Shown here: positions 1 to 64,000 of the stretch, in pieces
Layout of the letters: the number at the start of each line of letters is the position of its first letter
How positions within the stretch are numbered: the first letter of the stretch is position 1
Assembly: GCA_029881995.1 (NCBI GenBank)
Contig: JAOULO010000001.1
Coordinates: forward strand, 124,001 to 188,000
Length of the DNA stretch: 64,000 bases
Reading direction: 5' to 3'
Origin: Gammaproteobacteria bacterium
GTDB lineage: Bacteria > Pseudomonadota > Gammaproteobacteria > UBA6429 > Thiohalophilaceae
Made by a program: the position numbers and the translations under genes
Notes under the pieces: model-generated
Database searches by the model: none
The model's input: only the letters and a program-made list of their open reading frames with translations
What the model was told of the DNA's origin: nothing

Positions 1-469
1 AGTTTCTTACAGAAAGAGACTCATCATCTCCACCCGGATGGCCCGGATAGGCCACAACAGAAAGGATACCCGATGGTTTTAAAAGTTCTAAAGATTGTTG
101 CAGGGCCAGTATAGTGGATGGTGTCTCTGTTTTAATTGCTTTATCACCACCTGGCAGGTAACCGAGATTAAACATGATTGCAGTAATCTGTCCCTTGTGT
201 TCAAGTTTAATCACATTTTTCATTTTTTCATGGCTAGTCTCGAATAATCTGACTCTATGAGATAAGTCAGATTGTTCCAGCTTTAGTCTTGTTGATTCAA
301 TAGCTTGTTTTTGAATATCAAAGCCATAAACGATTCCTTGTTCTCCAACACATTCAGATAAAAACAGGGTGTCATGACCATTTCCCACTGTTGCGTCAAC
401 AACGATATCACCCTTGTTGATGATGGTTTTTAGTTTAAGATGAACCTGCTGGGTTAACGGAACTGCCAT
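1..469 (-). CDS. mnmM: MnmM/YtqB-type SAM methyltransferase (3' end outside window)
   Basis: Class I SAM-dependent methyltransferase of the YtqB (MnmM, rRNA-methylase-like) family, which in Bacillus methylates the aminomethyl group of wobble uridine in tRNA. My translation from position 469 shows the family signatures in order: VDATVGNGHDTLFL (SAM site), VYGFDIQ, a SH motif, MFNLGYLPGGDK and YPGHPGG. The gene runs off the left edge, so only about 156 residues are seen. Its ATG shares one base with the TGA of the upstream FAD oxidoreductase gene (TGATG), so the two are translationally coupled. The family call is strong. The exact tRNA substrate is inferred from the family. Confidence 0.85.
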   Translation of the reverse strand, partial: MAVPLTQQVHLKLKTIINKGDIVVDATVGNGHDTLFLSECVGEQGIVYGFDIQKQAIESTRLKLEQSDLSHRVRLFETSHEKMKNVIKLEHKGQITAIMFNLGYLPGGDKAIKTETPSTILALQQSLELLKPSGILSVVAYPGHPGGDDESLSVRN

Positions 470-1533
470 CATTGCCTTATCCGTTGTATATCGACATCGC
501 TTTCCAGGGTTTCATTGTTTAAAAGAACATTGACCATATGTTGAGAGTAATATGGAATTAACATTGAACCCCGGGAGCCAAAACCATTAAAGACAAAAAG
601 ATTTGCGTGTTGAGGATGAGCCCCCAACAAGGGTCGCTTATCAAGGCTATTGGGTCTTATCCCGACCTTATGCTCAATGAGCCTGAAATTAACGGGATTG
701 GGTAAAAGTTGTTGCAGTGAATTTAGTAATTCCTGCTGCCCCTCTGTGGTGGTTTTCTCATCCAGCGGCCTGTCCTTTTTTGGCCATTGATAGGTAGCAC
801 CGGTTTTAAATTGCCCCTGTCCCGTGGGCAGTAACCATTTTCCACCGTTTATAATCCAGTCGGGTAGAGATTCATCTGTTTCCAGTGTCAGGATTTCACC
901 CTGTGCGGGTTGCATGGGCAGGTAACTAAACCAGGGATTATTACTGACTTTTGCACCTTCACAAAAGATAATCCTGTTTGCTGAATAGTTTTGCCATTCG
1001 ATTTTGTTGGTGATGTTGATTTCACTGTAATCAATTTTACTAGCCTGATAGGCACTATTTATCTGTAACCAATCTTTTATCGCATCCAGCAAGCTTATAG
1101 TTGACAGATAGCCAGTCTGCTTCTGCAGGAAACCACCACTCTCATAACCGCACTCTGATTCTGAAAGCATCTGCCCAATATAAGATTGATACGCGGGATC
1201 GTCTACTCGCCTTTGCCATGATTGCTTTATGTCATCATTACTGAAGAGACGTAACATCTCTTTTTCATGGAATAACTTTTGATTGAATGTTTTTTCAAGA
1301 GCGCGATATGTTTCTCTGGTACTGTTTAGAAAGTCATCGGCCCTGGCTTCTTTCACCAGTCGTTTACCGGTTACAGGATTTATCAAACCTGCAGCAACTC
1401 TCGAAGCGGCTGTAGGGGCCGGATTATCGATGACTAGAACTTTTTGATCTGCACTAATAAGGCGCCAGGCCAGCAGTGAACCTGCGAGCCCCTGGCCAAG
1501 GATAAGAAAATCAAGATGTGTTGGTGCAGTCAT
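469..1533 (-). CDS. FAD-dependent oxidoreductase (DAO family), possible MnmC(o)-like partner
   Basis: 354-residue flavoprotein of the D-amino-acid-oxidase fold. The N-terminal dinucleotide motif GQGLAGSLLAWRL (about residues 13-25) binds FAD, and NPVTGKRLVK follows at about residue 52. A C-terminal GIRPNS / GFGSRG pair is typical of the second FAD-contacting region. The fold is shared with the oxidase half of MnmC, which removes the carboxymethyl group from cmnm5U in tRNA. Because the next gene is a MnmM-type methyltransferase overlapping by one base, a split MnmC-like role is plausible. An unrelated amine oxidation cannot be excluded. Confidence 0.7.
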   Translation of the reverse strand: MTAPTHLDFLILGQGLAGSLLAWRLISADQKVLVIDNPAPTAASRVAAGLINPVTGKRLVKEARADDFLNSTRETYRALEKTFNQKLFHEKEMLRLFSNDDIKQSWQRRVDDPAYQSYIGQMLSESECGYESGGFLQKQTGYLSTISLLDAIKDWLQINSAYQASKIDYSEINITNKIEWQNYSANRIIFCEGAKVSNNPWFSYLPMQPAQGEILTLETDESLPDWIINGGKWLLPTGQGQFKTGATYQWPKKDRPLDEKTTTEGQQELLNSLQQLLPNPVNFRLIEHKVGIRPNSLDKRPLLGAHPQHANLFVFNGFGSRGSMLIPYYSQHMVNVLLNNETLESDVDIQRIRQ

Positions 1534-1631
1534 TTCTGCACCATTGTATACCGGAGTAATATTTAGACACTATCGAAAATATAAGGATAACGAATTACAT
1601 TTAGCCTGTTTTAACTTTGAAATTTCAGGAA

Positions 1632-2180
1632 CTAAAAAAAGTTATACGTAAGACCCAGTCTCGTGTGTGTAATATCCGCTTCAGCTGGACCAATTTTGGT
1701 GTACTTGGCAACTTCATAGCGGAGACTCCAGTTATCACCAAACAACCAGTCCAGTCCCAGTGAATAGGCCTCACCAGTGCCACTATACGCCTCGGTACCA
1801 TCTACCGTTATTTGATAATCAATGGAGCCTGCGCCTATATGTAACCAGGCTCTATCTGCAAGAGACGACCTGATCATAATTAGAGAAGTACTACCAGCAA
1901 CCTCTGTCTCACTGGTGACAGGAGGAGTTTTGTCTTCATTGACTGGCTCGACCATGCCAAAGCTACCATACTCAAGCCCAATCCAGCCCACGGCAATAAA
2001 ACCAAGGCGCAAATATGAAGCCGACTGTTCTTTTTCCTGAAATATAGAATCATCGCTCGTTTTGGCACCACCTAGAGCCAGGCCAAGGTAAAAATAGTCA
2101 TCATCTGAAGCATGGGAGTAGTGGCTGAACACCAGGCCGATAGCAAGGATGGTGGTGGTTAATATTTTATGGAATTTCAT
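1632..2180 (-). CDS. Outer-membrane beta-barrel-like protein
   Basis: 182 residues with a clear signal peptide (cleavage probably after HYSHA, about residue 24). The rest is alternating short strands such as YFYLGLALGG and LRLGFIAVGWIGLEYG, ending in the aromatic YNFF typical of proteins inserted by the BAM complex. Size and pattern fit an eight-stranded OmpA/OmpW-like barrel. Monocistronic, with a well-placed purine-rich RBS (GAGAGGGACCTC before the start). The ligand or function is not recognisable. Confidence 0.7.
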   Translation of the reverse strand: MKFHKILTTTILAIGLVFSHYSHASDDDYFYLGLALGGAKTSDDSIFQEKEQSASYLRLGFIAVGWIGLEYGSFGMVEPVNEDKTPPVTSETEVAGSTSLIMIRSSLADRAWLHIGAGSIDYQITVDGTEAYSGTGEAYSLGLDWLFGDNWSLRYEVAKYTKIGPAEADITHTRLGLTYNFF

Positions 2181-2404
2181 TTGAGGTCCCTCTCGTATAT
2201 GGCAGTTCTTGATATCTCTATTAGCGTCTGCAATTCCACAAACTTGAAACCGATATATAAATCACAGTCAAACTACAATGCCTAAGTTATCCCAAATGGA
2301 GTGGATCACCTCCTAATGGGATATGGGGTACTCCCGGAAATAAGGTAGTATCCGTGTCAGAAATTTGAATACTCGCTAACCGTACCAAGCTGAGGGAGAG
2401 ATAA

Positions 2405-3010
2405 ATGTCCGATCAAACGATGTACGAAAAGGCCGTAGAGTTAATTGATGCGGCCAATACTGAAGATCCGAACAAAGATACAGACACCGATGGCAAGGAA
2501 TGGCCCAAGGAACTGCTCTATTCAAACCGCATGTCTGAGATGCTGCAGCGCTTTGCGCCGGAAGCCGATGATGTCATGAAAATCGCAATCCGCTGCCAGC
2601 ACATTCAGCGTTGGAAATCCCCACGCAACGACTACCCCATGGATCGAACTGGCTACCTGAAATGGCGGACTGACCTGTATAAATTCCACGCCGATACTAC
2701 AGGCGAGATCATGGCCAAGGTCGGCTATGACGAGGCCAGTATTGAGCGTGCCAAAAAGGCCGTGGGCAAAAAGGCCATCAAATCCAACCCGGACACCCAG
2801 TTACTGGAAGACGTGGTGGACCTGGTATTCATTGAACATTACATGCTTGCCTTTGCCGAGAAGCACCCGGAATACGATGAAGCTAAATGGATCGACATTA
2901 TCCAGAAGACCTGGCGCAAGATGTCTGAAACGGGTCAACAGTTTGCTCTGTCAGGCAAAATCACCCTGCCGGAACCTTTGGTTCCACTGATTCAGAAAGC
3001 CCTGGCCTGA
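2405..3010 (+). CDS. DUF4202 domain protein
   Basis: 201-residue soluble protein covering the whole DUF4202 family, recognisable by the RCQHIQRWKSPR segment, the YPMDRTGYLKWR segment and the VDLVFIEHY region. The conserved histidines and acidic residues hint at a helical, HD-like metal site, but the biochemical role of the family is unknown to me. The start is supported by GAGGGAGAG just upstream. It converges on gpmA with only 11 bases between the stop codons. Confidence 0.8.
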   Translation: MSDQTMYEKAVELIDAANTEDPNKDTDTDGKEWPKELLYSNRMSEMLQRFAPEADDVMKIAIRCQHIQRWKSPRNDYPMDRTGYLKWRTDLYKFHADTTGEIMAKVGYDEASIERAKKAVGKKAIKSNPDTQLLEDVVDLVFIEHYMLAFAEKHPEYDEAKWIDIIQKTWRKMSETGQQFALSGKITLPEPLVPLIQKALA

Positions 3011-3021
3011 GAGGAAAGGAA

Positions 3022-3795
3022 TTATGCCGAGCGAGTCTGCTCGGCATCTTTGTCCAGATAGTGCCAGCCCTGAGGCTGACCGTTCTTATCAAATAGATAA
3101 AGGATGGGCGTAGCCGTTGGGATCTCAAACTTTTCGATCTCTTCGACGCTCATCCCTTCCAGCTCCATCATCAAGGCCCTGAGGGAATTACCATGGGCGC
3201 TGATCAATAGGCGTTGGCCCTGTTTGATCTGGGGCAGAATCTTCTCCTGCCAACAATCAACCACCCGAACTCGTGTATCCGCCAGGCTTTCCACACCATC
3301 TGGCAATAGATCCTTGCTGATGCCCTGATACTGGGGGTCATTATAAGGATGACTGGGATCGTCCTGGGAGACTGCCTCCGCCCGATCCTGATAACCCCGC
3401 CTCCAACGATGCACCTGGGCCTCTCCGGCAATAGCCATGGCTTCCGCCTTATCCTTGCCCTGCAGGGCACCATAGTGACGTTCATTCAGACGCCAGTCCT
3501 GATACTGAGGGATATGTAATTGCCCATTCGTACCCAGCAGGATTTCCATGGTGATTCGTGCCCGTTGCAGGACCGAAGTCCAGGCGGTATCAAACTCAAA
3601 GCCATGTGACTTGAGCAAATCACCGGCCTTTTTGGCCTCAGCCACACCGGCATCGGTGAGGGGCACATCGGTCCAGCCGGTAAAGCGGTTTTCTTTGTTC
3701 CACTGACTCTGGGCATGGCGAATCAGGACGAGGGGGATGGTATTGGGGGTGTTTTTATCTTTCATATCCTTCATTAGTCGTAGTTTTGGCTTCAT
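3022..3795 (-). CDS. gpmA: 2,3-bisphosphoglycerate-dependent phosphoglycerate mutase
   Basis: Interconverts 3- and 2-phosphoglycerate in glycolysis and gluconeogenesis through a phosphohistidine. Seen: RHAQSQWNKENRFTGW at about residues 26-41 with the catalytic His27, LNERHYGALQGKDKAE, the substrate-binding RRGY, and the second histidine in SAHGNSLRA. One oddity: the usual RHG is RHA here. The protein is about 20 residues longer at the N-terminus than the usual enzyme. In-frame ATGs at residues 8 and 11 are alternative starts, and none has an ideal RBS. It is transcribed divergently from oxyR. Confidence 0.93.
   Translation of the reverse strand: MKPKLRLMKDMKDKNTPNTIPLVLIRHAQSQWNKENRFTGWTDVPLTDAGVAEAKKAGDLLKSHGFEFDTAWTSVLQRARITMEILLGTNGQLHIPQYQDWRLNERHYGALQGKDKAEAMAIAGEAQVHRWRRGYQDRAEAVSQDDPSHPYNDPQYQGISKDLLPDGVESLADTRVRVVDCWQEKILPQIKQGQRLLISAHGNSLRALMMELEGMSVEEIEKFEIPTATPILYLFDKNGQPQGWHYLDKDAEQTRSA
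3024..3047. terminator. Hairpin between DUF4202 gene and gpmA (weak terminator)
   Basis: A perfect 9-bp stem ATGCCGAGC / GCTCGGCAT with a 6-base loop overlaps the last codons of gpmA. On the plus strand it is followed by CTTTGT, a poor U-tract. It could end transcripts of the converging genes, but the missing U-run keeps confidence low. Confidence 0.35.
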
Positions 3796-3852
3796 GCTTT
3801 AATTTATATGCCTGCTTATTCAATAATTAAAATCGTTTGATTCTGCCATTGT

Positions 3853-3869
3853 AATTGGTTTAACCAATC
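3853..3869. promoter_or_regulatory. OxyR-like operator in the gpmA-oxyR divergent region
   Basis: The palindrome AATTGGTTTAACCAATC lies 15 bases before the oxyR start codon. It closely resembles the OxyR consensus GATAGGTTnAACCTATC (13 of 16 defined positions by eye) and is a general LysR T-N11-A type site. Its place between oxyR and gpmA suggests autoregulation, as is common for LysR regulators. Confidence 0.55.
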
Positions 3870-3883
3870 ACTATTCTAAGCCT

Positions 3884-4798
3884 ATGAATCTTAGAGATTT
3901 AAATTACATCATTGCCGTGGCCGAAACCCGGCATTTCGGCAAGGCTGCCGACCGTTGCTATGTCAGCCAACCCACCCTGAGTGGCCAGATCAAAAAGCTG
4001 GAAGAGGATCTGGGTGTGATCATCTTTGAGCGTACCAACCGCTCGGTTGAAGTGACCCCCATTGGTGAAGCCATCCTGCAGCACGCCCGCCAGATCACTG
4101 AACAGGCCGGTGCCATCCGCCAGCTGGCCCTATCACACCAGGATCCCCTTGCCGGGCCCTTACGCATTGGTGCCATCCCGACCTTAAGCCCCTACCTGAT
4201 GCCCCTGATCCTGCTTCCCCTCAAAAAAGAACATCCCCAGCTAAAACTGGTGTTATCGGAAGAGATGACTGACATCCTGCTTGGTCGCCTACACAACCAT
4301 GAGATTGATGCCGCCCTGCTGGCCACACCAGTGGAAGAACAGGAGCTGGATAGTATCCCGCTGTTTAATGAACCTTTCTGGCTGGCCCACCCGCGAGATC
4401 ATGCCTTCTATAATATGGAAGAAATCAGTCGTGACGACCTGGAAAACACGGAACTACTTTTACTGTCGGATGGCCATTGTCTGGCAAAACAGGCCATGGA
4501 GGTTTGTCATCTGAAAGAGCGCAAAGAACAGGGTGAGATGGCTGACCTACGTGCAGCCAGCCTGGAAACTTTACTGCAACTGGTAGGAGCGGGTTTTGGC
4601 TCCACCCTGGTGCCCGCTCTGGCCATTGGGGGTAGCTGGAGTACCGGAAGTGGGATTGTGACCCGTAAACTAGAGTTTCCCGATGCCGCCAGGCGTGTCT
4701 CACTGGTTTTTCGTAATAGCTTCCCACGTAAACAGGCCTTGCGGGCATTTGCAGATATTGTCATTCAGCACTTGCCAAATACCGTTACAGTTATCTAA
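3884..4798 (+). CDS. oxyR: Hydrogen peroxide sensor regulator OxyR
   Basis: 304-residue LysR-type regulator with an N-terminal winged helix (residues 1-60: VAETRHFGKAADRCYVSQP) and a C-terminal sensing domain. The peroxide-sensing cysteines are present at exactly Cys199 and Cys208 in GHCLAKQAMEVC, the positions used by the E. coli protein, which separates OxyR from other LysR proteins. It senses peroxide by forming a C199-C208 disulfide and then activates peroxidase and glutathione genes. Fitting targets lie about 5 kb downstream (Prx-Grx and gor). Confidence 0.96.
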   Translation: MNLRDLNYIIAVAETRHFGKAADRCYVSQPTLSGQIKKLEEDLGVIIFERTNRSVEVTPIGEAILQHARQITEQAGAIRQLALSHQDPLAGPLRIGAIPTLSPYLMPLILLPLKKEHPQLKLVLSEEMTDILLGRLHNHEIDAALLATPVEEQELDSIPLFNEPFWLAHPRDHAFYNMEEISRDDLENTELLLLSDGHCLAKQAMEVCHLKERKEQGEMADLRAASLETLLQLVGAGFGSTLVPALAIGGSWSTGSGIVTRKLEFPDAARRVSLVFRNSFPRKQALRAFADIVIQHLPNTVTVI

Positions 4799-4896
4799 GA
4801 CACAATTTTTCCATGACTTCATGATCCAGGACAACCCACGCTCTTTATAACTGTGCTTTGATTATACGTAGGAATGCATTATCAACGGTAACAATC

Positions 4897-5082
4897 ATGG
4901 CTGATATCAATCGACTTGCATGGATGATGATGTTTTTTATCGGCGTTATTTTATTCGGCTGGCTGGAATGGCAGTACCAGACAGGTTCAGGAATGGTCTG
5001 GTTTATGCTGACCAGCCTGTGGTCAGCCATCTGCGCTATCGGCTATACCGTTTTAAACTGGTTCCTTGTCGATAATAAATAG
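4897..5082 (+). CDS. Small two-helix membrane protein
   Basis: 61 residues starting at ATG 4897. An in-frame upstream start at 4858 is possible but less likely, because MADINRLAWMMM gives a normal short cytoplasmic lead. Two hydrophobic segments (MMFFIGVILFGWLEW and LWSAICAIGYTVLNWFLV) predict two membrane spans. It is followed after 9 bases by another tiny membrane protein, and this pair precedes the cytochrome operon. Family not recognised. Confidence 0.6.
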   Translation: MADINRLAWMMMFFIGVILFGWLEWQYQTGSGMVWFMLTSLWSAICAIGYTVLNWFLVDNK

Positions 5083-5091
5083 GTACAAAAC

Positions 5092-5196
5092 ATGAATGCC
5101 AAAGATCAAGCAAAAAAAATCTGCGTACGTTGGGTTTGTATTCTGGTGGCACTGATTCCCATTTTTGCAGTTGTCTGGTTCCTGATAGCGGCATAA
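5092..5196 (+). CDS. 34-residue single-span membrane protein
   Basis: A short ORF read directly from the sequence: it starts MNAKDQAKK, continues with a strongly hydrophobic helix VCILVALIPIFAVVWFLIAA and stops at 5196. A positively charged lead followed by one membrane span is a typical small bacterial membrane protein. It lies 9 bases after the previous small gene and is probably co-transcribed with it. No strong RBS is seen, so it is a candidate only. Confidence 0.45.
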   Translation: MNAKDQAKKICVRWVCILVALIPIFAVVWFLIAA

Positions 5197-5275
5197 TCAA
5201 TAATCAGTCTGATCCTCTCAGATTATTAACCCAGGTCAAGCTTCTTACACCTTCTGTGGCAAACCCACTCCGAGC

Positions 5276-5289
5276 TTGATCCATATCAA
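5276..5289. promoter_or_regulatory. FNR/Anr-type box upstream of cytochrome operon
   Basis: TTGATCCATATCAA is a perfect match to the FNR/Anr consensus TTGAT-N4-ATCAA. Its centre (5282.5) is 41.5 bases before about 5324. A -10-like TAATGT lies at 5312-5317, the geometry of a class II FNR-activated promoter. The first gene starts at 5398. This implies induction at low oxygen. Confidence 0.7.
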
Positions 5290-5397
5290 CCATTAGTAAA
5301 TCATCAAGTGTTAATGTGCTTCTAAGCTCAACAGGAAAGTCTGGCAAGCAAGTTATTTAACTTCTATTATCAAGGTATGTAATAGGTTTGGACAATC

Positions 5398-6564
5398 ATG
5401 AACACTACAGAACAATCTGTTCAAATCGTCTCCGTTTCCCATTCTGCCGAAGGGGTTTCTGAAACCCGCACAGCAAGACATTTAAACTGGATCCAGTTTA
5501 TTCTATTTGCAGTTATCTTAATGGTTCCTTTCGATAAGAGTAATGCCTCAAACGGTGAAGAGCTAAACTGCCTTATTTGTCATAAGCACCGAGGCCTGAG
5601 CCGTATCGATGAACAGGGAAAATTCAGGCTATTCTATATAAATCAGGAGTTATTTGAGAGTGGACCTCACCGCCGTAACAACTGCAAGGACTGTCATAAC
5701 GATATCGATCGCATCCCTCACAAGCCTGCCAAAAAGGTCGACTGCACTCAGCAATGTCATATTATTGAACCCTCAGGCAAACGTAAGTTCTCACACAAGT
5801 TTATTGCTGAAACCCTGGCCAAGAGTGTACATGGCAAGTTGGATAAAGATGGCAAACCCAAACCCCACCAGGAAGATTTCCCGGTATGCAAGGACTGTCA
5901 TGATCAACCCTTCTATCGACCTATTGCCATCTACAAGGGTGAAGCCGAACATGGTATCTCTCAGCGCAGTATTACCCGCTGCAAGGCCTGCCACAAAACC
6001 GGTAACTTCGCCAAAGACTTCTATGAACATGTCACCACCCGTTTACATAAGACCCGTTTTTCTAAAGAGATCGTCAATGTCTGTGCAAAATGCCATGGCG
6101 ACTCCGAATTCAGAAAGCGACATGAACTGGATGATGTTATAAAAAGTTATAAGGAAACCTTCCATGGCAAACTGGTTTTCCTGGGCTCAGAAAGAACCGC
6201 AGACTGTATTGATTGCCATGTAGTTGAAGGGGAAAACAATCACCTGATTGAAGCCAAAACTGTTCCTACTTCGGCAATTCATGAGGCCAACCTTGGCAAT
6301 ACCTGTCGCGCCTCTGATTGTCATAAGAAGGCCAGTCCACAGCTGGCTGGTTTTCAAACCCATGTCACTTATGACAGAAAAAAATATCCATTGCAGTTTT
6401 ATATGCTGATTTTCTTTAAGGCACTCATGGCCATCATTCTCTACTTCTTCCTGACCATGATTTTCCTTGAACTATTACGTCGTCTGTTCCCTGATTTCAG
6501 CTTTATGAAGGACAATGCTCCTCACCATATTGTTAAACCAGAAGCAGATAAAGATAAACCATAA
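5398..6564 (+). CDS. Membrane-anchored octahaem cytochrome c
   Basis: 388 residues with eight haem-binding motifs. Six are ordinary CXXCH (Cys58, 96, 164, 195, 229, 270). One is CX3CH (CTQQCH at 116-121) and one is CX4CH (CRASDCH at 303-309). A hydrophobic segment at about 31-49 follows an unusually long polar lead of 30 residues, and a second span at about 335-360 anchors the C-terminus, so the haem domain sits in the periplasm. First gene of an operon with cytochrome b and a trihaem cytochrome. It probably passes electrons between the quinone pool and a periplasmic partner. The family is not one I can name. Confidence 0.85.
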   Translation: MNTTEQSVQIVSVSHSAEGVSETRTARHLNWIQFILFAVILMVPFDKSNASNGEELNCLICHKHRGLSRIDEQGKFRLFYINQELFESGPHRRNNCKDCHNDIDRIPHKPAKKVDCTQQCHIIEPSGKRKFSHKFIAETLAKSVHGKLDKDGKPKPHQEDFPVCKDCHDQPFYRPIAIYKGEAEHGISQRSITRCKACHKTGNFAKDFYEHVTTRLHKTRFSKEIVNVCAKCHGDSEFRKRHELDDVIKSYKETFHGKLVFLGSERTADCIDCHVVEGENNHLIEAKTVPTSAIHEANLGNTCRASDCHKKASPQLAGFQTHVTYDRKKYPLQFYMLIFFKALMAIILYFFLTMIFLELLRRLFPDFSFMKDNAPHHIVKPEADKDKP

Positions 6565-6575
6565 GGAGTACAGCC

Positions 6576-7391
6576 ATGTCAAAATACGATCCAATTGTAT
6601 ATAAAGACGGCAAACGTTACTTCTATCGTTTCTCTGCCCATCAACGTATCCAGCATGTTGTGTTGTTTACATCAGTACTGGCCCTGGCCCTGACTGGTTT
6701 CCCGCTACGCCATGCGGAAGAACCCTGGGCAAAACCACTCTATGACTTTATGGGCGGTACAGAAGTCGCACCGATGATCCATCGTATTGCTGGCTCGGTA
6801 TTACTTGCTCTGTTTGTCTATCACACAATCTACTGGATGGTGAAGTTTTATCAAAACCATATCATGAAGCTGAAGAGAGAAAATAGAGTAACGTTCATGA
6901 ACATTGTTCGTGAGTTTTTCTCACAGGAGATGGTACCTAATAAAAAAGATGTGGTGGATTTTATCCATCTATGGAAATACCTGCTCTATTTTACCAATCG
7001 ACCACCCCGACATGACCGCATGTCGTGGCGTGAAAAGTTTGACTACTTCGCTCCCTACTGGGGTATCCCAATCCTGGGGCCGGCAGGATTCATTCTCTGG
7101 TGGCGTGATGAGTTCTCCCACCTTCTCCCCGGTATCGTATTTAATGCGGCCTATATCATGCATACAGACGAAGCCCTGCTCGCCGTTCTATTCCTGTTCT
7201 TTGTCCACTGGTATAACGTGCACTATGCTCCTGAGAAATTCCCCGCAGCCAAGGTCTGGTTAACAGGTTATCTATCGGAAGATGAAATGATTCATGAACA
7301 CTATTCTCATTATGTCAAAGTAATGATTGAGGCTGGTCTGGAAGAAGAGATCAAACCCCAGCACTTTGGTGGGAGGCATTACGGATGGTAG
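6576..7391 (+). CDS. Cytochrome b (formate-dehydrogenase-gamma / b561-like) membrane subunit
   Basis: 271-residue integral membrane protein with about four spans and histidines placed as in di-haem cytochrome b subunits of formate dehydrogenase and Ni-Fe hydrogenase. Seen: RFSAHQRIQH before span 1, VYHTIYW in span 2, and HWYNVHY in span 4. This type of subunit exchanges electrons with quinones. It starts 11 bases after the octahaem gene behind AAGGAG and overlaps the next gene by 7 bases. No dehydrogenase catalytic subunit is present in the window, so the partner must be the multihaem proteins or lie elsewhere. Confidence 0.85.
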   Translation: MSKYDPIVYKDGKRYFYRFSAHQRIQHVVLFTSVLALALTGFPLRHAEEPWAKPLYDFMGGTEVAPMIHRIAGSVLLALFVYHTIYWMVKFYQNHIMKLKRENRVTFMNIVREFFSQEMVPNKKDVVDFIHLWKYLLYFTNRPPRHDRMSWREKFDYFAPYWGIPILGPAGFILWWRDEFSHLLPGIVFNAAYIMHTDEALLAVLFLFFVHWYNVHYAPEKFPAAKVWLTGYLSEDEMIHEHYSHYVKVMIEAGLEEEIKPQHFGGRHYGW

Positions 7392-8287
7392 ACCTGTTCA
7401 AAAAAATCGTTTTTAAACTCTATGTCATAGGCTTGATGTGCTTTACTGTCTGGTATGGATTTTTTATGTTTCCTCTGATCTTCGGTTTTGAAGGTAAAGA
7501 AGAGGCCAGGGCATCTCTGGAAGCCATGCGAGGGGGTGATACAGAAGAAGAACAGATGTATACCCGTCTGTTAACAGAGCAAACCAAGAAGAAAACTACG
7601 GATCTGGGCTACAAAAAGATTCAACAACCTTATATTGATGGTCGGTTCCATCATATCGGATTCAATATACAAAAGGATGAATTCAGTACCTGTGTACGCT
7701 GCCATGGCAACGTACCGCATGACGAATCAAAGGAAATTCGCAGCTTCTTAAATATGCACACCTTCTATCTTGCCTGTGAGACCTGTCATTCTCAGCCTGC
7801 TAAAGGGGATAAACAGTGGAAATTTTCCTGGTATGATAAAACTACCGGACAAAAGGTTTCTAATCCACAGGCATTACTTGATATTGAAAAAAGCTATACC
7901 AGTGATGATGAGAAATGGCAGTATCCGATTTTTGGCAATTATGGTGCAAAGATTACACCGACTATGACTAAAAACAATGAGCAAAGATTGTTACATGGAA
8001 AAAAGGAAATGGACTTTGTTGTGCGTTACCTGAACGATCAGAAGAACCTTGAGTCGGCCCAGAAATCTCAAATGAAAAAAGTTATCCATCGCAAGGTCAG
8101 CAAACAGCCCGTTGAGTGTAAAACTTGCCACAAGCGTGGTAAAACTAAATATATACCATTTGAAACTCTGGGTTATCCACCCATGCGGATTGATGAGCTG
8201 ACCGATCTTGCAGTTGTGGGTATGATCCAGAAATACAAGAAATTCTATTTACCGAATTTCCTTAACCCAGGCGGAGTAAATAAATAA
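7385..8287 (+). CDS. Membrane-anchored trihaem cytochrome c
   Basis: 300 residues: one N-terminal membrane span (about 9-34), then a periplasmic domain with three CXXCH motifs (CVRCH at 103, CETCH at 131, CKTCH at 245). Conserved single histidines, such as those in GRFHHIGF and the LLHGKKE segment, could be distal ligands. The start codon lies inside the end of the cytochrome b gene, which points to a physical complex. The architecture is loosely like NapC/NrfH-type quinol cytochromes, but the haem number and spacing differ. Confidence 0.82.
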   Translation: MVDLFKKIVFKLYVIGLMCFTVWYGFFMFPLIFGFEGKEEARASLEAMRGGDTEEEQMYTRLLTEQTKKKTTDLGYKKIQQPYIDGRFHHIGFNIQKDEFSTCVRCHGNVPHDESKEIRSFLNMHTFYLACETCHSQPAKGDKQWKFSWYDKTTGQKVSNPQALLDIEKSYTSDDEKWQYPIFGNYGAKITPTMTKNNEQRLLHGKKEMDFVVRYLNDQKNLESAQKSQMKKVIHRKVSKQPVECKTCHKRGKTKYIPFETLGYPPMRIDELTDLAVVGMIQKYKKFYLPNFLNPGGVNK

Positions 8288-8302
8288 CCAAGAAGATATC
8301 GT

Positions 8303-9028
8303 ATGATTAAAAATTGCCTGTTAATTATCCTGCTTCTTCTGCCATCACTGGCGGGAGCCAGTTGGGTATTACAGCAAAGCGATGATGGCCACTGGATCTA
8401 TGGTCAAAATCCGGATCAACATCAACTAGTCATTACCCAACAGAATAAGAAAAAGCAGATTATATTGATCCTGTCACTTGGATATAATTATCAGCTTGTC
8501 CCTCAAACGGCCCAGTTCACCATTGATGATGCCAGTGCCAATATCTATCTCCTGAAAGTCATTAAAAAGCGCCCAGATAGTGTTGCCCTACAACTGGTAT
8601 TAACTGATCTGGAACAGGATCAGCTCATCAACCAGCTGGTGCATGGTCTGCAATTGCAAATTCAGTTTGATCAGCAGATCAGAGCCGATTTTTCTTTAAA
8701 TGGTTTTACCAATACCTTCAGCGACTTTTTGATTGCAAATGATATCGGTCGGCTTGAGCCACTCTGGCTGCAAATGCAGGGCTACCGAAAAGAGCTCACT
8801 TGCTACGAGATCGCCCGGGCCATGATCACAGCAATGCAAATGCGCCAGAAGGGTAAAAACCAGGCTCAAGTGGAGACAGAACTGAGTGAGCTGATGAGTG
8901 AAGAGGCCAGTGCCGCCATACCAGATATCATTGATCAGAGCTTTTCTGTTTCATCCGATAAACTACCCCGAATCCCCTCAACCCGAAAATACGCCTTCTT
9001 TAAGCACTGCATGCAGCAATTTAGGTAA
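8303..9028 (+). CDS. Periplasmic protein of the cytochrome operon, function unknown
   Basis: 241 residues with a signal peptide (MIKNCLLIILLLLPSLAGAS). No haem motif or known domain is seen; two cysteines (in LTCYEIA and the FKHCMQQF tail) could form a disulfide. It starts 15 bases after the trihaem gene, in the same direction, so it is probably the fourth member of the operon and may assist assembly or serve as an accessory subunit. Confidence 0.6.
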   Translation: MIKNCLLIILLLLPSLAGASWVLQQSDDGHWIYGQNPDQHQLVITQQNKKKQIILILSLGYNYQLVPQTAQFTIDDASANIYLLKVIKKRPDSVALQLVLTDLEQDQLINQLVHGLQLQIQFDQQIRADFSLNGFTNTFSDFLIANDIGRLEPLWLQMQGYRKELTCYEIARAMITAMQMRQKGKNQAQVETELSELMSEEASAAIPDIIDQSFSVSSDKLPRIPSTRKYAFFKHCMQQFR

Positions 9029-9093
9029 GACTACCCTACATACATTCCCATCACCTTAGTGTAACTATCTGTTATTGTTATATTTTCACAATC

Positions 9094-9110
9094 GATAGCC
9101 TTTTCCTATC
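9094..9110. promoter_or_regulatory. OxyR-like operator upstream of peroxidase-reductase genes
   Basis: GATAGCCTTTTCCTATC is a perfect GATAG-N7-CTATC palindrome, the half of an OxyR tetramer site (ATAG-N7-CTAT). It matches 12 of 16 defined bases of GATAGGTTnAACCTATC. It lies 95 bases before the DUF2061 gene that precedes the Prx-Grx and gor genes, classic OxyR targets. A good second half-site is not seen at the expected distance. Confidence 0.55.
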
Positions 9111-9204
9111 AGTACATTTGTAATAAACGATTTCACAAATAACCAGTTCAAACCGATACTTCTCCCCGAAGCCAGCCAGTTGCTGGTGTGAAGGAGATAG
9201 AACC

Positions 9205-9414
9205 ATGAGCAAGACAATCAGCTTCGCAGCCGTCCATTTCACCGTGGCCTTTAGCGTCGGTTACTTCATGACGGGTAGCGTGTTAGTTGGCAGTGCCATT
9301 GCTCTGGTCGAGCCAGCGATTAACACGGTGGCCTATTACTTTCATGAGCAGATCTGGAACCACCGTCAAAAGACGGCAGATCAAACTGGCTATGAATTTG
9401 TACAAGCCTGTTAA
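9205..9414 (+). CDS. DUF2061 membrane protein
   Basis: 69 residues matching DUF2061: HFTVAFSVGYFMTGS (span 1), EPAINTVAYYFHEQIWN (span 2) and the conserved HE-W ending. Starts 7 bases after GAAGGAGAT, an excellent RBS. Role unknown. It sits 31 bases before the peroxiredoxin-glutaredoxin gene and is probably co-transcribed from the same OxyR-like promoter. Confidence 0.85.
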   Translation: MSKTISFAAVHFTVAFSVGYFMTGSVLVGSAIALVEPAINTVAYYFHEQIWNHRQKTADQTGYEFVQAC

Positions 9415-9445
9415 ACAATTGATTTAATCCATAGGAGATAGAAAT

Positions 9446-10195
9446 ATGTTAGAGAATCGTGAAGGTCAGAACGTACCACAGGTCACATTCCGTACCCGCA
9501 AGAACCACGAGTGGGTGGATGTATCAACTGACGATATTTTCAAAGGTAAGACTGTAGTTGTATTTTCACTGCCAGGTGCCTTTACCCCAACCTGTTCTTC
9601 AACCCACGTGCCACGCTATAACCAGCTGACACCCACCTTGAAGCAACACGGTGTGGATGAAGTGATCTGTGTCTCTGTGAACGATGCCTTTGTTATGAAC
9701 GAGTGGCAGAAAGAGCAGAATGCTTTTAACGTCAGTTTCCTGCCTGATGGTAATGGTGACTTTAGCCGTGGCATGGGCATGCTGGTACCAAAGAATGACC
9801 TCGGCTTTGGTGATCGCTCATGGCGTTATTCCATGCTGGTAAAAGATGGCGTTGTTGAGAAGATGTTCATCGAGCCAGACGTACCCGGTGATCCATTCGA
9901 AGTATCCGATGCCGACACCATGCTGGCCCACATTGCACCCAATGCGGCCAAGCCTCTGGATGTAAGCGTATTTACTCGCAACGGTTGTGAGTTCTGTGTA
10001 CGTGCCAAGGGCATGCTGAACGATGCCGGTATTCAGTTTGAAGAACTGGTACTGAATCGTGATTACACTGAAGCGACTATCCGTGCGGTATCTGGCCGTT
10101 CGACAGTACCTCAGGTGTTCATCAATGGTCAGCACATTGGTGGTTCGGAAGAACTGGAAGCTTACCTGGCCAACACAAAGAAGAGCGCCGCGTAG
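9446..10195 (+). CDS. Hybrid peroxiredoxin-5/glutaredoxin (glutathione-dependent peroxidase)
   Basis: 249 residues in two fused domains. Residues 1-165 are a Prx5-type peroxiredoxin with the peroxidatic Cys50 in PGAFTPTC. Residues 172-245 are a glutaredoxin with the CEFC motif (Cys181/Cys184) and [14 protein letters not shown] for glutathione binding. The fused enzyme reduces H2O2 and organic peroxides with glutathione. The RBS is AGGAGAT. Glutathione reductase, which recycles its reductant, is the next gene, and OxyR is encoded 5 kb upstream. Confidence 0.95.
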
Positions 10196-10202
10196 CCGAC
10201 TC

Positions 10203-10279
10203 CCCTCACCCCTGCCCTCTCCCCAAAGGGGAGAGGGTGCTAAGTTCCCTCTCCCTCTGGGAGAGGGTTAGGGTGAGGG
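10203..10279. repeat. Nested C/G-rich palindromic repeat (REP-like)
   Basis: A 77-base extragenic palindrome. Outer arms CCCTCACCC and GGGTGAGGG enclose two hairpins: CCCTCTCCCC / GGGGAGAGGG (10215-10237) and CCCTCTCCC / GGGAGAGGG (10247-10267). This motif type is scattered between genes in many proteobacteria. Sitting between the Prx-Grx and gor genes, it can fold into strong hairpins that may block exonucleases or reduce read-through. There is no U-run. Confidence 0.85.
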
Positions 10280-10302
10280 TTAATTTTTAAAGAGGAATGA
10301 TC

Positions 10303-11706
10303 ATGAACAAGCAGCATTATGATTTAATCACCATCGGAGGTGGCAGTGGCGGCCTGGCCGTCGCCGAGACTGCTGCCCAGTTTGGAAAGAAAGTGGCCGT
10401 TATCGAATCTAAAAGCATGGGTGGAACCTGTGTTAACAATGGCTGTGTACCCAAGAAAGTGATGTGGTATGCCGCCAATCTTGCCCATGCAGTGGATGAT
10501 GCTAATGACTTTGGCATTCCGACCACTCGTGGTGAAACAGACTGGCTAAAACTGGTGGCCGGGCGTGAACAATACATCAGTAACATCAACAGTTACTGGA
10601 ATGGCTATGTCGAAGAATGTGGTATTGATCGCATCAATGGTCATGCGCGTTTTGTCGATGCGCATACCATTGAGGTCAACGGCAAGCACTATAGTGCTGA
10701 GCATATTGTTATTGCTACCGGCGGTAAACCTATTGTACCAGCCGTACCCGGTGCAGAACGGGGCATTACCTCAGATGGTTTCTTTGAATTGAAGGAACAA
10801 CCGAAGCGTGTTGCTGTGATCGGTGGTGGCTACATCGGTGTGGAATTGAGTGGTGTATTAAGCGCACTTGGCTCCAATGTCACTATCATTGCACTGGAAA
10901 ATCGCTTGATGGAACGTTTCGACCCAATGATCAGTGAGATACTGGAAACAGAGATGGCCAAACAGGGCATCTGGATCGAGACCGGTTTTCAGGTCAATGC
11001 CATTACCCAGTCAGCGGAAGGTCTGCTGATCCATTCTACTGCAGAGAAAACACTGTCTGCATTTGATACTGTTATCTGGGCCGTGGGTCGTAAACCCAAC
11101 ACAGCCGATCTGAATATTGAAGCCACCGGTATCAACATATTGCCCAATGGCATCATTCCAGTAGATGAGTATGAGAACACCAATGTGGAAGGCGTTTATG
11201 CCATCGGCGATATCACCGGTAAGATGCCCTTAACACCTGTGGCTATTGCAGCAGGTCGTAAACTGGCTCGACGCATATTTAACAATGAATCCAGTGCGCG
11301 AGTGGACTATGACAACATACCCAGTGTTGTATTTGCCCACCCACCCATTGGAACCGTTGGTATAACTGAAGAGGAAGCCAGGCTGCGCTATGGCACTGAC
11401 GTCACTGTATACAAGAGTGAATTCACACCCATGCGTCATGCACTGTCACAACACGGTGTCACTACTGCCATGAAGCTGATCTGTGCAGAAACTGATGAGA
11501 AAGTTGTTGGTATACACATGATTGGTGATAACGTGGATGAGATGTTACAGGGCTTTGCCGTGGCATTGAAAATGGGCGCAACCAAGGCGGACTTTGATAA
11601 CACCATAGCCATACATCCGACCAGCAGTGAAGAGCTGGTGACCATGAAAACCCCTGTATCAGAACCAGTGAAAACAGATGTGACAGAATGGAAAGAGGCA
11701 GGTTAA
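10303..11706 (+). CDS. gor: Glutathione-disulfide reductase
   Basis: 467 residues from the ATG at 10303, chosen over the ATG at 10297 because AGAGGA lies six bases before it. FAD motif GGGSGG, redox-active disulfide [13 protein letters not shown] (Cys43/Cys48), NADP region [11 protein letters not shown] and the C-terminal catalytic [10 protein letters not shown]. It reduces GSSG with NADPH and so feeds the upstream Prx-Grx peroxidase. It is separated from that gene by a palindromic repeat and ends at a strong terminator. Confidence 0.96.
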
Positions 11707-11707
11707 T

Positions 11708-11745
11708 AACAAAGGCTGGGCTCAAATCGTCCAGCCTTTTTTGTT
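11708..11745. terminator. Bidirectional intrinsic terminator, gor / TRAP permease
   Basis: Stem AACAAAGGCTGG pairs with CCAGCCTTTTTTGTT across an 11-base loop. T-runs on both strands let it end gor (plus) and the TRAP operon (minus), whose stop codon lies in the right arm. Confidence 0.85.
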
Positions 11746-13483
11746 ATTCCATGCGGGTATTGGTCTTCTCCTTAAAGCTATCCTTACGGGGTAACCAGAT
11801 ACCACTCAGGAACCAGGCATAAGCAAAGGTTCCAATTGCAATCAGCACGAAGGCAATCACAATATCCTGACTGCTGCCGTTCAGGGAAAAGGCGGGAACA
11901 TAACCGAACAGGAATGGGGCCAGGTATAAAAACTTGGCAAACTTAAAGGCATTAAAGGCCGTGCGCCACATATTGGCCTTGGCGATGGTGGCGCCGGCAA
12001 AGGCAGCGATACAGACGGGTGGGGTAATGTTTGAATCCTGTGACAGCCAGTAGACGATCATGTGTGCGGCAATCGGATTCACTCCCAGGTGGGTCAGGGC
12101 CGGCACAGCAACCACGGCGGTGATCAAATAAGCCGCAGTGACCGGCACACCCATGCCCAGGACTAATGATGCCAGCGCAATTAATAATATGGTCAGAAAC
12201 AACTGACCATCGGCCAGTTCGATAATGATATCGGCAAAGGTGAGTATCAAACCACTATAGGTCAAGACACCTATAATAATACCGATGACACCGACCGTGG
12301 CACCGATCTTGAGACTGCTCTCGACACCGGCTCGTGATGCCTCAACCGCTTCACGTAGCCCAATGCGTGTATCAGTTCTAAACCAGCTGATGACAATACA
12401 GGTAATGATCCCAAGAATCGCCGAATAGGCTGGTGAATAACCGCTTAACATGAAAACCGTGATCACCACGAGTGGTAAGGTATAAAACCACTCCCGTCGA
12501 AAGATATCTTTTGCACTGGTATCAGAACGCTCACCCATCAGGCCATACTTTTTTGCTTCGTAATGCACCATGACATAGACACTGAAAAAATACATCAGGG
12601 CAGGGAAAATAGCGATCAGCATAATCTCTGAATAAGGTACACCGGTCATCTCTGCCATGATGAAACCACCTGCTCCCATAATCGGTGGCATGAACATTCC
12701 ACCAATGGAAGCCGCAGGTTCAATGGCACCGGCAATGTGGGGGCGAAAGCCAGCCTTCTTCATCATGGGAATGGTAAAGGCACCGGTGGACACGGTATTG
12801 GCAATGGCACTGCCAGAGATCGAACCAAACAGGCCACTGGCTATCACCGACACCTTACCCGGCCCACCGACACGATGCCCCACGGCGGCCAGTGGAAAAT
12901 CGATAAAGAAACGTTGTGCCCCACTCTTCTCGAGAAAGGCGCCGAAGATCACAAACAATACAATATAGGTAGCCAGTACATTGGCCATAATGCCAAACAC
13001 ACCATCGCTTTTATAAAAGATAGAAGTACAAAGTGCAGGAAAGGTATCACCAGCATGGGATATGAGTTCCGGTACATACTCACCATACACACCATACAGC
13101 AGCATAATGGCACCGATAATAACAAACACCGGCCCCACCACACGACGAGCCAGTTCAACACCTAACAAAACACCAATGACAGCAATGGCCATATCCAGTT
13201 CTGTTTCTGCACCCGCTCGATAATTGATGACTTCAAAATTGAATATCCAGTAACCGATGGAAATAACCGACAGGATAATCAGTCCATAATCCACCAGACG
13301 CAACCAGCGATTTTTTGACTGGTATAAAAGGAATGCCAGGACATAAGTCAGCATGACATAGATGCCACGATGATACTGGGTGGCTGCAGGTTGAATCACC
13401 GCCGCCCAGGAATAGAACAACACCATGGAGACAGCACAGATATCAAATAAAAGACGTTCGTACTTATTCAGTTTTTCAAACAT
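11744..13483 (-). CDS. TRAP transporter fused permease (4TM/12TM)
   Basis: 579-residue inner-membrane protein of the fused DctQ-DctM type found with TAXI receptors. The N-terminal hydrophobic part corresponds to the small subunit. The large subunit shows the family segments GLFGSISGSAIANTV and PAASIGGMFMPPIMGAGG, and AYLITAVVAVPAL near the C-terminus. It imports a small organic acid or related solute using an ion gradient. RBS AGGACGTT. It lies downstream of the receptor gene with an 11-bp hairpin between them. Confidence 0.92.
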   Translation of the reverse strand: MFEKLNKYERLLFDICAVSMVLFYSWAAVIQPAATQYHRGIYVMLTYVLAFLLYQSKNRWLRLVDYGLIILSVISIGYWIFNFEVINYRAGAETELDMAIAVIGVLLGVELARRVVGPVFVIIGAIMLLYGVYGEYVPELISHAGDTFPALCTSIFYKSDGVFGIMANVLATYIVLFVIFGAFLEKSGAQRFFIDFPLAAVGHRVGGPGKVSVIASGLFGSISGSAIANTVSTGAFTIPMMKKAGFRPHIAGAIEPAASIGGMFMPPIMGAGGFIMAEMTGVPYSEIMLIAIFPALMYFFSVYVMVHYEAKKYGLMGERSDTSAKDIFRREWFYTLPLVVITVFMLSGYSPAYSAILGIITCIVISWFRTDTRIGLREAVEASRAGVESSLKIGATVGVIGIIIGVLTYSGLILTFADIIIELADGQLFLTILLIALASLVLGMGVPVTAAYLITAVVAVPALTHLGVNPIAAHMIVYWLSQDSNITPPVCIAAFAGATIAKANMWRTAFNAFKFAKFLYLAPFLFGYVPAFSLNGSSQDIVIAFVLIAIGTFAYAWFLSGIWLPRKDSFKEKTNTRME

Positions 13484-13511
13484 AACGTCCTAATACATTG
13501 CGTGAAAAGAT

Positions 13512-13536
13512 AACGGGATGGAATATCCATCCCGTT
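13512..13536 (-). terminator. Intercistronic hairpin between TAXI receptor and permease
   Basis: Perfect 11-bp stem AACGGGATGGA / TCCATCCCGTT with a 3-base loop. On the minus strand it is followed by ATCTTTTC, so it may be a leaky terminator or a 3' mRNA-stabilising structure. Either would keep receptor mRNA in excess over permease mRNA, as expected for binding-protein transporters. Confidence 0.65.
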
Positions 13537-13546
13537 TTATAGATGA

Positions 13547-14518
13547 CTACATAACGCCCTTTTCTTTCCAGAACTTGATGGCGCCAGGATGGAAGGGAGT
13601 GACCACGCCCTTAGGGCCGGTCTTGACACTCATCTCCTTGAAAGTCTTTTTCTGGCCAACCATGTGCTTCAGACCTTTGTCTGAATAAATGGCCTTGAGC
13701 ATGTTATAGACCACATCAGCAGGCACCTTGTCACTGGCCACCCACAAAGCAGAATCCTGGAAGGAGGGTGTTTCATGGTCAACACCCTTATAGGTATTGG
13801 CAGGTACAGCGAGTTTGGAGAAGTAAGGATATTTTTTCAAAAAACCACTATCCCTTGCATCCTTACCCAGGTCGATCAGATCAATATCATTGGTCTGGGC
13901 TGCCATGATGACTGCACCACTTGGAAAACCGGTAAACAACCAGAAGGCATCCAGCTGTTTGTTACCGAAGGCATTGGCCGCATCATTATATCCCATGGCA
14001 TTGCGTTCGATCTTGTCCCACACACCCATATGGCTGAAGAACAGTTCACAGTTGGCAAAGGCACCGGAACCGGCATTACCGACACCAACCTTTTTACCCA
14101 CCAGATCTTTTGTACTCTTGATACCGGAACCCTTACGGACAATCAGCTGGGCCGGGGCCCCATATAGATAGGAGACTGCCATGACATTTTTGTATTTCTT
14201 TTTGTCATTTTTCAGTTTGCCCTCACGACCCAGGTAGACGTGGCCCGAATAGACCACTCCCATTTGCATCCTGTTGGCATTGACCTTACGCAGATTTTCC
14301 ACCGAACCGGCCGATGACTGGGCCTTAACGCGGATAGACTTATCTTTCTTGATGTCTTCAAACACCTGTACCGCATTGGCCACGACCTGGAAAGTTCCAC
14401 CGGCAGGTCCGCCGCCAAAGACAATACGCTTGGCTGCATGCACCTCCAGTGACAGGCCCATAGCAAGGCATAGCGTGGTAAGGAAGGTAATAAAACGTAC
14501 CTGTGCAAGAGTTTTCAT
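13547..14518 (-). CDS. TAXI-family TRAP transporter solute-binding protein
   Basis: 323 residues from ATG 14518, chosen because AGGAGG lies 7 bases upstream and a signal peptide (MKTLAQVRFITFLTTLCLAM) follows at once; a longer frame to 14569 has neither. After cleavage near VHAA come the TAXI signatures FGGGPAGGTFQVVANAV, SSAGSVENLRKV and GVGNAGSGAFANCELF. Periplasmic receptor for the adjacent fused permease. Substrate unknown; many TAXI proteins are annotated as glutamate or C4-acid binders. Confidence 0.93.
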   Translation of the reverse strand: MKTLAQVRFITFLTTLCLAMGLSLEVHAAKRIVFGGGPAGGTFQVVANAVQVFEDIKKDKSIRVKAQSSAGSVENLRKVNANRMQMGVVYSGHVYLGREGKLKNDKKKYKNVMAVSYLYGAPAQLIVRKGSGIKSTKDLVGKKVGVGNAGSGAFANCELFFSHMGVWDKIERNAMGYNDAANAFGNKQLDAFWLFTGFPSGAVIMAAQTNDIDLIDLGKDARDSGFLKKYPYFSKLAVPANTYKGVDHETPSFQDSALWVASDKVPADVVYNMLKAIYSDKGLKHMVGQKKTFKEMSVKTGPKGVVTPFHPGAIKFWKEKGVM

Positions 14519-14629
14519 TATTCCGCCTCCTGAATGATGGTTATGGTTATGTATCCTCACCAGATTCATCTCTACCCGACATAACCTGGATCAATTTTTT
14601 GTTTTTTTCCGAACATCACAGCAAAGCGA

Positions 14630-14677
14630 TAATCATCATATTAGGAAATGATGATTAACTACCTGAATCGGTCAGGT
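14630..14677. promoter_or_regulatory. Two inverted repeats in the TAXI / DyP intergenic region
   Basis: TAATCATCAT and ATGATGATTA form a perfect 10-bp inverted repeat with an 8-base spacer at 14630-14657. ACCTGA and TCAGGT form a second one at 14661-14677. Both lie downstream of the DyP gene and upstream of the TAXI operon on the minus strand. The first could be an operator for the transporter, the second a weak 3' hairpin of the DyP gene. Confidence 0.4.
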
Positions 14678-14697
14678 TTATTCTAGAGCCGATTGCC

Positions 14698-15588
14698 TCA
14701 ACAACCAAGCAAACTTAGATCCAGTTTTGCCTGTTTCATTGGAGGACACCAGAAACAGGCACCATTAACCGGTCGGCTTATTTGAAACAGGGCATCGGCA
14801 ATGCCGTCTTCCCTGCCCAGCATACGATGAAGAATTGCCTCAAAGGCATCGAGAGATTGACCAAAGGCCACAAAGTTTAAACCTGCTTCAGTCCCATCAA
14901 CCCAGGGGAGAGAACGACGTAAAATAAAAGCTTCGGGTGAAAAACTCTCCTGGGCACTGCGTTTCACATGGGCAGACTCGGGTGCTTCATCAAACTCTTC
15001 ATTATTGCTGATATGCCGACCGATCACGTCATCCATCTCTGCTTCCTCCATATCCTGTATAACATCAAAGTCATGCAGCCATTGCTGTACCGCCACAAAA
15101 CTGGAACCGTCCATGCCATTACCCTGACCACTGACAATGGCGGCCGCAATCGCATCATCACCTTGTGGATTTTCTGTCCCATCTTCATAGCCACTCAGGT
15201 CGCGACTGTCTTTATATAAAAAACCATAGAGGACATGGGATGCGCTAAAGGCAGGAAACAGCATCTCTTCAAGTCTGCGTGAACGATGATAAAGTTCACC
15301 AGGGTCATCACCTCGTAACCAGCACCAGAGTGCGGCCGGTGTAGAAGGAATATCAAAACCAGCACCACTTGTTGCTGATAAATGGCGTAAGCCTTCAATC
15401 TTGACACCCAGCACATTCAATAAAGACAGGCCTATACCCAGCACCACCTCTTTCCCATCCACAAGCTCAGCTAAATCACTTAAGGTAGATTTAATTTGTT
15501 CAGTGGATACGCCACTCTGACAATCGAAACTGAGATAGCGGGAATGCTTAGGTGGTTCGAGCAGAATACCCTGTTGACACTGAGCCAT
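14698..15588 (-). CDS. DyP-type haem peroxidase
   Basis: 296-residue dye-decolorising peroxidase. Seen: the hallmark GYEDGTENP around residue 132 (catalytic Asp of the GXXDG motif), a proximal-histidine region SAHVKRSAQES, and LRRSLPWVDGTEAGLNFVAF near the C-terminus. No signal peptide, so cytoplasmic or loaded into an encapsulin; no encapsulin gene is in the window. RBS AAGGTG. It uses H2O2 to oxidise varied substrates and fits the peroxide-defence theme. Confidence 0.93.
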   Translation of the reverse strand: MAQCQQGILLEPPKHSRYLSFDCQSGVSTEQIKSTLSDLAELVDGKEVVLGIGLSLLNVLGVKIEGLRHLSATSGAGFDIPSTPAALWCWLRGDDPGELYHRSRRLEEMLFPAFSASHVLYGFLYKDSRDLSGYEDGTENPQGDDAIAAAIVSGQGNGMDGSSFVAVQQWLHDFDVIQDMEEAEMDDVIGRHISNNEEFDEAPESAHVKRSAQESFSPEAFILRRSLPWVDGTEAGLNFVAFGQSLDAFEAILHRMLGREDGIADALFQISRPVNGACFWCPPMKQAKLDLSLLGC

Positions 15589-15637
15589 GTGCTAACACCT
15601 TATGAGATATTTTAATTGTTAAATAATAGCACTTAAT

Positions 15638-15666
15638 AAAAAAGGCCGGGCAATGCCCGGCCTTTT
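15638..15666 (-). terminator. Intrinsic terminator of htpX
   Basis: GGCCGGGC and GCCCGGCC form an 8-bp GC stem with a 3-base loop. On the minus strand it is followed by TTTTTTATT. It lies 19 bases after the htpX stop codon. Confidence 0.9.
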
Positions 15667-15684
15667 AGTCCTTGATAAGGATCA

Positions 15685-16569
15685 TTACATCGAGCTTTTT
15701 AAGGCTGCAATGCGCTCTTCCAGTGGTGGATGTGACATAAACATGCGTTTAATGCCCTGACCAATTCCACCAGAGATACCAAAGGCCGCCAGTTGGTCTG
15801 GCAGGTGTGGCTGTTTGACTGATTGTTGCAGGCGTTCAAGTGCCGCAATCATTTTCTGTTTACCCGCCAGTGAGGCACCACCGGCATCGGCACGAAATTC
15901 ACGCTGACGACTGAACCACATGACAATGGCACTGGCCAGGATGCCCAGTACCAGTTCGGCAATAATGGTGGTGATCCAGAAGGCCGGGCCATGACCGCGT
16001 TCATTTTTAAAGACCACACGATCCACCATGTGTCCGATGACACGGGAGAGGAAAATCACGAAGGTGTTCACCACACCCTGAATCAGGGCCAGGGTGATCA
16101 TGTCACCATTGGCCACGTGACTCACCTCATGGGCCAGTACCGCTTCGGCTTCATCCTGGCTCATGCTGTTAAGCAGACCGGTACTCACCGCAACGAGTGA
16201 ATTATTCTTACTCGGTCCGGTGGCAAAGGCATTCACATCTGGCGCATCATAAATAGCCACTTCAGGCATCTTGATGCCGGCCATCCGGGCCTGTGTTTCA
16301 ACGGTACGCACCAACCACTGTTCCTGGTTGGTTTTTGGCTGGGTTATGACCTTGGCACCGGTCATTCGCTTGGCTGTCCACTTGGAGATCATCAGTGACA
16401 GGAAAGAGCCACCAAAGCCAAACACGGCCGCAAACATCAACAATGAATTAAGGTTAAGGTTCACACCCTGTTCATCAAGAATACGCTCAAAGCCCAACAG
16501 GCGCAGGGTAATACTTAATACAATGATAATGGCGATATTGGTTGCCAGAAACAAAGCAATACGTTTCAT
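15685..16569 (-). CDS. htpX: Membrane zinc metalloprotease HtpX
   Basis: 294-residue M48 protease that degrades damaged membrane proteins. Two N-terminal spans (about 5-25 and 40-62), the zinc motif HEVSH at 147-151, two further hydrophobic spans, and the third ligand region [14 protein letters not shown] at about 228-242. Length matches the family. Transcribed alone or after the 16604 gene (34 bases upstream); ends at a strong terminator. Confidence 0.96.
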
Positions 16570-16603
16570 GTTTTTTCTTTACCTTTATTAATAAAAATCG
16601 GTC

Positions 16604-17296
16604 TTATTCCGTCGCCAGATTGTCTTCCAGAAAGCGCTGATAGTTCTCAGCACTGACAATCTGGGTACCATCACAGTTAAACTGCATACGCACAATACTC
16701 TGTACAATGGAAATGGTTATATTCCGAATGAAATATGTGGGCATCTCGCGCAGGGTTTTCAAGGTGGATATCACACTAATGATCTCCTCCTGTTCCATGG
16801 GCTCCCAGGCGGCACTACGCTTGGCCATAATATTCTGCCAGTACTGGGGCAGGCGGCCATAAACAGGATTAGAGCGTAAGTTATTGTATAAATCCCGCAT
16901 AATCCGGATTTTATCTTCATACGGCACTTCCGGGAACTGTCTCTCGATATAAGCATGATCGATCATTTTTTCTACCGAGTGAATTTCTTCACGCAAGGGA
17001 TCAAATATCGAGGTGGTACGGATCTCACCATTATTAAAACCAACAAAAAGCTTAAAGGTGCTGCGATTGAGCATCAACTCCTGCAAATTGGGCATCAGGA
17101 TATCGATGTTCTCATCCACCTCACTTTTGTAGCGTTTGCGATCAAAGGTGGTTTCACGCAGGGAGGGATCACCACGAATACCGATGAGCAGACTATTGGA
17201 ATTCAGACCTGAGGCACTGACAATACTCTCTTTGAGTACCAGTTCCTCGAAGTCCCGTTCCTGATTTTCCAGTTCTGTTTGCTGTGATTCTGACAT
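16604..17296 (-). CDS. Conserved-looking protein of unknown function
   Basis: 230 residues starting at ATG 17296 (a GTG at 17302 is also possible). Soluble, acidic at the N-terminus, mostly helical; no domain I recognise. Segments such as YWQNIMAKRSAAWEPMEQEE and TYFIRNITISIVQSIVR look like folded protein rather than chance ORF. It lies between YgiQ and HtpX genes on the same strand, 34 bases before htpX, so co-transcription with the protease is possible. Confidence 0.55.
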   Translation of the reverse strand: MSESQQTELENQERDFEELVLKESIVSASGLNSNSLLIGIRGDPSLRETTFDRKRYKSEVDENIDILMPNLQELMLNRSTFKLFVGFNNGEIRTTSIFDPLREEIHSVEKMIDHAYIERQFPEVPYEDKIRIMRDLYNNLRSNPVYGRLPQYWQNIMAKRSAAWEPMEQEEIISVISTLKTLREMPTYFIRNITISIVQSIVRMQFNCDGTQIVSAENYQRFLEDNLATE

Positions 17297-17350
17297 TGAC
17301 ACTTATTATATATATCCCGTATGACACTAATATGGCGGTTTTGCACATTT

Positions 17351-19525
17351 TCAATGCTTATGCCGTGTCGATTTTCTAGCCGTTTTTTTACCGCGCCCTT
17401 TTGTCGGCCTTTTTTTACCATTCTTTACTGGTTTATCTGGCAGGCCGGTATGTTGGGTACGAAAGGGCTTGCCCTTTCTTGCCTCAGCGCCCTGACCGGT
17501 ACCCTTTGGTTGCCAGCTTGGTACCAGGTGTTTTTTGCCATTGCCGATAAGGTCTTCCCGGCCCATACGTTTCAGGGCCTCGCGCAGCAGGGGCCAGTTT
17601 TCCGCATCGTGATAACGTAAAAAGGCCTTGTGCAATCGACGCATCTTCAGACCACGGGGGACGAAAACAGTTTCACTCTTCTCATCGATTCTGTGCAGGG
17701 GATTTTTGCCGGTATGGTACATGGCCGAAGCACTGGCCATGGGGCTTGGCAGGAAGGTCTGCACCTGGTCGGCGCGAAAGCCGTTTTCCTTGAGCCACAG
17801 AGCCAAATTCATCATATCTTCATCGGTAGTGCCGGGATGGGCGGCGATAAAATAAGGAATCAGATACTGCTCCTTACCCGCCTCTTTGGAATAACGCTCA
17901 AAGAGTTTCTTAAAGCGATAATAACTCCCCATGCCCGGCTTCATCATTTTTGTTAATGGCCCATCTTCGGTATGTTCAGGGGCAATCTTTAAGTAGCCAC
18001 CGACGTGGTGTGTAACCAGTTCCTTGATGTATTCCGGAGATTCCACCGCCAGGTCATAACGCAGGCCTGATGCGATAAAGACCTTTTTAATACCCTTGAG
18101 TTTGCGTACACGCCGGTAAAGATGGATCAAAGGCGTATGATTGGTATCAAGGTTTTTACATATTGAGGGATAGACACAGGAGAGACGCCGACAGTTTTCT
18201 TCAATCGCTTTATCTTTACAGGCCAAACGATACATATTGGCAGTCGGGCCACCAATATCAGACACGTGGCCGGTAAAACCGGGCACGGTATCACGGATGG
18301 TTTCGATCTCTTTGACAATTGAGTCTTCTGAACGACTCTGAATGATCCGGCCTTCATGTTCTGTGATAGAACAAAAGGTACATCCACCAAAACAACCACG
18401 CATAATATTGATCGAAAAACGGATCATTTCATAGGCTGGAATGTTCGCCTCACCATAGGCTGGATGGGGCTGGCGCTGATAAGGCAATTCAAAAATCGTA
18501 TCCAGCTCTTTGGTGCTTAAAGGGATCGGTGGTGGGTTGATCCACACATCACGTTTACCATGGCGCTGTACCAGTGGATGGGCATTACCGGGGTTGGTCT
18601 CCAGATGCAGAATACGCGAGGCATGGGCATACATCACTGGATCGTTTTTTACGACCTCATAATCAGGCAAACGGATATAACTATGCTGGCGGTCAACGCG
18701 AGGTACCTGTCGTTGAAATCGTACCACGGTTGGCCCATCACTCTGATCCTGCTGCTCACAGGCCGGTGATGATTCTGCATAGGGATCGATATGGGCTTCC
18801 AATTTGCCGGGGGTATCAATATGTGTGGAATCAACTTCATACCAGTTGGTGGGTAATTGCTTACGAATGAAAGCTGTTCCCCTTATGTCCTGCAAGTCGG
18901 CAATCAATTCACCTCCCGCAAGTCGATGGGCTATCTCCACCACCTGCCTCTCCGCATTGCCATACACCAGCATATCGGCCTTGCTATCCAGCAGACAGCA
19001 TCGACGTACCTTGTCAGACCAGTAATCATAATGGGCGATGCGTCGCAGACTGGCTTCGATACCACCAATAATAACCGGTACACCTTTGAAGGCTTCTCGG
19101 CAACGCTGGGCATAGACATTAACCGAACGATCCGGGCGTTTGCCCCCTGCCCCGTTTGGGGTGTAGGCATCATTGGAACGGACTTTTCGATCGGCGGTAT
19201 AGCGATTGACCATGGAGTCCATGTTGCCCGCCGTGACACCATAGAACAGATTGGGCTTACCCAGTCTTTTAAAATCCTCCACCGATGTCCAGTCGGGCTG
19301 GGAAATAATACCAACACGAAAGCCCTGGGCCTCTAGGGTTCGACCGATCACTGCCATGCCAAAGCTGGGATGATCCACATAGGCATCCCCGGTCACCAGG
19401 ATAATGTCACAACTGTCCCAGCCTAACTGATCCATTTCATCCCGGGACATGGGTAAAAAACTGGCCGGTCCAAATTTATGGGGCCAGTACTTACGAAAAG
19501 AAAAAATGTCGGGGGCTGTTTGCAT
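17351..19525 (-). CDS. YgiQ-family radical SAM protein
   Basis: 724 residues. The N-terminal part is a B12-binding-like domain ([14 protein letters not shown]), followed by the radical SAM core with [18 protein letters not shown] at about residue 380, whose three cysteines hold the 4Fe-4S cluster. Then ASGLRYDLA and [11 protein letters not shown], and the YgiQ C-terminal region with [17 protein letters not shown]. The tail is lysine/arginine-rich, as usual for the family. The reaction is not established. A strong family match at full length. Confidence 0.93.
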
Positions 19526-19612
19526 GGGGTAAAGACCGCGTGAGCCAGAAGGATATTACTGTGATTGAGATTGACTCATTATAGCATTGGGCGAATGTTG
19601 AAAACCGGGCTT

Positions 19613-20056
19613 TTACGATTTGATTGCGACGAAATCACCGCCAAACTGCCCGACATTTTGCCCCTGGCAGTTCAGGCTGGCCTGAACATGAATACGTCCA
19701 CGGCCCCGGCGTTGCAGCATGCTCAGAAACCGTTGCCACTTGTCCTCCGCCGGACGATCACACACAGCCTCAAACCGATCCGTAATCGGCTTATCATAGG
19801 TCATGGTGTGCTTTTGTATGACAACGCGTGCATCAAGCTCCAGTCGTTTTAAGCTGGAGTGAACCAGTGTCCAGGCCGCCAGGGTCGCTAATGTAGAGGC
19901 ACTACCACCAAATACGGTTTCACGGTGATTGATATTGGGTTCCAGAGGGGCTGAGATCACGACACGCTCGTGTTTCAGTACATCGATATGTGCCTGCATG
20001 GCTGCCGACAGAGGAATATGTTCATGCAGATAATTTTCCAGGTCTTGTCTGTCCAT
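19613..20056 (-). CDS. YiiD C-terminal-domain-like hotdog thioesterase
   Basis: 147 residues matching the putative thioesterase domain found at the C-terminus of YiiD. Seen: PLEPNINHRETVFGGSASTL with the conserved Asn-His, LAAWTLVHSSLK, and a C-terminal GRGRIHVQASL strand. It forms a stand-alone hotdog fold likely to hydrolyse an acyl-CoA or acyl-ACP. Three bases follow the upstream hydrolase stop, so the two genes are an operon. Confidence 0.8.
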   Translation of the reverse strand: MDRQDLENYLHEHIPLSAAMQAHIDVLKHERVVISAPLEPNINHRETVFGGSASTLATLAAWTLVHSSLKRLELDARVVIQKHTMTYDKPITDRFEAVCDRPAEDKWQRFLSMLQRRGRGRIHVQASLNCQGQNVGQFGGDFVAIKS

Positions 20057-20059
20057 CTA

Positions 20060-20902
20060 TCAGTTCACCTTTTTATAAGTTGCAACATACTTCACAAGAA
20101 ATTCCTGCAGCCCATCAATATAAACATTACCACTTAGTAAAAAACCACCATTGTGATCACCACTAATAGGTAAAAAGACTCGCGGTTCAGCAGCCGACTC
20201 GAAGACCTTCTCACCGTGCGAAAAGGGAATGATCTCATCATGACGACTGTGTACTACCAGAACTGGCGATTGAGCCTGGCTTGCGTGAATAATATTACTC
20301 AATTGAAAGCGCGATAGCAGACGAACAGGCAAAAAAGGATAAAGCTTTGCCCCCATATCGGGAACGGAGGTAAAGGGTGACTCAATAATCACGGCCCCTG
20401 CTTTTACGCGTGTTGCCAGTTGTGAAGCAATGGCTGCTCCAAGGGAACGGCCGAACAGTATAATGTTCTCTGCCCTGATACCCTTTTGCTCTGTAAGTAC
20501 CCGCCACATGGCATCGATATCCTGATAAAAACCTTGCTCAGAAATCTTACCGGTACTCTGGCCATAACCCCGATAGTCATAGATCAGAACATTCATGCCA
20601 AGAGAGTTATATAAGGCAATGGATTCCAGGCGGTGAGAAATATTGCCAGCATTACCATGGGAAAACAGCATAGTCACTGTTGCATTTTCCGCAGGAACAT
20701 ACCAGCCATGGATGATTTCACCATCCTCTGTTTTGGCATACACATCTTCAAATGCCAGGTTGATGTTGTTTGGAAACATCTCCAATTGTCGGCCAGGTAG
20801 ATCTGGAAAAAATATTACCCTGGCCTGAAACAGAAACAGGAAAATACACACACCGATGTATGCAATACCCACTATAGCCAGGATGGCCCAGATTAATTTC
20901 AT
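20060..20902 (-). CDS. Membrane-anchored alpha/beta hydrolase (BEM46-like)
   Basis: 280 residues with an N-terminal membrane segment (about 4-27) and a serine hydrolase domain. The nucleophile elbow is FGRSLGAAIA (Ser about 153). The acid is in HSRHDEIIPF and the histidine in SGDHNGGFL, and the oxyanion region is LFSHGNAGN. Family members are lipases or esterases of unknown substrate. Organised as an operon with the downstream thioesterase; transcribed away from the pilus-like locus. Confidence 0.87.
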   Translation of the reverse strand: MKLIWAILAIVGIAYIGVCIFLFLFQARVIFFPDLPGRQLEMFPNNINLAFEDVYAKTEDGEIIHGWYVPAENATVTMLFSHGNAGNISHRLESIALYNSLGMNVLIYDYRGYGQSTGKISEQGFYQDIDAMWRVLTEQKGIRAENIILFGRSLGAAIASQLATRVKAGAVIIESPFTSVPDMGAKLYPFLPVRLLSRFQLSNIIHASQAQSPVLVVHSRHDEIIPFSHGEKVFESAAEPRVFLPISGDHNGGFLLSGNVYIDGLQEFLVKYVATYKKVN

Positions 20903-20985
20903 TTTTTCTCCCTGTATTAAAGCTAATATTCTGATTTATCTGGCTTTTACTATCAAGTCAGGACAATAAGTGACGACATTAGGGT

Positions 20986-21510
20986 ATGGCACTACACACA
21001 ATCAGGCGAAACATCTCCCTTCACCTTACTAAATGGCAGACAGGTGTTGGGCTCATTTTATTTTTTAGTTTGTCCAGTCCCCTCTGGGCACCAATGAGTC
21101 AAGGCTGGTGTAAAAACAATACTGTCCTCACTCCTGCCACGAATCTCACCTTCGGTACCTTTGCCAGTTATAGCGGCGGAACGGTAACAGTCAGCGTGGA
21201 GGGGCTACGCTCAACAGACGGTAGTGGTGGTGTGGTACTGATGGGGGGTACTGTCACCCAGGCAGTGTACACAATCCGTGGTTGTGCCAATGATACCTAT
21301 TCCATCGTCACGCCGGCCGACACTGTGCTAACCGATGGTGTGGGTAATAGCATGCCCATGATAAACTTCGTCTCCTTCCCCGTCGGTAGCGGTATCCTCG
21401 ATGCCAATGGGGACGGCACACTCCAGTTTGGTGCCACCCTCACGGTAGCCAACCCTCAACCATCTGGCAATTATTCCGGAACCTATTTAGTCGAGATTGT
21501 GCTCCAGTAA
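20986..21510 (+). CDS. DUF4402 secreted protein (pilin-like subunit 1)
   Basis: 174 residues with a long signal peptide (hydrophobic core VGLILFFSLSSPLW, about residues 22-35) and a beta-rich DUF4402 domain: LTFGTFAS, the GTVTVSVEG strand, and a final SGNYSGTYLVEIVLQ strand. Unlike the second DUF4402 protein it keeps two cysteines (in GWCKNN and RGCAND), probably a disulfide. First gene of a pilus-like locus. It could be a minor or tip subunit. Confidence 0.75.
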   Translation: MALHTIRRNISLHLTKWQTGVGLILFFSLSSPLWAPMSQGWCKNNTVLTPATNLTFGTFASYSGGTVTVSVEGLRSTDGSGGVVLMGGTVTQAVYTIRGCANDTYSIVTPADTVLTDGVGNSMPMINFVSFPVGSGILDANGDGTLQFGATLTVANPQPSGNYSGTYLVEIVLQ

Positions 21511-21633
21511 TGCTCCACATTTAACACTATTTTACCGAGGCAACACTGTGTTAAATCTTACAAAAAAGCTCAACTTTAATCCTGTCCTTGGCATATGCTT
21601 AAATGAACCAGGTGAAAACCCCTTAGGTGTCGC

Positions 21634-21939
21634 ATGCCATGCCGCTTTATCGTTAAGATTCTGTTCATCAGCTTGTCCATCCAAGTACAGGGCAAGCTTG
21701 AGGCCTCACCACTCCAAGCTCGCGCCACAACCAGCGCCAGCGCCACTATCCTTACAGCCACAACAGTTCAAGTGAATAACAGGGATGGAAAACCCCGGCT
21801 GCAGCTTACCCAATCTCCTGAATTGGCCTTTTATCTCCATTTAAAACCAGGCAAACAATCGTCTGGCATGAAAACCAACCCCTTATTGAGCCCAAAATAT
21901 CCCCTTCAAGCACATGAGATAACCCTTTATTTTAATTAA
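21634..21939 (+). CDS. Small secreted protein in pilus-like locus
   Basis: 101 residues with a signal-like start (FIVKILFISLSIQVQG) and a short beta-prone body with ATILTATTVQVNN. No family recognised. AGGTG lies just upstream. Placed between the two DUF4402 genes in the same direction. It may be a degenerate or shortened subunit, since an overlapping frame (21497-21775) is also open; I prefer this frame because of its signal peptide. Confidence 0.45.
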   Translation: MPCRFIVKILFISLSIQVQGKLEASPLQARATTSASATILTATTVQVNNRDGKPRLQLTQSPELAFYLHLKPGKQSSGMKTNPLLSPKYPLQAHEITLYFN

Positions 21940-22052
21940 TTTTTTACCCGAGTGTTTTATTAAGTTACTTATATTTCAGATAGTTACACTAGTTGTTTAG
22001 ACTCAATATACATAACCTTGTGAAAAATAGTGAAAAAACATTAAATTTTGTG

Positions 22053-22093
22053 AGTTACTGCCCGATACACCTAGTAACTGTGGGAGTACCACA
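22053..22093 (+). promoter_or_regulatory. Leader hairpins before the main pilin gene
   Basis: AGTTACT / AGTAACT (22053-22079) and TGTGG / CCACA (22079-22093) form two adjacent stems in the 5' leader of the 22128 gene, whose RBS AGAGG is at 22115. The rest of the 188-base AT-rich gap (21940-22127) shows no other clear signal. Such stems often stabilise the mRNA of abundant subunits. Confidence 0.4.
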
Positions 22094-22127
22094 GAAACGA
22101 ATTTAATGACTATAAGAGGTTCTCGTC

Positions 22128-22622
22128 ATGTTACGCAAAATTTTAGCTATAAGCTCACTCATCTCAGTCACAGCCATGTTGCCAACAACTACCCATGCCG
22201 CCACTGACACGGCTGCATCAAGCGCTGTTGTACTTACCCCCATTACGATTACCAAAACTATCGATATGTCGTTTGGTGATATGTTCCCAACGGCGGCTGC
22301 CGGTACGGTTGTACTGGGAACAGATGACAGTTTGACCCACACCAATGTGACTGCTGGCCCAACAGGTGGTACAGCCGCTACTTTCACAGTGGGTGGTTCT
22401 GAAGGCTCGACATATGCCATCACATTACCAGCCAATATTACGCTGGTCAGTGGGGGTAATAATATGATTGTGGATACTTTTACACATAATGCAGGTGGTA
22501 CGCCAACCATTGGTGTCGGTGGCACCTCAACCCTGAAGGTCGGTGGAACCCTTAATGTAGGTGCTACCCAGGCGGCAGGCAGCTACTCTGTGAACTTTGA
22601 TGTAACCGTGGATTACAACTAA
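22128..22622 (+). CDS. DUF4402 secreted protein (probable major pilin-like subunit)
   Basis: 164 residues: signal peptide to about THAA (residue 24), then a cysteine-free DUF4402 beta-sandwich with ITKTIDMSFGDMFP, TFTVGGSEGSTYAITLP and the final AAGSYSVNFDVTVDYN strand. Low complexity rich in Thr, Gly and Ala is typical of secreted polymers. Good RBS, own leader and own terminator suggest it is the most abundant product of the locus. Confidence 0.8.
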   Translation: MLRKILAISSLISVTAMLPTTTHAATDTAASSAVVLTPITITKTIDMSFGDMFPTAAAGTVVLGTDDSLTHTNVTAGPTGGTAATFTVGGSEGSTYAITLPANITLVSGGNNMIVDTFTHNAGGTPTIGVGGTSTLKVGGTLNVGATQAAGSYSVNFDVTVDYN

Positions 22623-22646
22623 CCCATGACTTATTGAAGTATCGAT

Positions 22647-22673
22647 AAAGGGGCGGGCAACTGCCCCTTTTTT
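22647..22673 (+). terminator. Intrinsic terminator after the DUF4402 pilin gene
   Basis: Stem AAAGGGGC / GCCCCTTT with an 8-base loop followed by TTT. It separates the pilin gene from the chaperone and usher-like genes, so those are made from read-through or from a weaker promoter. Confidence 0.85.
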
Positions 22674-22747
22674 GTTTGTTTTCATTACATTTTTTCCTGT
22701 ATGGGCCGATAAAACTTGAAACAATTTTGAACAAACAGGAATACATA

Positions 22748-23587
22748 ATGAGCCCAGTAAAAAATATAATCTCATTAATTTTACGTTTAAGTTTGTCTTC
22801 TGTCTTGAGTTTACTGCTTATACCAGTAAATGTGTTTGGGGATGTTCTCGTTTCTCCAACCCGAGTGATTTTTGAGAAGCATACCCGCACCTCCAGCGTC
22901 AATATTGTTAACACTAGCAATATACCCAACACCTATCGTATTGAATTTGTCGAACGACGCATGAAAACAGACGGTGGCTTTGAAGAGGTTAAGAAAGCAT
23001 TACCTGGGGAACTTTTCTCCAGCAAGATGATCCGTTTTTCTCCTCGTCAAGTCACACTACAGCCGGGACAGGGGCAGGCCATTCGACTTATGCTGCGCAA
23101 ACCTGCCAACCTGGCTCATGGCGAATATCGCTCTCACATGTTATTTAGAGCCATTCCCAAGGCCACCACAAACAGTGTCCAAAAGATAAATGAAGCAAAG
23201 AACATTTCTATCAAAATAAATCCCGTAATTGGTATATCCATACCCGTTATTGTTCGTCATGGTCAGGTATCAGCAAGTATTTCAGTTGAAAATCTCCGAT
23301 ACTATGCGAAGGCTTCAAAAGTCAGGTTCGATATGACACGAGAGGGTAATGCTTCTGTTTACGGAGATATCACATTCCTATTTAAAGATCATACTGGACA
23401 AACCACGGTTCTACGTAAAATTAATGGTATTGCTATTTACTCACCAAATGCTTCAAGGCGAATGAGTGTTGATATCCCTCCACCAGGTGGCACCCAGATT
23501 AAAAACGGTACCTTGACGGTTCAGTTTCACCATACCAAGGAGGTGGGAGGCCAGCTGATCACTCATCACTCAGTCAATATCCCATAA
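22748..23587 (+). CDS. PapD-type periplasmic pilus chaperone
   Basis: 279 residues from ATG 22748, chosen because CAGGA lies just upstream and a signal peptide (SLSSVLSLLLIPVNVFG) follows. The immunoglobulin-like domain 1 starts DVLVSPTRVIFEKHTR and contains IRLMLRKPANLAHGEYRSHM, the hallmark of the chaperone G1/F1 region. Domain 2 follows. It should cap DUF4402 subunits in the periplasm and hand them to the outer-membrane protein encoded 10 bases downstream. Confidence 0.85.
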   Translation: MSPVKNIISLILRLSLSSVLSLLLIPVNVFGDVLVSPTRVIFEKHTRTSSVNIVNTSNIPNTYRIEFVERRMKTDGGFEEVKKALPGELFSSKMIRFSPRQVTLQPGQGQAIRLMLRKPANLAHGEYRSHMLFRAIPKATTNSVQKINEAKNISIKINPVIGISIPVIVRHGQVSASISVENLRYYAKASKVRFDMTREGNASVYGDITFLFKDHTGQTTVLRKINGIAIYSPNASRRMSVDIPPPGGTQIKNGTLTVQFHHTKEVGGQLITHHSVNIP

Positions 23588-23597
23588 TGTTAGGTCT

Positions 23598-26282
23598 ATG
23601 TATGGTTGTCGTCTTACCTGTGCGATTTTCGTTTTCACTCTTCTGGCGAATACTACAGCCATAGCTGCTCCAGCCTCGAATATTACACCACATAAGCCAT
23701 CAGAAGATGATCTGCTCATTCTAGGCATAAAGATTGATCATTTTATTCTGGAAGAGGTTTTCCCTGCCTATCGACAGGATAGTGATATATATCTACCGCT
23801 TGGTATTTTAAGCCAGATCTTAGATATAGCTATCAAAGTAGATCTTGGGACAGGTTCTGCTGAGGGTTTCATTGTAAAAGAATCACGCCAGTTTCATCTT
23901 GATGTATCTCGTCAACAAGTCACTTTATCAGGTAAGTTGTATCATTTCCCTAAAGAACAGGTCTATGTATATCCTGATGATATATATATAAACTCTGCTC
24001 TTCTAGAAAAGTGGTGGCCGATGTTATTCGACACGAACCTGTTCACATCCAGACTGATAATAAAAACAACTGAACCTTTACCCTTTCAGAGCCGTTTGAT
24101 ACGAGAAAGAGAAATCGCCAAAATCAAAGGGCGTTTTAATAAACCAGATCGTGGTTACGATGTTAGAGATACTGAATATGGACTTATATCCGCCCCTTTT
24201 ATCGATCAACGAGTCTCCGCGCACTACGGTGAATCTCCCTATACCGAAACAAAACAGTCTTATAGTTATTCAACATATGTAAAAGCCGACCTGCTCTACC
24301 ATGAAACCTCATTATATATTAGTGGTAATAGTAATGATGATAACAAAACAGAAAGCCATTTAACGGCCTCACGAAGTGATCCAGAGTCTCGCTTGCTTGG
24401 CCCTATGAAAGCAACAAACTATAGTTTTATCGATATAGTCTTTCCGGGTCTAGAGCACATAAACAATAGTAAAACTGGTATCCCTGGTATATCTATCAAG
24501 AACTACCCTTTGAAGCAGCAAACACATTTTGACAAGCATACTTTTGAAGGTGAGCTGCTGCCTAACTGGGAAGTCGAGCTATACCATAACAACACATTAA
24601 TCGGCTATAAAGACAAAACAGAGCATGGTAAATATCGTTTTGAAGACATCCCATTATTATTTGGCCATAACTATTTCAAACTAGTCTTTTATGGCCCTCA
24701 TGGTGAAAGCAGGGAGGAAACTCACACATTCAGTCTAACTGGCGCTCTGACAAAACCTGGTTCTTACTATTACGATATTATCGTCGCTAAAGAAAATGGT
24801 GGCAATAAAACTCGTACACTTGTAAAACAGGACTTTGGACTAAGTAAATATTTAACAGCACAGTTGAATTTTGTGTCTATTCCTGTAGAGGACAACACAA
24901 CCGTGACTCCTGAAGATAAAAACGACTATATGAATCTGTCACTAAATGGATTCTGGAGTTCACTATTTTATCGTTATAACTACATCAAGGAAGTCGATGG
25001 TGGAGAAGTAAATGAAATATCATTGCAAAACCGAATTGGTAGAACCAATTTAAAGGCCTCAGCTACACAATTTAAAGAATTTTACAGTGAACGGTATAAT
25101 GCAACAGATCCTATCTTACAACAGCAAAGAATGAGAATTGATACTGTAATTCCACCCTGGTGGCTACCCCACATGCCTATTGGCCTGGAAATCGCAAAAG
25201 AAGAATATACCAGTGGTCATGAACGAACCCAATATATTACGCGCATTGCCGTTGCTAAGCGTGGACTTGCTTTAAGTAATACACTGACCAGAACTGAATC
25301 GACCGTTGCCGACACTACCGAATTTGGCGTTCTATCTATAAGCACCCACAACAGTAATTTCTCTCTTCGCAGTGAACTTTATTATGAGAACAAGCCTGAG
25401 TCTCGGTTGAATACCATTAACATGAATTTCTCAGGCCGTTATTTATACCCTTATTCATTTAATCTCGGTATAAACAAATTTGAAGATGATCAATATCAAT
25501 ACCTGGCAGGACTAAATAAACAGTTTGGGAATTATTCATTAACAACCACTACAAAATATAAAACAACAGGTGAATGGGCTGTCGATATGGCCTTTTCAAT
25601 TAGCCTGGGTCGAGACCCTCGACTACAAAACTGGCATACTCAGGCATTACCAATGGCAACAAATGGTAGTGTCTCTATACTGGTGTTTTTTGATGCAAAT
25701 CAGAATGGAATTCGTGATCATAATGAAAAAGGCCTACCAAATATTGCATTTCACCAGAACAACTCGATTAAGCAAAAAAAAACGGATAAGGATGGGTTTG
25801 TGTTATTTACAGACCTGCCTGCACATGAGTCCATCGAGCTAGGAGTAGATATTGCATCTCTGGAAGACCCTTTAATGATACCAAGTACACCTGGTGTTAG
25901 AATCACCCCCCGACCGGGTCATATCGACCAAATCAACTTCCCAATCATCCTGACCGGTGAAATTGATGGAAATATTTATCTACGAAAAAAAGGGAAAAAT
26001 ATTCCTGTCGGTGATATAGAAATGGTACTAACCGATATGGAAGGAAAAATTATACAAAAAATAAAAAGTGCCTATGACGGATTTTATGTAATGAGCAAAA
26101 TTCCTGCTGGCACCTATCTAATGAAACTATCCAGCAAAGAAGCATCCAAATATGGTTTAAAGGATGTTGTTCCCAGGGAGATCAATATAAAGGCAGAGAA
26201 TCCATTTATTTCCGGCGTCAACTTTATTTTATTCAAAGATACTGGTAATAAAGAAAACATACTAGATATAAAACCCCAATAA
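23598..26282 (+). CDS. Usher-like outer-membrane protein with C-terminal SdrB-like domain
   Basis: 894 residues with a signal peptide (about 1-24). The first part has an N-terminal domain, then a long stretch of amphipathic strands such as YSYSTYVKADLLYH. A central small domain (FEGELLPNWEVELYHNN, about residues 315-370) resembles the plug or middle domain of ushers. From about residue 690 comes a calcium-binding-type Sdr B-like motif (FFDANQNGIRDHNEKGLPN), then a second carboxypeptidase-regulatory-like domain. Classical ushers end in two short C-terminal domains, so this tail is unusual. Assignment as usher rests on context; markedly AT-rich with many ATA codons. Confidence 0.65.
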   Translation: MYGCRLTCAIFVFTLLANTTAIAAPASNITPHKPSEDDLLILGIKIDHFILEEVFPAYRQDSDIYLPLGILSQILDIAIKVDLGTGSAEGFIVKESRQFHLDVSRQQVTLSGKLYHFPKEQVYVYPDDIYINSALLEKWWPMLFDTNLFTSRLIIKTTEPLPFQSRLIREREIAKIKGRFNKPDRGYDVRDTEYGLISAPFIDQRVSAHYGESPYTETKQSYSYSTYVKADLLYHETSLYISGNSNDDNKTESHLTASRSDPESRLLGPMKATNYSFIDIVFPGLEHINNSKTGIPGISIKNYPLKQQTHFDKHTFEGELLPNWEVELYHNNTLIGYKDKTEHGKYRFEDIPLLFGHNYFKLVFYGPHGESREETHTFSLTGALTKPGSYYYDIIVAKENGGNKTRTLVKQDFGLSKYLTAQLNFVSIPVEDNTTVTPEDKNDYMNLSLNGFWSSLFYRYNYIKEVDGGEVNEISLQNRIGRTNLKASATQFKEFYSERYNATDPILQQQRMRIDTVIPPWWLPHMPIGLEIAKEEYTSGHERTQYITRIAVAKRGLALSNTLTRTESTVADTTEFGVLSISTHNSNFSLRSELYYENKPESRLNTINMNFSGRYLYPYSFNLGINKFEDDQYQYLAGLNKQFGNYSLTTTTKYKTTGEWAVDMAFSISLGRDPRLQNWHTQALPMATNGSVSILVFFDANQNGIRDHNEKGLPNIAFHQNNSIKQKKTDKDGFVLFTDLPAHESIELGVDIASLEDPLMIPSTPGVRITPRPGHIDQINFPIILTGEIDGNIYLRKKGKNIPVGDIEMVLTDMEGKIIQKIKSAYDGFYVMSKIPAGTYLMKLSSKEASKYGLKDVVPREINIKAENPFISGVNFILFKDTGNKENILDIKPQ

Positions 26283-26286
26283 AAAA

Positions 26287-29200
26287 TTATGACGCATTCA
26301 CTTTTACAGCTGCTTCATTCAAGTAAACCTTAGTAAACTCATCTACTGGTAAAGGCTTATAAAAATAATAACCCTGAATCTGGTCACAACCAATTTTATT
26401 CAATACACTGAGTTGAGAACTGGTTTCAACACCCTCGGCTGTCACTGTCAATCCTAGTGAATGAGCCATGCTTATAATTGCCAAAGCAATAGAATGAGAA
26501 TCTTCTTTTTCATCTATATCATCTACAAAAGATTTGTCCACCTTAAGTGAATTCACTGGTAGGCTCTTCAAGTGACTCAGGGATGAATAGCCAGTCCCGA
26601 AATCATCTACTGCAACCATAAACCCTGCTGCGCCTAGCGTATTGAGCATGTCGACAGTTCTTTCCACATCATTCATCAAGGTTGTTTCGGTAATTTCGAG
26701 AGTAATATTGGCTGGGCATACATTGTATTTCTGTACAATATCCAGAAATTTATCTATAAGGTCCTTATCAACCAGTTGACGAGCCGATAAGTTAATAGAT
26801 AAATGAGGACGATTAATATCAGCAATATATTTTCGCATTGAATCAAGATACATACAGGATTGTTCAAACACCCATATGCCTATTTCAAGAATTGAGCCAC
26901 TCATTTCAGCTACAGGAATGAACTCTGCTGGAGAAACATCACCTCCTTGGCCTTTCCATCTTAATAATACCTCACCACCTGTGACCTTACTGGTTTTTGC
27001 ATCAACAATAGGTTGGATAACGGTATATAACTCATTATTACTGATAGCAGTCCGCAATCCATTGGCAATCTGCAACTGCCTTTTTGTTGATTGACCTATG
27101 TCGTTACTAAAGAATGTCCAGCCATCCTTACCATTTGACTTACTACTGTACATAGCTGCATCAGCATTTTTCAACAGGCTATCTGGTGTTGTCTTCGAAC
27201 CAAACCCAACCGCTATACCAATACTGACAGTTGAAAAGAATTCAATATTATCAATATGTACAGGCTCTTTGAGTCTATTGATGATCCTGTCCGCGATGGA
27301 AGTAACCACTTCAATATCATTAATCTGATCACACATCACCACAAACTCATCTCCCCCGAACCGACCGACAGTATCACCAGGTCTTACCAGGCTGGTCAGT
27401 TCATCGGCAATGACCCTGAGAAGTTTATCTCCCACTTCATGACCATAGGTATCATTAACCAGTTTAAATTCATCAACATCAATAAACATTATTGCAACAC
27501 TCTTACCAGTCCTTTTAGAGCGATTAAGGGCATTCTCCAGACGGTCATTTATGAGTGTCCGGTTTGGTAAATGTGTCAGTGGGTCATGTGTTGCATACCA
27601 GACTAGTTGTTCTTCAGATTTCTTTCTTTCGGAAATATCTGTCATGGTTGCTACCATCATCCAGCCATCACCTGTTTTAATTTTACTAACGGTTGCTTCT
27701 GCCGGAAAAAAACTTCCATCCTTGCGATAACAGGTAATTTCCGGCCTGTCACTCATTGGCCGTTGTACAACATCCTCATCAAGAAATGTCATAATGCTCC
27801 GCTTATGTCCTTCCCGCATATGAGGGGGTAACAACATATGCACTGACATACCAATGAGTTCATCCCGATCATAGCCAAACATATTTGAAGTTTTTTTATT
27901 CACCCGGGTAATTTTACTACTTTGATCAATTGCAATTATTCCGACATCTGTTGCACCCAGAATTTTTCCAAGTTCAGAGTCATCTCCCCGCGCATGAAAC
28001 ATCCCGCTGTCATGTTCATCATCTAAAAAATCAAAACCTTCATTATTCATTCCAAAGTTAGAGTTACTGCTTATTACCACATAACTACATTCCATTTCAT
28101 TAAACAGCGGTGTCACTAACAAGGATTGAGGATCTGCACCTATAATACCCGAAGACAGTTGAACGACCTGTTCACCTCCTGTGCGTACGACATCATCAAT
28201 AATTTCAGAATTTTCATTGAAAACTTTTAATAACTGACGGCATATCCGATTGTCCATCTTGATTTTAAACAGCCTACTGATAAGAGGGTTAGAGAGTTCT
28301 GATTCATCGGGCAATGGATAGGGCAGGATAGATACGACCTGCCAGTTGTCATTATTGCCTATGGTATTTATAGCTACCTTTGACAGTAGCTTCTCCTTTT
28401 CATAACGTTCAGGGATTACCGGTGCAATATGGCCAAAGCTTTCAACAATACTGAAACGACCATTGGCTTCACATCGTGAGAGATAAGAATTGACACTGGC
28501 ATGATGAGTGATCGCATCCATAATCACCTCACCCTGAGGCGCATGAACCCGAACATGTTCCAGTGCTTCAACCAGGGCTTCTGCATCGGTTGAAGCTGCG
28601 GCATTGGCTGCAGCTGCAAAGGCATGGACACAAACATAGGTACCTTCACCAAAATTGGTCATTACACCATTGCCTGCTGGCCAGATTCCTGTCACATCAT
28701 CGCGTTCAGCCAGGCGTCGCAGATATTCCCTGTTCACGTCCGTCTCCACATCAAGGAAATAGGTATTACTTGAATAAAAGCCTTCACGTACCTCTGGGGT
28801 AAGACAAGCAACCATAGCTTCATCATAATGCCCCATGACAACAGCCATACGATCTTTAAGACCCGCATCAGTAAATTGATTCAACAGGTTGATCTGATCA
28901 CTTCCCGCTGCATAGGGTACAAACACATCTGCACCGGAACGAGCGACCCTGTCCATTAGCTCTGTAAAATCTGAAGTTCCAATAGGAAAATATTCTTCTC
29001 CTACTACCTCACCACCAAATCGTAATAATGCCCGTTTAGCAGCATCAATTGACCCACGAGGCCACTCATAATTATTTCCGGCGAAATACATCTTAGGCCC
29101 AAAGCGATCAGCCATATATGGAATCATTTTATCGATTTGCTGGTTAGGCAGAGCTGAAAAACTAAAAAAATATCGATTGAAAATACTGCCTTCATAAAAA

Positions 29201-29568
29201 GAAAAATTCAGGTAAGGTATTTTTCTGGGTAGTGAGACATGATCTGCTACCGCAATACGTGAATTGGATAACAGGTTACCAATAATCGCAACACAATGAT
29301 GCTTATCAATTAATCTTTCTGCAGCAGGTACAGCCTGTTCTGGCATACTGCCATCATCTTCTATAATCAACTCCAGGGGTTTACCCAGCACCCCTCCCCG
29401 TTCATTAATTTCATCACAGGCAATCTGAGCCGCCCAGATAATTTCCTGACCATATAGTTCAACCATGCCACTCAACGGTGGCATAAGGCCTAAACGGATT
29501 GTTTCAGGGTTGGTAACTTTTTTATTCTTCATGACCAGTTCACTGCACTTCAGATTAACACCCTGCAT
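26287..29568 (-). CDS. AmiC/UrtA-like sensor - PAS - GGDEF - EAL c-di-GMP enzyme
   Basis: 1093 residues. About 22-395 form a type 1 periplasmic-binding-protein domain of the AmiC/UrtA kind (LGLMPPLSGMVELYG, ACDEINERGGVLGKPL). Then come a linker domain (about 400-510), a PAS domain (about 535-650), GGDEF (660-825) and EAL (835-1085). GGDEF is intact at 738-742 with an inhibitory RPGD site at 729-732. The phosphodiesterase shows EVL in place of EAL and an intact DDFGTGYSSL. There is no signal peptide or membrane span, so the binding domain should read a cytoplasmic ligand. It converges on the usher-like gene 4 bases away. Confidence 0.93.
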   Translation of the reverse strand: MQGVNLKCSELVMKNKKVTNPETIRLGLMPPLSGMVELYGQEIIWAAQIACDEINERGGVLGKPLELIIEDDGSMPEQAVPAAERLIDKHHCVAIIGNLLSNSRIAVADHVSLPRKIPYLNFSFYEGSIFNRYFFSFSALPNQQIDKMIPYMADRFGPKMYFAGNNYEWPRGSIDAAKRALLRFGGEVVGEEYFPIGTSDFTELMDRVARSGADVFVPYAAGSDQINLLNQFTDAGLKDRMAVVMGHYDEAMVACLTPEVREGFYSSNTYFLDVETDVNREYLRRLAERDDVTGIWPAGNGVMTNFGEGTYVCVHAFAAAANAAASTDAEALVEALEHVRVHAPQGEVIMDAITHHASVNSYLSRCEANGRFSIVESFGHIAPVIPERYEKEKLLSKVAINTIGNNDNWQVVSILPYPLPDESELSNPLISRLFKIKMDNRICRQLLKVFNENSEIIDDVVRTGGEQVVQLSSGIIGADPQSLLVTPLFNEMECSYVVISSNSNFGMNNEGFDFLDDEHDSGMFHARGDDSELGKILGATDVGIIAIDQSSKITRVNKKTSNMFGYDRDELIGMSVHMLLPPHMREGHKRSIMTFLDEDVVQRPMSDRPEITCYRKDGSFFPAEATVSKIKTGDGWMMVATMTDISERKKSEEQLVWYATHDPLTHLPNRTLINDRLENALNRSKRTGKSVAIMFIDVDEFKLVNDTYGHEVGDKLLRVIADELTSLVRPGDTVGRFGGDEFVVMCDQINDIEVVTSIADRIINRLKEPVHIDNIEFFSTVSIGIAVGFGSKTTPDSLLKNADAAMYSSKSNGKDGWTFFSNDIGQSTKRQLQIANGLRTAISNNELYTVIQPIVDAKTSKVTGGEVLLRWKGQGGDVSPAEFIPVAEMSGSILEIGIWVFEQSCMYLDSMRKYIADINRPHLSINLSARQLVDKDLIDKFLDIVQKYNVCPANITLEITETTLMNDVERTVDMLNTLGAAGFMVAVDDFGTGYSSLSHLKSLPVNSLKVDKSFVDDIDEKEDSHSIALAIISMAHSLGLTVTAEGVETSSQLSVLNKIGCDQIQGYYFYKPLPVDEFTKVYLNEAAVKVNAS

Positions 29569-29629
29569 GTCGGACTGGTATATATTGGCCTGAAGCTTTT
29601 ATTGATGATTGTTTGTTAATTTACGTCAA

Positions 29630-29647
29630 CAGATTCTTTATAATCTG
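29630..29647. promoter_or_regulatory. Palindrome overlapping a -10-like TATAAT before thioredoxin gene
   Basis: CAGATT and AATCTG form a perfect inverted repeat with a 6-base spacer. TATAAT (29639-29644) lies inside it, 33 bases before the thioredoxin start. A repressor could sit on this promoter. No convincing -35 is seen. Confidence 0.35.
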
Positions 29648-29676
29648 CAAACTTTATAAATTAAATGTAAATATTT

Positions 29677-30030
29677 ATGAAATCTGATAATAGCTGCATC
29701 TTTGATATCTCACTGGAAAGCTTTGAGAAAATGGTCATCCAGGCCTCTCATCAACAACCCATACTGGTCGACCTCTGGGCCGACTGGTGCCCACCCTGTG
29801 TCGTGATTGCCCCGATACTGGAGTCAGTCATATCTGATCGTGAAGGGGAAGTTTTACTGGCAAAGCTGGAAGTGGATGAAGGGGATAATATGAAAATTGC
29901 CGGACGCTATCAGGTGCGGGGCTTTCCCACTATTCTGATGATTCATAGGGGCGAAGAAATAGACCGATTCAGCGGCGCCAAACCTCGTCAGTTTATAGAG
30001 CAGTTCATCGACGGTGGGCTTGCCACCTGA
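29677..30030 (+). CDS. Thioredoxin-like protein with CPPC active site
   Basis: 117 residues covering a single thioredoxin fold. The active site is WADWCPPC (Cys38/Cys41) instead of the usual WCGPC, which raises the redox potential in known variants. The cis-proline loop is RGFPTILMI. It has no signal peptide, so cytoplasmic. Transcribed alone, divergently from the c-di-GMP enzyme gene. Confidence 0.88.
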   Translation: MKSDNSCIFDISLESFEKMVIQASHQQPILVDLWADWCPPCVVIAPILESVISDREGEVLLAKLEVDEGDNMKIAGRYQVRGFPTILMIHRGEEIDRFSGAKPRQFIEQFIDGGLAT

Positions 30031-30037
30031 TCAGGCT

Positions 30038-30196
30038 TCAGATACTGATTCCAAAGAAGATCAGTAACAGCGGCAGTGTCAGCCAGACGACTCCTTTGAT
30101 AAGAATCACCAGACCTGCAAACAGGGCCAGTCGTTTCACCCAGACTGACCAGTCGATATAACTTTCCGTAGAACCTTGTGATTGATGGATATACAT
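30038..30196 (-). CDS. 52-residue membrane protein
   Basis: Short ORF read from the sequence: it begins MYIHQSQGSTESYIDW and then has two hydrophobic stretches, LALFAGLVILI and VVWLTLPLLLIFFGISI. TGGAGG lies 5-6 bases before the ATG, an excellent RBS, which supports expression. It converges on the thioredoxin gene. Family not recognised. The 155-base gap to the next gene upstream (30197-30351) is AT-rich and probably holds its promoter, but I see no clear boxes. Confidence 0.6.
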   Translation of the reverse strand: MYIHQSQGSTESYIDWSVWVKRLALFAGLVILIKGVVWLTLPLLLIFFGISI

Positions 30197-30351
30197 ATTG
30201 GCCTCCATATCCACTAATATCGTGCGTCTAATATCGGTTCATTCTACGCCAGGTTTAGAAAAACTTGAACCAGTTCACAGTTTGCGGTCAATGGATAAAA
30301 TACATATTTTCAAATATTTTAATTATTAATCAATCAGTTATACTATTTTTC

Positions 30352-30684
30352 TCATCCTGTTAACAAATGTGAAAAGTAGGAATACCAGACCAGCAGGGAC
30401 AGTCCGGCAATGACAAGGTCGGTCCACATAGCCCGGTTTAATCGGGCTTTTTCAGTCCCTTCCTTACTGATCATCAGCAAACGACTCATGATGGCATCCA
30501 GTAACAGGAGCATAAACAGGATGGGGGCCAGGGAGGGAAACACCAGGGTGGGAAACACTGCCCAACCTTCAAAGGCTGCTTCAGTCCCAGAGGCGGGTCG
30601 CAAGATCATAATAATGATGGCTGCTGAGCCCAGCATCCAGCGCAGGGGGCCAAGGCCCAGTAGATATGACAACACAGAATTCAT
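30352..30684 (-). CDS. Hypothetical membrane protein (three to four spans)
   Basis: 110 residues with hydrophobic segments at about 13-28 (WMLGSAAIIIMIL), 42-64 (VFPTLVFPSLAPILFMLLLL) and 88-104 (LVIAGLSLLVWYSYF). Family not recognised. Third gene in a row with the redoxin and the 127-residue protein (14-base gap), so probably one operon. Confidence 0.6.
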   Translation of the reverse strand: MNSVLSYLLGLGPLRWMLGSAAIIIMILRPASGTEAAFEGWAVFPTLVFPSLAPILFMLLLLDAIMSRLLMISKEGTEKARLNRAMWTDLVIAGLSLLVWYSYFSHLLTG

Positions 30685-30698
30685 GAAACACCTTTACA

Positions 30699-31082
30699 TC
30701 AATGCAGATTGGGTTGGAAGTTTACCGCAACAGTATTCTGTTTTCCCTGCTCATTGAAAACCAGATCCAGAGAAATATTGTCTCCCTGTTCTGTGGCTAC
30801 CACTTTCCTCATCTCAGGAAAGCGGTTAGCGAGATAGGCACAGGTTGCAGCAATGAGGCCATCTTCACTTTGCTGTAAGGCACTCATTAATTGCACGGCC
30901 ACAAACTGGGCCTTTTGTATCGGGTTTGGTTCCTCAATAGACTGACCGGCCAGTTGGATACCTTCGGCCATGTCCTCATCCATTTTATCGAGAAAACGGC
31001 GTTGATGACCCGGTAAACGTATATTACGGTCGTACTGCAATACGGTATTTCCGTTATGCTCAATTAACAGTTGTTCTGCCAT
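30699..31082 (-). CDS. Hypothetical cytoplasmic protein
   Basis: 127 residues, soluble, no recognised domain. It begins MAEQLLIEHNGNTVLQYDR and has a helical middle. Its ATG follows the TAA of the redoxin gene with no base between, so translation is probably coupled. Context links it to the periplasmic redoxin and the membrane protein on either side. Confidence 0.6.
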   Translation of the reverse strand: MAEQLLIEHNGNTVLQYDRNIRLPGHQRRFLDKMDEDMAEGIQLAGQSIEEPNPIQKAQFVAVQLMSALQQSEDGLIAATCAYLANRFPEMRKVVATEQGDNISLDLVFNEQGKQNTVAVNFQPNLH

Positions 31083-31601
31083 TTACTTACTTGCCTTTGA
31101 CTGCCCGGCAGTCTGTTGCTGGATAAACTCTTCAATCAGCGGAACAGGTACTGCACCGATCTGTTGCACCTTGAGCTCACCCTTTGGGGAATAGATTAAA
31201 AAAGTTGGTGTCCCTGCCCAATGCTCACCCGTCGAATCATAAAAGAACACGGCCACATCTTCGGGTTCTCCCAGGATATTGGGGAAATTTAGCTTGTGTT
31301 CCTTGATAAACCCTTCAGCAGCCTTTTTATTGGCCTGGCCGTCCATAGACACCCCCAACACTATGGCATCCTTATTTTTATGTTTGAGGTGAAACTCATC
31401 ATAGTGCCTGGCCTCTTTATTACATATCAGGCAATCAGAGGCCCAGAACATCACAATGGTCCATTTTCCCTTTCCGGTATATTGCTCAATCGTGGCCGGT
31501 TTACCAGAAAAATCGGTCATGGTTTTGGCCGACACACTGCCAATCGAGATAACCAGAAAACAGAATACTGATGTGATAATTTGTTGTAAGACTCTCTGCA
31601 T
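31083..31601 (-). CDS. Periplasmic TlpA-like redoxin with CLIC motif
   Basis: 172 residues from ATG 31601, chosen for AGGAGT 7 bases upstream and a clean signal peptide (VLQQIITSVFCFLVISIGSV, then SAK). A longer frame to 31778 lacks both and runs into the divergent gene. The active site is FWASDCLIC (Cys57/Cys60), an unusual CXXC. Thioredoxin-fold features include the GTPTFLIY cis-proline loop. Probable thiol-disulfide exchange in the periplasm. Confidence 0.82.
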   Translation of the reverse strand: MQRVLQQIITSVFCFLVISIGSVSAKTMTDFSGKPATIEQYTGKGKWTIVMFWASDCLICNKEARHYDEFHLKHKNKDAIVLGVSMDGQANKKAAEGFIKEHKLNFPNILGEPEDVAVFFYDSTGEHWAGTPTFLIYSPKGELKVQQIGAVPVPLIEEFIQQQTAGQSKASK

Positions 31602-31754
31602 GATATTCACTCCTTGTCGATGGTGAGATTCTACCCTAAGCGGGACAATTACGATATTGACAAAGCTGTGACTGGCGCCCCCGGCACATGGTTCCGTAAA
31701 ACCCACTTGCCTGTAGTAATATTCCATGACCACTGAACAAAATGGTGATCCAGA

Positions 31755-32288
31755 ATGCAGATTTATGTGTTGCGCCACGGCCAGACCAATTACAACTTAA
31801 AGGCTTTGTGTAATGGTGACCCCAAAAGGGATGTACACCTGACGCCGGAAGGTATCAAACAGGCGGAAGTAGCTGCTGAAAAGCTTAAAAATGATTCCAT
31901 TGACTTGATACTGGTCTCAGAACTGCCCCGAACTCGACAAACCGCAGAAATAATCAATCGTTACCACCAGGTGGAAATAGCAGCCAGGTCGGATATTAAT
32001 GACATACGTTCCGGTTTTGAAGATAGATCTGTGTCTGAATATCAGTCCGCCATAGCAAGAGACCGTTTAAACAGTAAATTCAATGATGGGGAATCCCTGC
32101 TTGAACACAAACAACGTATACAGGGTTTTCTAGGCTGGTTGCAAAATCAGAACTTTGCATCTGTACTCATAGTGGCCCATGAAGAAACCCTGCGGGTAGT
32201 TGATGCTTATTTCAGGCAATTAGATGATGAAACCATGATCGATCTGCATTTCAGAAACTGTGAAATTTTGCGGTATTCCATACCATGA
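31755..32288 (+). CDS. Histidine phosphatase family protein
   Basis: 177 residues of the phosphoglycerate mutase-like superfamily. The catalytic histidine is in VLRHGQTNYN (residue 8) and the second in IVAHEETLR; phosphate-binding arginine in PRTRQTAE. Short length fits a small phosphatase rather than a glycolytic mutase. Substrate unknown. The stop codon overlaps the start of the next gene (ATGA). Confidence 0.87.
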   Translation: MQIYVLRHGQTNYNLKALCNGDPKRDVHLTPEGIKQAEVAAEKLKNDSIDLILVSELPRTRQTAEIINRYHQVEIAARSDINDIRSGFEDRSVSEYQSAIARDRLNSKFNDGESLLEHKQRIQGFLGWLQNQNFASVLIVAHEETLRVVDAYFRQLDDETMIDLHFRNCEILRYSIP

Positions 32289-33169
32289 AATGCAATGGCA
32301 CTATTGTAAGACTGTTTCCTTTACTCCTGTTACTACCGACAGGTGCATCTGCTCAGCAACCTGCTGAACCTCCCCCATCCTCAGAAAATTTACCGAGACT
32401 ACAACTGGCACCAACTGAACATATATACCCGCCCTATCTTGCCGATCAAAAGCGAGTTACCTTTGGCCTGCAGGTTTTGCATGTCATGAATAGTACTATT
32501 CCAGAAACCAGTAACTCCCGCTTTGCCTTACGCCTTGGGGGGAGACTGGAGTTATTTAACTGGTCAGATGATGAAGACCCTGCACAACAACTTCAGGCTA
32601 ATCTGGAAGTCGGCTTCCTGGGACATTTTGATATCGATCATTCACAGGACAATATCGGCTGGGATGGCAATTATGGACTGATATTCAGTTATCGCCACAA
32701 TACCTCGGTGGCCTATCGGTTTGGTTTTTACCACGATTCCAGCCATGTGGGTGATGAATATGCCGAACGCACGGGCCGTAAACGAATCAGTTATACTCGG
32801 GAGGAAGTCCTGCTGGGTGCACAATATTCGTTCTCTCCCCGTTGGCAAACCTATTTTGAACTGGGTGCCGGTTATCACCAGGACGAAAAACCCCTGCAGG
32901 ATCGTTATCGTGTACAAACGGGTCTGCAGTACCAGCAATCTCAATATTCCACTTCTGAAAGACTGGGATGGTATGCAGGAATTGATCTCTCGGCCTATGA
33001 GGAAAATGACTGGTCTATCAACCGGGCCCTGCAATTTGGTTTTGCCTTCGATGCCGCCCCTCATGTCTGGCGCATTGCCTTAGATTATTATCGTGGCCGC
33101 TCCAGCATTGGTGAATTCTTTCAGTTCGAGGAAGAATATATTGGCTTGAGCCTTTACCTTGATGTATAG
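32285..33169 (+). CDS. DUF1207 outer-membrane-like protein
   Basis: 294 residues with a signal peptide (LFPLLLLLPTGASA) and a DUF1207 domain: EHIYPPYLADQKRVTFG, RLGGRLELF and the conserved HDSSHVGDEY. The strand-rich rest suggests an outer-membrane barrel. It overlaps the phosphatase gene by four bases. Its TAG stop (33167-33169) overlaps the first bases of a MITE-like element, so the natural C-terminus may have been altered by insertion. Confidence 0.75.
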   Translation: MKCNGTIVRLFPLLLLLPTGASAQQPAEPPPSSENLPRLQLAPTEHIYPPYLADQKRVTFGLQVLHVMNSTIPETSNSRFALRLGGRLELFNWSDDEDPAQQLQANLEVGFLGHFDIDHSQDNIGWDGNYGLIFSYRHNTSVAYRFGFYHDSSHVGDEYAERTGRKRISYTREEVLLGAQYSFSPRWQTYFELGAGYHQDEKPLQDRYRVQTGLQYQQSQYSTSERLGWYAGIDLSAYEENDWSINRALQFGFAFDAAPHVWRIALDYYRGRSSIGEFFQFEEEYIGLSLYLDV

Positions 33170-33434
33170 GGTCTGTTGAAGTTTTATTCTCGCCACTGTT
33201 GAGCCAGAAAACGTGCCAATCAAGGCACGAGGAACGCGGTTTGGTTGTTCCAAATAAGTGACGAGTAACGCCGAGTGGCGCTTTTTCTGGCTCAACCCCT
33301 TGGGCTGGGCCGCATTTTCCACCCAACCGCGTTGTCATTTCGCTAATGTAGAATAACTACACGGCGCTCATGACGCCTTGCTGGGCAGAAAATGCGTCTC
33401 CAGCAGTGGTGAGAATAAAACATCAGCAGACCCT
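33168..33434. mobile_element. MITE-like element with 34-bp terminal inverted repeats
   Basis: A 267-base non-coding element. The left end AGGGTCTGTTGAAG and the right end (reverse complement AGGGTCTGCTGATG) start inverted repeats that match at 30 of 34 positions. Inside are more stems: GTTGAGCCAGAAAA / TTTTCTGGCTCAAC (33198-33296), CGTGCC / GGCACG, GCATTTTC / GAAAATGC and TGTAG / CTACA. No transposase gene is present, so it is non-autonomous. I do not see a clear target duplication. It fills most of the gap between the DUF1207 and NTF2-like genes. Confidence 0.8.
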
Positions 33435-33506
33435 GGTAAGGTAACTTGTTTGTTGGGTGTATAACAGCTATGTTGATTGATAGAACCGTTCTTACAGGAC
33501 CCATGC

Positions 33507-33914
33507 ATGCCAGATAACCAGTTTTCCGAGCCCGATGAAGTTGAACTTGCCTTTTACAAAGCTTTCGAAACCTCTGATCTAGATGCCATGATGCAGGTCT
33601 GGCTGGATGCCGATTATATAGAATGTATTCATCCCATGAGCCACCGCCTAATGGGTGTACACGCCATCCGGGAAAGCTGGCAGGAAATCTTTAATAATAA
33701 TGCCGATGTAGAGTTTGAAACGGTGGATACCCGTCGTATCAAACATAAAGACCTGGCCATACATATCGTCAATGAAAACCTGTTGGTTAACGGGGAGAAA
33801 CGGGTACAGGTCCTCGCAACTAATATCTATGAGAAAACCCCAGACGGCTGGCGCATGATTCTGCACCATGCCTCACCTGCCCCCAAACCAGAAAAACCTT
33901 CTACCCTGCACTAA
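33507..33914 (+). CDS. NTF2-like (SnoaL-type) small protein
   Basis: 135 residues from ATG 33507 (AGGAC upstream); an upstream TTG frame is less likely. The alpha+beta cone fold of NTF2-like proteins is indicated by the start VELAFYKAFETSDLDAMMQV, then DADYIECIHP, GVHAIRESWQEIF and the end GWRMILHHASPAP. Family members are often called ketosteroid isomerase-like or SnoaL-like; function unknown. It follows the MITE-like element and precedes a 389-base regulatory gap. Confidence 0.8.
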   Translation: MPDNQFSEPDEVELAFYKAFETSDLDAMMQVWLDADYIECIHPMSHRLMGVHAIRESWQEIFNNNADVEFETVDTRRIKHKDLAIHIVNENLLVNGEKRVQVLATNIYEKTPDGWRMILHHASPAPKPEKPSTLH

Positions 33915-34018
33915 TCGCATACACTCAAGCTATTCCGCAGTTTCTTTCACGGTTTATACCTGACCCTGAACGTCACAAAGTGACGCTCAGAGTCACCCCG
34001 ATCACATCACATCAGACT

Positions 34019-34034
34019 CGTGATGGTCATCACG
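34019..34034. promoter_or_regulatory. CRP-like palindrome (upstream copy)
   Basis: CGTGATGGTCATCACG is a perfect palindrome that differs from the CRP/Vfr consensus TGTGA-N6-TCACA only at the two outermost positions. Its centre lies 65 bases upstream of the perfect site, about six helical turns, so two dimers could bind the same face. A separate hairpin CGTCAC / GTGACG sits at 33971-33985. Confidence 0.45.
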
Positions 34035-34083
34035 CTTGTACACCTTCCCTAAGTTGTTGATTTGATGGATATCACAAAAGTGA

Positions 34084-34099
34084 TGTGATGACCATCACA
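34084..34099. promoter_or_regulatory. CRP/Vfr-type binding site
   Basis: TGTGATGACCATCACA matches TGTGA-N6-TCACA exactly. It lies 46 bases before the c-di-GMP riboswitch and 204 bases before the start codon of the outer-membrane protein gene, a fitting place for an activator of that transcript. The regulator gene is not in this window. Confidence 0.65.
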
Positions 34100-34145
34100 G
34101 TTGGCATGTGAGATGCAACACGTACCGTCAAGAAAGAACGGTTAG

Positions 34146-34239
34146 GAGTTCTGACAAAGGCAAGCCCATCTGAAAAGAGGGTACGCAAAGTCACCGGTCT
34201 AAGGGGCACCACCCTACGACAGCGGGACCGCCGGAACTC
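34146..34239 (+). promoter_or_regulatory. c-di-GMP-I (GEMM-I) riboswitch
   Basis: The element shows all parts of the GEMM-I consensus. P1 arms are GAGTTC and GAACTC. The core starts AAGGCAAGCCC and carries the base equivalent to G20 of the Vibrio aptamer. P2 has CCC-TCT / AGAGGG closed by a GAAA loop, followed by TACGCAAAGTC. P3 contains a TCTAAG / CTACGA receptor-like internal loop and ends AGCGGGACCG. It senses c-di-GMP and controls the 34304 gene. Confidence 0.88.
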
Positions 34240-34255
34240 AACAGGCAACAAAGCA

Positions 34256-34299
34256 GTACTCCTGACCTTTGGCAAATAAAAAGTCAAAACATGGAGTAC
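34256..34299 (+). promoter_or_regulatory. Shine-Dalgarno-sequestering hairpin (expression platform)
   Basis: GTACTCC (34256-34262) can pair with GGAGTAC (34293-34299), which contains the RBS GGAG placed 7 bases before ATG 34304. The 5' arm of riboswitch P1 (GGAGT, 34145-34149) can also pair with ACTCC (34258-34262). Thus P1 formation and SD release appear mutually exclusive, the layout of a translational OFF switch. Confidence 0.6.
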
Positions 34300-34303
34300 G
34301 ACA

Positions 34304-34855
34304 ATGAAAAAGTTTAACGCTTGCGCTGATCAATACCGTCCATCGATCCTGAATGTTGGCATACTGGCCATTATCCTGTTCATCACTACCCTGTTTGCGA
34401 GTCCTCATGTAAAGGCCGCGACCATGTCGGGTTCTTACCACATGATCGCCAATGGACGTTCCTACCATATTGAGTCACCACCAGCAGGAAAGACCTTTAA
34501 TGAAAATAATTTTGGCACAGGCTTCCAGTACGAAATGTCTCGTTCCTATGGTAGTAAATGGGTACCTTTTGTAACCAGTTCAGCCTTTAATGATTCATTC
34601 AATAATCTTTCCTACTATGTTGGCGCTGGTGAAGCACGTCGTTTCTTTATCAAGGATAGCTGGCATATCGATGTGGGCTATTTTGGATTTTTCATGGCAC
34701 GCAAGGATTATGATGATTACAAGCCTTTCCCCGGTGTACTACCTGTGGCTTCTGTAGGAACCCGAAATGTTTCTCTGAACATGACTTATATCCCGGATGT
34801 AGGTGATCAAGTGGCTGAATTGGTATTCTTCCAGCTCAAGATTTCATTGGAATAA
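34304..34855 (+). CDS. c-di-GMP-controlled outer-membrane barrel-like protein
   Basis: 183 residues with a long signal peptide (VGILAIILFITTLFASP, cleavage near VKA). The mature part has NENNFGTGFQYEM, resembling the NxNNxGxGxxY strands of small lipid-modifying or PagP/PagL-size barrels, and ends with a LVFFQLKISLE strand. Enzyme residues cannot be named. A CRP-type site, a c-di-GMP riboswitch and an SD hairpin control it; a strong terminator follows, so it is monocistronic. Confidence 0.72.
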   Translation: MKKFNACADQYRPSILNVGILAIILFITTLFASPHVKAATMSGSYHMIANGRSYHIESPPAGKTFNENNFGTGFQYEMSRSYGSKWVPFVTSSAFNDSFNNLSYYVGAGEARRFFIKDSWHIDVGYFGFFMARKDYDDYKPFPGVLPVASVGTRNVSLNMTYIPDVGDQVAELVFFQLKISLE

Positions 34856-34885
34856 GTAAAAGTTTATTTGCCGCAAGCGTATTTT

Positions 34886-34911
34886 CCCCGCCACATGGCG
34901 GGGTTTTTTTT
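34886..34911 (+). terminator. Intrinsic terminator of the 34304 gene
   Basis: CCCCGCC / GGCGGGG stem with a 4-base loop followed by eight T residues. It lies 30 bases past the stop codon. Confidence 0.95.
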
Positions 34912-34923
34912 GCCTACTTACCG

Positions 34924-36117
34924 TCAGAGTCTGGCGAGTAAGACCGATTTGATTTCATCATTGGTCATGACGATGGGATTGGTCTTCATACTACTACCTC
35001 GAGAGTGGGCCACTACATGATCCAGTTCATCTAATTTCACCCCATACTCTCCCAGGCGGGGCAGTTTCATGCGCCCGGTCCAGGCGTGAAGCAGGGCCAC
35101 CAAGGCAGTTCCGGCTTCATCGTAGCTGGAAAAGTGATGGCCACTGAGGACTGCCGCCACTTTGGCATAGCGTTTCAGACCCGGATTATCTGGTTCACGT
35201 TCATTCATAATTCGAATATTGGCTGCCGTGGCCTCGGCCACCAGGGTGCCACACACCACACCGTGGGGAATTGGGTAAAAGGCCCCCAGGGGTGAGGCCA
35301 GGCCATGCACCGAACCCAGACCACACTGGGCCAGGGTAATCCCGGAAAGCATGGCTGCATAATGCATTTTGGCGCGATATTCAGCGCTGTCATTCGGTGT
35401 TTCATACCAGTGCAACAGGCTGTCTCTGACCGCCCGCAAGCCATCCAGGGCCAGGGCATCGGTAAAAGGATTCGCCTTAATTGAGACATATGACTCCATC
35501 AGCTGAGTCAGAGCATCCATGCCATTGGCCGCGATCAGGGCTGGTGGACAACTGGCCAGTAAATCCGGATCCAGCACCGCATATTCCGCCACCAATTTGT
35601 CATCCCGGAAGGATTTTTTAAAACCCGCCTGACCATGGGTACTGAGTACCGCATTTTTGGTGGCCTCACTGCCAGTACCAGCTGTGGTGGGAACAGCGAT
35701 CAGGGGTACAGCTGGACCCTGGTAATCCAGCTCCGGGCCAACCCCTTCCAGATAATCCATCACACTCCGTCCTACCCGTAATAAACCGGCGATGGCCTTG
35801 CCAGCATCCAGAGCACTACCGCCTCCGATGGCGATCACTACATCGATGGATTTATCAGCAAAGGCTCTGACCTTCTCGTCCACCAGTTCCGGGGAAGGCT
35901 CCCCGGCCACGGCACACTGGTGAATTTCTATTCCCTGCTGTTGCAAGGATTGCTGCAGGCTCTCCCATGCGGGACTATCAGTGAATGACCGGCCACCAGT
36001 GACCACCAGGGCAGTTTGTCCAAATTGACGAACCAGACCAGGCAGCTTGTTAATGGCACCTGCACCAAACTCGATACGGGGTAAGCGGGCGATACTAAAA
36101 CTCATGTTCAAGGGCAT
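34924..36117 (-). CDS. Iron-containing (group III) alcohol dehydrogenase
   Basis: 397 residues. The NAD-binding half has VVIAIGGGSALDAGKAIA and PTTAGTGSEATKNAV. The metal-binding half has NGMDALTQLMESYVS (Asp ligand) and the histidines in GSVHGLASPLGAFYPIPHG. It oxidises or reduces a short alcohol/aldehyde pair. The ATG at 36117 shares a base with the upstream TAA (TAATG), so it is coupled to the monooxygenase gene; an in-frame ATG four codons later is an alternative. The partner suggests disposal of a reactive aldehyde or quinone. Confidence 0.93.
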   Translation of the reverse strand: MPLNMSFSIARLPRIEFGAGAINKLPGLVRQFGQTALVVTGGRSFTDSPAWESLQQSLQQQGIEIHQCAVAGEPSPELVDEKVRAFADKSIDVVIAIGGGSALDAGKAIAGLLRVGRSVMDYLEGVGPELDYQGPAVPLIAVPTTAGTGSEATKNAVLSTHGQAGFKKSFRDDKLVAEYAVLDPDLLASCPPALIAANGMDALTQLMESYVSIKANPFTDALALDGLRAVRDSLLHWYETPNDSAEYRAKMHYAAMLSGITLAQCGLGSVHGLASPLGAFYPIPHGVVCGTLVAEATAANIRIMNEREPDNPGLKRYAKVAAVLSGHHFSSYDEAGTALVALLHAWTGRMKLPRLGEYGVKLDELDHVVAHSRGSSMKTNPIVMTNDEIKSVLLARL

Positions 36118-36413
36118 TATCCTTTTGGAAAGAGTCCGCTATAAGGAACGCCCTGGCGAGGTTCTGCCATCCAGTCGGCGACGGTATCACGCCAGCGAAG
36201 ATAATGGGCAGTCTCTTTATGGGCAACAGCCGCCGCCTGATTCGCATAGGCCTCGTAGAGGACAAATCGGCCAGGATCTTCGCTGGATTGCAGAACATCG
36301 AACCGGGCATTACCTGCTTCCTGCACCGAAGCCTCGTGATTGAGACGGCTGGCCTCGATGAAATCCTCGATATTTTCCGGCTTGACGTGAACATGGACAA
36401 TGGTGACATTCAT
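36117..36413 (-). CDS. Antibiotic biosynthesis monooxygenase (ABM) domain protein
   Basis: 98 residues, the typical length of a dimeric ABM/LsrG-like ferredoxin-fold protein: VTIVHVHVKPENIEDFIEA, NARFDVLQSSEDPGRFVLYE and TAHYLRWRDTV. Such proteins oxidise quinols or isomerise small metabolites without a cofactor. RBS GGGAGCCGCC is good. It overlaps the alcohol dehydrogenase gene by one base, so the two act together. Confidence 0.88.
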   Translation of the reverse strand: MNVTIVHVHVKPENIEDFIEASRLNHEASVQEAGNARFDVLQSSEDPGRFVLYEAYANQAAAVAHKETAHYLRWRDTVADWMAEPRQGVPYSGLFPKG

Positions 36414-36666
36414 AGGCGGCTCCCTCTGATTATTCTTTTTCCAGTAAACCTGGCCAGTATATCAGCAGCCTGCGCAGAGTCTGAAACCCATTGATTTAGA
36501 CTGGGTATAAAAAAATTCGATGAGCAAGTGCTTCTCATGGGAATAAAAATCGGGTTAAATGGTTGATTATAGTGATGCAGTTCACATTTCAACTGTATAT
36601 AAAATGAGCAATTAGGTATACTAGCGCCGAATTGTGATAATACACATAATAAACAGGGTTATAATT

Positions 36667-37545
36667 ATGCACGGACTTACTACTAAAAGCTGCATGGTGG
36701 CAGCCTTTCTGCTCCTTATTAATTCGGGTGCCAGCGCTGTCGCCAATGATGACAACACCATCCGTTGGGCCGGTTGTGGAATTACCAAGAAGGCCTTTAT
36801 GGCGGAGCTGGCCAAGGGCTATGAGAAAAAAACCGGTATCAAGGTCAAGCTTGAAGGGGGCGGCGCCACACGGGGGATTCGTGATACTTCCAGCCTGAAG
36901 ATCGATATAGGTGGTAGTTGCCGTATGAGCCTACCAGAAACCGATCGCACTGAACTCTATGCCAGCCTGCACCCGGTCGCCTGGGATGCCCTGGCCATTA
37001 TCGTCCACAAATCCAACCCGGTTAAGAACCTGTCTACGGCCCAGATAAAAGATATCTACGCTGGCAAGGTCACCAACTGGAAGCAGTTGGGCGGTAATGA
37101 TGCCCCCATTAAACTCTATGCCCGCCAGGGCAATATCTCCGGCGTAGGTTATGCCATTCGCCAGTACATCTTTAAGGATGGAGGTATGGAGTTTCGGACC
37201 AAATATAAAGTGCGTTCATCAGGCCCACTGGAAAAGGCCGTTGAAAAAGATCCCAATGCCATGGGTATCACCGGGATCAGTAGTGCCCGTAAACGCGATG
37301 TCAAAGTCATCGAGTTTGATGGTAAACAACCCTCCATGGACAACCTGATGAAAGGTAAATATCAGCTCTACCGCCCCCTTTACCTGGTCACCAGTCCCAA
37401 GCCATCGAAAAAGGTAAAAGAGTTTATTTCCTTTGCCATGTCACCTGACGGCCGCAAGATCATTCGTAATAACCAGACTGTGCCTTATAAGGATGCGCCT
37501 AACCTGATGTCAAAAATGCTGGTGTATGGGTTTGATGTTCGATAA
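36667..37545 (+). CDS. Orphan PstS-like phosphate-binding protein
   Basis: 292 residues from ATG 36667 (CAGGG upstream; a GTG frame from 36634 lacks a signal). Signal peptide to about GASAVA. Type 2 periplasmic-binding fold with GGGATRGIRDTSSLKIDIGG and IIVHKSNPVKNLSTAQIKDIYAG, NWKQLGG and YARQGNISGVGYAIRQ. These are PstS-family motifs, yet no pst transport genes are near. It may serve scavenging, signalling or a different anion. A -10-like TATACT lies at 36617. Ends at a strong terminator. Confidence 0.87.
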   Translation: MHGLTTKSCMVAAFLLLINSGASAVANDDNTIRWAGCGITKKAFMAELAKGYEKKTGIKVKLEGGGATRGIRDTSSLKIDIGGSCRMSLPETDRTELYASLHPVAWDALAIIVHKSNPVKNLSTAQIKDIYAGKVTNWKQLGGNDAPIKLYARQGNISGVGYAIRQYIFKDGGMEFRTKYKVRSSGPLEKAVEKDPNAMGITGISSARKRDVKVIEFDGKQPSMDNLMKGKYQLYRPLYLVTSPKPSKKVKEFISFAMSPDGRKIIRNNQTVPYKDAPNLMSKMLVYGFDVR

Positions 37546-37566
37546 TGAACTATCGGATAGCTAAGT

Positions 37567-37594
37567 AAAAAAGCAGCCTGATGGCTGCTTTTTT
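37567..37594. terminator. Bidirectional intrinsic terminator, PstS-like / CDGSH
   Basis: AAAAAAGCAGCC pairs with GGCTGCTTTTTT across a TGAT loop; runs of A and T on both sides serve both converging genes. Confidence 0.92.
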
Positions 37595-38048
37595 ATTGTT
37601 CTTCTGTTTTGCTAAGTAGTGCGTCGTCCTTAAAATCGATCTTCTTATGACTGATATCGCAAAAGGGTTTAGTGCGAGACGCACCACAACGACAAAGTGC
37701 TGCCTTGTTACGAATGACCTTTGACTGACCATCCGTTCCAACTATAATCATCGGCCCTTTTGCCACCAGCATACCATCGGGTCGACAGCTAATAACGAGT
37801 ACTGTTGCCTGTTCTGAGGTTTCTCCCTTGCTGCTATCAACAATACAACTATCGGTAAAGCCAGATTCTGTATGGCTGCCATCACAAAGGGGTTTATTCT
37901 TCGATGCCCCACAGCGACACAGCAACATTTCACCTTCGTACTCGACTAATTCACCAATAGTGTTATAGACACGAAAATTCCCCTGAACCTGTAAGGGGCC
38001 ATCTTTTAATACGGTAATTATATTTTTAACGGCCACTAAACACTCCAT
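37593..38048 (-). CDS. Twin CDGSH-type iron-sulfur protein
   Basis: 151 residues with two tandem 2Fe-2S motifs of the mitoNEET kind. The first is CRCGASKNKPLCDGSH (ligands Cys44, Cys46, Cys55, His59). The second, CRCGASRTKPFCDISH (Cys119, Cys121, Cys130, His134), has Ile in place of the usual Gly. The N-terminal part before each motif is beta-rich. Role probably in redox or cluster transfer. Stop codon lies in the T-run of the terminator. Alternative starts near residue 1 cannot be decided. Confidence 0.9.
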   Translation of the reverse strand: MECLVAVKNIITVLKDGPLQVQGNFRVYNTIGELVEYEGEMLLCRCGASKNKPLCDGSHTESGFTDSCIVDSSKGETSEQATVLVISCRPDGMLVAKGPMIIVGTDGQSKVIRNKAALCRCGASRTKPFCDISHKKIDFKDDALLSKTEEQ

Positions 38049-38171
38049 GCCTGAGATGTTTCAATAAGGGATTTAATATAAATATCAAAATCCTTCCCCC
38101 ATCGAACGCACTACCAGAAACCAGTATAGCGGAATCCCACTATTACGGATTAATTGTACCAATGATTGCCA

Positions 38172-38762
38172 TTACTCAACCCGACAGGCCTCGGCAAATT
38201 CAAGGCGGGGACTGCGCGGATGAAGCCTGTCATGATCACCATAACCAAAGGCACAGATAAAGATCGATTTTGTTTTTCCATCAGGGAAAAAGGCTGCATC
38301 CAGTTTTTCAAAATTCACCCCGGACATAGGACCGGCATCCAGGCCCAGACTACGGATTGCCATGATCAGATAGGCCCCCTGCAAGCTGCTATTCAGAAAT
38401 GCCGAATGGCGAATCTTTTCTTCATTCCCAGCAAACCAGGAACGGGCATCGGTATGGGGAAACAGTTTTGGTAACTGCTCATAAAACTCCAGATCCATGG
38501 CAATGATCGCCACCACAGGTGCCGACATGGACTTGTCCACATTGCCTTCATTCAGGCAGGGCTTGAGTTTCTGCTTTGCCTCATCTGAAGTCACAAACAC
38601 CAGCCGGGCCGGACAGCTATTGGCGGCGGTCGGGCCCATTTTCATCAGATCATAGATTTCACGAATCTGATCTTCATTGACCGGTTTATCCTGCCAGTAA
38701 CTGAAACTGCGTGCCTCACGAAACAGGGTGTCCAACGATAGGTTATCAAGCGAATGACTCAT
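38172..38762 (-). CDS. RutE/HadB-type nitroreductase family protein
   Basis: 196 residues, FMN-dependent. LDTLFREARSFSYWQDKPV and the MGPTAANSCPARLVFV segment are the RutE (malonic semialdehyde reductase-like) signatures. GLDAGPMSG and the final ARG-rich PRSPRLEF segment match as well. No pyrimidine-degradation genes are near, so a general aldehyde or nitro compound reductase is as likely as RutE proper. Confidence 0.88.
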   Translation of the reverse strand: MSHSLDNLSLDTLFREARSFSYWQDKPVNEDQIREIYDLMKMGPTAANSCPARLVFVTSDEAKQKLKPCLNEGNVDKSMSAPVVAIIAMDLEFYEQLPKLFPHTDARSWFAGNEEKIRHSAFLNSSLQGAYLIMAIRSLGLDAGPMSGVNFEKLDAAFFPDGKTKSIFICAFGYGDHDRLHPRSPRLEFAEACRVE

Positions 38763-38903
38763 ACAAAAACTCCAGTAAACAAAGATGCAGCGATAATAAC
38801 CAAACCCCGCTTAATCACAACCATGGGTTTGTCATGGGTTTACTGACAAGCTGTCGTGTATCATTCTACAATCCTGACACACAACAATTCATAAAGGTCC
38901 AGC

Positions 38904-39593
38904 ATGTTCCCACTCCACGACGACAACCCCACCCAGCGCTTTCCCTTCATCACCATTCTATTCATCGTCGCCTGCTTAGTGATCTTCTTCTGGCAACTAT
39001 CACTGGGTAAAAATGGTCACGGTGCCATCGTCGTACTCGGTGCCACCCCTGCCTTCCTGTTCGGACACCAGCCCTACCCCGCCGCCGAAGTCCTACCCGT
39101 GTGGACCACCGCCTTCAGCAGTATGTTCCTGCACGGCGGCTGGATGCACCTGCTTGGTAACATGCTGTATCTCTGGATCTTCGGTAACAACATCGAAGAC
39201 GCCATGGGCAAACGTCGCTTCATCCTGTTCTATCTCACCTGTGGCATCGCCGCCCTCATGGCCAACGCCCTGCCCAACACCCACTCCGCCATCCCGATGA
39301 TCGGCGCCAGCGGTGCCATCTCCGGTGTCCTCGGTGCCTATCTATTACTCTTTCCCCATGCCCGCGTCCTCGTTGCCATCCCATTGGGTATTTTTATTCA
39401 TACCACGCGCATCCCTGCCGCCTGGGTACTGGTGCTCTGGTTTGTGTTGCAGGTGTTCAATTCTATGATGACCTCTGGTCAGCAAGGTGGTGTGGCTTGG
39501 GGGGCGCATATTGGGGGGTTTGTGGCGGGGATGGTGTTGGTGCCGTTTTTTAAGAGGCGGGGGGTTAGGCTGTTTACACCTAGGAGGAGTTGA
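38904..39593 (+). CDS. Rhomboid intramembrane serine protease
   Basis: 229 residues with six or seven hydrophobic spans. Seen: HGGWMHLLGNMLYLWIFG, the catalytic serine in GASGAISGVLGAYL and the catalytic histidine in WGAHIGGFVAGM. It cleaves membrane proteins inside the bilayer. Codons are strongly C-ending at the 5' part and G-rich at the very end, unlike the neighbours. The cargo-bearing repeat pair begins 22 bases after its stop. Confidence 0.93.
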   Translation: MFPLHDDNPTQRFPFITILFIVACLVIFFWQLSLGKNGHGAIVVLGATPAFLFGHQPYPAAEVLPVWTTAFSSMFLHGGWMHLLGNMLYLWIFGNNIEDAMGKRRFILFYLTCGIAALMANALPNTHSAIPMIGASGAISGVLGAYLLLFPHARVLVAIPLGIFIHTTRIPAAWVLVLWFVLQVFNSMMTSGQQGGVAWGAHIGGFVAGMVLVPFFKRRGVRLFTPRRS

Positions 39594-39614
39594 ATGGGGT
39601 TGGTGGTTGTTTCT

Positions 39615-39860
39615 TTTTAATTTGAGTCGACTATCGTCGAGCTGGATCTAAGTCAGGTCTCGTCCTGACAGACGAGGTACTTTTGTTTCGGCAAAAGTAC
39701 CCAAAACCATTGCCTCCAAAGATGGCGCAAGCGTGTGTTCGGGTTTTGGTTTTTTGTTGAGCATTGGCAGAAGGGGCATCCCAGCCCCTCTGCCAATGCG
39801 GCGGCGTCCATGCCGCCACTTATCTGATTATAATAAACCAAAATCCAAACACGGGCCATC
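39615..39860 (+). repeat. Structured repeat copy A (left arm of inverted pair)
   Basis: First 63 bases (39615-39677) are identical, in reverse complement, to 40906-40968. An inner block (39721-39860) begins GATGGCGCAAGCGTGTG and ends CCAAACACGGGCCATC, itself an inverted repeat. Inside it are two hairpins, GCATTGGCAGA-type (39771-39800) and GGCGGC / GCCGCC. Short ORFs in it are chance. No function for host genes is seen in this 343-base gap. Confidence 0.85.
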
Positions 39861-39936
39861 GTAGGGGATTGATCCACTAGATTGGTAGGAGTAGGCTTAT
39901 TTTGAAGTAGCTTCAAACTTTTCAAATCAGAACCAT

Positions 39937-40596
39937 ATGGATAATGGAAAACTAAACAATCTAGCACTTCTTCTTGGTATTATACTTGTAGCAATAATGC
40001 TGAATGGCTGTGCAGCACCAAGTTACTGGCCAGAGGTTCATGGCAGGGTACTGGACGAAACCACCGACCAGCCAATTGAAGGCGCCATCGTGGTAGCCAA
40101 ATGGCGAGGTTATAGCAGTCATGCCTTTATACAGGTTCGTAGCACTTGTTATCACATTGAAACCGCGACTACAGATAAAATGGGGCGTTTTACCTTTCCC
40201 TCACGTATGGATGGAATAAGTACCGTGCAAAGAAGGTTTGTGGCCTATCGTGTTTATAAAGCCGGTTATGTCACCTCAGATAAAACATATGAGAAAGAAA
40301 TTTATGAAAAAAAATTAAAATACCTTAAACCATTTAATGGTACAAATGAGGAGCGACTAAAATATTTGGTCCAGTTTGGAGATGTGATTAGGTGTGCAAA
40401 TGCTGATGACGCAGACAAGAAGTTGGTAATAGTTAAAGAGAAGTTATATAACGAAGGTAGATTTCTGCCTGACACAAAAAAAGGGTTAGAGTATGCAGAT
40501 ACTCTATTGTTTGGATTTGAGTCTCGAAAGTATGGTCGAGAAGAAGCCCATAAAAGACGTGATAAGAGATTGAGGAAAGGGTATGGAATATATTAA
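39937..40596 (+). CDS. Lipoprotein with carboxypeptidase-regulatory-like domain (repeat-flanked cargo)
   Basis: 219 residues with a lipoprotein signal ending LNGC (Cys about 25). Residues about 35-95 look like a carboxypeptidase regulatory-like beta-sandwich: VHGRVLDETTDQPIEGAIVV and TDKMGRFTFPS. The rest is lysine-rich and unknown. AT-rich and lysine-codon-heavy compared with the flanking genes. It is the only gene between two inverted repeat copies, so horizontally moved cargo is a fair inference. Confidence 0.7.
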   Translation: MDNGKLNNLALLLGIILVAIMLNGCAAPSYWPEVHGRVLDETTDQPIEGAIVVAKWRGYSSHAFIQVRSTCYHIETATTDKMGRFTFPSRMDGISTVQRRFVAYRVYKAGYVTSDKTYEKEIYEKKLKYLKPFNGTNEERLKYLVQFGDVIRCANADDADKKLVIVKEKLYNEGRFLPDTKKGLEYADTLLFGFESRKYGREEAHKRRDKRLRKGYGIY

Positions 40597-40718
40597 GAAT
40601 GTTTCTTAATTCATTGCCCCTTCTCTATGTACTTATGGATTACGCTTAGCTTACCCACCCTGGAGTTCCTTCTCTTTTAAACATGATAGTCAATTCGTTT
40701 TGGGGTTTGGCCGACTTT

Positions 40719-40968
40719 GATGGCGCGTGTTTGGGTTTTGGTTTTTCAATATAAAATTAGGAGGCCACAAGGATGTGGCCGTGTGAAGCAGCCGGGCCAG
40801 GGATGGCCCGTCTGCGAACCTCAACAAAAAACCAAAACCCAAACACACGTCTGCGCCATCTCAGGAGGGGCACTTTTTGGGTACTTTTTGGTGCTTCAAA
40901 AAGTTCCTCGTCTGTCAGGACGAGACCTGACTTAGATCCAGCTCGACGATAGTCGACTCAAATTAAAA
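40719..40968 (-). repeat. Structured repeat copy B (right arm of inverted pair)
   Basis: Reverse-oriented copy of the 39615 element. The outer 63 bases are identical. The inner block (40719-40860) starts GATGGCGCGTGTTTGGG and ends ACGTCTGCGCCATC. Its two hairpins have other stem sequences, GGCCAC / GTGGCC and CGGGCCA / TGGCCCG, than copy A. Together with 40597-40718, where I see nothing else, it fills the gap before prmC. Confidence 0.85.
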
Positions 40969-41005
40969 GATAATGCCAAGAACCCATCTGATCACCACCC
41001 CCCTA

Positions 41006-41026
41006 CCCCCTCCTGCAAGGAGGGGG
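41006..41026. repeat. C/G-rich palindrome before prmC
   Basis: CCCCCTCCT and AAGGAGGGGG form a near-perfect hairpin with a two-base loop. It is of the same scattered extragenic type as the repeat at 10203. It sits between repeat copy B and the prmC start. Confidence 0.7.
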
Positions 41027-41089
41027 AGAATAAAACCCCATTCATACCCTATAATACCCACAAACCAAGCAACCCCAAACCACCCATCT

Positions 41090-41929
41090 ATGTCCCTCAC
41101 CATCGCCGAAGCCCTGAAACAAGCAACAACGCAACTCCAGGCCGTGAGTGACTCCGCCCGCCTCGACGCCGAGGTTCTCCTTGCCCATGTTTTAAAAAAA
41201 GACCGCGTGCATTTTCTGACCTGGCCCGAGAAACCGATCTCTGAATTAACCTACAAAGTCTTTCTCGATCTGGTAAACCGCCGTGTCGAAGGAGAACCCA
41301 TTGCCTATATCATCGATCAACAGGAGTTCTGGTCTATCAAGTTACGGGTCACACCCGATACCTTGATCCCAAGACCAGAAACGGAATTGCTGGTGCTAGA
41401 GGCATTGAACCTGTTGAAGGAGGATGAACGTTATAAAATTGCTGACCTTGGTACGGGCAGTGGTGCGATTGCGATTGCGATTGCCAGTGAACGGCCACTC
41501 TGCACAGTAATTGGAATAGATCAGTCACGCATGGCGGTGAAGGTAGCGGATCGGAATGCGGCCAGTCTGGGACTCAAGAATGTCACGATTCGACAGGGTG
41601 ACTGGTTGACGGACTTTGCTGATCACAGTCTGGATATGATCGTCACCAACCCACCGTATGTGGCGGAAAATGATCCCCATCTTGCCGAGGGGGATGTCCG
41701 TTTTGAACCCTCATCGGCCCTGCTGGCCGGTCCAGAAGGGATGAATGAATACCGCAAGATCATTCCCGAAGCGGTACGATGCCTCAAGAAACACGGCTGG
41801 ATATTGCTGGAGCACGGTTATGACCAGCAGGACAAGTTGCTTGATCTCTTAACAGCGGAAGGTTTCACGGAAGCCCGTGGAATAAAGGATTATGCGGGAC
41901 AGCCACGGGTCATTATTGCCCATACCTGA
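41090..41929 (+). CDS. prmC: Peptide chain release factor N5-glutamine methyltransferase
   Basis: 279 residues from ATG 41090 (MSLTIAEALKQAT); the frame upstream to 40973 is repeat-derived and proline-rich. SAM site IADLGTGSGAIAIAIA and the NPPYVAENDPHL motif that grips the substrate glutamine (about residue 187) identify PrmC. It methylates the GGQ glutamine of RF1/RF2. Gammaproteobacteria usually have prfA directly upstream; here a repeat-bounded cargo gene lies there. Moves with moeB downstream as usual. Confidence 0.95.
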   Translation: MSLTIAEALKQATTQLQAVSDSARLDAEVLLAHVLKKDRVHFLTWPEKPISELTYKVFLDLVNRRVEGEPIAYIIDQQEFWSIKLRVTPDTLIPRPETELLVLEALNLLKEDERYKIADLGTGSGAIAIAIASERPLCTVIGIDQSRMAVKVADRNAASLGLKNVTIRQGDWLTDFADHSLDMIVTNPPYVAENDPHLAEGDVRFEPSSALLAGPEGMNEYRKIIPEAVRCLKKHGWILLEHGYDQQDKLLDLLTAEGFTEARGIKDYAGQPRVIIAHT

Positions 41930-42021
41930 TCACCCTGCCCTATATCTGACACTATTTACGCGGTTTAAACCCCTTGCACTTGGCCGCCAAAAAGGTAGGC
42001 TTTGTATATGCGAGTCGATAG

Positions 42022-42414
42022 ATGAATAACCAGATAAAACATCGTGAAATTCAGTTTGATGCCATGCACCCGGATCCCAACCAGGCGCAAAGTGCCATGT
42101 TATTGCTGGCCGATGTCACCGGTATCGAAAATTCCACGGTGCAAACACCGACCAGCCTGTTGGTTAGCTATGATGTGAGCCTGATTACCCTGGATGATAT
42201 TCTCACGGAGCTGACCGACGAAGGGCTTCATATCTATAACTCCCTGCTCTTTAAACTCAAACAGGCCCTCTACAGTTATACCGAGCAGACCCAGAGGGCC
42301 AATATTGCCGATAACCAGAAGACCTCCAGCCGCAAGATGCATGTTAAACAGTATCAGCGTCGTCCCCATGGCTGTCGCGATCAACGACCACATCACTGGC
42401 GTGACTATCTATAA
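42022..42414 (+). CDS. Hypothetical protein between prmC and moeB
   Basis: 130 residues. The first 90 residues have a beta-alpha-beta rhythm (GIENSTVQTPTSLLVSYDVS) reminiscent of small ferredoxin-like metal-binding folds, but no CXXC. The tail is rich in His, Arg and Gln (QRRPHGCRDQRPHHWRD), perhaps metal binding. Same strand as prmC and moeB with short gaps, so one operon. Confidence 0.6.
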   Translation: MNNQIKHREIQFDAMHPDPNQAQSAMLLLADVTGIENSTVQTPTSLLVSYDVSLITLDDILTELTDEGLHIYNSLLFKLKQALYSYTEQTQRANIADNQKTSSRKMHVKQYQRRPHGCRDQRPHHWRDYL

Positions 42415-42462
42415 ATAAGGTTAACCCTTTTATCTTTTCCCTTTTCCCTTTACTCTGCCCCT

Positions 42463-43203
42463 ATGGATGACGAACGCCTGCTCCGTTATGGTCGACAGAT
42501 CATGCTGCCCCAGATTGATATCGAGGGACAGGAAAAACTTGCCCAGTCAACGGCCCTGATCATTGGTCTGGGTGGCCTGGGTTCACCCATTGCCATGTAC
42601 CTGGCCACCGCCGGAGTCGGTCATTTAATCCTGGTCGACTTTGATGAGGTGGAACTTTCAAACCTGCAACGCCAGATCATTCACCACAACAAAGACCTGG
42701 GCCGACCCAAGGTAGAATCAGCTAAAGATACCCTGTTGTCCCTTAACCCAGAGACTCGAATCACCTGCATCAATGAAAAGCTGGATGAGGCCGAACTGAC
42801 TGAACAGGTCCGACAGGCCGATGTGGTACTGGATGGAAGCGATAATTTCACTACACGTTTTATGGTTAATCGGGTCTGTGTGAAACAAAAGACCCCCCTG
42901 GTGAGCGGTGCGGCCATTCGCATGGAAGGTCAGATCGCGGTTTTTATGAACAACCTGCCCGATAGTCCCTGTTATCAATGTCTATATAAAGAAGAAGGCG
43001 AAGAAGAGACTCGCTGCAGTGAGACCGGTGTGCTGGCCCCGGTAGTCGGTATCATCGGCAGCCTCCAGGCCACCGAGGCCATCAAGATATTATCTGATAT
43101 TACTGATGAATCAACAGGTTGGATTTTGATCATGGATGCCCTGCGTCAGGAATGGCGCAAATTGAAACTTGCCAAAGATCCCAACTGCCCTATTTGCGGT
43201 TAA
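42463..43203 (+). CDS. moeB: MoeB/ThiF-family adenylyltransferase
   Basis: 246 residues, E1-like enzyme that adenylates the C-terminal glycine of a sulfur-carrier protein (MoaD in molybdopterin, or ThiS). ATP site LIIGLGGLGSPIAMYLA; catalytic region DGSDNFTTRF; zinc cysteines in CYQC and CPIC. No C-terminal rhodanese domain is fused, but a periplasmic rhodanese gene follows. Position after prmC is typical of MoeB. Confidence 0.93.
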   Translation: MDDERLLRYGRQIMLPQIDIEGQEKLAQSTALIIGLGGLGSPIAMYLATAGVGHLILVDFDEVELSNLQRQIIHHNKDLGRPKVESAKDTLLSLNPETRITCINEKLDEAELTEQVRQADVVLDGSDNFTTRFMVNRVCVKQKTPLVSGAAIRMEGQIAVFMNNLPDSPCYQCLYKEEGEEETRCSETGVLAPVVGIIGSLQATEAIKILSDITDESTGWILIMDALRQEWRKLKLAKDPNCPICG

Positions 43204-43208
43204 TTTCC

Positions 43209-43230
43209 GAGCAAACTGCTCAACTTTTTT
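43209..43230 (+). terminator. Probable intrinsic terminator of moeB
   Basis: GAGCA / TGCTC stem with a 3-base loop followed by AACTTTTTT, just past the moeB stop. The stem is short. Confidence 0.55.
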
Positions 43231-43373
43231 CACCATCATCCGGCTCTAAGCCATTGACTTCTAGTGAAAACCAATCCCCTATTTTTAATGTTCAATTAAA
43301 GTCCTACACCAGTTTGGCCGAAAAGTATTTAGCAATTCCTGTTTCAACCACCTAATCAAAAAGGAGGGTCGTC

Positions 43374-43799
43374 ATGAGACGCCTATTTTTATCTACTTCT
43401 ATGCTGGTTATGTCCAGCCTGGCATTTGCCCCTGCTTCAGCACTTGCCGCTAAAAAGGTTTCGCCAAAAAAGGTCAGCGGTGCCGTCACCGTTAGTGCCA
43501 AAAAGGCCAAACAGCTGTTCGACAAAGGTGTGGTATTCGTCGATGTTCGTAAAGACAAAGACTATGCTGCCGGTCGTGTACCTGATGCGGTTCATATCGA
43601 ACTGAAAAAGGTCTACAGTAAAGATACTCTGGGTAAGGTTGTTAAACCCGGTCAGGCGGTAGTCATTTACTGTAATGGTCACAGCTGTCTACGTAGCTCC
43701 AAGGCTGCCAAGCAAGCCGTTTCATGGGGTTTTAATAAAGTTTATTACTTCCGTGATGGCTTCCCAGCCTGGAAGAAAAGCGGCTATCCAGTGGAATAA
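43374..43799 (+). CDS. Periplasmic rhodanese-domain protein
   Basis: 141 residues with a signal peptide (LVMSSLAFAPASALA) and a rhodanese domain: VVFVDVRKDKDYAAGRVP and the active-site loop YCNGHSCLRSS with two cysteines. It likely carries sulfane sulfur outside the cytoplasm. AGGAGGG is a strong RBS. It lies 22 bases before the chemoreceptor gene, in the same direction, so the two may be co-transcribed. Confidence 0.9.
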   Translation: MRRLFLSTSMLVMSSLAFAPASALAAKKVSPKKVSGAVTVSAKKAKQLFDKGVVFVDVRKDKDYAAGRVPDAVHIELKKVYSKDTLGKVVKPGQAVVIYCNGHSCLRSSKAAKQAVSWGFNKVYYFRDGFPAWKKSGYPVE

Positions 43800-43821
43800 T
43801 TCAAACTGGAGATGCTAAAAA

Positions 43822-45717
43822 ATGTTTAGAAGGCTTGTTGTTATGACGTTAAAAGCACGCATACTCCTTCTGACTTTAACCAGTATTCTGTTGGTCGTGG
43901 CCGTCCTGGTGACGACCAGCAGAATGACTACAAATGAAGTCAAAGGGCAATTTGAGGAGGCAACGATCAGCGGTGAACGCCTGCTATGGCGTATGATCCT
44001 GACCAACCAGATGGATCAGATGGAATCCAATGCTACCGCCCTGGCCCGTGATCGTGACACACGTAATGCATTAAAAGACAAAGACCTGGAGGCACTGGCT
44101 GATAATGTCCAGACCACCTTCAATCTCCTACAGGCATCCAATGTATTAACCGGTCTGCTGATTACCGATCTAGAAGCGAATCCTCTGGTTACCCTGCCAG
44201 CCGAAATGAAAATGAGTGAAAACAATCTGGCCAAAAAGACCCTGGAAAGCGGCAAGGTTCAACGGGGTGTTATTTTTAACGAAACCGGCACTCCGGTAAT
44301 TGCCGTAGCTTTTCCGCTATTAATTCGTGGCCAGGCCATTGGTACCGCCGTCTATATCCGCAATCTGGAATCAGCCGTCACACAGATGAAAAAGGGTAAT
44401 GAATCTGATGTCGTCCTTTTAAATAGTAACGCCGGTATCATAAACAGTACCAATGAAGCCATGTTTAATGGTATTGATTATCTGGCCCCTGCACTCGGTG
44501 AACAGGGCTTTATGGTTAGAGGTTTTGAAAGTGATACCTTCGCTGTTGTAACCCATCCCATTTATGATATTAATTACAAGGCCAGGGGACACCTGGTTAC
44601 CTTAAAAAACCATACTGAAAGCTTTGCCAAACAAGCACAGTTAAACTGGTTATCTATCATTGTCACAGCCACCATCATTGTCGTCATGATCTTGTTTATG
44701 TTCTGGTATATAAACCGCAACTTTAGCAAGCTCAACGCCATTATTCGTGTTGTTAAGGATGTGGCGACCGGCGATCTGACCCCAAAGGCAGTGAAAAGCG
44801 ATATCGAGGATGAAACCGGACAGTTGACCAATGCCATGGCCGCCATGCTGGACAACCTCGGTGTCATGGTGGTGGAAATCAATAAAACCACCATCATGCT
44901 GGCCAGTTCCAGTGAAGAGCTGACCAATATCTCTACCGAAACAAACAAGAGTATTGAAAAACAGCTAGCCGAAACCGCCCAGGTGGCCACGGCCATCAAT
45001 GAGCTGGCGTCTACAGCACAGGAAGTGGCTAAAAATGCCTCAGATGCGGCAAGTGCCGCTGATGCCGCCAACCAGGAGGCGCAAAAGGGCGCCCAAATTT
45101 CTACCAGTCTGACAACGGCGATCACTAACCAGATTAATGAGACCAATCAGGTTGCCGAATCATTGAAACGTTTGCAGGAACAGGCCAACAAGATCTCCGA
45201 TATCATGGGCGTAATTAATGACATCGCAGAACAGACCAACCTGCTAGCCCTGAATGCAGCGATCGAGGCGGCCCGTGCCGGTGAACAGGGACGAGGTTTT
45301 GCGGTGGTAGCCGATGAGGTTCGTACCCTGGCAACCCGTACCCAGGCCTCTACCAAGGAAATTGAAGAGACCGTCTCCAAGTTATTATCTGAAACTGACT
45401 CCACAGTGGAAACCATGAAATCGACCCTGGAAGAATCCAGTAAGACTCAGGGTTTTGTCGAAGAAACCACCACAGGCCTCAACACCATTGCCACTTCGGT
45501 GGATAACATCAATCAGATGATTACCCAGATTGCCACCGCCACGGAACAACAAACGGCCGTGACCGAGGAAATTGATCGTAATGTGGTCAACATTACGCAG
45601 CTTGCACAAAAAGTTGCTGATGATGGTAAACATACAACGACAGCAACACAGGAAATGGCCCAGCTGGCAGCACAGCTTGATAAGCTGGTGAATCAGTTCA
45701 AGACAAAACACAATTAG
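43822..45717 (+). CDS. Methyl-accepting chemotaxis protein with periplasmic sensor
   Basis: 631 residues. Membrane span at about 13-31, periplasmic cache-like sensor (about 32-272), second span at 274-297, HAMP (about 298-350), then the coiled-coil signalling domain whose tip carries [20 protein letters not shown] (about 467-486). An in-frame ATG at residue 8 is an alternative start. Signal unknown. Location after a periplasmic rhodanese raises the idea of a sulfur- or redox-related stimulus, but this is only context. Ends at a strong terminator. Confidence 0.95.
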
Positions 45718-45737
45718 CCTTTTCTCAACCAGAAAGA

Positions 45738-45765
45738 AAAAATGGGAGCATATGCTCCCATTTTT
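45738..45765. terminator. Bidirectional intrinsic terminator, chemoreceptor / hslO
   Basis: A perfect palindrome around GGGAGCAT / ATGCTCCC with A- and T-runs on both sides; it serves both converging genes. Confidence 0.93.
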
Positions 45766-45767
45766 AT

Positions 45768-46643
45768 TCAGTGGCGTGTGGGATTCGGTGGCGCTTCAGT
45801 CGAGACATCTCCAGCAAACAATTGTTCAGCATCCACACTATCAAACTCATACTTCTGATTACAAAACTCACAGGCCACCCGCACACCGCCCTGATCCTTG
45901 ATTATCTCCTTCACTTCGGCGTGGCCCAGGGTTCGCAGCATATTGGCCACTCGATCACGGGTACAGGTGCAACGAAAACAAATAGGTTCTTCCTCAAAAA
46001 TACGCACATCCTCTTCATGATAAAGCCGGTGAAATATCTCCTGATGGGGCAAGTGCAACATTTCTTCCGATTTGATGGTGGCGCTAAGGTGATAAACCTT
46101 GTCCCAAAGCAACTGTTCATGTTCATGCCAGTCACTGGGTAGTTTCTGTATCATCAGGCCCGCAGTATGCAAATGGTCTGCACTTAACCAGAGATAGGTC
46201 TCCAGCTGTTCTGATCGGATCAGGTAATCGGTCAGGGCATCGGACAGGGACTGACCAACCAAATTAACAATACTCTGGTAGCGTTCCTTACTTTCTTCCG
46301 GTTCCAGTGTAATCACCAGTCTGCCATTTCCAACCAGTGATGGCATGTCTTCCGGTACCACTTCATCACACTGCGCAATACCACGCAGGGCATGACCATC
46401 AATACATTCCACCATCATCAGTTTAAGTGGTCCTTCACCTTGAAGTTGTAAAGTCATTCGGCCTTTCATTTTCAAGGTTGAAGAAAGTAATGCTGCTGCC
46501 GCCATCATCTCTCCAAGCAGGTCCTGAACCGGTTTGGGGTAGCTATGACGTTCCAGTATGGCCTGCCAGGTTGCACTCAGCTGTACACTGGCACCACGAA
46601 TTGGGGCCTGTTCAAATAAAAAACGTTGTAAGGTATCGCTCAT
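45768..46643 (-). CDS. hslO: Redox-regulated chaperone Hsp33
   Basis: 291 residues from ATG 46643 (MSDTLQRFLFEQAPIRG, the usual Hsp33 start); a GTG frame from 46670 has no support. C-terminal zinc switch CFRCTCTRD and ACEFCNQKY (CxC and CxxC pair). Oxidation releases zinc and turns on holdase activity. Fits the peroxide-defence theme of the window. It lies 98 bases downstream of gatB with a hairpin element between. Confidence 0.94.
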   Translation of the reverse strand: MSDTLQRFLFEQAPIRGASVQLSATWQAILERHSYPKPVQDLLGEMMAAAALLSSTLKMKGRMTLQLQGEGPLKLMMVECIDGHALRGIAQCDEVVPEDMPSLVGNGRLVITLEPEESKERYQSIVNLVGQSLSDALTDYLIRSEQLETYLWLSADHLHTAGLMIQKLPSDWHEHEQLLWDKVYHLSATIKSEEMLHLPHQEIFHRLYHEEDVRIFEEEPICFRCTCTRDRVANMLRTLGHAEVKEIIKDQGGVRVACEFCNQKYEFDSVDAEQLFAGDVSTEAPPNPTRH

Positions 46644-46663
46644 AATAAATATAAAAAAATCTT

Positions 46664-46732
46664 TGACCACGGGGAACCCACTAACGAAAACTATAGAATG
46701 ATTAAGTAATTCCCCGTGTCCCCCGTGGTTAA
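46664..46732. repeat. ACCACGGGG / CCCCGTGGT inverted repeat between hslO and gatB
   Basis: ACCACGGGGAA near 46666 pairs with the CCCCCGTGGT end near 46732, and TCCCCGTG repeats the core once more. This kind of CACGGGG element is found between genes in many genomes. It lies between gatB and hslO on the minus strand and might end or weaken read-through. Confidence 0.6.
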
Positions 46733-46740
46733 AATAGATG

Positions 46741-48174
46741 TTAGAGACCTAATTTTTTCTTAAGAAGTTGATTGACCTGACCTGGGTTGGCCTTGCCACC
46801 GGTCTGTTTCATTACCTGGCCAACAAAAAAGCCCATCAGCTTATCCTTGCCACCTTTCAGTTGTTCAACCTGTGCTGGGTTGGCGGCAATAATTTCGTCC
46901 AGCACCGCTTCGATGGCGCCGGTATCGGTAATCTGTTTCAGTCCTTTCTTGTCGATAATGGCATCGGCATCACCTTCACCGTTCCACATGGCTTCAAACA
47001 CCTCTTTGGCAATCTTGCCAGAGATAGTGTTGTCGGTAATACGCTTGAGCATTCCCGCCAGCATATCGGCACTGACCGGTGATTCGGAAATGTCCTTGCC
47101 CTCTTTATTCAGGGCTCCGGCCAGGGATACATTCACCCAGTTGGCCGCCAGCTTGGCATCAGCACAGGCCTTTGCCGTGGTTTCAAAATAATCGGCGGTC
47201 TCGCGATCTGCTGTCAGCTGATTGGCATCTTCGCGAGAGAGTTTGTATTCCTCCACAAAACGATTACGCTTGGCATCGGGCAGTTCCGGCAGGCTGGCCT
47301 TTACTTCATTGAGTAAGTTCTCACTCACCTCAACCGGCAGTAAATCCGGGTCGGGGAAGTAACGATAATCCATGGCCTCTTCCTTACTGCGCATGGAACG
47401 GGTTTCGTCCTTGTCGGCATCATACAGGCGGGTCTCCTGGGTAATCTTACCGCCTCCTTCGAGCACATCGATCTGCCGTTCCACTTCAAAGTTGATGGCC
47501 TTCTCCACGAAGCGGAAGGAGTTGATGTTCTTCAGCTCAGTACGGGTGCCAAACTCTGCCTGACCGACCGGGCGCACTGATACATTGGCATCACAACGAA
47601 AAGAGCCTTCCTGCATATTGCCGTCACTGATACCCAGATAGGTCACTAGGGAGTGCATTTTTTTCATGTAGGCCACGGCCTCTTTGGCCGAGCGCATGTC
47701 AGGCTCAGAAACTATCTCGAGCAGCGGGGTTCCGGCACGGTTGAGGTCGATACCAGTCATACCGTGAAAATCTTCATGTAGCGATTTACCCGCATCCTCT
47801 TCCAGGTGGGCACGGGTCACACCAATAATTTTTGTTGTGCCATCCTCAAGTTCAATCTCCAGTTTGCCCGTCTCCACGATGGGCAGTTCGTACTGGCTGA
47901 TCTGATAGCCCTTGGGCAGATCGGGATAGAAATAATTCTTCCGCGCAAAAATGGAGATGGGGGCAACTCTGGCACCAATGGCCAGGCCAAACTTGGCCGC
48001 CATCCTGACAACCTCTTTATTTAATACCGGTAGGACTCCGGGTAAGCCGAGGTCAACGGCACAGGCCTGGGTATTGGGCTCGGCACCATACGCCGTAGGT
48101 GCCCCTGAAAATATTTTACTCTTGGTGGCCAGTTGGGTATGGATCTCAAGGCCGATGACTGTTTCCCATTGCAT
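46741..48174 (-). CDS. gatB: Asp/Glu-tRNA amidotransferase subunit B
   Basis: 477 residues. [13 protein letters not shown] at the start, [19 protein letters not shown], the kinase-like active region EDAGKSLHE, and the helical YqeY-like tail ending [13 protein letters not shown]. It phosphorylates and amidates misacylated Glu-tRNA(Gln) and/or Asp-tRNA(Asn). Last of the gatC-gatA-gatB operon, 28 bases after gatA. Confidence 0.97.
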
Positions 48175-48202
48175 AATTCTGCTTCCGAAATGTATTCAAG
48201 GA

Positions 48203-49669
48203 TTATTTAAATGACTCAGGCATTTTGTTGTGCCAGTCGGTAACCTGCTGGTATTTGTGGGCCACATTCAGCAATCGTGACTCTTCAAAATAATTACCAA
48301 TAATCTGCAGTCCTACCGGTAAATTCTGTGAAAAGCCTGCAGGGACTGACATGCCCGGCAATCCGGCCAGGTTCACCGCGATGGTGTTGATATCTGACAG
48401 GTACATGGTAATGGGGTCATCGACCTTCTCCCCAATATTGAAGGCCACGGTTGGTGTGGTTGGGGCCATGATCACATCGACCTTTTCGAAGGCCTGTTTG
48501 AAATCATCACTGATCAGACGACGAATTTTCTGTGCCTTGAGGTAATAGGCATCGTAGTAACCGGCTGACAGGGCATAGGTGCCTACCATAATGCGGCGCT
48601 TCACTTCGGAGCCAAAGCCTTCGCCACGGCTCCTTTTATATAGGTCTTCCAGATCCTGAGGGTCTTCACAACGATAGCCGAACCGGACCCCGTCAAAACG
48701 GGACAAATTGGAGGAGCACTCGGCCGGGGCCACCACATAATAGGCCGGGACCGAGAGGCTACTGTTCGGCAGACTGATATCCACCACTTCGGCGCCGAGC
48801 TTTTTATATTCTTCAATGGCCGCCTCGACGGTCTTACTCACCTCGGCATCCAGGCCTTCGGCAAAATATTCTTTAGGCAGGCCAATCTTCAGACCTTTGA
48901 TGTCGTCATTAAGATTCACCGTATAGTCGGGTACCGCCATATCCAGACAGGTGGAATCCCGCTCATCGAAGCCCGCCATAACATTCAACATCATGGCAGA
49001 GTCTTCTGCGGTCTGGGTCATGGTCCCGGCCTGATCCAGGCTGGAGGCAAAGGCGATCATGCCGTAACGAGATACCCGGCCATAGGTTGGTTTGATACCC
49101 GTAATGCCACACAGGGCCGCCGGTTGGCGAATGGAACCTCCGGTATCTGTACCCGTAGCACCTGCAGCCAGTCGACCTGCCACACAGGCAGCAGAACCAC
49201 CAGAGGATCCGCCAGGAACGGTTTTGGTATCCCAGGGGTTTTTGACCGGGCCATAGAAACTGGTTTCATTGGAAGAGCCCATGGCAAATTCATCCATGTT
49301 GGTCTTACCCAACATTACACTGCCTGCCTGATTAAACCTTTCGATGACCGTGGCATCATAGGGAGCAATAAAATTATCCAGCATTTTTGAACCACAACTG
49401 GTCCGTACTCCATTGGTACAGAAAATGTCCTTCTGGGCCAGGGGAATCCCGGTCATTGGCACTGCTTTACCACTAGCTATTAGCGCATCTGCTTCTCTGG
49501 CCTGGGCCAGGGCCTGCTCTTCCACAACCGTTATATAGGAATTAAGCTGTGGATCTAGCTGCTTGATTCGTGCCAGATAGGCCTGGGTCAATTCTTCACT
49601 GGAAAATTCTTTTGCCTGTAGTCCTTTCGACAACTCGGCAATGGTTTTGTGATGCATACTCTTACTCAA
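48203..49669 (-). CDS. gatA: Asp/Glu-tRNA amidotransferase subunit A
   Basis: 488-residue amidase that releases ammonia from glutamine for GatB. Ser-cisSer-Lys site: [14 protein letters not shown] and [14 protein letters not shown] with the lysine in PLAQKDIF. Full family length. Starts 56 bases after gatC. Confidence 0.97.
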
Positions 49670-49725
49670 ATTTCGGGCTAATTAAATAAATATTCTGTGG
49701 AAAATAACAGCTGCGATGTTTGCAC

Positions 49726-50013
49726 CTATTCGATAACCTTGGGCACCAGAAACAGGCCATTCTCCACGGCAGGGGAAATCTTTTGAAAATGATCTCGCTT
49801 ATTAGACTCAGAAGGCTCATCATCACGAAGACGTTGCAGAGTATCCAATGGATGTGCCATCGGTGTCACATTATCCGTATTCACTGTCCCCATTTGCTCG
49901 ACCATATCCAGAATATTGGTTAAGTTATGAGCATAATTTGGAATATCCTCCTCATCAATGGCCAAACGGGCGAGGTGGGCTATTCTTTTAACTTCAGTAT
50001 TGTCCAGTGACAT
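49726..50013 (-). CDS. gatC: Asp/Glu-tRNA amidotransferase subunit C
   Basis: 95 residues, standard GatC: SLDNTEVKRIAHLARLAI at the start, YAHNLTNILDMVEQM and the DEPSESNKRDHFQKISP loop. It helps GatA fold and dock with GatB. First gene of the operon, with AGGAGCAAG before the ATG, divergent from mreB. Confidence 0.95.
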   Translation of the reverse strand: MSLDNTEVKRIAHLARLAIDEEDIPNYAHNLTNILDMVEQMGTVNTDNVTPMAHPLDTLQRLRDDEPSESNKRDHFQKISPAVENGLFLVPKVIE

Positions 50014-50107
50014 ACACTTGCTCCTGTTAATACAACTATTGTGACCGGGCTAAAGAATGCAGAACTTACCATAGATGGTAACTTGCCCAAAGCCTTGCAC
50101 TTGATTA

Positions 50108-50136
50108 AAGTTACGAACCTGGTGAGACGATATAAT
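50108..50136 (+). promoter_or_regulatory. Probable mreB promoter
   Basis: TATAAT at 50131-50136 is a perfect -10, 52 bases before mreB. The -35 at the right distance (around 50108) is poor, so an activator or an extended feature may be needed. Confidence 0.4.
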
Positions 50137-50175
50137 CTTTGCCTACAATTACAATAAACATTACAACCATTTTAA

Positions 50176-51234
<1,059 letters not shown>

Positions 51235-51305
51235 TTATTAAATGGCTTGAACAACACATTCTCAAACAAGGCCGAGATGATGGCCAATTCAATAAAATTA
51301 AGCAC

Positions 51306-51338
51306 CCGCCGATAGCATTACTATAATGCTATTGGTGG
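51306..51338 (+). promoter_or_regulatory. 15-bp hairpin between mreB and mreC
   Basis: CCGCCGATAGCATTA pairs with TAATGCTATTGGTGG (two G-U pairs) across a 3-base loop. A T-run does not follow, so it is more likely a stabiliser, processing site or attenuator than a full terminator. Confidence 0.6.
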
Positions 51339-51375
51339 TTTGTGTGCAGAATTTTAAATTTTTGGGAGCGAGAAC

Positions 51376-52251
51376 ATAAAACTGGCAATTCAACAGTCTT
51401 CCCTCGGCCTACGGCTTTTTTTGCTGGTCTCACTGTCGATCACACTGATGACCCTGGATCACCGTTTTCATCACGTTGATCAACTAAGGGCCAGTCTCTC
51501 GCTGGTCATTTACCCTATTAGATATATTGTTAATATGCCCTCAGACATGGGTAACTGGGCCTCCGATGCCTTTAAAACCCGTAAAACCCTGCAGGAAGAA
51601 AACCTGGATCTGAAAACCAAAAACCGCCTGCTTACTGCGGAATTGCAAAAATTTAATTATGTGAAAACAGAAAACCTGCATTTACGGGCCCTGCTCAAAT
51701 CCTCAAAGAAATTCGATAATAAAGTACTGATTGCCGAACTGCTTTCGGTCGATCTTGACCCATATAAAAGGCAGGTGGTGATTAACAAAGGCAGCAAGCA
51801 CGGAGTTTATCCTGGCCAACCCATGGTCGACGCCCAGGGGGTGATGGGGCTTGTGACCAATGTCGGCATTCTCTCCAGTACCGCCCTGTTGATTACCGAT
51901 CCTGATCACGCCCTTCCCATTCAGTTATTACGTAATGGCCTACGTGCCATTGCCAAGGGAACGGGTTCTGCTAACCAGTTTGAACTTGAAAGTATCCCAA
52001 ACAATTCGGATATTAAAGTCGGTGATGAGTTTGTCACATCTGGCCTGGGATGCATTTTCCCAACCGGCTATCCCGCCGGCCGGATTGTCGAAATCAACAC
52101 CGACCCCAGCCTGCCATTTGCCGAGGTCATTGTAGAACCAGCCGCCGCACTGGATCGCTCCAGGGAAGTACTGTTGGTCTGGCCTTCTGATGAAAGGCAA
52201 AAGGACACCAACGATCCCTGCGCACACCTCAAGGAGGCGAAAAGTGAGTGA
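51376..52251 (+). CDS. mreC: Rod-shape protein MreC, apparently with an AUA start
   Basis: 291 residues if translation starts at ATA 51376. MreC bridges the inner membrane and periplasm in the elongasome. Seen: one membrane span (LGLRLFLLVSLSITLM), a coiled coil, and the beta-barrels with VVINKGSKHGVYPGQPM. Why this start: GGGAG lies 7 bases upstream, a stop at 51355 bars longer frames, no ATG, GTG or TTG occurs before 51421, and the resulting N-terminus (KLAIQQSSLGLRLF...) aligns in length with E. coli MreC up to D-R. TTG 51421 would cut the membrane helix. A base error (ATG read as ATA) is the alternative. Confidence 0.93.
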   Translation: MKLAIQQSSLGLRLFLLVSLSITLMTLDHRFHHVDQLRASLSLVIYPIRYIVNMPSDMGNWASDAFKTRKTLQEENLDLKTKNRLLTAELQKFNYVKTENLHLRALLKSSKKFDNKVLIAELLSVDLDPYKRQVVINKGSKHGVYPGQPMVDAQGVMGLVTNVGILSSTALLITDPDHALPIQLLRNGLRAIAKGTGSANQFELESIPNNSDIKVGDEFVTSGLGCIFPTGYPAGRIVEINTDPSLPFAEVIVEPAAALDRSREVLLVWPSDERQKDTNDPCAHLKEAKSE

Positions 52252-52729
52252 ACAACGTCGTGGTACGGGCGTCATTATTCTGAGCTTTATTATCGCCTTT
52301 TTCCTGCTGATGATGCCCTTGCCCAATTGGGCACAACTGCTTCGCCCGGAATGGGTAGCTATGGTCGTCATCTACTGGAGCATGGCCCTGCCTAATCGGT
52401 TTGGTGTTGGCTTTAGCTGGTCAGCCGGGCTGATAGTTGATGTGATCCGTGATTCCCTGTTAGGCCAGCATGCCCTGGCCCTGGCCATCGTATCGTTTAT
52501 AACTATTCGGTTACACCAACGGATCAGGGTATACCCTCCTGGTCAACAGGCCCTGACCATTTTCCTGGTTATGATTATCAATTATCTCATTATCCTGTGG
52601 ATTAGAGGCATAATGGGACAGGCCCCAAATCTATGGCAGGTGCTGGTACCCGCACTCACCACTGCACTCATGTGGCCGGCCGTATTTATTGCCATGCGCT
52701 TTTTACGACGCCAGTTCCATGTCACCTGA
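52244..52729 (+). CDS. mreD: Rod-shape membrane protein MreD
   Basis: 161 residues from GTG 52244, preceded by AAGGAGG. It overlaps mreC by 8 bases. Five hydrophobic spans, family features PEWVAMVVIYWSMALPNR and GFSWSAGLIVDVIRDSLLGQHAL. A longer frame from 52190 lies wholly within mreC and lacks an RBS. Confidence 0.94.
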   Translation: MSEQRRGTGVIILSFIIAFFLLMMPLPNWAQLLRPEWVAMVVIYWSMALPNRFGVGFSWSAGLIVDVIRDSLLGQHALALAIVSFITIRLHQRIRVYPPGQQALTIFLVMIINYLIILWIRGIMGQAPNLWQVLVPALTTALMWPAVFIAMRFLRRQFHVT

Positions 52730-52735
52730 TCGATT

Positions 52736-54616
52736 ATGGCCCATCTAGATTCGTTATCACTTCGCGACCCGCTTAAAGAATCCCTGCTATTCAACAAGCG
52801 ATTGATGTTTATGATCGGATTTATTTCTCTACTAACACTGATTCTTCTGGGGCGACTTTTTCAGCTGCAGGTTCTCAATAATGCCCATTACTCTACCCTG
52901 TCCGAAAAAAACCGGGTCAATATTCTACCCATAGCCCCTACTCGAGGCCTGATTTATGACCGTAATGGTGTCCTGATTGCCCACAATATTCCAAGTTTTT
53001 ATATCAACATCATCCCGGAAAGGGTGGAGAACATGGATGAGACCCTTGCGTTGCTTAAACAACTCATTACCCTGACACCACGGGAACTAAAACGCTTTAA
53101 AAGGCAGTTACGCCGCAAAAGAAAGTTCGTCAGTATTCCCTTGCGTTATCGTCTGAATGAAGCCGAGGTGGCCAGGGTATCTGTCAACCAGTACCGTCTA
53201 CCGGGCGTACAAATCAAGTCTGAGCTGTTACGCCATTACCCGGTTGGTGAACTCATGGCCCATGTTGCCGGTTATGTGGGCCGAATTAGTGAAAAAGATT
53301 TACGGGTATTGAATACACGGGAATACAGTGCCTCCAGCCATATTGGTAAAGTCGGTATTGAAAAGTTTTATGAGAATATCCTGCATGGCAGTATTGGCCA
53401 CCAGCGAGTCGAAACCAATGCCCAGGGACGCATTATCAAGGTTCTCGAGCGTACGCTGCCGACACCAGGCAAAACCCTCTATCTGAATGTCGATTCCAAT
53501 CTACAGTCGGTCGCCTACAAGGCCTTTGGTGATAACAACGGTGCCCTCATGGCCATTGATCCTGTTACCGGAGCAGTACTTGCCATGGTCAGCGCCCCAT
53601 CATATGACCCAAATGTTTTTGTACATGGTCTGGAGGCAGATGATTATCAGAAAATCACCAAATCCCCTCGCCGCCCACTGTTTAACCGGGCATTGCAGGG
53701 ACAATATCCTCCCGGTTCAACACTCAAACCTTTGCTTGGCCTTGCTGGACTGGAGCTCGATGAAGTCTATGCCCACAACCCGATAGACTGTAAAGGCTGG
53801 TACATGCTGGAAGATGATGTCGATGAACGTCGCTATCGTGACTGGAAACGTAGCGGTCACGGTGCGACAAATCTGATCGATGCCATTGCCGAGTCCTGTG
53901 ATATTTATTTTTATGACCTTTCCTACAACCTTGGTATTGACCGAATTCATCAATATTTGTCTGCCTTTGGAATGGGTAAAATGACCGGGATTGATATGGA
54001 AGGTGAACTGACAGGTATTGTCCCCAATAAAGAGTGGAAACGTATTCATTACAATGAAATGTGGTTCCCCGGTGAGACCCTTATTAATGGTATTGGGCAG
54101 GGCTTTATGCTTGCCACACCCGTACAGCTGGTGAGTTTCACTGCTGCCCTAACACAGGGAGGTAAAAGGTATAAACCGGCTATCCTTAAAGCCATGCAGG
54201 ATCCAAAAAGTAAAGTTCTTGAGACTATCGAGCCAGTTGCACTGGAGGCGGTGCACCAAATAAGAATGAATAACTGGGAAGTCATTCTGCGCTCAATGCA
54301 TAAGGTTGTACATGGTTTCAAGGGCTCTGCCAGAGGCATTAGCCAGGGTATAAAATATAAAATGGCTGGAAAAACAGGTACCTCTCAGGTCTTTGGTATC
54401 AAACAGGGGGAACGTTATAGACAGGACAAACTTAGTAAAAAACTCCATGACCATGCCTTGTTTGTTGGGTTTGCCCCCTATAAAAATCCAAGAATTGCCG
54501 TTTCTGCCATTGTAGAAAATGGTGGTGGTGGTGGCTCAGTTGCGGCACCTATTGTCAGGAAAGTCATTGATCAGTATTTATTAGGAAAAGTAGATGAACC
54601 TCAACCCACTGAGTAA
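52736..54616 (+). CDS. mrdA: Penicillin-binding protein 2 (elongasome transpeptidase)
   Basis: 626 residues. N-terminal membrane span (about 24-44), PBP dimerisation domain with APTRGLIYDRNG, transpeptidase with STLK (Ser about 329), SCD and KTGTSQ (about 544). Six bases after mreD; overlaps rodA by 23 bases. It crosslinks side-wall peptidoglycan with RodA as glycosyltransferase. Confidence 0.97.
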   Translation: MAHLDSLSLRDPLKESLLFNKRLMFMIGFISLLTLILLGRLFQLQVLNNAHYSTLSEKNRVNILPIAPTRGLIYDRNGVLIAHNIPSFYINIIPERVENMDETLALLKQLITLTPRELKRFKRQLRRKRKFVSIPLRYRLNEAEVARVSVNQYRLPGVQIKSELLRHYPVGELMAHVAGYVGRISEKDLRVLNTREYSASSHIGKVGIEKFYENILHGSIGHQRVETNAQGRIIKVLERTLPTPGKTLYLNVDSNLQSVAYKAFGDNNGALMAIDPVTGAVLAMVSAPSYDPNVFVHGLEADDYQKITKSPRRPLFNRALQGQYPPGSTLKPLLGLAGLELDEVYAHNPIDCKGWYMLEDDVDERRYRDWKRSGHGATNLIDAIAESCDIYFYDLSYNLGIDRIHQYLSAFGMGKMTGIDMEGELTGIVPNKEWKRIHYNEMWFPGETLINGIGQGFMLATPVQLVSFTAALTQGGKRYKPAILKAMQDPKSKVLETIEPVALEAVHQIRMNNWEVILRSMHKVVHGFKGSARGISQGIKYKMAGKTGTSQVFGIKQGERYRQDKLSKKLHDHALFVGFAPYKNPRIAVSAIVENGGGGGSVAAPIVRKVIDQYLLGKVDEPQPTE

Positions 54617-55733
54617 TTTAGAATTTGGTGACAACCGGAAACTAAGTGGTAGTGGTCGCTTACTACAACGTTTTAATATCGACGCACCCCTGTTCTTCTC
54701 TTTGCTCCTCCTGTCTGTTATCGGCCTAATCGTGTTGTACAGCGCAGGGAGCCAGAGTGAAGCACTGATGTTAAAGCAGATACTGCGATTATTACTCGGC
54801 TTTGCTGTCATGATTATCATCGCGCAATTCCACCCTTCGGTACTTTCAGTCTGGACCCCGTGGATATATACCGCAGGGGTACTTATGTTGGTAACTGTAT
54901 TGCTGGTAGGGGACATTGGTAAAGGGGCGCAACGCTGGTTGAATCTGGGTCTGTTTCGCTTTCAGCCTTCAGAATTGATGAAAATTGCCCTACCTATGAT
55001 GATCGCCTACTACCTGAGCCAAAGCCCGCTTCCCCCCAGAAAATTCAAACTGGTGGTCTGTGGACTGATACTGATCATCCCTACCGCCCTGGTGGCAAAA
55101 CAGCCTGATCTTGGAACATCTTTGCTAATTGCCTCATCCGGCATCTTTGCCCTCTTTCTAGCTGGAATTCGCTGGCGCCTGATAATCTCCATGTTGATCA
55201 TCCTGGCAGCTAGCCTCCCTTTCGCCTGGAACATGATGCATGATTACCAGCAACGTCGTGTACTCACCTTCATAAACCCTGAAAATGATCCCCTGGGAGC
55301 CGGATACCACATTATCCAGTCAACCATTGCTATCGGTTCAGGTGGTGTTTATGGCAAGGGTTGGTTGAATGGTACTCAGTCACACCTGGATTTCTTACCT
55401 GAGCGTTCAACCGATTTTATTTTTGCGGTACTTAGCGAAGAATTTGGCCTGATCGGCGTGCTACTATTACTAGCAATATATGTATTTATTACAGCGCGTG
55501 GCCTGATAATTGCTTCACAATCACAGGATACGTTTACACGGTTACTGGCTGGCAGCCTTACCCTGACATTTTTTGTTTATATTTTTGTCAATATTGGGAT
55601 GGTAAGTGGGCTTTTACCCGTGGTGGGGGTTCCTCTACCGTTGATCAGCTACGGTGGTACCTCTCTGGTAACAATTATGGCGGGTTTTGGCATATTGATG
55701 TCAATTAAAGCCAACCGAAAATTGATTGGTTAA
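54594..55733 (+). CDS. rodA: Peptidoglycan glycosyltransferase RodA
   Basis: 379-residue SEDS membrane protein with about ten spans. Conserved RWLNLGLFRFQPSELMK (catalytic-region motif), FLPERSTDFIFAVLSEEFG and the C-terminal PLPLISYGGTSL. AGGAAAAGTAG RBS; start lies inside mrdA, so the two are coupled. Confidence 0.97.
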   Translation: MNLNPLSNLEFGDNRKLSGSGRLLQRFNIDAPLFFSLLLLSVIGLIVLYSAGSQSEALMLKQILRLLLGFAVMIIIAQFHPSVLSVWTPWIYTAGVLMLVTVLLVGDIGKGAQRWLNLGLFRFQPSELMKIALPMMIAYYLSQSPLPPRKFKLVVCGLILIIPTALVAKQPDLGTSLLIASSGIFALFLAGIRWRLIISMLIILAASLPFAWNMMHDYQQRRVLTFINPENDPLGAGYHIIQSTIAIGSGGVYGKGWLNGTQSHLDFLPERSTDFIFAVLSEEFGLIGVLLLLAIYVFITARGLIIASQSQDTFTRLLAGSLTLTFFVYIFVNIGMVSGLLPVVGVPLPLISYGGTSLVTIMAGFGILMSIKANRKLIG

Positions 55734-55745
55734 TCTGGAAGGAAA

Positions 55746-56729
55746 ATGATTCAAGTTAAGAAATTTATTTTGCCGTGCATGTTGCTGGCCTTAAGTTCAC
55801 CAAGTGTTGCCTCCACACGTAGTGTTGATCAAGAGGACATGCAAAATTTTATTAATGAAATGACCCGGCAGCATAAGTTTGAACGAGAAGAACTGGAAAA
55901 ACTGCTTGGCAAGGCCAAGATTCACCAAAGTATACTCGATGCCATCTCACGCCCAGCCGAAGCCAAACCCTGGTATAAATACAAAACCATTTTTCTCAAT
56001 CCAGCCAGGATCAAAGGCGGCGTTAAATTCTGGAATAACAATGCCCTGACCCTGAAAAAGGCCAGTCAGAAATTTGGTGTACCGCCAGAAATCATGGTGG
56101 CCATCATTGGTGTTGAAACCCGTTATGGCCGTCATAAAGGTAGCTTTCCGGTTATTGACTCACTGGCCACCCTGGCCTTTGCCTATCCGCCCCGTAGTGA
56201 GTTTTTCAGGGGTGAATTGAAGCAGTTCCTGCTCATGACCCGTGAGGAAAAACTCGATCCTACCAAACAGATGGGTTCCTATGCCGGAGCCATGGGTATG
56301 CCACAGTTTATTTCCAGCAGCTTCAGGAACTATGCCGTTGACTTTGATGATGATGGCTTCCGCGACCTCTGGAACAATCCAGCTGATGCCATTGGCAGCG
56401 TCGGAAACTATTTTAAACGACATGGCTGGAAAAAAGGTAAACCGGTCGTTGCCCAGGTAAAAACCCATGGCCGACGTTTCAAAAGCTTACTGGGTCGAGA
56501 TCTCAAGCCACAACATAGCTATAAAAGCCTGAAAAAGTACGGTGTCCAATTCCAGAAAGCCTACCCATCAAAATTACAGGGTACTCTGCTGGAATTTGAT
56601 AGTGGCACAAAACAGCCAGAATATTGGGTAGGTTGGCAAAATTTTTATGTGATTTCGCGTTATAATCACAGCGCGCATTACTCCATGGCGGTCTATCAAC
56701 TGGCACAGGAGATTCGCAAACGCCGTTAA
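55746..56729 (+). CDS. mltB: Lytic murein transglycosylase B
   Basis: 327 residues with a signal peptide (LPCMLLALSSPSVAS). No lipobox cysteine follows at the usual place, so it may be soluble in the periplasm. Catalytic glutamate in IGVETRYGRHKG, GAMGMPQFISSSFRNYAVDFD motif. It cleaves glycan strands. Follows rodA with 12 bases; excellent RBS GGAAGGAAA. Confidence 0.93.
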   Translation: MIQVKKFILPCMLLALSSPSVASTRSVDQEDMQNFINEMTRQHKFEREELEKLLGKAKIHQSILDAISRPAEAKPWYKYKTIFLNPARIKGGVKFWNNNALTLKKASQKFGVPPEIMVAIIGVETRYGRHKGSFPVIDSLATLAFAYPPRSEFFRGELKQFLLMTREEKLDPTKQMGSYAGAMGMPQFISSSFRNYAVDFDDDGFRDLWNNPADAIGSVGNYFKRHGWKKGKPVVAQVKTHGRRFKSLLGRDLKPQHSYKSLKKYGVQFQKAYPSKLQGTLLEFDSGTKQPEYWVGWQNFYVISRYNHSAHYSMAVYQLAQEIRKRR

Positions 56730-56754
56730 AACTTATAAACTGATTGAATTAAAT

Positions 56755-57603
56755 ATGTCATTCAGCGCCATTAAAACAGTTTGCCTTACCGCCCTGCCCT
56801 TACTGCTCATCAGTAGCTGTGCCTCTTCCCGATATGCAATGAATCAGGATCGCCCGCCTAAGCAGGACATAAAAGTCAGTCATATACCTGATGCCACGCC
56901 AAAGCCTGAGCAACCCAGTAAATATGGCAATCCTGAATCCTATGTGGTTTTTGGTAAGCGATATCATGTTATGAAGAAGGCCGATGGGTATCGTCAACAA
57001 GGCATTGCATCTTGGTATGGCACTAAATTCCATGGTCATCGTACATCGAGTGGTGAGTCCTATAACATGTACGCCATGACTGCGGCACACAAGACCCTGC
57101 CATTACCCAGCTATGTCCGGGTCACTAATCTCTATAACCAGCGCAGTATCGTCGTCCGGGTTAATGATCGAGGTCCTTTTCACGATGACCGTATCATTGA
57201 CCTGTCCTATGTTGCTGCCAAGAAACTGGGCATGACTGGTAATGGAACCGCCAAAGTCCAGGTCACATATATTGACCCACGGAAAAAACCAGCCAGCCAG
57301 CGTGTCTCAGCATTTAAGAACCGGCCATATAATTCAACTCACCTGAAACATGAACAGGCAAAATCACCTGCAAAACAGTTTTTCCTGCAAATAGGTGCAT
57401 ATTCTGAACAAAAAAATGCCGAACAAATGCGCCAGCGAGTCGCAGATTTACTGGAAAACGGTGAAATTAATACCGGCTATAATGTAGAGAGTAAATTATA
57501 CCGGGTTCGGATTGGACCCCTGGCCAGTGCTCAGGAAGCAGACCAACTGGCAAGCAAACTCAGTCAATCTGGTATTTCAAATTCAAAAGTAATAATAGAC
57601 TGA
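56755..57603 (+). CDS. rlpA: RlpA-type lipoprotein, septal lytic transglycosylase
   Basis: 282 residues. Lipobox LISSC (Cys about 20), then a double-psi beta-barrel (GIASWYGTKFHGHRTSSGE, VVRVNDRGPFHDDRIIDLSY) and a SPOR domain at the C-terminus (FFLQIGAYSEQKNAEQM) that binds denuded septal peptidoglycan. Matches RlpA in order and length. Confidence 0.95.
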   Translation: MSFSAIKTVCLTALPLLLISSCASSRYAMNQDRPPKQDIKVSHIPDATPKPEQPSKYGNPESYVVFGKRYHVMKKADGYRQQGIASWYGTKFHGHRTSSGESYNMYAMTAAHKTLPLPSYVRVTNLYNQRSIVVRVNDRGPFHDDRIIDLSYVAAKKLGMTGNGTAKVQVTYIDPRKKPASQRVSAFKNRPYNSTHLKHEQAKSPAKQFFLQIGAYSEQKNAEQMRQRVADLLENGEINTGYNVESKLYRVRIGPLASAQEADQLASKLSQSGISNSKVIID

Positions 57604-57651
57604 AAGCAAGTAATCACAGCTAACAAGCAACATCACAGGTAACTTTTTACG

Positions 57652-58800
57652 ATGACTCTGAGAAAATTTTCAAATCTACTAGTAACAGTTCTACTGTTGA
57701 GCACCTCCTTCTCCAGCCAGGCCGTTGTAGAACTAGTACCTGCTCCACCTAAGATCAATGCCAAAGCCTTCATGCTACTGGACTACAATAGTGGCCGAAT
57801 CCTTGCCGAAAGCAACATCGAGAAACGTATCGAACCCGCTAGTCTGACAAAGCTCATGACCACCTATGCCGTACTGTACGAACTGCGCAATGGCAGTATA
57901 AAACTGGATGACGAAGTCAAAATCAGTGAGAAGGCCTGGCGCATGAAAGGCTCGCGTATGTTCGTGGAAGTCAATTCCAAAGTCACGGTGAAAAAGTTGA
58001 TGATGGGTATGATTGTACAATCAGGTAATGACGCCACGGTGGCCCTGGCAGAACATACTGCGGGCAGTGAGGATTCTTTTGTCACATTGATGAACAAGCA
58101 TGCCATGAATCTTGGCATGGTCAGCACTAATTTCGAGAACAGCACAGGTTGGCCACATAAAAACCACTATACAACTGTTAGAGATTTATCCATCCTGGCC
58201 GGCGCCATCATCAAGGAATTTCCAAAACATTATCAGTGGTATCGGGTTAAAGAATATACCTATAACAAAATTACGCAAAGAAACAGAAATATGTTGCTCT
58301 GGCAGGATGAAAGAGTTGATGGAATGAAAACCGGTCATACAGACTCGGCTGGCTACTGTTTGATAACCTCTGCCAAACAGAAAAACATGCGTCTGATATC
58401 TATTGTAACAGGCAGTAATTCAGAGCGTGGTCGGGCCCGTGCCAGCCGAAAACTCATTAATTATGGGTTTCGATTTTATGAAACCTTTCTTTACCACAAC
58501 ACAGATGAACCCTTTACTGAAGCTAAAGTCTGGAAAGGTGAAACAGACGTTCTTCCTCTGGGCCTGACTGAACCCTTGTTCATCACAACACCGAGGGGTA
58601 TGAAGGACAAAGTGACCAATACAGTGGTGATGAATGAAGAAACCCTCACTGCACCTATATCCAAAGGTAGTCGTTATGGGCAGTTGCACATCAAGCTTGG
58701 CGACAAGATCATTGCCAAAAGGCACCTGGTGGCCATGCAGGACATCACATCTGGAGGTATGTTTTCTCGCATAATCGACTATTTTTTAATGCTTTTTTAA
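57652..58800 (+). CDS. dacA: D-alanyl-D-alanine carboxypeptidase (PBP5/6 type)
   Basis: 382 residues with signal peptide to about residue 24. Active site SLTK (Ser64, Lys67), SGND (about 125) and KTGHT (about 226), plus a C-terminal domain and an amphipathic tail (SRIIDYFLMLF) that tethers it to the membrane. It trims pentapeptides. Symbol dacA is by position; dacC-like paralogy cannot be told. Confidence 0.94.
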   Translation: MTLRKFSNLLVTVLLLSTSFSSQAVVELVPAPPKINAKAFMLLDYNSGRILAESNIEKRIEPASLTKLMTTYAVLYELRNGSIKLDDEVKISEKAWRMKGSRMFVEVNSKVTVKKLMMGMIVQSGNDATVALAEHTAGSEDSFVTLMNKHAMNLGMVSTNFENSTGWPHKNHYTTVRDLSILAGAIIKEFPKHYQWYRVKEYTYNKITQRNRNMLLWQDERVDGMKTGHTDSAGYCLITSAKQKNMRLISIVTGSNSERGRARASRKLINYGFRFYETFLYHNTDEPFTEAKVWKGETDVLPLGLTEPLFITTPRGMKDKVTNTVVMNEETLTAPISKGSRYGQLHIKLGDKIIAKRHLVAMQDITSGGMFSRIIDYFLMLF

Positions 58801-58836
58801 TTAACTATTTAATTAAAATTGAAATACAATAACGGG

Positions 58837-58858
58837 ACGCCAGGTTATTACCTGGCGT
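58837..58858 (+). terminator. Hairpin between dacA and dat
   Basis: ACGCCAGGT / ACCTGGCGT with a 4-base loop, followed by TCGATTTTC. A partial terminator or attenuator before dat; the T-run is weak. Confidence 0.5.
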
Positions 58859-58880
58859 TCGATTTTCTGAAGAAAGTATT

Positions 58881-59741
58881 ATGACCGAACAAACTGTATT
58901 CCTGAATGGTGATTATGTTCCCATCTCCAAGGCCAAGGTGTCTGTCCTTGACCGCGGCTTTATCTTTGGTGATGGTGTGTATGAAGTCATCCCTGTCTAC
59001 GGTGGCAAACTATTTCGCTTCGAGGAACATATGCAACGGCTGCAAGACAGTCTGGATGCCATACGCCTGTCAAACCCATACACACTGGATGAATGGCAAA
59101 ACCTGCTAAGTCGCCTGTTACCTGAAGAAAAGCAGTTTGATCACTCTATCTATCTGCAACTGACACGAGGGGTAGCGCCTCGTGATCATAGCTTTCCAGT
59201 AGAAACCCAACCCACTGTTTTTGCCATGGCCAACCGCCTGCCCAGACCTGACCCGATATGGCTAAAACAGGGTGTTGAGGCCGTGACCCTGCAGGATAAC
59301 CGTTGGCTGCACTGCAACATTAAAAGCATTGCCCTGTTGGCCAATGTCCTCCTGCGCCAACAGGCCATGGATCAACAGGCCATGGAGGCCATTTTGATCC
59401 GTGACTCCGTTGTCACCGAAGGGGCAGCCAGTAATGTTTTCATCGTGCAGAATGGTACTGTCAAAACACCAGTAAAGGATCACCATCTCCTACCCGGTAT
59501 TACCCGCGACCTCATTGTGGAACTGGCCCGAGATAATGGCCTGGCCTGTGAAGAGTGCCAGATTCCTGAATCTGCCCTGCTGGAGGCCGATGAAGTCTGG
59601 CTCTCCAGTTCAACCAAGGAAATTTTACCGGTCACCCTCCTCAACCAACAGCCAGTCGGTACGGGAAAACCAGGGCCTATCTGGCAAAAGATGTATACTA
59701 TCTTTCAGGAATACAAGGATGGGCTACGTCAGTCCGCCTGA
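58881..59741 (+). CDS. dat: D-amino acid aminotransferase (class IV PLP)
   Basis: 286 residues. GFIFGDGVYEVIPVYGG at the start, catalytic lysine in CNIKSIALLANVLL, and TEGAASNVF and LPGITRD. It makes D-glutamate or D-alanine, precursors of peptidoglycan, matching its place after dacA. An L-branched-chain aminotransferase is less likely. Confidence 0.92.
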   Translation: MTEQTVFLNGDYVPISKAKVSVLDRGFIFGDGVYEVIPVYGGKLFRFEEHMQRLQDSLDAIRLSNPYTLDEWQNLLSRLLPEEKQFDHSIYLQLTRGVAPRDHSFPVETQPTVFAMANRLPRPDPIWLKQGVEAVTLQDNRWLHCNIKSIALLANVLLRQQAMDQQAMEAILIRDSVVTEGAASNVFIVQNGTVKTPVKDHHLLPGITRDLIVELARDNGLACEECQIPESALLEADEVWLSSSTKEILPVTLLNQQPVGTGKPGPIWQKMYTIFQEYKDGLRQSA

Positions 59742-59755
59742 TAGTGAGCAAGATC

Positions 59756-60019
59756 ATGAGCAAAGATAGCCTGTTGGAATTTCCCTGTGATTTTCCCATA
59801 AAAATCATGGGCGATAATTCGACTGAATTTGAAACCGAGATCATTCGCATCGTCCGCCAGCATGTTCCTGATCTGGGCGAAGGTGCCGTTCGCCAGAACC
59901 AGAGTGCCAAAGGAAATTATCTGGCCCTGACCGTCACCATCCGCGCCCAAAGTAAGGCACAACTTGATAACTTATACCGAGCTCTCAGTGCCTGTGAGCT
60001 CGCCAAAATGGTTCTTTAA
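59756..60019 (+). CDS. ybeD: YbeD/DUF493 family protein
   Basis: 87 residues from ATG 59756 (a GTG four codons upstream is possible). [11 protein letters not shown] at the start and a C-terminal [16 protein letters not shown] match YbeD. Probably a small regulatory or lipoate-linked protein; conserved between dacA and lipB in gammaproteobacteria. Confidence 0.9.
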
Positions 60020-60024
60020 CCACC

Positions 60025-60711
60025 ATGTCTTCTATCGCTATGAAAGCCGATAAACCCACGGAGCTTCCGGTTTTGCAACTGGGCCAGAAGGAATACCTTC
60101 CTGTCTGGCAAGCCATGCAGGACTTCACCCTGAACAGGACAGCAGAAACGCCAGATGAAATCTGGCTGGTCGAACACCCTCCTGTCTACACTCTGGGGCT
60201 GAATGGCAAACAGGAACACATCCTGGATGTCGGCCAGATTCCAGTTGTCCAGACCGACCGAGGGGGACAGGTCACTTATCACGGCCCAGGACAACAGGTG
60301 GCCTACCTGATGCTGGATCTCAAGCGCCATGGCCTGGGAGTTCGATCCCTGGTTAGCCTGATAGAGCAAAGCGTGATCGATTTATTGGCTGGGTATGGTA
60401 TTTCCTCTGTCGCCAGACAGGATGCCCCTGGTGTCTATGTCGATGGGGCAAAGGTCGCCGCCCTTGGGCTTCGCATTAAACGGGGCTGCTCTTATCACGG
60501 ACTGTCACTGAACATCGATATGGATCTGGAGCCTTTCTCACGTATTAACCCATGCGGTTATCAGGACTTGCCCGTCACTCAGCTAAGAGAACTTGGCATT
60601 ACTGATGATATAAATGTGATTACCCGCGCTTTGCTCAAACATATTGGAAAGCATCTAGCTATTTCACTCAACCCCGTGGTACAGGAAGAAAGGCTTAAAA
60701 ATGACGGATAA
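60025..60711 (+). CDS. lipB: Lipoyl(octanoyl) transferase
   Basis: 228 residues. Transfers octanoyl from ACP to apoproteins. [18 protein letters not shown] (acyl site), [19 protein letters not shown] with the lysine and [13 protein letters not shown] with the catalytic cysteine. Starts 5 bases after ybeD; overlaps lipA by 11. Confidence 0.96.
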
Positions 60712-61666
60712 AATCAAATCGGAGACGAATACCCCTCAGGTCAACCCCCTCAAAGGTAAGTCCAAAACCGAGCGTATACCCGTTAAAATCATTCCCCAGG
60801 AAGCGCTACCAAAGCCTCGCTGGATCCGTGCCAAGGCCCCAACCAGTCCGGAAGTTAAACGTATTAAGCAAATTCTGCGGGAGCAGAACCTGTATACCGT
60901 CTGTGAAGAGGCCGCCTGTCCCAATCTTGGTGAATGCTTTGGTCACGGGACCGCCACGTTTATGATCATGGGCGATATCTGTACTCGACGTTGTCCATTT
61001 TGTGATGTTGCCCATGGCAAACCCAAGCCTCTGGACACCGATGAGCCTCGCCACCTTGCTGAAACCATAAAGGCTCTGCAGCTCAAATATGTGGTTATAA
61101 CTTCAGTGGATCGGGATGATTTACGTGATGGTGGCGCCAGTCACTTTGCTGAATGTATAAAAGCAACCCGATCACTGTGCCCCAATACGGAGATTGAGAT
61201 ACTAGTCCCCGACTTTCGGGGCAGAATGGACAGGGCGCTTGAGCAACTTACCAATACGACCCCGGATGTTTTTAACCATAATCTCGAAACTGTACCCAGA
61301 CTTTATCGCGCTGCACGACCCGGTGCCGATTATCACTGGTCACTGAAATTGATTCAGCAATTTAAAGAAAACCATCCTGAAATTCCTACAAAATCAGGTA
61401 TTATGTTGGGGCTTGGTGAAGAACTACAGGAAGTTGAACAAATCATGCAAGATCTACGAAATCATCAATGTGATCGACTAACCCTGGGACAATATCTGCA
61501 ACCCAGTCAGCACCACCTACCTGTCAAACGATATGTACATCCCGATGAATTTGACACCCTGGCCCAACTTGCAGACAAAATGGGGTTTCAACACATTGCC
61601 AGTGGCCCAATGGTACGCTCATCCTACCATGCTGATAAACAGGCCGCAGGTGAACAGATAAAATAA
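60701..61666 (+). CDS. lipA: Lipoyl synthase
   Basis: 321 residues. Radical SAM enzyme inserting two sulfurs. Auxiliary cluster [12 protein letters not shown], radical SAM cluster [11 protein letters not shown]-terminal RSSYHAD serine ligand. Completes lipoate synthesis with LipB. Confidence 0.97.
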
Positions 61667-61668
61667 TT

Positions 61669-62427
61669 ATGAATTATTACCTTATAAAAACCATCGAGTC
61701 ACTAATAACCCCGCCAGGGCTTATGTTTCTGATGATTTTGACAGGTCTTTTAATAGGTAACTACCAAACCCGATTAGCCCGGATTCTGATATTTTCAGGT
61801 CTTATATTATTGTTTCTGGCTACCCTTCCAGTAACCAACGTCCTGGTTCATCAACTACTGGAAATGGATCCTCCTCTTAGCCAAATCGATTTAGAAAAAA
61901 CCGACGCCCAGGCCATAGTTATTCTTGGTGGAGGTCGATATTCAGGTATTGAATACCATAAGGAAACTGTATCTGAACGCGCACTATTACGATTACGCTA
62001 TGGGGCATGGCTGCAAAAACAAACAGGATTACCTATTCTGGTAAGCGGTGGCAGTGTAAAAGGTCTCACTACTGTAACTTCCGAAGCAAGACTCATGGCG
62101 CAAACGCTGAAATCGAGTTTTGGTATCTTACCTAGATGGATCGAAGAGCTGAGTCGAAACACCTGGGAAAATGCTAAATTTTCTCGAGCCATATTACAGA
62201 ACGACAGTATTGATCGTATCCTCCTTGTCACCCATGCAGGCCATATGTGGCGATCTAAAACGGTATTTTCCCAGCATGGATTTACTGTCACACCGGCACC
62301 TTTGTCATTTAAATCGAAAAACCGGTTTGAATTCCTCGACTTTCTACCACGAGCCAAATCACTAGCCACTTTAAAAGATGCGACCCATGAAATCATAGGA
62401 CAAGTCTGGTACAAGCTATATTATTGA
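61669..62427 (+). CDS. elyC: ElyC/YdcF (DUF218) envelope protein
   Basis: 252 residues: two N-terminal spans (about 14-32 and 37-58), then a DUF218 domain with AIVILGGGRYSG, RLRYGAWLQ and VTHAGHMWRS. ElyC supports peptidoglycan and lipid-carrier supply at the inner membrane, fitting its cell-wall neighbours. Starts three bases after lipA stop. Confidence 0.87.
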   Translation: MNYYLIKTIESLITPPGLMFLMILTGLLIGNYQTRLARILIFSGLILLFLATLPVTNVLVHQLLEMDPPLSQIDLEKTDAQAIVILGGGRYSGIEYHKETVSERALLRLRYGAWLQKQTGLPILVSGGSVKGLTTVTSEARLMAQTLKSSFGILPRWIEELSRNTWENAKFSRAILQNDSIDRILLVTHAGHMWRSKTVFSQHGFTVTPAPLSFKSKNRFEFLDFLPRAKSLATLKDATHEIIGQVWYKLYY

Positions 62428-62476
62428 TTACTATGTTTTTATAAGTCTTTTTAGCCCTTAAACTTTATCCCATTTT

Positions 62477-62520
62477 GACCGATATCTATTAAATAACTCT
62501 TCGAGCTACAGATACCGGTC
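62477..62520 (+). promoter_or_regulatory. Imperfect inverted repeat before the response regulator
   Basis: GACCGATATCT and AGATACCGGTC form an 11-bp stem with one mismatch and a 22-base loop, ending 7 bases before the ATG at 62528. No SD fits, so the hairpin may hide or replace it. Function unknown. Confidence 0.4.
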
Positions 62521-62527
62521 ATTTGGA

Positions 62528-63436
62528 ATGAGTCCAAAGTCAAACAACACACCAAATATTTTGGTCGTCGATGACGAATCACAGAACCTGGAAATTATCC
62601 AGGAATATCTGGCAGATGAAGTCTGTTGTAAACCAATTCTATACAGCGATAGTCTTAAAGCCTGGCAGGAACTGGAAACCAACCCAACTACCTGCGATGT
62701 CATATTACTCGACTGGATGATGCCAGAGCTGGATGGTCTGGAAATGCTGTACCGAATTAAACAGCATCCAGAACTGCGCTTTACCCCGGTCATTATGCAA
62801 ACCGCTCGAACTGAAAAACAGGACATTCTTAAAGGTCTAGCGGCTGGCGCATTTTACTATCTGACCAAACCCTATAGCTACGATGAGCTTGTGCAGATCA
62901 TTAAAGCTGCACTGGATGATGTTATGCGCTTTCGTGAACTGGAAGCCCTTCTACAAAATAGTGATAAATCGAAAACTATTTCTACTGGTGCCGAATTTAA
63001 TATAAAAAATCTGAATGATGCCGACCACCTGGCATCGGTATTGGCCAATAGCTGCCCTGAACCTGACAAAGTCATTACCGGTATTAGTGAGCTACTCATT
63101 AATGCGATAGAGCATGGCAATTTACAGATTGGGTATAAGGAAAAATCACAGTTGAAAAAACAGGGTTCATGGAGAGAAGAAATAGAGCGTCGACTCCAGT
63201 TACCTGAATATCAGGACAAGGTAGCCGAAGTTACCTATAGCAAGAATGGTAAAAACATCAATATAACAATCACTGATCAGGGTAGTGGTTTTGACTGGCA
63301 TAAATTCCTTGAGTTCAGCCCGGAACGTGCCTTCGACAGCCATGGGCGAGGTATTGCCATGGCAAAAATTATGAGCTTTGATGAAATCAGCTACAACGAA
63401 GCAGGTAACCAGGTCACAGCGACCATAGCCCTCTGA
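62528..63436 (+). CDS. Response regulator with RsbW-like HATPase output
   Basis: 302 residues. Residues 9-130 form a receiver domain (acidic Asp15/16, phospho-acceptor Asp62 in LLDWMMPELDG, Lys in LTKPYS). Residues about 170-300 are a HATPase_c_2 domain of the anti-sigma RsbW kind: NAIEHGNLQIGYKE, DQGSGFDWH, SHGRGIAMAKI. Output is thus probably kinase or anti-sigma activity, not DNA binding. It precedes a membrane sensor gene. Confidence 0.9.
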   Translation: MSPKSNNTPNILVVDDESQNLEIIQEYLADEVCCKPILYSDSLKAWQELETNPTTCDVILLDWMMPELDGLEMLYRIKQHPELRFTPVIMQTARTEKQDILKGLAAGAFYYLTKPYSYDELVQIIKAALDDVMRFRELEALLQNSDKSKTISTGAEFNIKNLNDADHLASVLANSCPEPDKVITGISELLINAIEHGNLQIGYKEKSQLKKQGSWREEIERRLQLPEYQDKVAEVTYSKNGKNINITITDQGSGFDWHKFLEFSPERAFDSHGRGIAMAKIMSFDEISYNEAGNQVTATIAL

Positions 63437-63442
63437 TTTGAT

Positions 63443-64000
63443 ATGCTTTCTTTTAAAACTGCCAGGCAATTCAGTACAAAGCAAATCATAATCGCACTGT
63501 TTATTTATCTCACTCTCTATATTGGGGCTAGCTGGGTGCTGGGCTCAATCAAGTCAAACATCCTTGAAAATATTCAAAATCAGTTACATGCCATGCAACA
63601 TGCCAGTCACGAAAGTATGCACTACTGGCAATCGGCCCAACTGGATGCCGCTGTAGGGATTAGCCATCAAGCTAAAGTCAAAAGATTAATATATAAATTA
63701 ATTAACTCGGATCCGGCACCACAATTATTAAACAAGAACCCGATCCTGGCTGAGCTTAGAAAGGAACTGGCTCCTTTTATAGAACAACAAAATTTCGATG
63801 GTTTTTTTGTTGTGCCCAAGAACCAGATCAATTATGGCTCAATGAGAAATAAAAACCTGGGAAAGAAAAATTTTCTCATTGATAAAGATCCAGACAGTCT
63901 ATTACAAGGTTTTGCCGGGGAAACCTTGTTTTCAAAACCTATTTTGTCAGATGTCCCTATTGAAGATGAGAATGGGATTTTAAGCGAGAACCAATACAGT
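63443..64000 (+). CDS. Membrane sensor protein, partial (3' end outside window)
   Basis: 186 residues seen, open to the window end. A membrane span at about 15-34 (IIIALFIYLTLYIGASWVLG) is followed by an extracytoplasmic domain with a helical lead, as in cache-type sensors of kinases, cyclases or chemoreceptors. It starts 7 bases after the RR-HATPase gene, so the two form a signalling pair. The output domain lies outside the window. Confidence 0.65.
   Translation, partial: MLSFKTARQFSTKQIIIALFIYLTLYIGASWVLGSIKSNILENIQNQLHAMQHASHESMHYWQSAQLDAAVGISHQAKVKRLIYKLINSDPAPQLLNKNPILAELRKELAPFIEQQNFDGFFVVPKNQINYGSMRNKNLGKKNFLIDKDPDSLLQGFAGETLFSKPILSDVPIEDENGILSENQYS

Follow-up and report, generated by a model that had tools for sequence, protein, structure and literature searches.

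What is the role of an operon that encodes an octahaem c-type cytochrome, a cytochrome b, a trihaem c-type cytochrome and an exported protein in a gammaproteobacterium of the Thiohalophilaceae? The locus lies in a 64,000-nucleotide stretch of contig JAOULO010000001.1, hereafter the window. A preliminary description took it for a possible quinone-linked redox complex unlike any respiratory complex that its author could name, perhaps connecting the quinone pool to a periplasmic or outside partner. Knowledge of the inner-membrane step in extracellular electron transfer comes mainly from Geobacter and Shewanella, and we asked whether the operon resembles any system of that kind.

We located all four described open reading frames (ORFs), together with two small upstream ORFs that the description had overlooked (Table 1). 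The four lie in line as described; the operon had been called overlapping, whereas only the cytochrome b and trihaem genes overlap, by 7 bases, and the remaining gaps are 11 and 15 bases. The count of eleven c haems stands: the octahaem protein has six CXXCH motifs plus the reported CX3CH (C116–H121) and CX4CH (C303–H309), and the trihaem protein has three CXXCH. These numbers are far above those in residue shuffles (5,000 trials; at most 3 motifs for the octahaem and 2 for the trihaem protein), and all haem cysteines are invariant in relatives. A hydrophobic stretch opens the octahaem protein and a helix closes it. The small ORFs, s1 and s2, sit between oxyR and the octahaem gene; s1 has no Pfam match and s2 no credible one. 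Homologues of s1 with 42–58% identity lie directly upstream of the octahaem gene at seven other loci (L043, L044, L045, L046, L100, L102 and L103), and s2-like peptides occupy the same position in L100, L102 and L103.

Table 1. Coordinates of the operon and its small upstream ORFs in the window
Feature	Position	Strand	Length (aa)	Description
s1	4897..5082	+	61	Two predicted transmembrane helices; candidate small membrane subunit
s2	5092..5196	+	34	One predicted transmembrane helix; candidate small membrane subunit
Octahaem c-type cytochrome	5398..6564	+	388	N-terminal signal/anchor; C-terminal transmembrane helix
Di-haem cytochrome b (predicted)	6576..7391	+	271	Ni_hydr_CYTB/FdnI–HydC type; putative quinone-facing subunit
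Trihaem c-type cytochrome	7385..8287	+	300	N-terminal membrane anchor; likely electron relay
Fourth gene, exported accessory protein (predicted)	8303..9028	+	241	No haem motif

The neighbours of the operon include oxyR and genes for a peroxiredoxin–glutaredoxin, a pyridine nucleotide-disulphide reductase and a TRAP transporter, and, as had been claimed, no gene for a molybdenum or nickel catalytic subunit. OxyR-like regulator, peroxiredoxin–glutaredoxin, glutathione-reductase-like and DyP-type peroxidase genes (window 3884–4798, 9446–11706 and 14698–15588) flank the operon, an arrangement that gives the impression of an insertion between oxyR and its target genes. We considered a role in peroxide defence and rejected it because the neighbours differ in relatives. 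Farther along (26287–29568), the window encodes a 1,093-aa protein with a periplasmic amino-acid-type binding domain followed by PAS, GGDEF and EAL domains.

The cytochrome b matches PF01292 (Ni_hydr_CYTB) above cut-off at 35.5 bits and, weakly, the formate dehydrogenase gamma model TIGR01583. Its histidine pairs H69/H83 and H196/H211 are kept in 36–37 of 37 sequences, a conservation that suggests two b haems, as the preliminary description had proposed. In the trihaem protein, the three haem motifs and H89, H112, H125 and H235 are invariant across 33 sequences. A PDB sequence search with this protein gave a single weak match, 1sp3, and a search at E 1e-15 found no match in 396 phylum-wide genomes besides the window's own.

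The octahaem protein might itself be a catalyst that receives electrons from the cytochrome b, such as a reductase of the nitrite, hydroxylamine or tetrathionate type or a peroxidase-type enzyme. Octahaem enzymes are annotated with cytochrome b partners, as Otr is with cytochrome b561 (PMC7509429), and the trihaem protein weakly matches TIGR04315 over part of its length. However, NCBIfam gave no hit for the octahaem protein at E 0.1, not even to octaheme_Shew, and the missing family-profile match sets it apart from the octahaem reductases (OTR/HAO/ONR). It has no PDB match by sequence, and a fold search with its predicted structure, a poor one (pLDDT 65), gave none either. In 32 aligned octahaem proteins, all 16 haem cysteines are invariant, as are eight histidines outside the motifs (His 91, 108, 133, 145, 211, 256, 282 and 322). 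This pattern suggests eight bis-histidine haems; with eight invariant second histidines, electron transfer is favoured over catalysis and no haem site would be left free. The flanking oxyR, peroxiredoxin–glutaredoxin, glutathione-reductase-like and DyP peroxidase genes would suit such an enzyme, but they are not kept beside the operon in relatives. Overall, we consider catalysis by the octahaem protein very improbable and read it as an electron carrier.

A precedent for the octahaem–cytochrome b pair came from five sister genomes, which encode fused proteins of 644–672 aa. The one studied closely (L017; 645 aa) has nine CXXCH motifs followed by a PF01292 cytochrome b domain. Our octahaem profile aligned with its residues 24–348, C-terminal helix included (hhalign probability 99.8), and the cytochrome b profile with residues 373–610 (probability 99.95), so that the two window proteins match the fused protein in the same order and over almost their full length. 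The octahaem similarity is partly driven by haem motifs, whereas that of the cytochrome b and of the shared C-terminal helix is not. The same order, a multihaem c part (nine haems in CbcL) and then an FdnI/HydC-like b domain, has been described for CbcL, MtrH and MtoC (PMC6295460). The link to CbcL runs through the sister-genome protein, which is CbcL-like by architecture, and Geobacter CbcL and CbcBA are compared here by description. Because the fused protein aligns with both window proteins, the core has a precedent, and the earlier view that it matches no respiratory complex does not hold: its design logic was already known from Geobacter CbcL and CbcBA. The homology of the cytochrome b with the b half of the CbcL-like protein, and its Ni_hydr_CYTB/FdnI–HydC type, also support the proposed quinone link. 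We do not file the window set as CbcL because it comprises two chains, not one, and because CbcL was compared by architecture. In the literature searched, we found no description of the exact octahaem–cytochrome b–trihaem set.

A search for the four-gene set in other genomes, as the preliminary description had suggested, recovered a smaller unit. The three-gene core of octahaem, cytochrome b and trihaem genes, though rare, turns up again within the family and in members of several further gammaproteobacterial families, whereas the fourth gene occurs in 3 of 369 class genomes (G083 and G159 carry it), each time beside a type I operon. No homologue of the fourth gene was found in the family relatives tested, where one 44-residue match (E 0.06) was counted as chance. 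AlphaFold predicts for it a beta-sandwich plus helices at the C-terminus (pLDDT 86), and the model had no significant PDB match; the best plausible likeness, IalB (3dtd; E 0.05), gives at most a weak hint of fold. We therefore treat the fourth gene as a rare, optional accessory outside the conserved core.

In a tree, most of the cytochrome b proteins fall into two main groups: type I, to which the window belongs (14 rows, support 96/97), and its paralogue, type II. Divergent forms make up the rest. CX4CH marks the type I octahaem protein, whereas type II has CX2CH at that site. In a further variant (L107, L109, L110, L112 and L114–L116), the octahaem and trihaem families and NHL/multihaem partners are the same as in the cytochrome b form, but the place of the cytochrome b is taken by a NapH-like Fer4_5 membrane polyferredoxin, which often forms one protein with the octahaem part. 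At the loci read, the trihaem gene follows the cytochrome b gene or, in the NapH-like variant, the octahaem part. In the NapH-like clusters, the polyferredoxin adjoins the octahaem protein or is fused with it; the trihaem protein and an NHL–12-haem fusion come next, and proteins with 7, 8 and 6 haems are encoded close by. Adjoining a divergent octahaem–cytochrome b–trihaem operon, on the opposite strand, is a gene for a 309-aa protein (L101:8946–9875) with five CXXCH motifs, one CX3CH and a trihaem-like C-terminal part.

Matches in Bacteroidota (24–28% identity) were rejected as relatives; these were giant multihaem clusters matched by their haem motifs. The Bacteroidota MAG contigs concerned (L034–L042) encode proteins with 13 to 82 CXXCH motifs, resemble described PCC3 conduits and mostly carry a gene for a five-helix membrane protein upstream. 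A plasmid collection contained no cytochrome b or trihaem match.

The genomic context of related operons points to a partner outside the cell. In a sister species (G002), genes for a barrel candidate, an NHL protein and an 8-haem protein are followed by a type I and then a type II octahaem–cytochrome b–trihaem operon, and these by genes for another NHL protein and an 18-haem protein. Clusters of this kind also contain or adjoin a type I operon in G083, G159 and G337, with an additional 12-haem protein in G159; in G327, G031 and G035, the slot is occupied by a type I-like module on its own. The homologue of the 18-haem protein in the window genome matches MtrC/MtrF-like domains. The barrel candidates have no Pfam match; most show a signal-like N-terminus, end in Phe and exceed shuffled sequences in amphipathic beta stretches, and they may form the outer-membrane barrel of the conduit. 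The proposed tie to a periplasmic or outside partner is supported by G002, G083 and G159, in which conduit genes lie next to this operon. Types I and II also travel together: five of six type I holders in the family have type II (Fisher P 0.009, uncorrected for kinship), as do 5 of 5 type I genomes in the class sample, against 2 of 360 without type I (likewise uncorrected).

In the window genome itself, no conduit gene adjoins the operon, whose neighbourhood differs in most relatives; a type II conduit cluster lies apart from it on contig C23 (L050). The type II cytochrome b there reads as two ORFs (L050:10819–11391 and 11388–11735) with an apparent frameshift; the assembly may be wrong at this point, or the copy may be broken. 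If the copy is broken, the window operon is the sole intact module in the genome. The distance between the window operon and the conduit genes would suit a quinol:cytochrome c branch within the periplasm, leading for instance to a periplasmic reductase or to terminal oxidases, that has no part in extracellular electron transfer. Several relatives likewise carry the module alone, for instance beside secDF. The co-occurrence with conduit clusters, and the synteny with them that repeats in sister and distant genomes, argue against such a branch, which we regard as unlikely. Rather, the complex very probably links the quinone pool to the cell exterior, exchanging electrons with it through a chain of haem proteins.

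For the direction of flow, we turned to quinone and carbon-fixation genes. The window genome, a MAG that is 97% complete, encodes UbiA; MenD over cut-off and MqnA were not found in it, and at that completeness an unseen menaquinone pathway is possible. A RuBisCO large chain is present there, as in 14 of the 15 genomes checked overall, and MenD in 3 of the 15 (G019, G024 and G156). Ubiquinone and RuBisCO genes with no menaquinone pathway detected favour electron uptake. CbcL-family proteins are thought to run in both directions (PMC6295460), and CbcL has a potential of −194 mV (PMC9129911); were the potential here similar, electrons entering from outside would run downhill to a ubiquinone pool. 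The same complex could instead run outward, as a quinol oxidase that passes electrons to extracellular acceptors. Geobacter CbcL and CbcBA, as characterized, are quinol oxidases, and the three MenD-bearing genomes hold related modules; on the other hand, the window genome is ubiquinone-only by the genes detected, holders are RuBisCO-bearing, and flow from ubiquinol would be uphill if the octahaem potential were as low as that of CbcL. Outward flow is a real possibility, short of an even chance. Inward flow, with the module acting as a quinone reductase, appears more likely.

Taken as a whole, the operon core probably encodes a quinone:multihaem-cytochrome oxidoreductase of the CbcL type, split into separate genes and equipped with a membrane-anchored trihaem protein of its own, and it more likely works inward. 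In the mechanism that we infer, the proteins would form a complex in which the di-haem cytochrome b binds quinone and trades electrons with the pool, and the octahaem protein, held by its C-terminal helix, would carry electrons on the periplasmic face. The membrane-anchored trihaem protein, as its partner, would hand electrons to, or take them from, periplasmic and outer-membrane multihaem cytochromes, presumably those of the extracellular electron transfer conduit whose genes lie apart, on contig C23. The complex may be accompanied by one or two very small membrane proteins and, in some genomes, by the exported beta-sandwich protein. RuBisCO-bearing Gammaproteobacteria would then have a CbcL-type module that is divided into separate genes and comes with a trihaem relay and mini-subunits of its own. 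Menaquinone genes went undetected in most such holders, the window genome included, and the set would give a concrete candidate route from outside electrons to ubiquinone in these bacteria. More tentatively, and with considerable doubt, we suggest a distinct class of quinone-linked complex in autotrophic Gammaproteobacteria, comprising an octahaem c, a cytochrome b, a trihaem c, two mini-subunits and an optional exported protein, that would pass extracellular electrons to ubiquinone and whose quinone-side part would be exchangeable (cytochrome b or NapH-like polyferredoxin).

Compared with known systems, the operon differs from the cytochrome b complexes of formate dehydrogenase and Ni-Fe hydrogenase, which have the catalytic molybdenum or nickel subunit that it lacks. 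Among known conduits, the nearest are PCC3 of iron oxidizers and the Uet conduit of cathode-oxidizing Tenderiales. In composition and by description alone, the associated clusters resemble Uet, with its 11/12-haem, 4-haem, barrel and NHL proteins; the account of Uet cited here lists no octahaem–cytochrome b–trihaem quinone module, unlike the system described here (PMC10734462). Geobacter CbcBA, part of Cbc5 (cbcEDCBA), likewise encodes its multihaem c (CbcA) and its cytochrome b (CbcB) in adjacent but distinct genes. By description, CbcA has seven haems, whereas the window octahaem protein has eight and is joined by a trihaem protein, and the window operon lacks counterparts of the Cbc5 partners CbcC (11 haems in G. 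metallireducens), mono-haem CbcD and CbcE (PMC10989804). The CbcL/MtrH/MtoC proteins of Geobacter, Rhodoferax and Dechloromonas share the multihaem c part followed by an FdnI/HydC-like di-haem b part. In CbcL, all nine periplasmic haems are bis-His and the protein reduces the triheme PpcA (PMC9129911), paralleled here by the probable bis-His ligation of all octahaem haems and by a trihaem cytochrome as likely hand-over partner. Whereas CbcL is one polypeptide with nine CX2CH motifs, the window and related non-fused loci use two genes, and the window octahaem protein has eight haems, including those of CX3CH and CX4CH; to the CbcL design, the window adds a dedicated membrane-anchored trihaem gene, small membrane ORFs and a ubiquinone background.
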